Positions 1-32,930 of a stretch of DNA of 32,930 nucleotides are shown one piece after another. Numbering within the stretch: the stretch's first letter is position 1; every line of letters begins with the position of its first letter. The position numbers and the translations under genes are program-made. This DNA comes from Deltaproteobacteria bacterium (GTDB lineage Bacteria; Desulfobacterota; Desulfobacteria; Desulfobacterales; JAFDFH01), in the NCBI GenBank assembly GCA_019309945.1, contig JAFDFH010000004.1, positions 1 to 32,930 on the forward strand, read 5' to 3'. Under the pieces are notes generated by a model. The model made no database searches. It was given only the letters and a program-made list of their open reading frames with translations, and was not told the origin of the DNA.

Positions 1-63
1 AAAACTACTACAGAGATTTAAAAAGCTATTTTTAGTGCCCGAACGAAAAATAGATCGTTTTTC

Positions 64-79
64 CAAGTTCAAGGAAGGC
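64..79 (-). repeat. Fragment of repeat family 2
   Basis: The sixteen bases CAAGTTCAAGGAAGGC are the exact reverse complement of the 3' part of the family 2 core at 25112-25127. The rest of a family 2 unit is not visible on either side of the neighbouring MITE, so this is a remnant or a chance match. The match is short, hence the modest confidence. Confidence 0.35.
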
Positions 80-83
80 AAAG

Positions 84-353
84 ATAACTTCTCAATATGT
101 TCTGGTAGGCCCGCTGCGCCATCCGATAATTTTTTTCAATATGGCCAAAACTTGCCGTTAAGGGCACTTAACAGTGACCCGCGCACGGGATCTAAAATGA
201 GTGTGTCGCTTAGCACAAACAGACTACAATTAACAATTTATCCTGTTCGGGTCTATGTAAGCCGCTCTAAATGGCTTCAAACAGTTGCCCGCTTTGAAAA
301 AAATCACCGGATGATTCCGCTGGTATGTTAAACATAAGTTTTTTAGAAGTTAC
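84..353 (+). mobile_element. Foldback MITE-like element, family 1 copy 1 (270 bp)
   Basis: This copy is the same length as copy 3 (32452-32721) and is alignable with it throughout. The left end reads ATAACTTCTCA (84-94) and the right end TTAGAAGTTAC (343-353), an imperfect terminal inverted repeat whose first base has decayed from G to A. It carries no transposase. The flanking 8-mers (76-83 and 354-361) do not match, so no target duplication survives, in contrast to copies 2 and 3. The only open frame across it (35-331) is an accident of the repeat. The left edge abuts a 16-nt scrap of repeat family 2 (64-79), so the element probably landed in or beside such a repeat. Confidence 0.8.
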
Positions 354-448
354 GATGATTTCAGCCGATTCAACGCATGCACGGATGTTTCGAACAGACA
401 CTTAGCAACTGCGTGTGTCTATAGCAAATAATAACCGGGAGTATCAAA

Positions 449-691
449 ATGACTGAAACGGAGAAGGCGCCCAAAGCCAATCAAAGGTATTTGATCCCGC
501 GGGGGGATAAAATCGGGATGGCCGTTTTAAACCAGGAGCAGTTTGACCGCTACTTGAAAGAAGGAACGGTCAAGTGCGGTGACGAGATCATTGCTGCCAG
601 AGATGGGGATGAAGTCATTCGGGTTCAATTCATGGAAAAATACGAGATCAAAAAAGAGGGTGAAACCTGCACGCTATCCTGTAAGGAATGA
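449..691 (+). CDS. Small hypothetical protein (80 aa)
   Basis: I do not recognise this family. The 80-residue product is charged, with no signal peptide, membrane segment or cysteine motif; its two cysteine-containing stretches (KCGDE and TCTLSC) are too scattered to suggest a metal site. The start is supported by a CGGGAG purine run about 8 nt before the ATG. The gene ends 46 bases before the 3' end of the convergent activase gene and stands alone on its strand. The 5' side is non-coding and consists mostly of the family 1 repeat. It may be a real small cytosolic protein, but no function can be assigned. Confidence 0.55.
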   Translation: MTETEKAPKANQRYLIPRGDKIGMAVLNQEQFDRYLKEGTVKCGDEIIAARDGDEVIRVQFMEKYEIKKEGETCTLSCKE

Positions 692-737
692 TAACCGGCA
701 CCCTCGGAGACGGATTGATCCTAACGGCGGTTGCGGT

Positions 738-2639
738 TCAGACCGTCGATTCGAGTATGATACCGCGGGCTCCGGCCACGGTTGGAAAAGCGGAAAGATT
801 GGTGTGGGGCAAGAAAAGACCTGCGATGTATTCGTCCATAAAGTGTCCGGAAACCGAAAGTTCGATGACAGTCAACTTGTCGGCAATATCTTCAGCCTGC
901 TTGCGTAAATTTTCCGAAAGGAGGCATAAATAGGCGCCGGTCACGGACGTGTTGCCAAGATATTTGAACTTCTCCCTGGGTTGATCCGGAAACATGCCTA
1001 TGGTAATCGCCTTTTCAATGTTCAAATACCTGCCAAAGCCCCCGGCGATATAAAAGGTGGAAATATCGTCAAAGGTCAGGCCGACTTCCTTTAGCAGAAT
1101 CATAAAACCGGCATAAATGGCGGCTTTGGCCCTTAAGATATTATCAATATCGGATTCGGTAATGGAAATCGTGTCGTCCCCGGTCTGATAAAGAATAAAT
1201 TCCGGCCCTGCGTCCGTCAAATGAATATGGTTTAAGCCAAGATCGGTACTGAATTTTCCTTTCGGTGAAATGATACCCTTTAAAAACATCTCCGAGATTG
1301 TGTCGATGATGCCGGAACCACAGATTCCTGACGGAACACCTTCCCCGATAACCGTGATTTCGGGTTCAAGGGTAGCTGGATTAATCTTCACGCTGTCAAT
1401 GGCGCCTTCGGTGGCCCGCATGCCATTTTTAAGACCTCCGCCCTCGAAGCAGGGACCCGCCGAGCAGGCTGCCGCCACCATCCACTCGGCATTTCCAATG
1501 ACAAGCTCTCCGTTCGTGCCTACATCAATAAAAGCGCATAGTTCTTGTTTTTCATGGATCTTGGTGGCAAGCACCCCTGAAACGATATCGCCGCCTACAT
1601 AACCGGCTACGCAGGGAAGCGTATAAACAGGAACATCAGGCATGACTTTTATGCCGATACGACCCGCACCTGCAATGGGAAAGCGATTGGTTGTGGTAAC
1701 GTATGGTTCTTTGCGAATCGAGGCTGGGTCAAAACCCAGAAAGAGCTGCATCATGGTTGTATTTCCCGCAATAACAATGCTTTCGATGGCCCTGTCTGAA
1801 AGACGGTATTTTTCTTTTAACGACTCAATCAGGCTGTTGATGTCATCGACTACGGCTTCTTTCAGGTCTCTCAGGCCGCCCTGTTCGGTGGCATATACAA
1901 TCCTGGAGATAACATCTTCGCCATAGATGATCTGATGGTTGTAGGTGGAGGCGATATCCACCAGTCGGCCCGTTGCGAGGTAAATCAGATAGACAATGAC
2001 CGTGGTGGTCCCAATATCGACGGCAAGCCCATAATCGTCCATTATTTTGTCCGCTTTCCCGGGTGATATTCTGATCACTTCCTTGCCGTATTCCGTATCC
2101 ATCAGGGTAACGGTTACGTGCCAGTCTTCCTGTCTCAGATTTCGGGCAAGCTCCCTTATAAGTCTGAAAGAGAAATTCGGGTTGCGAAACCCCATTTCGG
2201 CAAGCCCTCTTTTCAAGCGCTCCATGTCGCTGATATTGTCAGTAAGTGTGGGTACGGGCAGCTCCAAATATGCTTTGGTTGTCAATGGAGAAATACGAAC
2301 GTCTAATGAATTGAAAATATTTTCGAGATCCTCTGCTCTTCCTGTGGCGATTACCCCATCAACATTAAGAAGTGATGAGGCGGGGATTTCTATTTTTAAA
2401 TCGCTTTCAGGATAGGTATGGCAGGCGGTCGTATAGCCCTCCAGAATCTCTTTTTCCGAAAGAATTTCTTTTAATCGTGTCCTGTACTTACCCTCCTTTA
2501 CAATGACCCTGCACCGGCCGCATACCCCATCACCCCCACAGGGTGCGATGATGTTGACCCCACCGTTTTTAAGATTCTCCAGCAAAGTCAGTCGAGGATC
2601 AGCGTTGATCGTTTTCCCTGAGGGTAAGATTATTTGCAT
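738..2639 (-). CDS. 2Fe-2S/ASKHA corrinoid-protein reductive activase (RACE/DUF4445 family)
   Basis: The protein is predicted to use ATP to drive low-potential electron transfer that returns inactive Co(II) corrinoid to Co(I) in corrinoid methyltransferase systems. Residues 1-90 form a plant-type [2Fe-2S] ferredoxin domain with Cys34, Cys40, Cys43 and Cys73 (CX5CX2C plus a distal Cys). The ASKHA ATPase begins at the phosphate-binding DIGTTT motif (208-213) and is followed by AGNTTM and by the family signature SAGPCFEGGG. The length of 633 aa is usual for the family. The ATG directly follows the TAA stop of the cyclic-nucleotide-binding gene, so the two are surely co-transcribed and translationally coupled. 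No corrinoid protein or methyltransferase lies in the window, so its partner is unknown. The family is clear; the specific substrate is not. Confidence 0.88.
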   Translation of the reverse strand: MQIILPSGKTINADPRLTLLENLKNGGVNIIAPCGGDGVCGRCRVIVKEGKYRTRLKEILSEKEILEGYTTACHTYPESDLKIEIPASSLLNVDGVIATGRAEDLENIFNSLDVRISPLTTKAYLELPVPTLTDNISDMERLKRGLAEMGFRNPNFSFRLIRELARNLRQEDWHVTVTLMDTEYGKEVIRISPGKADKIMDDYGLAVDIGTTTVIVYLIYLATGRLVDIASTYNHQIIYGEDVISRIVYATEQGGLRDLKEAVVDDINSLIESLKEKYRLSDRAIESIVIAGNTTMMQLFLGFDPASIRKEPYVTTTNRFPIAGAGRIGIKVMPDVPVYTLPCVAGYVGGDIVSGVLATKIHEKQELCAFIDVGTNGELVIGNAEWMVAAACSAGPCFEGGGLKNGMRATEGAIDSVKINPATLEPEITVIGEGVPSGICGSGIIDTISEMFLKGIISPKGKFSTDLGLNHIHLTDAGPEFILYQTGDDTISITESDIDNILRAKAAIYAGFMILLKEVGLTFDDISTFYIAGGFGRYLNIEKAITIGMFPDQPREKFKYLGNTSVTGAYLCLLSENLRKQAEDIADKLTVIELSVSGHFMDEYIAGLFLPHTNLSAFPTVAGARGIILESTV

Positions 2640-3101
2640 TTAAAAAGATTCTTCGAGTCTTAAATATTTTACGTTCATTTGTCTGAGATTTTTGCCGGCA
2701 ATCAAAGCAAGTCGTTTGAGTAATCGACAGCAGAGGAGTAAGTCGCCCGAATGTTGACACGATAACATATCGAATCTTAGCAAAAAGGTTTCTATCTCTG
2801 TCAGGGCTGTCGCAGTGGCGCCGTGTCTTCTTTTTTCAAGGGTGGAGATATCCCCGAAATAGTTGCCGTCTTTGAAAATAACCAGCGTCCGCTGATTCCC
2901 TCCCTGACCCTGCAGCGTTGTAGATATCCTGACACGTCCCTTTTTTATTAAAAAGATACCCTCAGGCGAATCCCCCTCCCTAAAAAGAACGGCCTCTTTT
3001 TCATAGTGCCGGTATTCGAGTTTGGCGGTCAGCCTCTGGTACTCTTCTTCCATTAGTCCCTGGAGCAATATTTGCTTTTTTAAGTCCTCAATTTCAATCA
3101 T
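2640..3101 (-). CDS. Cyclic nucleotide-binding domain protein (Crp-like, no DNA-binding domain)
   Basis: The 153-aa protein is a single cNMP-binding beta-roll (about residues 15-130). It shows the expected turn GDSPEGIFLIKKGRVRIS, a GNYFGDIS segment in the phosphate-binding-cassette position, and the hinge helix. The C-terminal winged helix of Crp/Fnr regulators is absent, so it is not expected to bind DNA itself. The usual RxA arginine of the cassette is not plain: the segment reads EKRRHGATATAL, so the ligand is uncertain. It is fused by a stop/start junction to the downstream corrinoid activase, which suggests that it senses a signal for, or modulates, that activation system. That link is inference from adjacency only. 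Confidence 0.8.
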   Translation of the reverse strand: MIEIEDLKKQILLQGLMEEEYQRLTAKLEYRHYEKEAVLFREGDSPEGIFLIKKGRVRISTTLQGQGGNQRTLVIFKDGNYFGDISTLEKRRHGATATALTEIETFLLRFDMLSCQHSGDLLLCCRLLKRLALIAGKNLRQMNVKYLRLEESF

Positions 3102-3242
3102 AATGATTCCATTCTTCCGGTATTCCTATTTTAATGCCATGATCTATTTTTTCCTTCTTCAGCGCCTGCTCAATGTAAAAACAGCAGGTAAAACAATGAT
3201 GGAAGCGATGGATGAATAGATGCAACGGGAATACCCTTTATT

Positions 3243-4613
3243 TCAGCCCGTTTTATGATTATAATATTTCTCCCATAAACGGTCTGCAACAACCCCGTAT
3301 TTTAGAGCATATTGATCAATTTCATCCGCCAGATTTTCATAGACAATCTCTGCACCTTCATGGGTAAAATAGACCCCCTGTTCAGAAATTGCTTTCCGGC
3401 CGATTTCCGGTCTATCAATAATGATGCAGGGGCGGAGTAAATTTTCGGATGTGGCCAGTTGGCACCGGATTGACTGGAAAAGCGGTGAGCAAATGGCATC
3501 CTGCAGGGTACTGCTCCGGATGTTATGGGTTGCATAATGGCAAAAAACACAGGGTTCCAGATCGCCATTGGCGTTGAGGTGAAAATACTTCCTTCCGCCC
3601 GAAATACAACCGCCCACCAGGGGGCCATCGTTCCAAAAGTCGGCTAATAAAATGGGTTTGTTGGCTCGAAGATAGGCCAGGCGTTCAATCTGGTAACCCC
3701 TTTGTTCAGGGGTGGGCATTAATTCAAGGTCTGGTTCCCGACCGATCGGAACGTACATAAAGTACCACCCAATAAGACAGCCTTTTTCGATCATAAAGTC
3801 AATAAAGCGATCACTGCTCAGAAGTTCCCCGTTTTGTCGCGTTAAAGTTGCTGAAAACCCAAATAAAATTTTATGGGTCTTTAACAGGTCCATCGCTTTC
3901 ATGACCCGGTCAAAATGTCCGATCCCCCGGCGTGCATCGGTCTCTGTTTGGAACCCTTCAAGGCTGATCGCCGGAATCACGTTGCCCGCCTGGGCCAATC
4001 GTTGGCAAACCGATTCGTCGATCAGACCCCCATGGGTATAAATATGAAAAACGACATCATTATGCTTTTCAACCATATCAAAAATTCTCGGATAAAATAA
4101 CGGCTCACCCCCTGAAACCACACAAAAATAAATTCCCATTGCTTTGGCCTGATTAAGCGTACGGTCGATTTCTTTAAAAGAAAGTTCAGCGTTTTTTTGA
4201 TAATACCCTGCGTAGCAGCCATAGCAGTTTAGATTGCATTTCATGCTTGGGCTCATAACAAAAAATCCAGGTGGATAAAGGCCGTTATGTCTTTCGCAGA
4301 ATTCCTTACGTTTGTTCGTTCCAATGAGTAACTGGTTGATGACCGCGGTCTTTATGATTGTCCTGCGATGGTGAGGATTCGTGTTTTTTAATATCTTTTT
4401 TGCAACGATCAAACTAGGATGGTTGTTGTCAAATAATTCCTTAATCCATTTAATTCTTTCCACGTAATAATCTTTTTTGACCAGCTTTTCCGACAGCAAA
4501 GCCAACCCTGTATATGACCATCGAAAAAGTTTTTCATTCCTTATCCACGCAAGCAGTGCAAAAAGAAAATTAATGGTAAGAATTAATAATTTCTGTTTTA
4601 TTTTAGCGATCAT
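3243..4613 (-). CDS. Radical SAM protein with SPASM-like C-terminus
   Basis: The core carries the radical SAM [4Fe-4S] motif CNLNCYGC (Cys126, Cys130 and Cys133 from this start), preceded by MSPSMK, and an SGGEP motif about 45 residues later. The C-terminal third has several further cysteines (GGC, EPCVFC, and later single Cys), consistent with an auxiliary SPASM/Twitch-type cluster. A hydrophobic stretch near the N-terminus (LLILTINFLFALLAWI) may attach it to the membrane. I place the start at the ATG at 4613 because GAGGA lies 7 nt before it; an in-frame TTG at 4631 has no such site. It follows a membrane protein and a deacetylase on the same strand, so a role in envelope or lipid modification is possible. 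The reaction is unknown. Confidence 0.85.
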   Translation of the reverse strand: MIAKIKQKLLILTINFLFALLAWIRNEKLFRWSYTGLALLSEKLVKKDYYVERIKWIKELFDNNHPSLIVAKKILKNTNPHHRRTIIKTAVINQLLIGTNKRKEFCERHNGLYPPGFFVMSPSMKCNLNCYGCYAGYYQKNAELSFKEIDRTLNQAKAMGIYFCVVSGGEPLFYPRIFDMVEKHNDVVFHIYTHGGLIDESVCQRLAQAGNVIPAISLEGFQTETDARRGIGHFDRVMKAMDLLKTHKILFGFSATLTRQNGELLSSDRFIDFMIEKGCLIGWYFMYVPIGREPDLELMPTPEQRGYQIERLAYLRANKPILLADFWNDGPLVGGCISGGRKYFHLNANGDLEPCVFCHYATHNIRSSTLQDAICSPLFQSIRCQLATSENLLRPCIIIDRPEIGRKAISEQGVYFTHEGAEIVYENLADEIDQYALKYGVVADRLWEKYYNHKTG

Positions 4614-4646
4614 CTTTGGTTCCTCATTCAAATCATCATAGCGTGG

Positions 4647-5141
4647 TCACAATGCCTCCATGAATTTTAAAATGGCTTCGCCCACACCCAGAATTAAAAG
4701 GCATCCCAGCACACTCCCGGTGATTAAAAGGGGATAACTCATAACTTTCCGCAATTTTAAAATTTTTGACAAAAAAACGCCGCTCCACATTCCGCACCCC
4801 TTGAGCGGGAGCATGGTGATCGTTATCACACCCGGAGCTCCCAACAGAGATAGCCATAGAAATAACCTTGACTTGCGAATGCGCATCTCTTTTTTTGCCG
4901 CTTTTTCATGTATTTTTTTTATAAATCGGACGTTTGATATCGTATCGAATACATAATAAAAAAGAGGAATCTGGAGAGTATCCAGCATGACCACAACGGG
5001 CAGTAAAAAAAAAGCCTTAAAACCCAGCATCTGCCCGCTCAGAATGGCAACCGGTCTTCCTCCCAGAATATATAGTGGTAGGAAATACACTGCAAAATTA
5101 TCGGAGAGGTTGTTTTTTAAGAATAAAACTGCATCGCCCAT
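4647..5141 (-). CDS. Small integral membrane protein (small multidrug export-like)
   Basis: The 164-aa protein has about four hydrophobic helices, near residues 15-35, 40-66, 90-115 and 133-160, with a basic cytoplasmic loop (KKIHEKAAKKEMRIRKSR). The motif region GAPGVITITMLPLKG followed by WSGVFLSKIL resembles the PF06695 'small multi-drug export protein' family, whose true substrates are poorly known. It lies 15 bases downstream of the deacetylase stop and 33 bases upstream of the radical SAM ATG, so it is an operon member. Its start lacks a strong ribosome binding site, and translation may be coupled to the deacetylase gene. The membrane assignment is firm; the family is tentative. Confidence 0.65.
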   Translation of the reverse strand: MGDAVLFLKNNLSDNFAVYFLPLYILGGRPVAILSGQMLGFKAFFLLPVVVMLDTLQIPLFYYVFDTISNVRFIKKIHEKAAKKEMRIRKSRLFLWLSLLGAPGVITITMLPLKGCGMWSGVFLSKILKLRKVMSYPLLITGSVLGCLLILGVGEAILKFMEAL

Positions 5142-5156
5142 TATAAACTAAAATTA

Positions 5157-6017
5157 CTAACTCTCCAGTTCGACAATTGCAATATTTTTTTGATTTTTAA
5201 ACATAAAATCCGCTATGGATATGAAACTAAAGTCTTTCAGTAAGCGGTTCAGCCTTTTTCCCGTCCGCTCAAGCCGTGCATTTAGAACAAACTGTTTGAC
5301 CAACGGTAGCCTGATGCGTGGATTATTTTCATCGAACTCCCGGGGGTGGAGAAAAATAAGCGCCGGCCAGCCTTTATCATTTCGCTTCCGGATAAAAAAT
5401 CGGATAAGGTTGTATGGAAACACACGCAATCCCCATCCTCCGCCCATGGGAAGATTCCCCAGTGCGGTGACGGCCACAAATGGTGGAAATTCCAATAGAA
5501 AACCCGTATTAAGTTTCAGCTTGCAGGGTATTTGGGAGTAACTCGAATGCCCTATTAGCGGCAGGGGGGCCATACTCGAATCGTATTCAAAGCCCTCTTG
5601 TTGCAGTATATCAAGAGCCCAAAGCGAATCATTACGGATGGACCACTCCGGCGCCCTGTATCCTTTTACCGGGCGGCCGGTGATTTGGAAAAGAATATCT
5701 ACAGCCTTTTTTACATCTTGCCGAAATTTTTCCGGCGTCATGGTATAAACCCGCTGGTGGGCATATCCATGGGTGGCAATTTCATGGCCGGCACGGCCAA
5801 TTTTTTTTATTAAATCCGGATGTTTCTCAGCGACAACGCCCAGGACAAAAAAAGTCGCCCGAACGCTGTTTGCACTTAAAATTTCAAGTATGTCCAGCGT
5901 GTTTTTATTCACTCGACTTCCCAGCCTGGGCCCGATAGACTTTGGGATTCGATCTTCTATGCCGCAGATGTGAAACCAGTCTTCGACATCCACGGAAAGG
6001 ATATTTGCAACGGTCAT
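5157..6017 (-). CDS. Polysaccharide deacetylase (NodB-fold, XrtA/PEP-CTERM-system type)
   Basis: This is a carbohydrate esterase family 4 enzyme predicted to remove N-acetyl groups from an extracellular or periplasmic polysaccharide. It opens with SVDVEDWFH (residues 8-16), which supplies the catalytic and metal-binding aspartates. It continues with the HGYAH metal motif, the RAPEWSI loop and YDSSM, the arrangement seen in the DUF3473-type deacetylases of exosortase/exopolysaccharide loci. No signal peptide is visible. Its ATG overlaps the TGA stop of the upstream histidine kinase (ATGA at 6014-6017), so it is translationally coupled to that sensor. No exosortase or polysaccharide polymerisation genes are present here, so the polysaccharide cannot be named. 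Confidence 0.87.
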   Translation of the reverse strand: MTVANILSVDVEDWFHICGIEDRIPKSIGPRLGSRVNKNTLDILEILSANSVRATFFVLGVVAEKHPDLIKKIGRAGHEIATHGYAHQRVYTMTPEKFRQDVKKAVDILFQITGRPVKGYRAPEWSIRNDSLWALDILQQEGFEYDSSMAPLPLIGHSSYSQIPCKLKLNTGFLLEFPPFVAVTALGNLPMGGGWGLRVFPYNLIRFFIRKRNDKGWPALIFLHPREFDENNPRIRLPLVKQFVLNARLERTGKRLNRLLKDFSFISIADFMFKNQKNIAIVELES

Positions 6018-8341
6018 TTTGATCCGTTAGATAACTCTTTTTCATCTAAAATGTTTCTAATTTTATCTGATAATTCTTTCATGTTGAATGGTTTTTGAAT
6101 AAAACCATTACAACCTCGCTTCATAATTTCACTCGCCCGCCCGTCTATACTGTAACCACTTGCAAGCAGAACCTTCACATTTGGATTCAAATCTTTAATT
6201 TTGTCATACGTTGCGCCACCCTCCATGTCCGGCATGATCATGTCCAGAACAAGCAGATCGATTGTGTCTTGGTTGCGACGATAAACATCTAACGCCTCTA
6301 TGCCACTGGTGGCGGTTAGGACCTTGTAACCCAATTGAGTTAGCATTTCCTTACCGACATCGATGATCATTTGTTCATCATCAATTAATAAAACCGTCTC
6401 TATACCGTCGAATAATTCATTGAAAACTGCTTTTTCTTGGGCGGGCTCTTTTTCAAAGGCTGGTAAAGAGACTTCAAAGGTGGTTCCCTGTCCCTTTTCT
6501 GAAAAAACGTCGATATATCCGCCATGGGCTTTAACAATCCCGTAAACAGAGGCCAGTCCAAGGCCTGTTCCTTTACTCAGTCCTTTGGTGGTAAAAAACG
6601 GCTCAAAGATTCGCTCCAGAGTTTTCTTTTCCATACCCGAACCTGTATCCCGAACCGTTAATAAAACATAGTTGCCCGGCGCCGCCTTATAGGGCTTATT
6701 TAGCATGTTTGCGTGAGTGATATTTATCGTTTTTAAAAACAAATTTCCACCTAAAGGCATTGCATCTGCTGCATTTACAAGCAAGTTAAACAGCACTTGT
6801 TCAATCTGCCCCTGGTCTGTCCTGACATTCAATAAATTCTCATCAAGTTCTTGATGAACGTGGATCTCCTTGCGGGTTAGGTTAAACGTATCAGCGGTCT
6901 CTTTCACCAACTGATTCAGGTTAGAGGATTGAACCTTGTATTTACCCTCCCTGGCATAACCGAGCAATTGGCTGGTTAGATTGGACCCGCTCTGAACGAG
7001 TTTCTCAATATTTTTCAACTTGTTCTTATTTGGATGGTTGGGATCAATTTCCATTAGAGCTAAAGAGGCATATCCCTGGATACCCATCAGCAGATTGTTA
7101 AAATTGTGAGCAATGCCTCCCGCTAATGTGCCGATGGCCTCCATCTTTTGGGCTTGTCGCAGCTGGGCTTCCAGTTCTTTCCGGTCCGTTATATCATGAA
7201 AGATTGTTAGGATATAAGTCGTACCTTCCATTTGAATCAGCTTGGCGAACATGAGTGTCTTGAATTTAGAGTCATCCCTGGCTTTAAATTCCATTTCCAG
7301 TCCATGGACTTCCCCTGATTCCTTCAAAACATTTAAGAAATGTTGCCGGCTTGCCTGAGAATAAAATCCTAATTCGACGGGGTTTAGTTCCAAGATTTCC
7401 TCTCTGGAAATTTTAAAAAGTTCGCAGAACTTTTGATTGACATCGACAATTTTGCCTGTCTCATAATGCGACCGGGAAATTGCTTGGGGAGACAATTCAA
7501 ATAAACTCCGGAATTTAAATTCACTATTCTGCAAAGCTTGCTGTACATTTTTTCGTTCCGTCACATCATTTATAATGACGATACACTTAAACCCTTCTCC
7601 CTTTTCTGTTTCGATCGGGAGTATATCTAAAGTCACTTGCCGGCTGTTCAAACAAACAGGTGAATGTTCGGTTATTTTTTTGAATTTCTCATCGGTTGTT
7701 TCCAGCAGTTGACAGATGCGCCGGCGGTCATTTTCAGAAAACAATTCATGAAAACCCATTCCCAATAACTTTTCCTCGGTCCTTTGGATAAGCGCAAGGG
7801 CGGTCGGATTGGCATAAACGATTCTTCTATCAGATGTAATTTCTACAATTCCGTCGGTCATCCGGTTTAAAAGGATTTCATGCTGTTTTTTGACAGACAG
7901 CAGTTCCTCGGTAATCCCCCTTTTCCAAATATTTTCGATTCCGATCACTTCTCCTTTTGAGCATTGTAAAGATGCAAGATCGGGTTGATCGATAGCGAAT
8001 AGAATATGTTGGGCCATTTCATTCCGTGGCCCTTTAGCGATAATGATATTTGCCTCCAGTTCAGAAATGTGGATCTCCTTTTCGGCTGAAATGGCGGAAA
8101 GAATAATCAGGTAAGCATTTTTTAGCCTCCCAATTCCTTTGATGATTTTACATAGTTTTTTTCCATCAATATTGGGCATGACCAAATCGATAAATATGAA
8201 ATCCGGCGTAAAGGTCTTCAAAATATCCAACGCTGAAAGTCCGCCTTGCGCAGTGATAACCTGATGTTTTTGTGTTGAAAGGGTGACTTTCATAAGCTTT
8301 AAAAAAAATGGATCGTTATCGACCACCAATATTTTTTTCAT
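6014..8341 (-). CDS. Hybrid sensor histidine kinase (REC-PAS-PAS-HisKA-HATPase-REC)
   Basis: The 775-aa cytosolic kinase starts with a receiver domain (about 1-120; acidic pair D9/D10, phospho-acceptor D52, Lys103). Two PAS domains follow (about 155-265 and 272-390), then the dimerisation/phosphotransfer helix with His412 in [11 protein letters not shown]. The ATPase domain has the N-box [15 protein letters not shown] (565-570) and GTGLGL. A second receiver (about 648-768; D654/D655, acceptor D700, Lys750) closes the protein. There is no membrane segment, so it senses a cytoplasmic or relayed signal. Being led by one REC and closed by another, it probably sits within a phosphorelay. Its stop overlaps the deacetylase start, so it may control envelope polysaccharide genes; no dedicated output regulator is adjacent. 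Confidence 0.93.
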
Positions 8342-8475
8342 GGGATCATTTCCTTATCATAAAGTTATTGTGTGGACCCTAGAGCGCGATTCTTTCGATT
8401 CACTTTAGAAAAATATCCGTAGTTTTTGATCGATCTTATTTTAGTGTTTTTAAAAACCGCAATATTCACATGATT

Positions 8476-8502
8476 ACTATACCAAAAATAGACCAGATTC
8501 AA
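8476..8502 (-). promoter_or_regulatory. Possible promoter for the kinase operon
   Basis: Read on the minus strand, TTGAAT (8497-8502) and TATAGT (8476-8481) are separated by 15 nt, about 135 nt before the kinase ATG. The boxes are reasonable but the spacing is short for sigma70, so this is only a candidate. Confidence 0.3.
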
Positions 8503-8664
8503 GTATTCACCTCTTTTTAAGCATTAGTGGACGTATCATTTTATCTCTGGATCGCAAAACCCTCAAGGTCGTTTGTAAAAGTCTTTTTTATATCAAAACA
8601 AATAGGGGTCAGCAAGAAAAGGGTGAGTTAAGAAAAAAACACCAAACCGGATAAGTATAAAGCG

Positions 8665-8679
8665 TTAGGTGTTACCTAA
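8665..8679. repeat. Short perfect inverted repeat (TTAGGT-GTT-ACCTAA)
   Basis: A 6-bp perfect dyad with a 3-base loop, whose last base is the first base of the left target duplication of family 1 copy 2. It could be a small operator or hairpin, or chance in an AT-rich gap. The remainder of 8342-8664 shows no gene and no repeat that I can recognise. Confidence 0.35.
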
Positions 8680-8686
8680 AACATAA

Positions 8687-8834
8687 GTAACTTCTCAATA
8701 TGTTTCAGTAGGCCTGCTGCGCCATCCGGTAATTTTTTTCAATACGGCCAAAACTTGCCGTTAAGGGCGCCTAACAGTGCCCCGCGCATGGGATCTAAAA
8801 TGAGTGTGTCGCTTAGCACAAACAGGCTAGTTAC
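8687..8834 (+). mobile_element. Foldback MITE-like element, family 1 copy 2, internally deleted (148 bp)
   Basis: It begins GTAACTTCTCA (8687-8697) and follows copies 1 and 3 through the left arm and the centre (to CAGGCTA). It then jumps directly to the terminal GTTAC (8830-8834). The right arm of the foldback is therefore deleted. The element is bracketed by perfect 8-bp direct repeats AAACATAA at 8679-8686 and 8835-8842, which define its ends exactly. It has no coding capacity. Whether the deletion came before or after insertion cannot be told from the duplication alone. Confidence 0.88.
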
Positions 8835-8869
8835 AAACATAATGCGTCTATTCATGGCTTGACGTACAA

Positions 8870-8899
8870 TTGAAAGTTTGCCATACGTTTGCCTATAAT
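8870..8899 (+). promoter_or_regulatory. Sigma70-like promoter upstream of the BrxC-like fragment
   Basis: TTGAAA (8870-8875) and a perfect TATAAT (8894-8899) are separated by 18 nt, about 90 nt before the GTG at 8989. It lies just right of family 1 copy 2, so the DNA next to the repeat supplies a promoter to the downstream gene. Confidence 0.5.
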
Positions 8900-8988
8900 T
8901 AACAAATTCTTATTCTTTAATATTTGGGAAATTTTCTCTCGGTTTGCAAGAATTCCACCCAATGAAAGTATCGGATTAAGGTTTACCC

Positions 8989-10095
8989 GTGAAACCAGAT
9001 CGGATAGATATTCTTCCCCTGCGACAGCTTAAGTTTGGCTTCGACCAGCAGGACAAACAGCACGCAGCAGAGGTGCTCGCCCGTATTGACGGGTACATCG
9101 CCAACGCGCAAAAGGTTGTCGTGTCTGATTTGATGGTTGATTTTGGTTGCGGATCGAAGAATTGGTCTAAAGAAAGGATAAGTATGCTACTATCCGAGTT
9201 AATCCATGACGATAAAATCGAGTTTGAGTTTGAAAATATTAAAATCGGAAAAAAAGAGGCCCTGCGGTTGCTCTTGAAACCCTCACAATGTGAAGCGGTC
9301 GGTATTGTCCATGCCCAGATTGTTGCGGATGAGGATCTTATAGCCGCCCGAAAACTGGTGAAATTACTTTTAGGGACCGAGGCTCCTCCAAAGCAGAATG
9401 AACTTTGCCGCATTCTGCGCAAGCACCTGAATGGCTGGAAAAACGATCTGGAGAAATTTAAACGATTGGCGGATACGGGTAAATTTCCGGGAAACAGCAC
9501 CATCGATGCTGTCCGGAAGCCCACAGAAAGGCTCTTAGCCCTCCACGAACCGTATCGGTTTATTGATGCGATAAACCGTGAGCGCCAGCAACTCCTGAAT
9601 GTTAGCAAAATCTTCATCGTGTTAAAAGAATTTTACACAGTCAGGATTCATGTCTGGTACGCGCTTGTTGAGGCTTTGGATGCTTTCAGATCCAATTTGT
9701 CAATACTGCAGAAAGACCCCCGGTCGGAAACAGCTCTGCAGGAACTTTGCAGGATCTTTCACGCCGATGAACCTTTTGGCCTTCTGGATAACGTCTTTGA
9801 GCTTATCGCCACGGTTAAAACAGTCAACGACGAGATTGTACTGGAGCAGACGACCGCTGCCAGGGATGCCGCCCATGAGAAAATTGAAAAAATGATCCAG
9901 TGCGTCAGGTGTGCCTTAGATAACACGAACGCCCAAAGAGAGCTGCGCAATCGAGCACTTTATCCTTTACAGGGAATAAAAAAGGGCCTGGGCAGGGCAA
10001 ACAGTTTGACATCGATTGAAGATCTTCTCAACCATGCCCAGGACAAGCTTGATTTATCCCTGGATCACATTGATGAGATCACTTCTGTTCGATAG
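8989..10095 (+). CDS. Probable C-terminal remnant of a BrxC/DUF6079-type P-loop protein
   Basis: The 368-aa product contains no Walker A or B motif. From about residue 165 its helical pattern (DAVRKPTERLLALHEPYRFI, later VWYALVEAL, AVNDE-like TVNDEIV, and a terminal LRNRALYPLQGIKK) resembles, from memory, the tail of the roughly 1,200-aa BREX protein BrxC and related DUF6079 proteins. If so, more than two thirds of the N-terminus, including the ATPase, is missing. The start is a GTG at 8989 with a stop in frame at 8977. No other BREX gene (brxA, brxB, pglX, pglZ, brxL) is in the window. An unbroken frame of this length with a good promoter upstream means it could still be expressed. The identification is from family resemblance only. 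Confidence 0.5.
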   Translation: MKPDRIDILPLRQLKFGFDQQDKQHAAEVLARIDGYIANAQKVVVSDLMVDFGCGSKNWSKERISMLLSELIHDDKIEFEFENIKIGKKEALRLLLKPSQCEAVGIVHAQIVADEDLIAARKLVKLLLGTEAPPKQNELCRILRKHLNGWKNDLEKFKRLADTGKFPGNSTIDAVRKPTERLLALHEPYRFIDAINRERQQLLNVSKIFIVLKEFYTVRIHVWYALVEALDAFRSNLSILQKDPRSETALQELCRIFHADEPFGLLDNVFELIATVKTVNDEIVLEQTTAARDAAHEKIEKMIQCVRCALDNTNAQRELRNRALYPLQGIKKGLGRANSLTSIEDLLNHAQDKLDLSLDHIDEITSVR

Positions 10096-10217
10096 GCAAA
10101 GGGCACGCGCACCCGGCGGCAGAGATTTCTCTTTGCTTGAAACTCCATGTAGGCGAGGGGGCTGGCAGGTGGCGGCGTAATACCTTTGGATGATGAGTAA
10201 ATATTGAGGATTGGACA

Positions 10218-10715
10218 ATGGGTGTATATGATATCAGATCACCGGAGGAATGGCAGAAAATTCTGGATGATGTCTGTCAAGCATCCGGGATGCCGGCGGC
10301 CCTTGTAGACGCCAAAAGTGTAGTACTGCAAAGCAGTGGAAAGAGATGTCCGCTTTGTGCAAAAATCCGGTCAATAAATGAATCGCTGTCATTTATATGC
10401 GCTCAGACGCAACAGTTCATGGTTGAAACGTCCAGGACTTCTCGGAGGCCGGTGATTGATGCTTGTGAGGCGGGCATGTTGAAATTCTTAATACCGCTGT
10501 TCTTAGATGGAGAGTTCACAGGATCAGTTACCGTCTGCGGTTGTTCTTTTCCGGGAGAAGAAATTGAAGTCTTTGGCATTTCACAGGTCACAAAGATGAA
10601 AGAAGACGAAATTATCAGTCTCGTAAAACAGGTGCCTGAAATCGAGCAGGCAAAGGTAGATGAGATCGTAGATCGGTTGTTTCAGAAACTCAAAAGCGAG
10701 GGACACGGTCAATAG
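10218..10715 (+). CDS. PocR-domain sensor protein (stand-alone)
   Basis: The 165-aa protein is a single PocR ligand-binding domain (a PAS-like sensory fold first seen in the PocR regulator of cobalamin and propanediol genes). Diagnostic features are the cysteine pair CPLC (44-47), Cys61, the DACEAG-LKF-IPLF segment (81-94) and the late CGC (107-109). These cysteines may hold a metal, cluster or small ligand. There is no attached output domain, so it must act through a partner. It starts 122 bases after the BrxC-like fragment, across a GC-rich spacer with no recognisable signal, and precedes the DUF362 gene by 61 bases. Confidence 0.8.
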   Translation: MGVYDIRSPEEWQKILDDVCQASGMPAALVDAKSVVLQSSGKRCPLCAKIRSINESLSFICAQTQQFMVETSRTSRRPVIDACEAGMLKFLIPLFLDGEFTGSVTVCGCSFPGEEIEVFGISQVTKMKEDEIISLVKQVPEIEQAKVDEIVDRLFQKLKSEGHGQ

Positions 10716-10776
10716 CATTCATTTAGCGTCTCGGAAATTCATCATCTGAACAGTTTGGTACGAATTCGGGGGGGGC

Positions 10777-11883
10777 ATGAAAAGTAGGGTCTATTTTATC
10801 GATCTAAGGGCGACCTTCAAAGAGAACTTTGTCGCCAAAATGGAAAGACTTTTAAAAACGGTGGGTCTTTGCGGTGCCGTTAAAGAAAGAGAACTTGTTG
10901 CTGTGAAGCTTCATTTCGGAGAATTAGGGAACACCGCCTTTATCCGTCCTGTTTTTTTGCAAAAGATTGTTAAATCCATTAGAGACGCCGGCGGGGTTCC
11001 CTTCCTGACCGATGCCAATACGCTTTACGCCGGAACCCGAAGCGATGCGCCCAGTCATCTTGCCACAGCGATTCAAAACGGTTTTGCGTATCCCGTAGTG
11101 AATGCACCCCTTATAATTGCAGATGGTTTGAGAGGGAAGAGTGAAATATCTGTAACTATAAATCAGAAGCGTTTCAAAAAGGTCTATATCGCTTCGGAGA
11201 TCATTCATGCGGATTCGTTGATATCGGTCGCTCATTTCAAAGGCCATGAACTCTCCGGGTTTGGCGGAACCATTAAAAATCTGGGCATGGGATGTGCCTC
11301 TCGAAAGGGAAAGATGGCACAGCATTCGAGCGTCTGTCCAAAAGTGAAAAAGAAGAAATGTGTTGGCTGCGGAGATTGTATTGATCATTGCTCGCGAAAA
11401 GCATTAAAGCTGGTAGAACAAAAAGCTGAAATTAATTCCAAGAAATGTATCGGTTGTGGGGAATGTATCCTCGTATGCCCCAATAATGCCATCCAAATTC
11501 AGTGGAACCGGTCTATTCCGGAATTCCTGGAAAATATGGTTGAATACACCAAGGGGGTGCTGCAGGGTAAAAAAGAGAAGGCATTATTTTTGAATTTTAT
11601 TACCGATGTCTCTCCGGCGTGTGATTGCCTGCCCCTTAACGATGCACCCATCGTAAGAGATATTGGGGTTGTTGCTTCCAAAGATCCTATTGCGATTGAT
11701 CAGGCGTCGGTCGATCTTGTGAATCAGGAACAGGCGCTTCCAGGTTCATGCCTTACAAAAAACACGCAGCCGGGGGAAGACAAGTTTGCGGGAATGTATC
11801 CAAAAGTGGACTGGACCATCCAGCTCGATTACGGGCAACGTCTAGGGCTTGGAAGTCGCAGTTATGAGCTTGTCAAAATATAA
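10777..11883 (+). CDS. DUF362 protein with two [4Fe-4S] ferredoxin motifs
   Basis: The N-terminal 180 residues match the DUF362 family (VAVKLHFGELGN, FLTDANTLY, ISVAHFKGHELSGFGGTIKNLGMGC). Two bacterial ferredoxin motifs follow: CVGCGDCIDHC (Cys195, 198, 201, 205) and CIGCGECILVCP (Cys224, 227, 230, 234). The remainder returns to DUF362 (ASKDPIAIDQASVDLVN). The family is common in anaerobes and is presumed to act in cytoplasmic electron transfer; no reaction is established. The ATG at 10777 is preceded by a long G run (GGGGGG) that can serve as the ribosome binding site. It is the last gene of a plus-strand trio and converges on the MBL hydrolase gene 27 bases away. Confidence 0.9.
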   Translation: MKSRVYFIDLRATFKENFVAKMERLLKTVGLCGAVKERELVAVKLHFGELGNTAFIRPVFLQKIVKSIRDAGGVPFLTDANTLYAGTRSDAPSHLATAIQNGFAYPVVNAPLIIADGLRGKSEISVTINQKRFKKVYIASEIIHADSLISVAHFKGHELSGFGGTIKNLGMGCASRKGKMAQHSSVCPKVKKKKCVGCGDCIDHCSRKALKLVEQKAEINSKKCIGCGECILVCPNNAIQIQWNRSIPEFLENMVEYTKGVLQGKKEKALFLNFITDVSPACDCLPLNDAPIVRDIGVVASKDPIAIDQASVDLVNQEQALPGSCLTKNTQPGEDKFAGMYPKVDWTIQLDYGQRLGLGSRSYELVKI

Positions 11884-11910
11884 TCACTCGAGTTTGGAAT
11901 AAGATAAAAA

Positions 11911-12744
11911 CTATCTGAGGTGAAAAATTTCCCCGCATTGATCCTGGGTCGCTACGTTTATCTTTGTTTTGTAGTGGGCTAATGCCTCTTGAACACGATT
12001 TAAGGCTTTGTGAGGGGTATTGTTCGTTTCGCTTAGGTGGGCTAAAATAACGTATAACAGCCGATCGTGTTTCAATTCATATAAAAGGTTTTTTGAATCC
12101 TCATTGGAAAGATGACCGGTTCGGCTCTTAATACGTTGTTTTAAAGGCCATGGATAAGGTCCTTCCATAAGCATGGTTACATCGTGATTTGCTTCCAGAA
12201 TTAATAAATCGCATGCTTTAAGATGCTCTTTAACAACGCTTGTTGCAACTCCAAGATCGGTTGCAATTCCAATCTTGGACCCGTTTTGCTTAACCGTAAA
12301 ACCGGCCGGATCTTTTGCATCATGGGAAATGGGAAAGGGATGCACGGTTAATGTATTGATCATGAAGGTTGCACCGCACTCGAAAGTTATTAGGTCGAGA
12401 ATATTTCCTAATTGGGCTTGGCCGGCCTTTTTTGTTTTGTGGCTAATATAAACCGGGAGATTATAACGACGGGATAGAACACCGACGCCCTGGATATGAT
12501 CCGTATGCTCATGGGATACAAGAATGGCATCAAGATTTTCAGGGCATAATCCTTTTGATTTTAACCGGCGTTCGATTTCGATTCCGGACAGCCCCGCGTC
12601 AACAAGTATGGAGGTACAGCCGTCGGAAATGAAAATTGTATTTCCCTTGCTGCCGCTTGCCAGTATGCAAACGGCAAGGTTATAGTCGGGTTTCGCATTA
12701 CAACCCCGTGTGACCGAATCCCCCGGTATTACGTTCTGTTTCAT
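11911..12744 (-). CDS. MBL-fold hydrolase (YycJ/WalJ-like)
   Basis: This is a metallo-beta-lactamase-fold protein with the two-metal motif SHEHTDH (His78, His80, Asp82, His83 from this start), preceded by CILASGSKGN and LVDAGLS, the hallmark of the YycJ-like cytosolic phosphodiesterase/nuclease branch. Later landmarks are SHDAKDPAGF, EANHD and LAHLSETN. I chose the ATG at 12744 (GGA 8 nt upstream); an ATG at 12762 is also in frame. Either start lies inside the end of dut, so the two genes overlap in different frames by roughly 50 bases, an unusually long overlap that implies translational coupling. It is the last gene of the pnp-M16-dut run. Confidence 0.85.
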   Translation of the reverse strand: MKQNVIPGDSVTRGCNAKPDYNLAVCILASGSKGNTIFISDGCTSILVDAGLSGIEIERRLKSKGLCPENLDAILVSHEHTDHIQGVGVLSRRYNLPVYISHKTKKAGQAQLGNILDLITFECGATFMINTLTVHPFPISHDAKDPAGFTVKQNGSKIGIATDLGVATSVVKEHLKACDLLILEANHDVTMLMEGPYPWPLKQRIKSRTGHLSNEDSKNLLYELKHDRLLYVILAHLSETNNTPHKALNRVQEALAHYKTKINVATQDQCGEIFHLR

Positions 12745-13159
12745 CAAGGTGTTCCACGACATTTAATCTGGCCTGATAAACCCGTTGAATAATCATCTGG
12801 GCGATTCTATCACCACGGCGAATCGTATATCTGTTTTTACCCAGGTTGATGACCGCAATCATTATTTCACCACGATAGTCCGAATCAATCGTGCCCGGTG
12901 AATTGATAAGGCCAATACCATGCTTTATGGCCAAACCGCTTCTTGGACGAATTTGGGCTTCAAACCCCTCCGGAACAGCAATCGCAAAACCGCTGGGTAT
13001 CAGTGAAATTGCTCCGGGTTCAAGAATAGCCTCTTTTTCAACTGCAGCACATATGTCCATACCGGCAGACTGCGGTGTCATATAACGGGGCAACGGAATA
13101 TCCGCGTTTAAATCCGGTTTTAAGCGAAGAAATTGAATGGTAGGGGGTTGATCCTTCAT
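12698..13159 (-). CDS. dut: dUTP diphosphatase
   Basis: The enzyme hydrolyses dUTP to dUMP and pyrophosphate, keeping uracil out of DNA and supplying dUMP for thymidylate synthesis. All five trimeric dUTPase motifs are present: AGMDICAA (32-39), RPRSGLA (71-77), GTIDSDYRGE with catalytic Asp92 (89-98), RGDRIAQ (115-121) and the mobile C-terminal arm RNTGGFGHTG (143-152). The length of 153 aa is normal. The ATG overlaps the stop of the M16 protease gene by four bases (ATGA at 13156-13159), and its 3' end is overlapped by the MBL hydrolase gene. Confidence 0.97.
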   Translation of the reverse strand: MKDQPPTIQFLRLKPDLNADIPLPRYMTPQSAGMDICAAVEKEAILEPGAISLIPSGFAIAVPEGFEAQIRPRSGLAIKHGIGLINSPGTIDSDYRGEIMIAVINLGKNRYTIRRGDRIAQMIIQRVYQARLNVVEHLDETERNTGGFGHTGL

Positions 13160-14418
13160 GCGATGATGTCTTCGAATGATTTTTTATCTGTAAGCGGCCC
13201 CAGCAGGGTAAGTGCAAGCCCATTTCTTTGAAAAAGATGTTCGGCCAGGTCGAGAATCTCTTCTTCTGTAACCGACTCGATTTTATCCACAATTTCATTC
13301 AAGGGTATGTTATAGCCAAGATGGATCTCATTTTGCGCAAGTCGAAACATCTGGTTGTCGACACTTTCTGATGCAAGTAGAAGGCCTCCCTTTGTAAATT
13401 CTTTGGCATGACGCAGCTCGTCTGGCTCAACTGGTTTTTTCTTTAGTTTGAGCATTTCCTTTAAAATCAAGTTGATGGCGTTTTGTGCACGTTTAGGATC
13501 GACGCCTACATAGGCCCCGAACATACCGGTGTCGACATAAGATGATATAAATGAATAGACCGCATAGGCAAGACCCCGTCGCTCCCGTATCTCCTGAAAG
13601 AGTCTTGAACTCATATTGCCCCCCAGGATTGTATTCAGGAGCGAAAAGGCATAGCGCCGGGGATCGGTTATGGACAGGCCTTTTGTTCCTAAACAAACAT
13701 GAACCTGTTCAAGTTCTCTGGTGTGCAGTTCAACCCCTGAGCACCCTGTGGGGGTTACCCGTTGAGGAAGTGCGTCACCGATCTGAATGGATTCAAAGGC
13801 CGGGCCAACCCGGTCAACAAAGCGATCATGGGTTAAATTCCCCGCAGCCGAAATGACAATACAATCCGGCTTATAATACTGGTGAAAAAAAGTCTTTAAT
13901 ACTTTAGCATCGAAACTGATAATGTTTTCACGGGTGCCGAGAATGGATTGTCCCAAACCGTTATCACCCCAATAGGCATTTCCTGAAAGTATGTGAACGT
14001 ATTCCTCAGGGCTGTCCTCGACCATTCCGATTTCCTGGAATATAACCGGCCGCTCTTTTTCGACCTCCTCGGCATCAAATACGGAGTTTAAAAATATGTC
14101 AGAGAGAATATCGACCATGGTTTCCAGATGAGCGTCCATTACCCTGGCATGGTAGCAGGTCGTTTCCATGGTCGTAAAGGCGTTTGTTTGGCCCCCGATC
14201 GCATCAAATTCTTTGGCAATTTGAAATGCTGTTCGTTTCCGGGTTCCTTTGAAAATCATGTGTTCAATAAAGTGGGAGAGCCCGCTTTCCGATACGGCTT
14301 CATCTCTGGCCCCCACATTTACCCATACTCCCATGGACACGCTGCGAACATGCGCCATCGCTTTGGTAAGAATTCTGACACCGTTTTTAAGGATGGTCTT
14401 ATTTACCATTGTTGTCAT
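13156..14418 (-). CDS. M16-family zinc metallopeptidase (processing-peptidase type)
   Basis: This is a pitrilysin-family protease with the inverted zinc motif HFIEH (His49, Glu52, His53) and a downstream acidic ligand near residues 122-129 (EKERPVIFQE). It is 420 aa, as expected for the single-subunit bacterial relatives of mitochondrial processing peptidase (YmxG/MlpA type). The second half has the GGNMSSRLFQEIRERRGLAY segment conserved in this group. No signal peptide is visible. It lies 8 bases downstream of pnp and overlaps dut by four bases; a pnp-M16-dut order recurs in many bacteria. The physiological substrate is unknown. Confidence 0.93.
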   Translation of the reverse strand: MTTMVNKTILKNGVRILTKAMAHVRSVSMGVWVNVGARDEAVSESGLSHFIEHMIFKGTRKRTAFQIAKEFDAIGGQTNAFTTMETTCYHARVMDAHLETMVDILSDIFLNSVFDAEEVEKERPVIFQEIGMVEDSPEEYVHILSGNAYWGDNGLGQSILGTRENIISFDAKVLKTFFHQYYKPDCIVISAAGNLTHDRFVDRVGPAFESIQIGDALPQRVTPTGCSGVELHTRELEQVHVCLGTKGLSITDPRRYAFSLLNTILGGNMSSRLFQEIRERRGLAYAVYSFISSYVDTGMFGAYVGVDPKRAQNAINLILKEMLKLKKKPVEPDELRHAKEFTKGGLLLASESVDNQMFRLAQNEIHLGYNIPLNEIVDKIESVTEEEILDLAEHLFQRNGLALTLLGPLTDKKSFEDIIA

Positions 14419-14426
14419 CTTCCGCT

Positions 14427-16514
14427 TTAGTTTTCTTCTTCGAGGGCGTCCTTGAGGCTCAGGCGAATTTTTCCATCCCTGGTTATTTCGAGAACTTTGA
14501 CTTTGATGATATCCCCCTCCTTTACAATATCGGTCACCTTCTTGACACGGTATGGAGCAAGTTGTGAGATATGCACAAGTCCGTCTGTTCCAGGGAGTAT
14601 TTTAACAAAGGCTCCGAAATCCATAATTTTTACGACGGTCCCTTCGTAAATACGGCCAACTTCCGGTTCCAATATAATTTCATTTATCATATTTGAGGCT
14701 GCTTCCCCTTCTTCCTGGGAAAAAGCTGCAATTTTGACCAGGCCTGAATCGTCTACTTCGACGCGTGTATTTGTTTCAGCCTGAATCGTTCTGATTATTT
14801 TCCCACCCGGTCCGATAATTTCACGGATTTTATCAGGCTTTATCTGGATGGTGATTATTTTAGGAGCATAAGGAGAGATTTCTTTACGGGGTTCCCTAAG
14901 GGCTTCCAGCATCTTGTCAAGAATGAAAAGTCGTCCGACCCGGGCTTGTTCAAGGGCTTTTTCCATAATATCTTTGGAAAGTTCATGGATCTTAATGTCC
15001 ATTTGTAGAGAGGTTATACCATCTTTTGTGCCTGCTACTTTGAAGTCCATATCGCCCGTATGATCTTCATCTCCAAGAATATCAGACAGGATCACCACCT
15101 GGTCCCCTTCTTTAACCAGTCCCATTGCGATTCCGGAAACCGGGGCTTTTATGGGAACACCTCCGTCCATAAGCGCAAGACTGGCTGAACATACAGTAGC
15201 CATGGATGAAGAGCCGTTGGACTCAAAGACTTCCGAAACAATGCGAATGGTATAGTCAAACACTTCCTTGGGAGGCAGAACCTTTTCGATGGCTCTGGTC
15301 GATAGACCACCGTGGCCGATATCCCTCCGACTGGGTCCGCCGAGGCGTTTTACTTCTCCGACCGAATAGGGTGGAAAATTATAGTGGAGCATAAAAGGCC
15401 TGAATTCTTCTCCGAGTAACGTTTCCACGCGCTGTTCATCCGGGCCCGAACCAAGGGTGAGGACACCCAGCACCTGGGTTTCTCCGCGGGTAAAGAGAGC
15501 ACTGCCGTGGGGTCGTGGAAGTATTCCGGTTTTACAGGTAATCGACCGTATTTCATCAAATTTTCTTCCATCAATACGGCGTCCTTCCTTCAGGACAAGT
15601 TCGCGCGCGATGCTTTTTTGTAAATCATGAAATATTTCTGATATTTCTTTCTCGCAATGGGCGTAATCATTTTTAAGCGTTTCAAATAGCTCTGATTGGA
15701 CCGCACCAATCGCTTGGTTACGTTGTATTTTCCCGGGGACGAGGATGGCTTCCCGCAGGGACGAAGCGGCTTTCGTGTCAATCTTGCGGACCAGTTCCTC
15801 GTCCTTTATAGGTGGCAAATAAAACCGTTTGGTTACCCCGGCAGACTCCTTGAGTTTTAGTTGGATATCAATAATCGGCTGCATTTCCTGATGACCGAAA
15901 AAAATGGCTTCAAGCATATCAGCTTCACTGACCATGTTGCCGCCACCTTCCACCATAACCACCCCGGTTTTTGAACCGGCGATAATGAGGTTGATATCGC
16001 TTTCTGCTAGTTCCGGGATCGCCGGATTTATTATAAATTGACCGTTTATACGTCCGACCCGAATACATGCAATGGGTCCTGCGAACGGAATGTTTGATAT
16101 TTCAAGTGCAGCAGACGCACCGATCATCGCAAGGATATCCGGTTCAGTTTCAGGGTCCATGGACAGAACCGTTGCAATCACCTGAGTTTCATAACGATAC
16201 CCTTTGGGAAAGAGCGGCCGAATGGGGCGGTCGATCAGACGGGCGGTTAATGTTTCCTTTTCACTGGGTCTTCCGATTTCACGCCTGAAATAGTTTCCCG
16301 GTATCCGTCCGGCGGCATAAATTTTTTCCTGATATTCAACTGTAAGCGGTAAAAAATCAATTTCAGCCCTTAACTCATTAGAAGACACAACCGCAACCAA
16401 TACGATTGTATCTCCATACTGGACCACTACTGAACCCGATGCTTGTTTGGCAATCGTCCCGGTCTGAATGCTCAGGATCTTACCACCGAGTTCTGTGTTA
16501 AATGAATTTTCCAT
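14427..16514 (-). CDS. pnp: Polyribonucleotide nucleotidyltransferase (PNPase)
   Basis: The enzyme degrades RNA 3' to 5' by phosphorolysis and can add nucleotides in reverse. The 695-aa protein has two RNase PH cores (about 1-220 and 310-545), a KH domain (about 550-610, with the GXXG loop GPGGK) and an S1 domain (about 618-690). The second core keeps the catalytic acidic stretch [19 protein letters not shown]. The start is supported by AGGAG seven nt upstream of the ATG. It is preceded by rpsO, the classic rpsO-pnp order. The 5' leader can form small stem-loops, in keeping with the leader-based autocontrol known in E. coli. Confidence 0.98.
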
Positions 16515-16527
16515 TTTTATCTCCTAA

Positions 16528-16559
16528 ACCGGACGAGCCGGAACCAAAAAAGTTTGGTT
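16528..16559 (-). promoter_or_regulatory. Stem-loops in the pnp leader
   Basis: Two small dyads precede the pnp ribosome binding site: AACCAAA with TTTGGTT (16542-16559) and CCGG-CTCGT-CCGG (16528-16541 region). In the pnp transcript they would sit just 5' of the AGGAG. They may be RNase or PNPase autoregulation sites by analogy with enteric pnp; the analogy is inference. Read on the plus strand, the first dyad is followed by a T run. Confidence 0.35.
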
Positions 16560-16583
16560 TTTTTAAATTTTTTCACAATTATT

Positions 16584-16661
16584 ATCACGAAAGCACAATA
16601 ATCAGAAAATACGAAAAATTCTTTTTACTTTTTTGCTTTAGCACTTGCGTGTTTTCGTGAT
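16584..16661. repeat. Inverted repeat between rpsO and pnp
   Basis: ATCACGAAAGCAC (16584-16596) faces GTGTTTTCGTGAT (16649-16661), a 13-bp dyad with one mismatch enclosing 52 AT-rich bases. It lies in the rpsO-pnp spacer and could fold as an RNase-processing hairpin in the co-transcript. The rest of the 286-base spacer shows nothing else that I can name. Confidence 0.4.
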
Positions 16662-16800
16662 TGATTTTTATTTTTACCACAAAAACCACAAATTCTATTT
16701 AAAAGGTACTAAAGCAAAATGAGGTCATGCCAACGTCACAATGCTCTGTGAAAATGTGTTGTCCCTTCCGCCAAGATGCGGTGGGAAGCACTTTCGAGGT

Positions 16801-17070
16801 CTATCTTCGCAACCCCAGGGTTCCAATGATGGTTCGGTATCTTTTTATGTCTTTGTTTTTTACGTAAGTTAGAAGTCGGCGTCGGCGACCGACCAATATC
16901 AACAAACCTCTTCTGGAGTGATGATCTTTTTTATGGACCTTCAGGTGTTCGGTAAGATAGGTAATCCGATGAGTCAGAAGCCCAATCTGAACCTCTGGAG
17001 AACCTGTATCCTTCTCATGGAGTTTAAATCGAGCAATGAGATTTTTTTTATCTTCTGCTGTCATAACCAC
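16801..17070 (-). CDS. rpsO: 30S ribosomal protein S15
   Basis: The 89-aa protein matches S15 throughout, including the [13 protein letters not shown] and [12 protein letters not shown] segments that contact 16S rRNA helices 20-22. The chosen start is a GTG at 17070 with GGAGG ten nt upstream; an ATG two codons later (17064) is an alternative that gives a conventional MTAEDKK start. It sits between truB and pnp in the translation cluster. Confidence 0.97.
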
Positions 17071-17144
17071 TTTCTTTATACCTCCTATTAAAATGAAATT
17101 CGTTGTAATTCGTTTAATGAATTTCCGATGTTGAATGTATCGCC

Positions 17145-18059
17145 TTATTCGACAAAACTTACAATATATTTATATTTATGACTTTCTTTTAGCGACTGGA
17201 TTACGGCAATTAGATTTCTGTTCTTATCAACGATTTTAATATAGCGTTCAGCGTTATCTGTTTGGCGCGATCGGATGTCATTTTTAGTTATGGTATTGCC
17301 CTGCTTTATTTTTTCAGTTAACCCTTTATCGGCAAGGTGTTGAGGCAAGTCCGGTAAGGCGTTTGTCATACTTATCAATCGATCCGTCACTCTTCCGGTC
17401 AAGGACAGTTTTTCCAGTTCAGACAAGGTAAGGGCCTCCTTGAGGGTAAACCCACTGCTTGCAGTTCTTCTCAATTCTTTGAGGTGACCTCCACAACCCA
17501 GAGATTTTCCGATGTCTGCGCAAAGGGTCCGGATATATGTACCTGCTGAACAAAACGTTTCAAAACGTATGAACGGCAGACGGATTTCGAGTATTTTAAT
17601 ATATGAAATAAAAACAGGCCTGGCCGGTTTCTGCACAGGTTTGCCGCTTCGCGCCAGTTTGTAAAGGGCAACGCCTTTATGCTTTAATGCGGAATAAAGC
17701 GGTGGAAACTGTTCAATTGTTCCTTCAAACTGTTGAATTACGGATTGTATCTTTTTTTCAGAACAGTCAATCCGGTCGCTTGTAGAAATAATACTTCCGG
17801 TTGAATCTTGCGTGTCGGTTTCAATTCCCAAATGAAGAACAGCCGTATATTTTTTCCAGCCGTGAAGAAAAAACCTGGCAAGCTTCGTGGCTTTGTTAAT
17901 ACAGCAGATCAAGACACCGGTTGCAAATGGATCAAGCGTGCCGGTGTGTCCAACCTTTCTGGCACCCAGCAATTTTTTGATAACGGCCACCACCCTGGCC
18001 GATGTAATATCTGCAGGTTTATCAACAACAATAATTCCACTGGATTCATTTGCACCCAT
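17145..18059 (-). CDS. truB: tRNA pseudouridine-55 synthase
   Basis: The enzyme converts U55 in the T-loop of tRNAs to pseudouridine. The catalytic motif [12 protein letters not shown] carries Asp43, and the family's VVDKP start region is at residues 11-15. Motif II-type residues ([16 protein letters not shown]) and the thumb region follow. The length of 304 aa is typical, with a C-terminal extension in place of a clear PUA domain. It starts 27 bases downstream of nrnA and precedes rpsO by 74 bases in the same transcript direction, as in many nusA-infB-rbfA-truB-rpsO-pnp clusters. Confidence 0.96.
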
Positions 18060-18086
18060 AGGGATTCTTTCACCTACCAGCCAGGA

Positions 18087-19061
18087 TTAAAGTTTTTCGG
18101 ACAGGTCAAACATTTTTAATTTTAAATCAGACAGCGCTGATTCAATACTAAATCCCGCAGCATTTGGATGCCCCCCGCCACCAAAAGCGGAGGCGATTTC
18201 AGCGACATCAATTGTGCCGTCGGACCGGAGGCTGACGTGAAACAGGTTCGGATTTGCTGATTTTTCCGTGCCGTTCGGGTCCTGCTGTATAAGGACGGCC
18301 ACTTTAACATCTTCGATCCGTCTGGCATAATTGATCATTCCATCAACATCTTCAGCCTGGGTACCTGTTTTTTTAAACATTTTCCGGGTAAGCGTCATCA
18401 TGGAGAGTTTACTATTTTTTGAAATTTCGATTGAGTCTAAGGCCAGATTGAGAAGCTTTATTCGACCCAGAGAATAGGTTCCGTATACGTGTTTCGCAAT
18501 ATCGTAGGGATTAACTCCCAGCCTGATCATTTCTTCACAGATTGTAAAAGCAGCCTGGTTTGTATTTGAAAAACGAAAGGATCCCGTATCCGTTAAAATA
18601 CCGGTGTAAATTAATGTTGCGATATCCCGGTTAAGAGGGATAGCCATCTTCTTAATGAGACGATATAAGATTTCGGCGGTGGAACTTGCAGTTGTTTCTA
18701 TAAGTTGATAGTCTCCAAAAGAGGTATTTGTAATATGGTGGTCGATATTGATGATGGTCGGTATCTGGCGTACCCTCGAAACCGCTTGTCCAATCCTTTC
18801 CAATTCACTGCAGTCAAGAATGATGGCGGTGTCATAGCGATCTGCCGTTTGGACGCGTCCCACAACCCGATCAACCGATGGCAGAAAACGATACATCGCC
18901 GGCAAGGGGCTTTCATTGTATAGTGTAATTCGCTTGTTTAGTGCTTCAAGCGAAAGCCCCATGGCAATTAGAGATCCTATTGCATCGCCATCCGGATTGG
19001 TGTGGGTTGCAAGCAACAAATGATTGCTATTTTTCAAATGGCGTATGATTCGGTTCATCAT
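18087..19061 (-). CDS. nrnA: DHH/DHHA1 phosphoesterase (NrnA-like oligoribonuclease / pAp phosphatase)
   Basis: NrnA-type enzymes finish RNA decay by cutting oligoribonucleotides of a few residues, and many also dephosphorylate 3'-phosphoadenosine 5'-phosphate, a by-product relevant to sulfur metabolism. The motifs are THTNPDGDAIGS (Asp24, Asp26), LDCSE, the DHH triad (107-109) and the DHHA1 signature GGGGHPNAAGF near the C-terminus. The start lies inside the end of rbfA, a 35-base overlap; ATG codons at 19061 and 19058 are both possible. It is placed between rbfA and truB, where this gene is frequent. Confidence 0.92.
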   Translation of the reverse strand: MMNRIIRHLKNSNHLLLATHTNPDGDAIGSLIAMGLSLEALNKRITLYNESPLPAMYRFLPSVDRVVGRVQTADRYDTAIILDCSELERIGQAVSRVRQIPTIINIDHHITNTSFGDYQLIETTASSTAEILYRLIKKMAIPLNRDIATLIYTGILTDTGSFRFSNTNQAAFTICEEMIRLGVNPYDIAKHVYGTYSLGRIKLLNLALDSIEISKNSKLSMMTLTRKMFKKTGTQAEDVDGMINYARRIEDVKVAVLIQQDPNGTEKSANPNLFHVSLRSDGTIDVAEIASAFGGGGHPNAAGFSIESALSDLKLKMFDLSEKL

Positions 19062-19404
19062 TTGTTTTTACAGACTTCAGCATTTTATCCATGTGGGATC
19101 CGTAATCAAAAGATTCGTCATAAAAAAATCGGAGGTCGGGCATATATCGTAAACCGAGCCGACGGGCCAGGATGCGTTTAACATAGCCAAGGGCATGATT
19201 ATATCCTTCAATGGCCGCTTCTTTCCTTGCCTGGTCCCCAGAGGTTGTAAAGTATATCCGCGCCAGTTTTAAATCCGGTGACATCCTTACACCCGTGATC
19301 GTTGTTCCTTCAAGGCGAGGATCCTTTATCCTTCGATGCAGAATGTCGGACAGGGCTTTTTGTATGAGGCCCCCCACTCTATCAGCACGTGTAAAGGGCT
19401 TCAT
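19027..19404 (-). CDS. rbfA: Ribosome-binding factor A
   Basis: RbfA is a single KH-like-domain protein that assists maturation of the 30S subunit and 16S rRNA 5'-end processing. The 125-aa product has the family pattern throughout (RADRVGGLIQKALSDIL at the start, GVRMSPDLKLARIYFT, and LRYMPDLRFFYDESFDYG near the end). The ATG overlaps the stop of the DUF503 gene by four bases, and the 3' end is overlapped by nrnA. Confidence 0.96.
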   Translation of the reverse strand: MKPFTRADRVGGLIQKALSDILHRRIKDPRLEGTTITGVRMSPDLKLARIYFTTSGDQARKEAAIEGYNHALGYVKRILARRLGLRYMPDLRFFYDESFDYGSHMDKMLKSVKTNDEPNHTPFEK

Positions 19405-19688
19405 AAATTGAAGATCTCCATTTCAATATCGACAATCTCGGCTAAGCCGAGCTTTTCGGCCAAATTAAAAACCTTGTCCACCTTCGAGTTTATGACGGGC
19501 CGGTTGTTGCCCACCAATGCAAACCCTATCTCTGCCTTTTGATGCATGTCATTCGATCCAACCTCTGCCACGGAAGCATTGAAAGCATTGCGTATCTGGC
19601 TGATGATCGATTTGACAACTTTTCTTTTTCCCTTTAGGCTGTGACAGTCATGCAGTCTGAGTGTGATAATTCCGAGCCCGACAACCAT
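19401..19688 (-). CDS. DUF503 (YlxP-like) protein
   Basis: This 95-aa protein of the DUF503/YlxP family is found almost always between infB and rbfA. The pattern VVGLGIITLRLHDCHSLKGKR, then RNAFNASVAEVG and a C-terminal DIEMEIF, is diagnostic. A role in ribosome assembly or translation is presumed from its constant neighbourhood but is not established. It starts 59 bases after infB and overlaps rbfA by four bases. Confidence 0.93.
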   Translation of the reverse strand: MVVGLGIITLRLHDCHSLKGKRKVVKSIISQIRNAFNASVAEVGSNDMHQKAEIGFALVGNNRPVINSKVDKVFNLAEKLGLAEIVDIEMEIFNL

Positions 19689-19747
19689 AATCGCTCCGTG
19701 CAGGTCGTTTGTTCCGAGTCAAATAACGGACAACCAAAAACATATTA

Positions 19748-22381
19748 CTATTCCAGCTCGGGTTTGATCTCTTCGAGATAATAGCATTCAATGGTATCGC
19801 CGACTTTGATATCATTGTAATTTTCAATACCGATACCGCATTCATATCCGCTTTGAACTTCTTTGACATCATCTTTAAATCGCCGCAGGGAAGAAATCTT
19901 GCTGTTATGGCAGACGATTCCATCCCGAAGCAAGCGCGCATTTTGTCCTCGCTCCACCTTCCCGTCAGTCACATAACAGCCTGCAATGGTACCGATTTTG
20001 GGAACATGGAAGACTTCACGAACCTCGGCTCGGCCAAGAATCCGTTCTTCAAAAGTAGATGCCATCATTCCAACCATGGCATCCTTGATGTCTTTGATCG
20101 CATTGTAAATAACATCATAAAAACGCATATCCACGCCTTCTTCATTCGCATGGTCGTGAACTTTTGCGTTGGGCCGCACATTAAAGCCTAAAATGATCGC
20201 ATTGGATACAGCCGCCAGTGAGATATCTGATTCAGTTATTGTCCCGGTGGCCGAATGAACGACTTTTATTTTCACCTCATCGGTGGAAAGTTTTGTAAGA
20301 GAGTCTTTAAGCGCTTCAATTGAACCATGTACATCGGCCTTAATAATAAGGTTCAATTCTTTGACTTCTTCCTCCTGCATCTTTTCAAAAAGGCCTTCAA
20401 GGCTTAATCGACTTGATTTGGCCAGTTCCACTGTCCGCTGTTTTTTCATCCGGTGCAAGCTGATCTGTTTGGCGCTTTTATCGTCGATAATTACTACCAA
20501 TTCATCACCGGATTGAGGAACCCCGGATAGCCCAATCACTTCCACAGGAATTGAAGGGCCTGCTTTTTCAACCTGAATGCCACGGTCGTTCAACAGGGCA
20601 CGGACTTTCCCATAATGCATCCCGCACACCACTGATTCGCCGGCATGCAGGGTCCCTTCTTTAATGAGAACGGTCGCAACAGGGCCTCTGCCGGCATCCA
20701 GCTTGGCCTCAATCACGTGACCTCGGGCAAGCTTGTCGGCATTGGCCTTTAGCTCTAAAACTTCGGACTGGAGGAGTATCATTTCAAGGAGTTCGCCAAC
20801 CCCGAGATTCTGTTTGGCAGAAACATTGACAAAGATGGCGTCACCTCCCCATTCCTCGGGTACTAGCCCGTGTTCGGCAAGCTCCCTTTGAACACGTTCG
20901 ATATTCACATTGGGTTTATCGATTTTATTGATTGCAACAATAATCGGGACATTTGCGGCTCTGGAGTGGTTGATGGCCTCAATGGTTTGTGGCATAACGC
21001 CGTCGTCGGCGGCAACAACCAGAACGACCAGATCGGTAACGCCGGCGCCCCGGGCTCGCATTGCGGTGAAGGCCGCATGCCCCGGTGTATCCAAGAAGAC
21101 GATTTGCCCACTATCGGTTGACACATTGTAGGCCCCAATGTGCTGTGTGATTCCGCCCGCTTCCATTTCGGTTGTTTTTGTTTTGCGTATGACATCCAAA
21201 AGAGATGTTTTGCCGTGATCCACATGCCCCATAATGGTAACCACGGGAGATCTTTCAGTCAGTTTGTCAGGATCATCTTTTTCGATAGGTAAAACAGCTT
21301 CTTCTGCAAAAGAGGCTTTCTCCAGCTCGTAATTGAATTCAGATGCTACCAGAGCTGCGGTATCAAAGTCTATGGTTTGATTCAGCGTTGCCATAACACC
21401 CAGAGTCATCAATTGTTTGATCATTTCTCCGGCCTTAATTCCTATTCGTTTGGCAAGATCAGAAAGAGCAATGGTTTCATCGATTTTAATGCGCCGTTTG
21501 ATGGCTTTCGGAATGGTAATTTGAGGCTTTTCCCCCTTGAAGGCTTTGCTCTTCGCCATTTTACGAGTCTTTTTGCTTTTGATTTTTTCTCCGGCATAAA
21601 GGTCTTTGCCCTCAACAACCTCTTTACTACGGAAGGAAATTTTCTTTTTAAAAAACCGCTTGTCTTTTACAGGCTCTCCAAGTCGCTTTTTATCAAGCTT
21701 CTTTTTGCCTTTTTCAGGCACAGGGTCCGGTCGCATTTCATTTTCTTTGGGGGCTTGGTCTACAGCGGGTTTCTTTTCAACTTTTGCTTTTGATTTTTTC
21801 ACCGGAGCTTCGGTCTCTTCGGATATTATTTCTGGGGGCTTTACCGCTAATTTTATAATCTTTGCCGGTGTTTCTTTCTTTGCTTTTTTGGCCGGCTTTA
21901 ATTTTTTTACAGCAGAGGGTTTTGCGATTTTCGATGGGGCGGGTTCCTTCTGTGCCGGTTCATCTTTTTCCGGAACGATTCGAAGACGTTCTTCAACAGC
22001 TTCACCTTTAAGCGGCGCCTTTATCTTTTGGGGAAGGACCTCTTTTTTTGTTTCTTTTTCTTTGGGCGCTTTTTTAGCTGGTTTCTCGGCAACCGTAGCT
22101 TCTTCAGAAGGCGTCTGCGGTTCAGAAACAAGAGCTATTTTTACATCCTGTTTCTTCACAACTCTTTTTCTTTTTCGAATAATACCCGGTTTTACACGTG
22201 TGACTTCGACGCCTTCAGGTTTCAAATCGAGAAGTCTTTCCTTAATGGTGGAAACTGTTTCTTCATCCAGAGAGCTCATATGGCTCTTTACGGGAAAATC
22301 CATATCCTGTAACTTTCCAAGAATTACCTTGTTTGTCATGTTAAGATCCCTGGCAAGTTCATATACCCTGATCTTTGCCAT
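19748..22381 (-). CDS. infB: Translation initiation factor IF-2
   Basis: IF-2 is the GTPase that brings fMet-tRNA to the 30S subunit and promotes subunit joining. Of 877 residues, the first 50 form the IF2_N fold and about 60-290 are a low-complexity Lys/Ala/Pro/Glu linker. A second IF2_N follows, then the G domain with GHVDHGKTS (385-393), DTPGH and NKID, followed by the beta-barrel, C1 and C2 domains. GGGGGAT precedes the ATG, which directly follows the TAA of a short upstream ORF. The biased linker produces long but meaningless antisense frames (for example 21606-22403 on the plus strand). Confidence 0.98.
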
Positions 22382-22585
22382 TTATCCCCCTTGGTTCCGA
22401 TGATCGCATCGACTTACGATTGTTTTATTCAGTTCGACGCCTTGCCGTTCTCCCATGATATCCCCCATTATAACGATAAGTGGTGGATGCCTGGTCAGAA
22501 GTCGTAATTCATGCGTCGTGTATTTAAAATCAGCCAGAGTTTTCTTCAGAGCTTTTTTGAGTATCAGTTCCGCGAGCTCCATCAT
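22382..22585 (-). CDS. Possible short coupled ORF between nusA and infB (67 aa)
   Basis: I do not recognise this ORF. It starts with ATGATG inside the last codons of nusA in another frame, spans the 148-base nusA-infB gap and ends with a TAA touching the infB ATG. That stop/start geometry is what a coupled gene would show. The position is where YlxR or an L7Ae-like gene sits in many bacteria, but the product (a basic N-terminal helix, then LIVIMGDIMGERQGVEL) matches neither. It may equally be an untranslated spacer whose frame happens to stay open. Confidence 0.3.
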   Translation of the reverse strand: MMELAELILKKALKKTLADFKYTTHELRLLTRHPPLIVIMGDIMGERQGVELNKTIVSRCDHRNQGG

Positions 22586-24116
22586 TTTTTATCGCTTCCG
22601 AATTTTCTGATGGCGCCAACGCCTCAGAGGCCTCGTTACGAGTGGTCGGGTCAGGTTTCGGCTGTTCTTCAATGATCTGGCCTTCTGAATCATCAATGTC
22701 GGTCGTATCGTTGATATCTGCTGGTGTTTTCTCTGATAAAGACTCTTCAGAGGTCTCGTTACGAGTGGTCATGTCAGGTTGCGGCTGTTCTTCAATGATC
22801 TGGTCTTCTGAATCATCAATGTCGGTCGTATCGTTGATATCTGCTGATGTTTCTTCTGATAAAGACTCTTCAACCTTTTCATCGGCCATTACTTCAATTG
22901 CGGATTCGATTATTTTCAGGGCTTTTTCTTCGGCAATACCCCTGATTTGAGTCAGATCCTGGACTGACGCAGTGCTGAGTTCTTCAGCAGAAAAAAACCC
23001 CTTTTCATACAGGGCATCCGCCAGACTGATTCCAATTCCAGGTAGTTTCACCAAGGAGTCGTAGCCGTCCTTCATGGCCTGGCTGTAACGGCTTTCACTT
23101 TTTACGTCAAGATACCACCCGGTCAGTTTTGATGCCAGCCGCACGTTCTGACCCCGTTTCCCAATCGCTACCGAAAGAAATTCGTCAGGAACAATGACCT
23201 CCATGGAACGATCCTCTTCATCAATGATAACTCTGGATATCTCTGCAGGTGCCAGCGCATTGCAAACAAATTTTGCTGTATCCGCATGCCAGGGGATAAT
23301 GTCTATTTTTTCACCTCTTAGTTCCTGAACAACATTCTGTACCCGGCTTCCCTTCATGCCGACACAGGCACCGACTGGATCGATATCAGAATCATTCGAG
23401 GAAACGGAAATTTTTGCCCGGCTTCCGGGTTCACGGGCCGCACCCATGATGTTTACGATACCCTCTGAGATTTCAGGCACCTCGGTTTTGAAAAGATTGA
23501 TGATAAAATTTGGATCTGTTCTTGAGAGAATGATCTGAGGCCCCCGGGTGTCATGAAGCACATCCAAAATATATGCCCGTATTCGATCTCCCCGACGATA
23601 TGTTTCTTTAGGCACCTGCTCCCGAGCCGGAAGAAGGCCTTCGGTATGCCCCAGATTGACAATAATGTTATTCCGTTCAATGCGCTGCACAATTCCGTTT
23701 ATAATCTCACCTTTTCGATCTATGAAACTAGAAAAAACCGCATCCCTTTCGGCATCCTTCATTTTCTGGATGATGACCTGTTTGGCCGATTGGGCCGCAA
23801 TCCTGCCGAAGGTGGTTGTGTCCATTTTTTCTCCAAGACTGTCCCCGACTTCGCAATCCGGGTCCAGCTTAGATCCATCCTCCAGAGTCATTTGAATCTC
23901 GGGTTCACTAATCTTTTCAACCACTTCTTTAAATTGAAAAACCTCAATCTCGCCGGTTTCCTCATTATATTGAACTTCAATGTCGACCTTGCTTCCAAAC
24001 TTTTTTCTAGCAGCAGACCTAAGCGCCTCTTCAAGTGCCTTAATCAGGACTTCACGGTCGATCCCCTTATCGCGACTAACCTGTTCAACGACACGCTTAA
24101 TATCTGTTATAAACAT
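22530..24116 (-). CDS. nusA: Transcription termination/antitermination factor NusA
   Basis: NusA binds RNA polymerase and nascent RNA and tunes pausing, termination and antitermination. The order is the polymerase-binding NusA_N domain (1-130), S1 (about 135-200), two KH domains (about 230-345, with SVAIGKRGQNVRLA) and a helix-hairpin-helix pair (about 355-415). A highly acidic tail of about 110 residues follows, containing a 41-residue tandem duplication (nucleotides 22624-22869). The tail is unusual for the family; some proteobacterial NusA proteins end in acidic repeats, but these are not of that sequence. GGAG precedes the ATG. The gene overlaps rimP by ten bases. Confidence 0.97.
   Translation of the reverse strand: MFITDIKRVVEQVSRDKGIDREVLIKALEEALRSAARKKFGSKVDIEVQYNEETGEIEVFQFKEVVEKISEPEIQMTLEDGSKLDPDCEVGDSLGEKMDTTTFGRIAAQSAKQVIIQKMKDAERDAVFSSFIDRKGEIINGIVQRIERNNIIVNLGHTEGLLPAREQVPKETYRRGDRIRAYILDVLHDTRGPQIILSRTDPNFIINLFKTEVPEISEGIVNIMGAAREPGSRAKISVSSNDSDIDPVGACVGMKGSRVQNVVQELRGEKIDIIPWHADTAKFVCNALAPAEISRVIIDEEDRSMEVIVPDEFLSVAIGKRGQNVRLASKLTGWYLDVKSESRYSQAMKDGYDSLVKLPGIGISLADALYEKGFFSAEELSTASVQDLTQIRGIAEEKALKIIESAIEVMADEKVEESLSEETSADINDTTDIDDSEDQIIEEQPQPDMTTRNETSEESLSEKTPADINDTTDIDDSEGQIIEEQPKPDPTTRNEASEALAPSENSEAIKNDGARGTDTQKSSEENSG
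22624..22869 (-). repeat. Tandem duplication, 2 x 123 bp, in the nusA tail
   Basis: Units 22624-22746 and 22747-22869 align with only scattered substitutions and no gap. Each encodes 41 residues (EESLSE... to ...TTRNE plus two), so the duplication is in frame. The near-identity at DNA level points to a recent event. Confidence 0.9.
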
Positions 24117-24601
24117 CTGTTTTCTCCATAATAATTAACCAGTCGCGCTTTAGTAATTTCTTGAAAAGGAATCGCGACTGTTTTTTCGTTGACCAAGAGT
24201 TTTACAGTTCCTTCTGATATTCCCAAAAGGACGCCTTTAAAATTTTTTTGTCCATCAACGGGTTGATGGGTTTTAATCTTTGCTACATTTCCTTTGAATT
24301 TTTCAAAGTCAAGCGCATTACCCAAAGGGCGATCAGGTCCCGGAGATGATACCTCAAGACTGTAATATTCTTCAGTTTCTATTTTTGCATCCAAAAGGTC
24401 GCTGAACTGGCGGCTGATGCAGACACAGTCGTCCAGTGTAACTCCCCCGGGCTTATCGATATAAAGGCGTAATATCCGGTCCCCCGTCTCTCGTTGATAC
24501 TCGATATGCACCAACTCAACGCCTTCGGCTTCACACAAGGGGGCCGCTAATTTATTCGCCTGGACAATCATTTTTTCTCTGCTTTCCAGAGAAAATCGCA
24601 T
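24107..24601 (-). CDS. rimP: Ribosome maturation factor RimP
   Basis: RimP is a small two-domain protein needed for 30S assembly. The conserved segments are EGVELVHIEYQRE, LRLYIDKPGGVTLDDC, EEYYSLEVSSPGPDRPL and the C-terminal Sm-like barrel up to ITKARLVNYYG. The frame is open back to a TTG at 24667, which would add a very basic N-terminal stretch (QRNNRNRKK). I chose the ATG at 24601, which gives a normal length; ATGs at 24652 and 24571 are alternatives, and none has a strong ribosome binding site. It heads the rimP-nusA-infB cluster and overlaps nusA by ten bases. Confidence 0.9.
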   Translation of the reverse strand: MRFSLESREKMIVQANKLAAPLCEAEGVELVHIEYQRETGDRILRLYIDKPGGVTLDDCVCISRQFSDLLDAKIETEEYYSLEVSSPGPDRPLGNALDFEKFKGNVAKIKTHQPVDGQKNFKGVLLGISEGTVKLLVNEKTVAIPFQEITKARLVNYYGENRCL

Positions 24602-24671
24602 TGTCCCAAACTCAGCTTTTTTTCTATTTCGATTGTTTCGCTGAGCTTTCATCGCTTTTTTGTTCAATCAC

Positions 24672-24700
24672 CAAAAAACAAAAAACGGGCGGTAGCCCGT
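24672..24700 (-). terminator. Rho-independent terminator between tRNA-Gly and rimP
   Basis: On the minus strand a perfect 6-bp GC-rich stem ACGGGC-TACC-GCCCGT (24685-24700) is followed by a T-rich tract (24672-24684). It ends transcription of the upstream tRNA before rimP. Confidence 0.8.
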
Positions 24701-24847
24701 TTCCGATATAATGGGTAGATCTTTGGTGGTGGATTTAAAAACTTTACCAGATCATGCGAATAACCTTTTGAAAAGAATTAACTCCAAACCGTTCGAACAT
24801 AGAAGCTCTACCCTTAAATCACTGTAAAAATGGAAAAGGCACACTCA

Positions 24848-24923
24848 TGGAGCGGGCAACGAGATTCGAACTCGCGACACCAAGCTTGGGAAGCTTGTAC
24901 TCTACCAACTGAGCTATGCCCGC
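24848..24923 (-). tRNA. tRNA-Gly (anticodon CCC)
   Basis: Read on the minus strand, the cloverleaf is complete. It has a 7-bp acceptor stem GCGGGCA/TGCCCGC, a D-arm with GTTGGTA, an anticodon stem CAAGC/GCTTG around the loop TTCCCAA, and a T-arm GCGAG-TTCGAAT-CTCGT (one G-U). The discriminator is U and the 3' CCA is encoded. Loop positions 34-36 are CCC, reading GGG glycine codons. A terminator follows 3' and a family 2 repeat lies 90 bases 5'. Confidence 0.96.
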
Positions 24924-25013
24924 CGACTAAAAAACAAAATATGACAAAAAATAATTATTGTCAATATTTTTCAACAATTAATTTGGATGCTGGTTACTTG
25001 AGGGTTGATGTAT

Positions 25014-25157
25014 CGAGACCTTTGCAAAACGCCCCTTTTTCCCCAATTTCTGTGTCAGGCTCAAATTTTAATCCTCAAAATACTAAATGTATTCCTGTGG
25101 TTAAAATTTTCGCCTTCCTTGAACTTGAACAAAAAGGAGCATTTTGCAAAGGTCTCG
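25014..25157 (+). repeat. Repeat family 2, copy A
   Basis: The outer arms CGAGACCTTTGCAAAA (25014-25029) and TTTTGCAAAGGTCTCG (25142-25157) are a perfect 16-bp inverted repeat, extending to 26 bp with two mismatches. An inner stem AAATTTTAA/TTAAAATTT lies at 25063-25071 and 25101-25109. The core (CAGGCTCAAATTTTAATCCTC... to ...CTTCCTTGAACTTGAAC) is shared with copies B-D, but the outer arms are of different sequence. It lies between the MerR-like gene and tRNA-Gly. Confidence 0.85.
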
Positions 25158-25224
25158 TACTGTGAAGAAAAAGGGATACGCTCAAAAACTGTAAGGGGGA
25201 GCATTACCGATTTGTTAATAAGGG

Positions 25225-25575
25225 TTATTCAATCAGCATATCGCGAATGTTTTCAAGTTCTCTGCGGACCTCTTCAAGCGTGGCGGTCGAAGATTTTTTC
25301 TTTTTTTCGGTGGTCAGGGAAGCCAGATGTTGCTTTGCTCCCTGAATCGTATATTTTTTAGCATAAAGGAGGTGTTTGATTCTCAAAATTAACTCGACAT
25401 CACTTTTTCGATAAAGGCGCTGGCCGGAAGAGGTTCGTTTTGGTTTTATCTTTTTGAATTCAGTTTCCCAAAATCTTAAAACATAGGCTGGAACGCCCGA
25501 AATATCGCTGACTTCTCCGATTCTAAAATATAGCTTGTCGGGCAATTCTTTGTGGGAAGATGGATTATTTTGCAT
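25225..25575 (-). CDS. MerR-family-like helix-turn-helix regulator
   Basis: This is a short MerR-type DNA-binding protein. The winged helix-turn-helix begins at FRIGEVSDISGVPAYVLRFWE and continues through RLYRKSDVELILRIKHLL, and the end is a helical, probably dimerising, segment (TLEEVRRELENIRDML). There is no ligand domain. This MerR-like gene downstream of pheST (often with ihfA) is a recurring arrangement in Desulfobacterota; here ihfA is missing. I chose the ATG at 25575; the frame is open to a TTG at 25605 with no better ribosome binding site. Its target is unknown. Confidence 0.88.
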   Translation of the reverse strand: MQNNPSSHKELPDKLYFRIGEVSDISGVPAYVLRFWETEFKKIKPKRTSSGQRLYRKSDVELILRIKHLLYAKKYTIQGAKQHLASLTTEKKKKSSTATLEEVRRELENIRDMLIE

Positions 25576-25628
25576 TTTAGAGGCGAAAGACGAAATCTTT
25601 AACAACGGGAACGCTTAACCGCATATCC

Positions 25629-28043
25629 TTACCGCGGTAACATTCCATCAAATGCGTCTATAAGTTTATCTGTAATATCCCTATGTAGTTGATTTACATT
25701 GTCATCTTCAAGTGTCTCTTTTGGCGATCGGTATATTATTCGAAGAGAGATACTTTTTTTACCGGGTGGAATCGGATCACCTTCGAACGTATTAAATAAA
25801 AGTACCCTTTCCACCAGGTCTTCGTCAATTGCGTTAATGCTTTCCATTATATTTCTGGATTCGATATCCTTATTTATAATAATGGTAATGTCTCGAGCGA
25901 CGGCGGGAAATTTGGGCAGTGGTTTTGAGTGCCGAATGTCGGGGATGTAAGGTATGAGGGTGTCCAGATTAAGTTCGAAAATAAAGGCGGCTTGCTTCAA
26001 ATCATAATTCCGAAGGACTTGAGGCGTTACTTCCCCAACAAGACCCAGGGTGTCATTGCAAGTGTTGATACATGCGGTATATCCGGGTTTTGTATATGTA
26101 CAAGAAATTCCGGGTATTTGGGTGAATATGATGTTGTCGACATTCAAACTGTACAACAGGCCTTCAATCACGCCTTTGATATCGTAAAAATCACAAACGG
26201 TTTCATCATGATGCCAAGAAGCATCAAACCTTGTCCCGGTCCAGATACCTGCCAGCATTTCTATTTCTTCCGGCAGGTTGTCCGGGCCTCTACTGATAAA
26301 GATTTTTCCCACTTCAAACAATTTAAGATTTCTGACTTGATGAGCAATGTTGCGGTGCACCGTTTCTAATAGGCCGGGAATCAATGAAGTTCTCATGACG
26401 GCCTGATCTTCTGTCAAGGGGTTCAAAACATCTACCATCTTCCTTCTTGAATCGTCCGATTGAAGGGCGAGATGATCCCCCGATTTTTTGCTGATAAAAC
26501 TGTAATTGATTGCTTCCGTAAAGCCAAATCCGGTCATCATTGCTTTTATCGTATTTCTGATATCCAATTGCTTGGAAGCTGGACGGGCTTCGGCAGGTAT
26601 CAGTGGAAACGTGGTCGGAATAGTATTATACCCCGAAAGACGGGCAACCTCTTCCATAAGATCGACAGGTCTTTCAATATCCACTCTGAAAGAGGGAGGA
26701 AACACAGTGAGTTTATCACCATTATTTTTTTTCACGTCGAATTCGATCGATTTCAACAGATCTTCCATGTTGTTTTGATCCAGGTGGGTTCCAAGGATAC
26801 GGTTTGTAGCCTTGACACTCAAAGCTATCGCTTGCTTTGATATCTTGCCGGGATGTTCATCAATAATTCCTTCGATTAACCGGCCCCCTGCGATTGTAGC
26901 CATTAGCTGAGCGGCTCTGTTTGCTGCTCTTAGCGTGCCTTCTGGATCGACGCCGCGTTCAAAACGGTGGGAAGCCTCCGTGCTTGAGCCTATCTTCTTT
27001 GAAGTTCTTCGAATACTTGTGGGGCTGAAATACGCACTTTCAATCAGAACACGTGTGCTGCCCGCTTCTATTTCCGAGTTAAGCCCCCCCATGACGCCTG
27101 CAATGGCTACAGGTCCACGCCCATCGCAGATCATCAGTATATCCCGGGAAAGTATTCGTTCTTTATGGTCAAGCGTGGTAAACGTTTCACCTTCATTTGC
27201 CAGTCGGACAACAATTCTATTTTCGACCAAACGGTCAAAATCAAATGCGTGTAGCGGTTGACCGGTTTCCAATAATACAAAGTTGGTGATGTCAACAATG
27301 TTGTTAATCGGCCTTAATCCAACCGACAGGAGACGGTCCTGAAGCCAAAAGGGAGAGGCTTCAACCGAAATGTCCACCAGAAGCCTTGCAACGTATCTCC
27401 GACAGTGGTCCGGCGCTTCGATGACGACAGAAGTGTGCGCAGCAATATTGTCGATTGTTTCGGGGAGCGTACATTCGGGATATTTTAACCTTGTTTTCTG
27501 GATCGCGGCGATTTCTCTACCGACACCGATGATACTTAGACAGTCTGGTCGGTTTGGAGTAAGATCGATTTCAAGCACTTTGTCTGAAAGCTCAAGTGCT
27601 TTTGCGAGCGGATTTCCCACAATTAAAGATGGATCGAGGATCATGATCCCGGAGCGGTCTGTGCCCAGTCCCAGTTCCTTCGCGCTGCACAGCATACCTT
27701 CCGAGGGCACGCCGCGTATGATTTCCTTTTCTAAAGTAGTTCCATCAGAAAGAAGAGTTCCGGGTAAAGCCACCGGTGCAAGTGAATTTTTGTTGATGTT
27801 TGGGGCTCCACATACAATAGAGATCATGCGGTTACCAACATCCACATTGCAAAGCTTTAGCTTGGCAATGTGGGGATGAGGGTTGATTTCATTGATGCGG
27901 CCAACGACGACACGGTTCAGGTATTCATATCGATCGGAAACGGATTCAACTTCAAGCCCGACCATGGTAAGTGCGTCGGCCAGATCATTGATCTCCATTT
28001 CGATTGGAACATATTTATTTAGCCAGCTCAAACTAGCTTTCAT
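25629..28043 (-). CDS. pheT: Phenylalanyl-tRNA synthetase, beta subunit
   Basis: This is the large subunit of the (alpha-beta)2 enzyme that charges tRNA-Phe. Its 804 residues contain the OB-fold tRNA-binding domain near the start (VVVGRINEINPHPHIAKLKLCNVD), the B3/B4 editing domain with the GVMGG and SSTEASHRFERG segments, the B5 and catalytic-like core, and the C-terminal ferredoxin-like anticodon-binding domain (LPKFPAVARDITIIINKDI). It lies 21 bases downstream of pheS in the same direction, the standard pheST operon. Confidence 0.98.
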   Translation of the reverse strand: MKASLSWLNKYVPIEMEINDLADALTMVGLEVESVSDRYEYLNRVVVGRINEINPHPHIAKLKLCNVDVGNRMISIVCGAPNINKNSLAPVALPGTLLSDGTTLEKEIIRGVPSEGMLCSAKELGLGTDRSGIMILDPSLIVGNPLAKALELSDKVLEIDLTPNRPDCLSIIGVGREIAAIQKTRLKYPECTLPETIDNIAAHTSVVIEAPDHCRRYVARLLVDISVEASPFWLQDRLLSVGLRPINNIVDITNFVLLETGQPLHAFDFDRLVENRIVVRLANEGETFTTLDHKERILSRDILMICDGRGPVAIAGVMGGLNSEIEAGSTRVLIESAYFSPTSIRRTSKKIGSSTEASHRFERGVDPEGTLRAANRAAQLMATIAGGRLIEGIIDEHPGKISKQAIALSVKATNRILGTHLDQNNMEDLLKSIEFDVKKNNGDKLTVFPPSFRVDIERPVDLMEEVARLSGYNTIPTTFPLIPAEARPASKQLDIRNTIKAMMTGFGFTEAINYSFISKKSGDHLALQSDDSRRKMVDVLNPLTEDQAVMRTSLIPGLLETVHRNIAHQVRNLKLFEVGKIFISRGPDNLPEEIEMLAGIWTGTRFDASWHHDETVCDFYDIKGVIEGLLYSLNVDNIIFTQIPGISCTYTKPGYTACINTCNDTLGLVGEVTPQVLRNYDLKQAAFIFELNLDTLIPYIPDIRHSKPLPKFPAVARDITIIINKDIESRNIMESINAIDEDLVERVLLFNTFEGDPIPPGKKSISLRIIYRSPKETLEDDNVNQLHRDITDKLIDAFDGMLPR

Positions 28044-28064
28044 ATCGAAATGACCTATAACCCA

Positions 28065-29072
28065 TTAAAACTGCTTTAAGAATCTGAAATTGTTTTCAAA
28101 ATACTTTCGAATATCATCGATTCGGTATTTCAGCATGGCGATTCGCTCCACGCCCATGCCAAAAGCAAATCCGGTGTATCGGGTGGTGTCGTATCCTACG
28201 ATTTCAAAAACAGCAGGATGAACCATACCCGCGCCTAGCACCTCGAGCCATCCCGTGTGGGAACAAATTCTGCATCCTTTACCTCTGCATTGGACACATA
28301 GAATATCGATCTCTGCACTGGGTTCAGTAAACGGGAAGAAACTGGGACGGAATCTGAGGCTTGTCTGGTCATCAAACATTCGGTGAACAAATGTGGTTAG
28401 AATCCCTTTAAGATCGCCGAAGGAAACCTTTTTGTCGACCAATAGACCTTCCACCTGATGAAACATCGGTGTGTGGGTCAGATCGGAATCGCATCGGTAG
28501 ACTTTGCCCGGCGCAATTACTCTTAAAGGCGGTGAATGTTTCTCCATTACTCTCACCTGGATGGGAGATGTGTGTGTTCGCAGGACAATCGCATCGGAAA
28601 TATAGAACGTATCTTGCATGTCCCGTGCAGGGTGATTTTTTGGAATATTAAGCGCTTCAAAATTATAGTAATCTTTTTCTACCTCCGGTCCTTCAGCAAT
28701 ATCAAAGCCCAGTCTTGTAAAAATGTCACAAATCTGAAGGGTAATTTGTGTGATAGGATGCAGATAGCCCCGTTGAGCCGTTCTTCCAGGCAATGAAACG
28801 TCAATTCGGTCATCTGTTTCAGACGGCTCGGTTTCAAAACGTCGAATGGCTTCTCGGAACTGTGCATCCAGGAAATGCTTGATTTCATTGGCCTCTTTTC
28901 CGATGTCGGGACGTTTTTGCGGTGGGAGTTTGGAGATATTCCTTAGGAATTGAGTAACGATACCCTTTCGGCCCAGATAGCGGATGGAGAGGGCTTGGAT
29001 ACTTTCGAGATCCGGGGCTGATTGAAGTTTCTCCAGCGCCTCGGCCTTGATCTGTCCGATGGATTTTTTCAC
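28065..29072 (-). CDS. pheS: Phenylalanyl-tRNA synthetase, alpha subunit
   Basis: This is the catalytic subunit. The N-terminal coiled coil (about 1-90) is followed by the class II core with motif 2 (KVYRCDSDLTHTPMFHQVEGL) and motif 3 (GFAFGMGVERIAMLKY). A cysteine-rich segment CVQCRGKGCRIC seen in many pheS proteins lies in between. It is 335 aa, of usual length. It is separated from rplT by 162 bases in which I see no clear terminator or promoter, so read-through from rpmI-rplT is likely. Confidence 0.98.
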   Translation of the reverse strand: MKKSIGQIKAEALEKLQSAPDLESIQALSIRYLGRKGIVTQFLRNISKLPPQKRPDIGKEANEIKHFLDAQFREAIRRFETEPSETDDRIDVSLPGRTAQRGYLHPITQITLQICDIFTRLGFDIAEGPEVEKDYYNFEALNIPKNHPARDMQDTFYISDAIVLRTHTSPIQVRVMEKHSPPLRVIAPGKVYRCDSDLTHTPMFHQVEGLLVDKKVSFGDLKGILTTFVHRMFDDQTSLRFRPSFFPFTEPSAEIDILCVQCRGKGCRICSHTGWLEVLGAGMVHPAVFEIVGYDTTRYTGFAFGMGVERIAMLKYRIDDIRKYFENNFRFLKQF

Positions 29073-29234
29073 TTTTTAGGCACTATGTTGAGACTAAAAT
29101 TCCGGATTCCTGCGATTCATTATTCCAATTAGGTGCAAAGCAAACGCAGTTCCCTTGAACACAATCGGCTAATTTTTGCGGTCATTCAATGATGAAACGA
29201 CAAATGCTGTTTGTCCTGTATACCGAATCCCGAG

Positions 29235-29585
29235 TTAAATCTGTTCGGAGGCAAGATTGACGATCCGGGTAAATCCAGCCGGATCAGATATTGCCAATTC
29301 CGCAAGAACTTTTCTGTCAAGGGCAATATTGGCGCGTTTTAATCCATGAATAAATTTACCGTAGGTAAGATTATTCATACGCACAGCTGCATTGATCCTG
29401 ATGATCCAGAGTCTCCTGAAATCACGTTTACGCACCCGTCGATCTCGGTAAGCATACATGAGAGCCTTATCTACAGCGTCTGCTGCGGTGCGGAATAATT
29501 TACTGCGACCGCCGCGAAACCCTTTCGCCAGTTTCAACACTTTTTTTCGTCTTCTTCTTGCTTTATAACCTCTTTTAACACGCAT
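29235..29585 (-). CDS. rplT: 50S ribosomal protein L20
   Basis: The product matches L20 from [25 protein letters not shown] to the end. I start it at the ATG at 29585, preceded by AGGAG and giving the canonical N-terminus; the frame is open 11 codons further back without support. L20 is an early-assembly 23S rRNA-binding protein and in several bacteria represses its own operon through a leader RNA. It follows rpmI by 51 bases. Confidence 0.97.
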
Positions 29586-29636
29586 TGTTATTCTCCTAAA
29601 GATTTCGAATTTCTTCAAAGCTCTGCGGCCGTCTTT

Positions 29637-29834
29637 CTATCCATTCGGAAGGAGTTGGCTTAAGACCTTTTTATTTGTCTTATCAACAAGATGGCTCTTT
29701 CTCAGGGATCTTTTACGTTTGGTGGTTTTTTTTGTTAAAATATGATTTGCATGGGATTTTGAATAAACCAGTTTACCCGTTCCGGTTTTTCTAAAACGTT
29801 TTGCTGCAGATCGGTTGGTTTTTATTTTTGGCAT
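29637..29834 (-). CDS. rpmI: 50S ribosomal protein L35
   Basis: The 65-aa basic protein matches L35 ([21 protein letters not shown], then [14 protein letters not shown]). AAGGAGA precedes the ATG. It is co-directional with infC and rplT in the conserved infC-rpmI-rplT order, but here infC is separated by a 317-base spacer holding a hairpin/T-tract and repeat family 2 copy B. Confidence 0.97.
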
Positions 29835-29857
29835 TGTTTATCTTCTCCTTATTTCTC

Positions 29858-29903
29858 AAAAAAATAGATGGCGTGAGCAATCGGTAATTACAAGCTCACG
29901 CCA
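29858..29903 (-). terminator. Terminator-like hairpin in the rpmI leader (possible attenuator)
   Basis: On the minus strand a perfect 10-bp stem TGGCGTGAGC/GCTCACGCCA (29894-29903 with 29869-29878) encloses a 15-base loop and is followed by TCTATTTTTTT (29858-29868). It lies about 25 bases before the rpmI ATG. It can end the infC transcript, or act as an attenuator controlling rpmI-rplT. Confidence 0.7.
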
Positions 29904-30000
29904 CCATTGAAAAATTTCATCAAATCATTTAATGGGTCACACTTTTCAATAAACGGATATTTTTATCTGGTTCGGGAGGGTGTTTATCCTCAATTCATTT

Positions 30001-30142
30001 GAGCCAATTTCAAAACGTCCCATTTTGCCCAATCTCTGCGTCAGGCTCAAATTTTAATCCTCGAAATACTATATGTATTCCTGTGGTTAAAATTTCTGCC
30101 TTCCTTGACCTTGAACAAACTGAAACGTTTTGAAACTGGCTC
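30001..30142 (+). repeat. Repeat family 2, copy B
   Basis: The arms are GAGCCAATTTCAAAACGT (from 30001) against ACGTTTTGAAACTGGCTC (ending 30142), and the inner stem is AAATTTTAA/TTAAAATTT (30049-30057 with 30087-30095). The core is shared with copies A, C and D. It begins ten bases downstream of the infC stop on the transcribed minus strand. Confidence 0.87.
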
Positions 30143-30151
30143 ATTTGCAAA

Positions 30152-30673
30152 TTATTTTGGCGCCAGGACCATCATCATCATACGGCCCTCAAATTTGGGG
30201 AACTGCTCCACTATTGAGATGTCAGCAGTTTCTATCGAAATTTTTTCAAGTAAATCTTTCCCGCGCTGGGAAAACGCAATTTCACGCCCCCTGAAAATCA
30301 CAGAGACTTTGACCTTGTCTTTTTTTTCTAAAAATTTCTTGATATGACCGAGCTTGACCTGCAGATCGTGATCACTTGTTCTTGGGCGTATTTTTATCTC
30401 CTTAATCTGAAACGTGCTTTGCTTTTTTTTTGCTTCCTGTTGTTTTTTGGTCTGTTCATATTTGAACCGACCATAATCCATTATCTTGCAAACAGGGGGA
30501 TTTGCGCTGGGAGATATTTCAACCAGATCTAGACCAAAATCAGCAGCCGTTGCCAGTGCCTTATATGTTGGAATAATGCCAACCTGATTCCCGTCAGGAT
30601 CGATTACTCTCACCTCTTTTGCTCTTATATCCTTGTTAATATTTGTTCTGTTTACTTGTCTTGGTCTAGCTAT
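30152..30673 (-). CDS. infC: Translation initiation factor IF-3 (ATA start)
   Basis: IF-3 prevents premature subunit joining and checks the start codon. The body is normal (DPDGNQVGII, VCKIMDYGRFKYEQ, KIRPRTSDHDL, VIFRGREI). An open frame to 30673 gives an N-terminus ARPRQVNRTNINKDIRAKEV that matches the family and is missing if the GTG at 30613 is used. The first codon is then ATA, seven bases after a perfect AGGAGG. IF-3 genes characteristically start at AUU or similar codons as part of self-repression, so this start is credible. No thrS precedes it. Confidence 0.93.
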   Translation of the reverse strand: MARPRQVNRTNINKDIRAKEVRVIDPDGNQVGIIPTYKALATAADFGLDLVEISPSANPPVCKIMDYGRFKYEQTKKQQEAKKKQSTFQIKEIKIRPRTSDHDLQVKLGHIKKFLEKKDKVKVSVIFRGREIAFSQRGKDLLEKISIETADISIVEQFPKFEGRMMMMVLAPK

Positions 30674-30891
30674 ACCTTCACCTCCTAAAATTCGAATTCG
30701 TTTTTTCTTTTTTAAGGATGCTGAATGGAATGAAATCGTGTAGATGAATATAGAATAACATTAGGAAATGCAAGAAAAAAATGCAAGAAAAAATGAAGGG
30801 CCAAGACCGGGAGAAATCGTTGCGTTTTTAAATGAAATAATTCTTCCAACCCTGTGATACGTTGACGTGATGGAAAACGGACAGGAAAAGT

Positions 30892-31392
30892 TTACTGGCC
30901 AAGTGTATGTTCGGCTAAAAGGCTTCCTTTACAGTAAGTATTTTTTGGATTTTGAAAATAGGCTTTTAAAAGTTCGAGACTCTCTTTACGCAATATGTTC
31001 GGTATGATGGATATTTTACGATTTTTGTACAAAGGGGTTAGTTTTGTCAAATCACAGCAGGTGCCCCCACCCATGACGTCTTCATAGGCGTATACGATTT
31101 TCCCAATACCGCTGAGTAAAATGGCGCCGAAACACATCAAACAGGGTTCTAAGGTACAAAACAGTGTGATTCCGCTTGGATCTATATCCTTGTTGAGATC
31201 TACAAATCGTCGTAAGGCCACCATTTCGGCATGGTCTATTTCATTCAGGGAATCTGCTGTAGTTCCTGTTCGGGATCCAGTAACAAGAACCTTGCCCTGA
31301 AATACCATGACACATCCAACAGGGAATTCCCCCACAGAAAAAGCGGATTTGGCCTGGTCCAAAGCTTTTTTCATAATTTTTTCGTAATTCAT
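30892..31392 (-). CDS. Nucleoside/tRNA deaminase (TadA/CDA superfamily)
   Basis: This is a zinc-dependent cytidine-deaminase-fold enzyme with HAEM (His54, Glu56) and PCLMC (Cys84, Cys87), the standard zinc and proton-shuttle residues. The length of about 166 aa fits TadA or related nucleoside or guanine deaminases; the motif EIDHAEMVAL leaves the choice open. The frame is open 18 codons further upstream, but those codons lie within repeat family 2 copy D. I therefore chose the ATG at 31392 (MNYEKIMKK), with AGGATGGGA upstream; 31404 is an alternative. Confidence 0.83.
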   Translation of the reverse strand: MNYEKIMKKALDQAKSAFSVGEFPVGCVMVFQGKVLVTGSRTGTTADSLNEIDHAEMVALRRFVDLNKDIDPSGITLFCTLEPCLMCFGAILLSGIGKIVYAYEDVMGGGTCCDLTKLTPLYKNRKISIIPNILRKESLELLKAYFQNPKNTYCKGSLLAEHTLGQ

Positions 31393-31412
31393 ATTGTTTC
31401 CCATCCTAGTGT

Positions 31413-31545
31413 CCATCCATAAATTAGGATTTTTGTTCAAGATCAAGGCCTGCGAAAAAAATAACCACAGGCATATAGCTGATATTCCGAGGATTATTTT
31501 TTGAGCATAACGAAGAGGTTGGGCAAAAAGACCATTTATGGATGG
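31413..31545 (-). repeat. Repeat family 2, copy D (minus strand)
   Basis: The outer arms CCATCCATAAAT (31413-31424) and ATTTATGGATGG (31534-31545) are a perfect 12-bp inverted repeat unlike those of copies A-C. The inner stem is AAAAAATAA/TTATTTTTT (31456-31464 with 31494-31502), where other copies have AAATTTTAA/TTAAAATTT. On the minus strand the core aligns with copy B (GCCCAA, AATCCTCG, CCTGTGGTTA, CTTGAACAAA). It fills the spacer between the HsdR-N-like gene and the deaminase. Confidence 0.8.
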
Positions 31546-31553
31546 GCCCTAAC

Positions 31554-32105
31554 CTACAACCTACAAATCGTGTCGTCACATGGACAACTTCCATCAACTT
31601 CATAGGCATAGACAATCCTGGATTCCATTTCCGCCCGGTTTGCCGAAATTGGCTTAAACCGAATATCCGCAACTCTTTGCACCAATGTCATTTTGGAAGG
31701 AATTGAATCCAGGCCGCTTTGGATCACCTTCCCGGTGGCACCATCTAAAATCTCGGCGTCTTCGCCATTTGTGACAACAACAATTGGAACCTGATAAGAC
31801 GCAACCAGTCTTGATGCCGCCAGTGCCGGGCGATGTCGGGTCACAATGGAGCCGGGCCCGTATTTTATTATCATACAAACCTTACCGGACAGGAAAATCT
31901 TAAAATCGACCTTGACAATTGCACTTTTATCCCCGGCTTTTACAAGAAGTTTACATCGTGGTTCAATTTCATTTTTGGCATACTTCTTTTTTTCTACCAA
32001 CAGACGCGCCAAGTTCTGCCGATACCGTTCATCATGGGTATCTTCTAAGGTTTCACCGGTGATAAAATCGATTAATTCGCCAAGTATAAGGTGATGCCCA
32101 GTCAT
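31554..32105 (-). CDS. HsdR N-terminal-domain-like protein (HSDR_N_2), probably catalytically altered
   Basis: The 183-aa protein resembles the stand-alone HSDR_N_2 domain, a PD-(D/E)xK-fold nuclease-like domain of type I restriction subunits. It shows a YRQNLARLLVE helix, KVDFKIFL supplying an aspartate (Asp67), KVCMIIKYGPGS, and VVVTNGEDAEILD. Where an active enzyme has E-x-K after the aspartate, this has I-I-K (79-81), so the catalytic glutamate appears missing. No hsdM or hsdS is near, so it is not part of a type I system here. The ATG lies 14 bases from repeat copy C. Confidence 0.65.
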   Translation of the reverse strand: MTGHHLILGELIDFITGETLEDTHDERYRQNLARLLVEKKKYAKNEIEPRCKLLVKAGDKSAIVKVDFKIFLSGKVCMIIKYGPGSIVTRHRPALAASRLVASYQVPIVVVTNGEDAEILDGATGKVIQSGLDSIPSKMTLVQRVADIRFKPISANRAEMESRIVYAYEVDGSCPCDDTICRL

Positions 32106-32118
32106 AATCGCTCAAGTT

Positions 32119-32270
32119 GAGCCAATTTCAAAACGTCCCATTTTGCCCAATCTCTGCGTCAGGCTCAAAGTTTAATCCTAGAAATACCCAATGTATTCCG
32201 GCGGTTAATCCGCCTCAGGCGGATCGCCTTCCTTGACCTTGAACAAACTGAAACGTTTTGAAACGGGCTC
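32119..32270 (+). repeat. Repeat family 2, copy C
   Basis: The arms are GAGCCAATTTCAAAACGT (from 32119) against ACGTTTTGAAACGGGCTC (ending 32270), nearly as in copy B. Within the core a 17-base palindrome ATCCGCCTCAGGCGGAT (32208-32224) has replaced part of the inner stem, so this copy's inner fold is altered. Confidence 0.87.
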
Positions 32271-32451
32271 GTTAATAAAAAATGTCCTTCACCCATCATC
32301 AGAATAACATGATAACATTCCAAGCCGATTATAGTGATGAGAATTTATGGAAGTCAAAGTAAATTTTTCGAATAAAATATCAGTCAGTGGAACAACGGAC
32401 ATCCATCTGCCATCTCGTATCTGTCGAAGGGTTTAGCGGGTAAAACGATTA

Positions 32452-32721
32452 GTAACTTCTCAATATATTCCGGTAGGCCTGCTACGCCATCCGGTCATTT
32501 TTTTCAATACAGCCAAAACTTGCCGTTAAGGGCGCCTAACAGTGACCCGCGCACGGGATCTAAAATGAGTGTGTCGCTTGGCACAAACAGGCTACAATCA
32601 ACAATTGATGCTGTTCGGGTCACTGTAAGCCGCCCTAAACGGCTTCAAACAGTTGCCCGCTTTGAAAAAAATGACCGGATGACTCCGCTGGTAGTTTAAC
32701 CATAAGTTTTTGAGAAGCTAC
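32452..32721 (+). mobile_element. Foldback MITE-like element, family 1 copy 3 (270 bp)
   Basis: The ends GTAACTTCTCA (32452-32462) and TGAGAAGCTAC (32711-32721) form an 11-bp inverted repeat with one mismatch. Perfect 8-bp direct repeats AACGATTA flank it exactly (32444-32451 and 32722-32729). Inside, ATCCGGTCATTTTTTTCAA (32489-32507) pairs perfectly with 32662-32680, and 32522-32549 pairs with 32616-32643 with three mismatches, so nearly the whole element folds back on itself. There is no coding capacity. The rest of 32271-32930 shows no gene or other repeat that I can identify. Confidence 0.92.
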
Positions 32722-32930
32722 AACGATTATTTGAAACCATTTGAAATTATATCAAATATCTTTTAATAGATGACTCACATCTTGACATCGGCACTTTTTT
32801 CCCCATATCATTATAAGTAACCGTTCACGGAACGTTGAAATTAGAAAATAGAAATTGGGAATTTGGCCTTCATGCTTTTGTACTGTTGATGAACGCATTC
32901 AATTGGGGGCCCAGTTTTTCAACTATTGCT

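Follow-up and report, generated by a model that had tools for sequence, protein, structure and literature searches.

A high-copy foldback MITE family with IS66-type ends in a Desulfobacterales genome and a candidate transposase clade in its relatives

Positions 32452–32721 of the window (the whole 32,930-nucleotide stretch analysed) are a non-coding foldback MITE, inserted with an exact 8-bp target-site duplication. It is one of a family of roughly 180 copies in this genome, which was very probably moved in trans by an IS66-family transposase belonging to a single-ORF clade with GTAACTTCTCAA[A/T]AA ends. Members of this clade were found in related genomes, some of them alongside MITEs with the same ends.

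The element and its family

The copy that drew attention to the family lies near the right edge of the window and has the following parts:

32444–32451, no strand: left target-site duplication, AACGATTA
32452–32721, + strand: MITE copy of 270 bp, the family consensus being 271 bp; the ...CAATATGTTCCGG end lies to the left
32452–32463, + strand: left terminal inverted repeat, GTAACTTCTCAA
32488–32516, + strand: left outer internal inverted arm, pairing with 32653–32681
32522–32549, + strand: left inner internal inverted arm, pairing with 32616–32643
32616–32643, - strand: right inner internal inverted arm
32653–32681, - strand: right outer internal inverted arm
32710–32721, - strand: right terminal inverted repeat, reading inward GTAGCTTCTCAA, one mismatch (family consensus GTAACTTCTCAA)
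32722–32729, no strand: right target-site duplication, AACGATTA

The word AACGATTA occurs only twice in the whole window, at the two edges of the element, where the first-pass annotation had placed it. The same annotation called the element intact, with 11-bp terminal inverted repeats beginning GTAA; the 270-bp length, the duplication and the left end bear this out, but the right end begins GTAG, and the two ends differ at one of 12 positions. The long inverted arms that it described inside the element are two nested pairs, 86% (outer) and 89% (inner) complementary, and in single-stranded form the folding energy is -61.5 kcal/mol, compared with -33.0 ± 3.8 for shuffled sequences (z -7.5, none of 200 shuffles being as good). 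Neither an ORF of at least 80 aa nor an Rfam match was found over the element, which differs from the family consensus by nine substitutions and one deletion. A chance origin of this repeat structure can be rejected because near-identical copies exist genome-wide.

To describe the family we used the 3.6-Mb assembly to which the window belongs as contig C30 (557 contigs, 95% complete by marker genes). Exact GTARCTTCTCAA ends occur 255 times (127 + 128), compared with 4 (3 + 1) for the reversed control, and a core 26-mer with up to three mismatches occurs at 179 places (87 + 92, partial copies included), compared with none for its control. We put the copy number at roughly 180; were all 179 core matches full length, the family would make up about 1.3% of the assembly. 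The 40 copies that were scored, nearly all of them full length, are 93–96% identical to the copy in the window. The family consensus is 271 bp long with perfect 12-bp terminal repeats, and copies mostly lie 2–5% from it, none of the aligned ones being identical to it. Several contigs terminate inside a MITE copy, which helps account for the fragmentation of the assembly.

Boundaries and duplications recur across the genome. Both flanks were readable for 29 full-length copies, and of these 12 have an exact 8/8 duplication and another seven match at 7/8 (19/29 altogether), where about 0.0005 per copy would be expected by chance; the remaining 10 show no clear duplication. The first-pass annotation had proposed other copies in the genome as a check on its boundaries, and these copies agree with it in both ends and duplication length; together with the empty sites described below they also sustain its view that the element arrived by transposition. 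The family is therefore MITE-like in each of these respects, being short, non-coding, bounded by terminal inverted repeats, present in many near-identical copies in one genome and flanked by a duplication of fixed length (8 bp). Two copies without a duplication of their own, C5:4475–4745 (L018) and C425:1269–1540 (L019), have AAAAGTGG in common, as left flank in one and right flank in the other, as expected from recombination between MITEs or from an assembly join through the repeat.

Outside this genome the family was not seen. No copies were present in 57 genomes of the same order, and when 85,000 species genomes were scanned for exact matches to an 18-mer of the MITE end, 17 scattered hits came up, which we took as chance.

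The window itself holds two further copies. The first-pass annotation had correctly picked out the copy at 32444–32729 and overlooked these:

84–353, + strand: second MITE copy, 270 bp, 93% identical to the consensus, with decayed ends (ATAACTTCTCAA) and no duplication
8679–8686, no strand: left target-site duplication of the third copy, AAACATAA
8687–8834, + strand: third MITE copy, 148 bp, consensus positions 1–143 plus the last few right-end bases (GTTAC)
8835–8842, no strand: right target-site duplication of the third copy, AAACATAA

The third copy is internally deleted, yet its exact 8-bp duplication has been kept. About 150 bp beyond it starts an ORF (8989–10095) with a BREX BrxC alpha-helical domain (PF25792, 66 bits).

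Insertion sites, short forms and the hairpin

Sites without the MITE could be recognised within the same genome, as paralogous repeats rather than orthologous loci. When the flanks of C441:7593–7863 are joined by one 8-mer, they align without a break across the junction to a MITE-free repeat on C70 (88%) and on C546 (91%), and C70 and C248 show each other's insertion site empty, the insertions being of 271 bp and 77 bp. A single target word was thus present before insertion, and the MITE entered pre-existing sequence. Targets are mainly A+T-rich. One dispersed repeat of the genome, containing TTTTAGGCATTTTAGGCATTTGTAGC, was used as a MITE target (L041:570–775, L186:2222–2571); a further dispersed repeat (TTTTTGTTCGAGATCAAGGCCTGCGAAAAATTTTACC) is common to C210 and C352 (L070 near 1514, L103:770–890).

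Some elements carry the family ends and lack the hairpin altogether, at lengths of 77, 76, 74, 62 and 61 bp. Duplications of 8 bp (7/8 or 8/8) flank two of the 77-bp forms, one of 74 bp and one of 62 bp, and an 81-bp element combines the end motif and an exact duplication with a different interior. Since hairpin-less forms of 62 and 77 bp carry 8-bp duplications, the long internal hairpin is probably dispensable for movement, and little beyond the termini seems to be needed for transposition. At the junction of the 77-bp form (GCGCCATCCG/CTGGTAG) the sequence fits a deletion at short TCCG repeats as well as an insertion. We favour deletion over the entry of a hairpin of about 190 bp into a 77-bp MITE because the 61-, 62- and 74-bp forms have other endpoints.

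Nor did we see selection maintaining the fold among 39 full-length copies. Paired positions change at a rate of 3.6%, at least as fast as unpaired ones (2.8%), and of the 247 pairs that have changed 179 are broken, so the fold is not visibly maintained.

A single-ORF IS66 clade with the same ends

The first-pass annotation stated that the window holds no transposase, and a Pfam scan of its 20 ORFs found none. In the assembly as a whole, no match to the IS66 transposase domain (PF03050) was found. Three ends in this genome whose likeness to the IS ends described below extends beyond the 12-mer proved to be an ordinary MITE copy, a MITE copy with a second MITE nested in it, and C401, which starts as a MITE left end; none has a transposase match beside it.

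Across this genome and 57 relatives of the same order, PF03050 matches are present in 25 of the 58. One of these relatives, G001, carries at locus L093 an IS of 1689 bp; its ends are GTAACTTCTCAAAAA, and an exact duplication, CTTTTTCA, lies on both sides. Its one ORF of 100 aa or more encodes a transposase of 526 aa, which scores 62.3 bits against PF03050 (cut-off 23.1) and 110 bits against the NCBIfam IS66 model NF033517, below the cut-off of 180. The IS thus has the GTAA ends and 8-bp duplication of IS66 and lacks the accessory genes tnpA and tnpB of the classical multi-gene elements. It belongs to a divergent single-ORF branch of IS66, and fits the ISBst12-type group and not classical IS66. 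In the MITE-bearing assembly no homologue of the 526-aa protein was found, the best match (C352, E 0.139) being, by eye, unrelated sequence.

Among 390 genomes searched, 44 hold relatives. Within the order, the IS of this clade are about 1.7–1.9 kb long and encode a PF03050 protein of about 526 aa between GTAACTTCTCAA[A/T]AA ends. Eight loci in eight genomes (L104–L107, L113, L116–L118) have ends GTAAC[T/A]T[C/T]TCAA[A/T]AA and exact 8/8 duplications; a ninth (L110) has like ends and an exact 8/8 duplication, and its transposase contains one stop. A tree of 39 proteins places the ten rows with GTAACTTCTCAA-type ends on one branch (SH-aLRT 100), next to a sister clade whose ends are GTATCCTATTCA; support here is SH-aLRT only, and the deeper branches are long and uncertain. 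D218, N450 and E454 are conserved in every one of the 23 IS66 proteins aligned, and D343 is shared by the whole clade, as would be expected of a DDE enzyme. Over the terminal 24 bp, the left end of the MITE is nearest to the IS of G057 (22 matches) and its right end to several IS with 20 matches; 22 is the best agreement with the MITE among all IS found, and the exact parent was not among them.

Two genomes that hold an IS of this clade, G182 and G057, also have foldback MITEs of their own with the same ends. These measure 208 and 197 bp in G182 and 167 and 169 bp in G057, most have exact 8-bp duplications, and beyond the terminal 25 bp or so they show no similarity to the family in the window. 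The reversed control 12-mer occurs only 0–4 times per strand and genome. Two of the G182 copies, L154 (C13) and L156 (C235), have the same duplication, GTCATTCC, and the G057 MITEs (L158, L159, L161) contain palindromes of the GTCATTCCCGC/GCGGGAATGAC type; the IS clade or its MITEs may favour this palindromic repeat or have absorbed it.

Further MITE types occur in the genome of the window as well. A second foldback family, 172 bp long with ends GTAACTACTCA, gives about 40 matches, and most of the copies examined (including L177–L191) have 8-bp duplications. One of them, C386:7415–7586 (L175:1328–1499), is nested in a first-family MITE, with ACCATAAG and ACCATAAT at its sides. A 268-bp element at C100:877–1144 (L038) has GTAACTTCTCAA ends, a 7/8 duplication (AAAATCTG/AAAATTTG) and an unrelated interior, and is a third MITE type on the same ends.

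Mobilisation in trans and comparison with known systems

The first-pass annotation offered an IS66-like transposase acting in trans as its best guess, to be checked by a search for a full-length IS with the same ends. Such IS, with PF03050 transposases and 8-bp duplications, exist in relatives and were not found in the MITE-bearing assembly. A MITE usually has its autonomous partner in the same genome, although this is not obligatory; here the same-end partner was found only in relatives. We infer the clade as mover because it shares both ends and duplication length with the MITE, whose own assembly holds no such transposase. The transposase would bind the MITE ends and mobilise the non-autonomous element in trans, each insertion would duplicate 8 bp of a mainly A+T-rich target, and the hairpin would then decay neutrally. 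The putative source is an IS that has been lost or is unassembled or unbinned.

IS66 is not alone in making 8-bp duplications, which are also produced by families of the IS256, IS6, ISL3 and IS1595 types. With no IS66 gene in the assembly, a transposase of one of these might be the mover and the likeness of GTAACTTCTCAA to the IS66 clade a coincidence. We consider this most improbable, given that the identity of the ends runs over 12–15 bp and is to one transposase clade and not to its sister, which is very unlikely by chance; moreover, the duplication length is equal in the MITE and the IS66 clade, and the IS-bearing genomes G182 and G057 hold same-end MITEs while the reversed control 12-mer is rare. 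Equally improbable is a domesticated structured repeat, i.e. a REP/ERIC-like regulatory element or RNA hairpin kept for its function. The strong single-strand fold and the high copy number would suit it, but the element has no Rfam match, its paired positions change at least as much as the unpaired ones with most changed pairs broken, and hairpin-less short forms carry 8-bp duplications.

A version of the preferred explanation, mobilisation by the IS66 clade, deserves more weight: the amplifying IS66 element may since have been lost from the lineage, leaving MITEs that are now immobile. The missing transposase, the 2–5% divergence of copies of which no aligned one equals the consensus, and the lost duplications or internal deletions of some copies all agree with such a relic. 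Against it, the divergence is low, and with several contigs ending inside a MITE the IS may be missing from the assembly only; multi-copy IS are commonly lost where short-read assemblies break at repeats. We regard the relic as a real possibility, though the lesser one. Likewise less likely than not is a genome truly devoid of any IS66 transposase in which the two families, of about 180 and about 40 MITE copies, nevertheless persist with their IS66-type ends: the transposase would have been transient (e.g. on a plasmid or phage) or lost, and the 62–77-bp forms would have moved on little more than their ends.

Among the closest known systems is ISDge4, an experimentally active single-ORF IS66 of the ISBst12 group; its ends read GTAACTGCTCAGCA/GTGACTACTCAGCA and its repeat is 8 bp long (PMC12898284). 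It shares GTAAC-type ends (GTAACTGCTCAGCA compared with GTAACTTCTCAA) and the 8-bp duplication with the MITE family, and a single transposase ORF with a PF03050 domain with the partner clade; its ends are also resembled by the GTAACTACTCA ends of the second family (PMC12898284). It is unlike the MITE in the window, which is 270 bp long and codes for nothing, and its transposase has 449 aa as against 526 aa in the partner clade, which falls below the NCBIfam IS66 cut-off.

MITECca01 of Cardinium cOegib, with 169 copies (PMC9769881), is likewise a high-copy bacterial MITE whose movement is attributed to an IS acting in trans; its parent is an IS982-family element present in the genome, whereas our family would have an IS66-like parent, which the assembly lacks. 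The Chunjie MITE of Geobacter uraniireducens (178–235 bp; PMC10969869) is similar, compared by description only, in its size range, its tens of full and partial copies, its terminal repeats and its duplications. The review that describes it draws no link between Chunjie and IS66 and does not mention IS66 in its account of prokaryotic MITEs (PMC10969869). No IS66-linked MITE was identified in the literature searched (mostly open-access papers), and such MITEs appear to be little described. High-copy bacterial MITEs as such are already known, and we rate the family in the window as a new one of that kind. The transposition of IS66 elements still needs fuller characterisation, according to PMC12898284, and an abundant MITE with a defined transposase clade, 62–77-bp derivatives and parallel MITEs in relatives offers a ready test of what IS66 requires of its ends.
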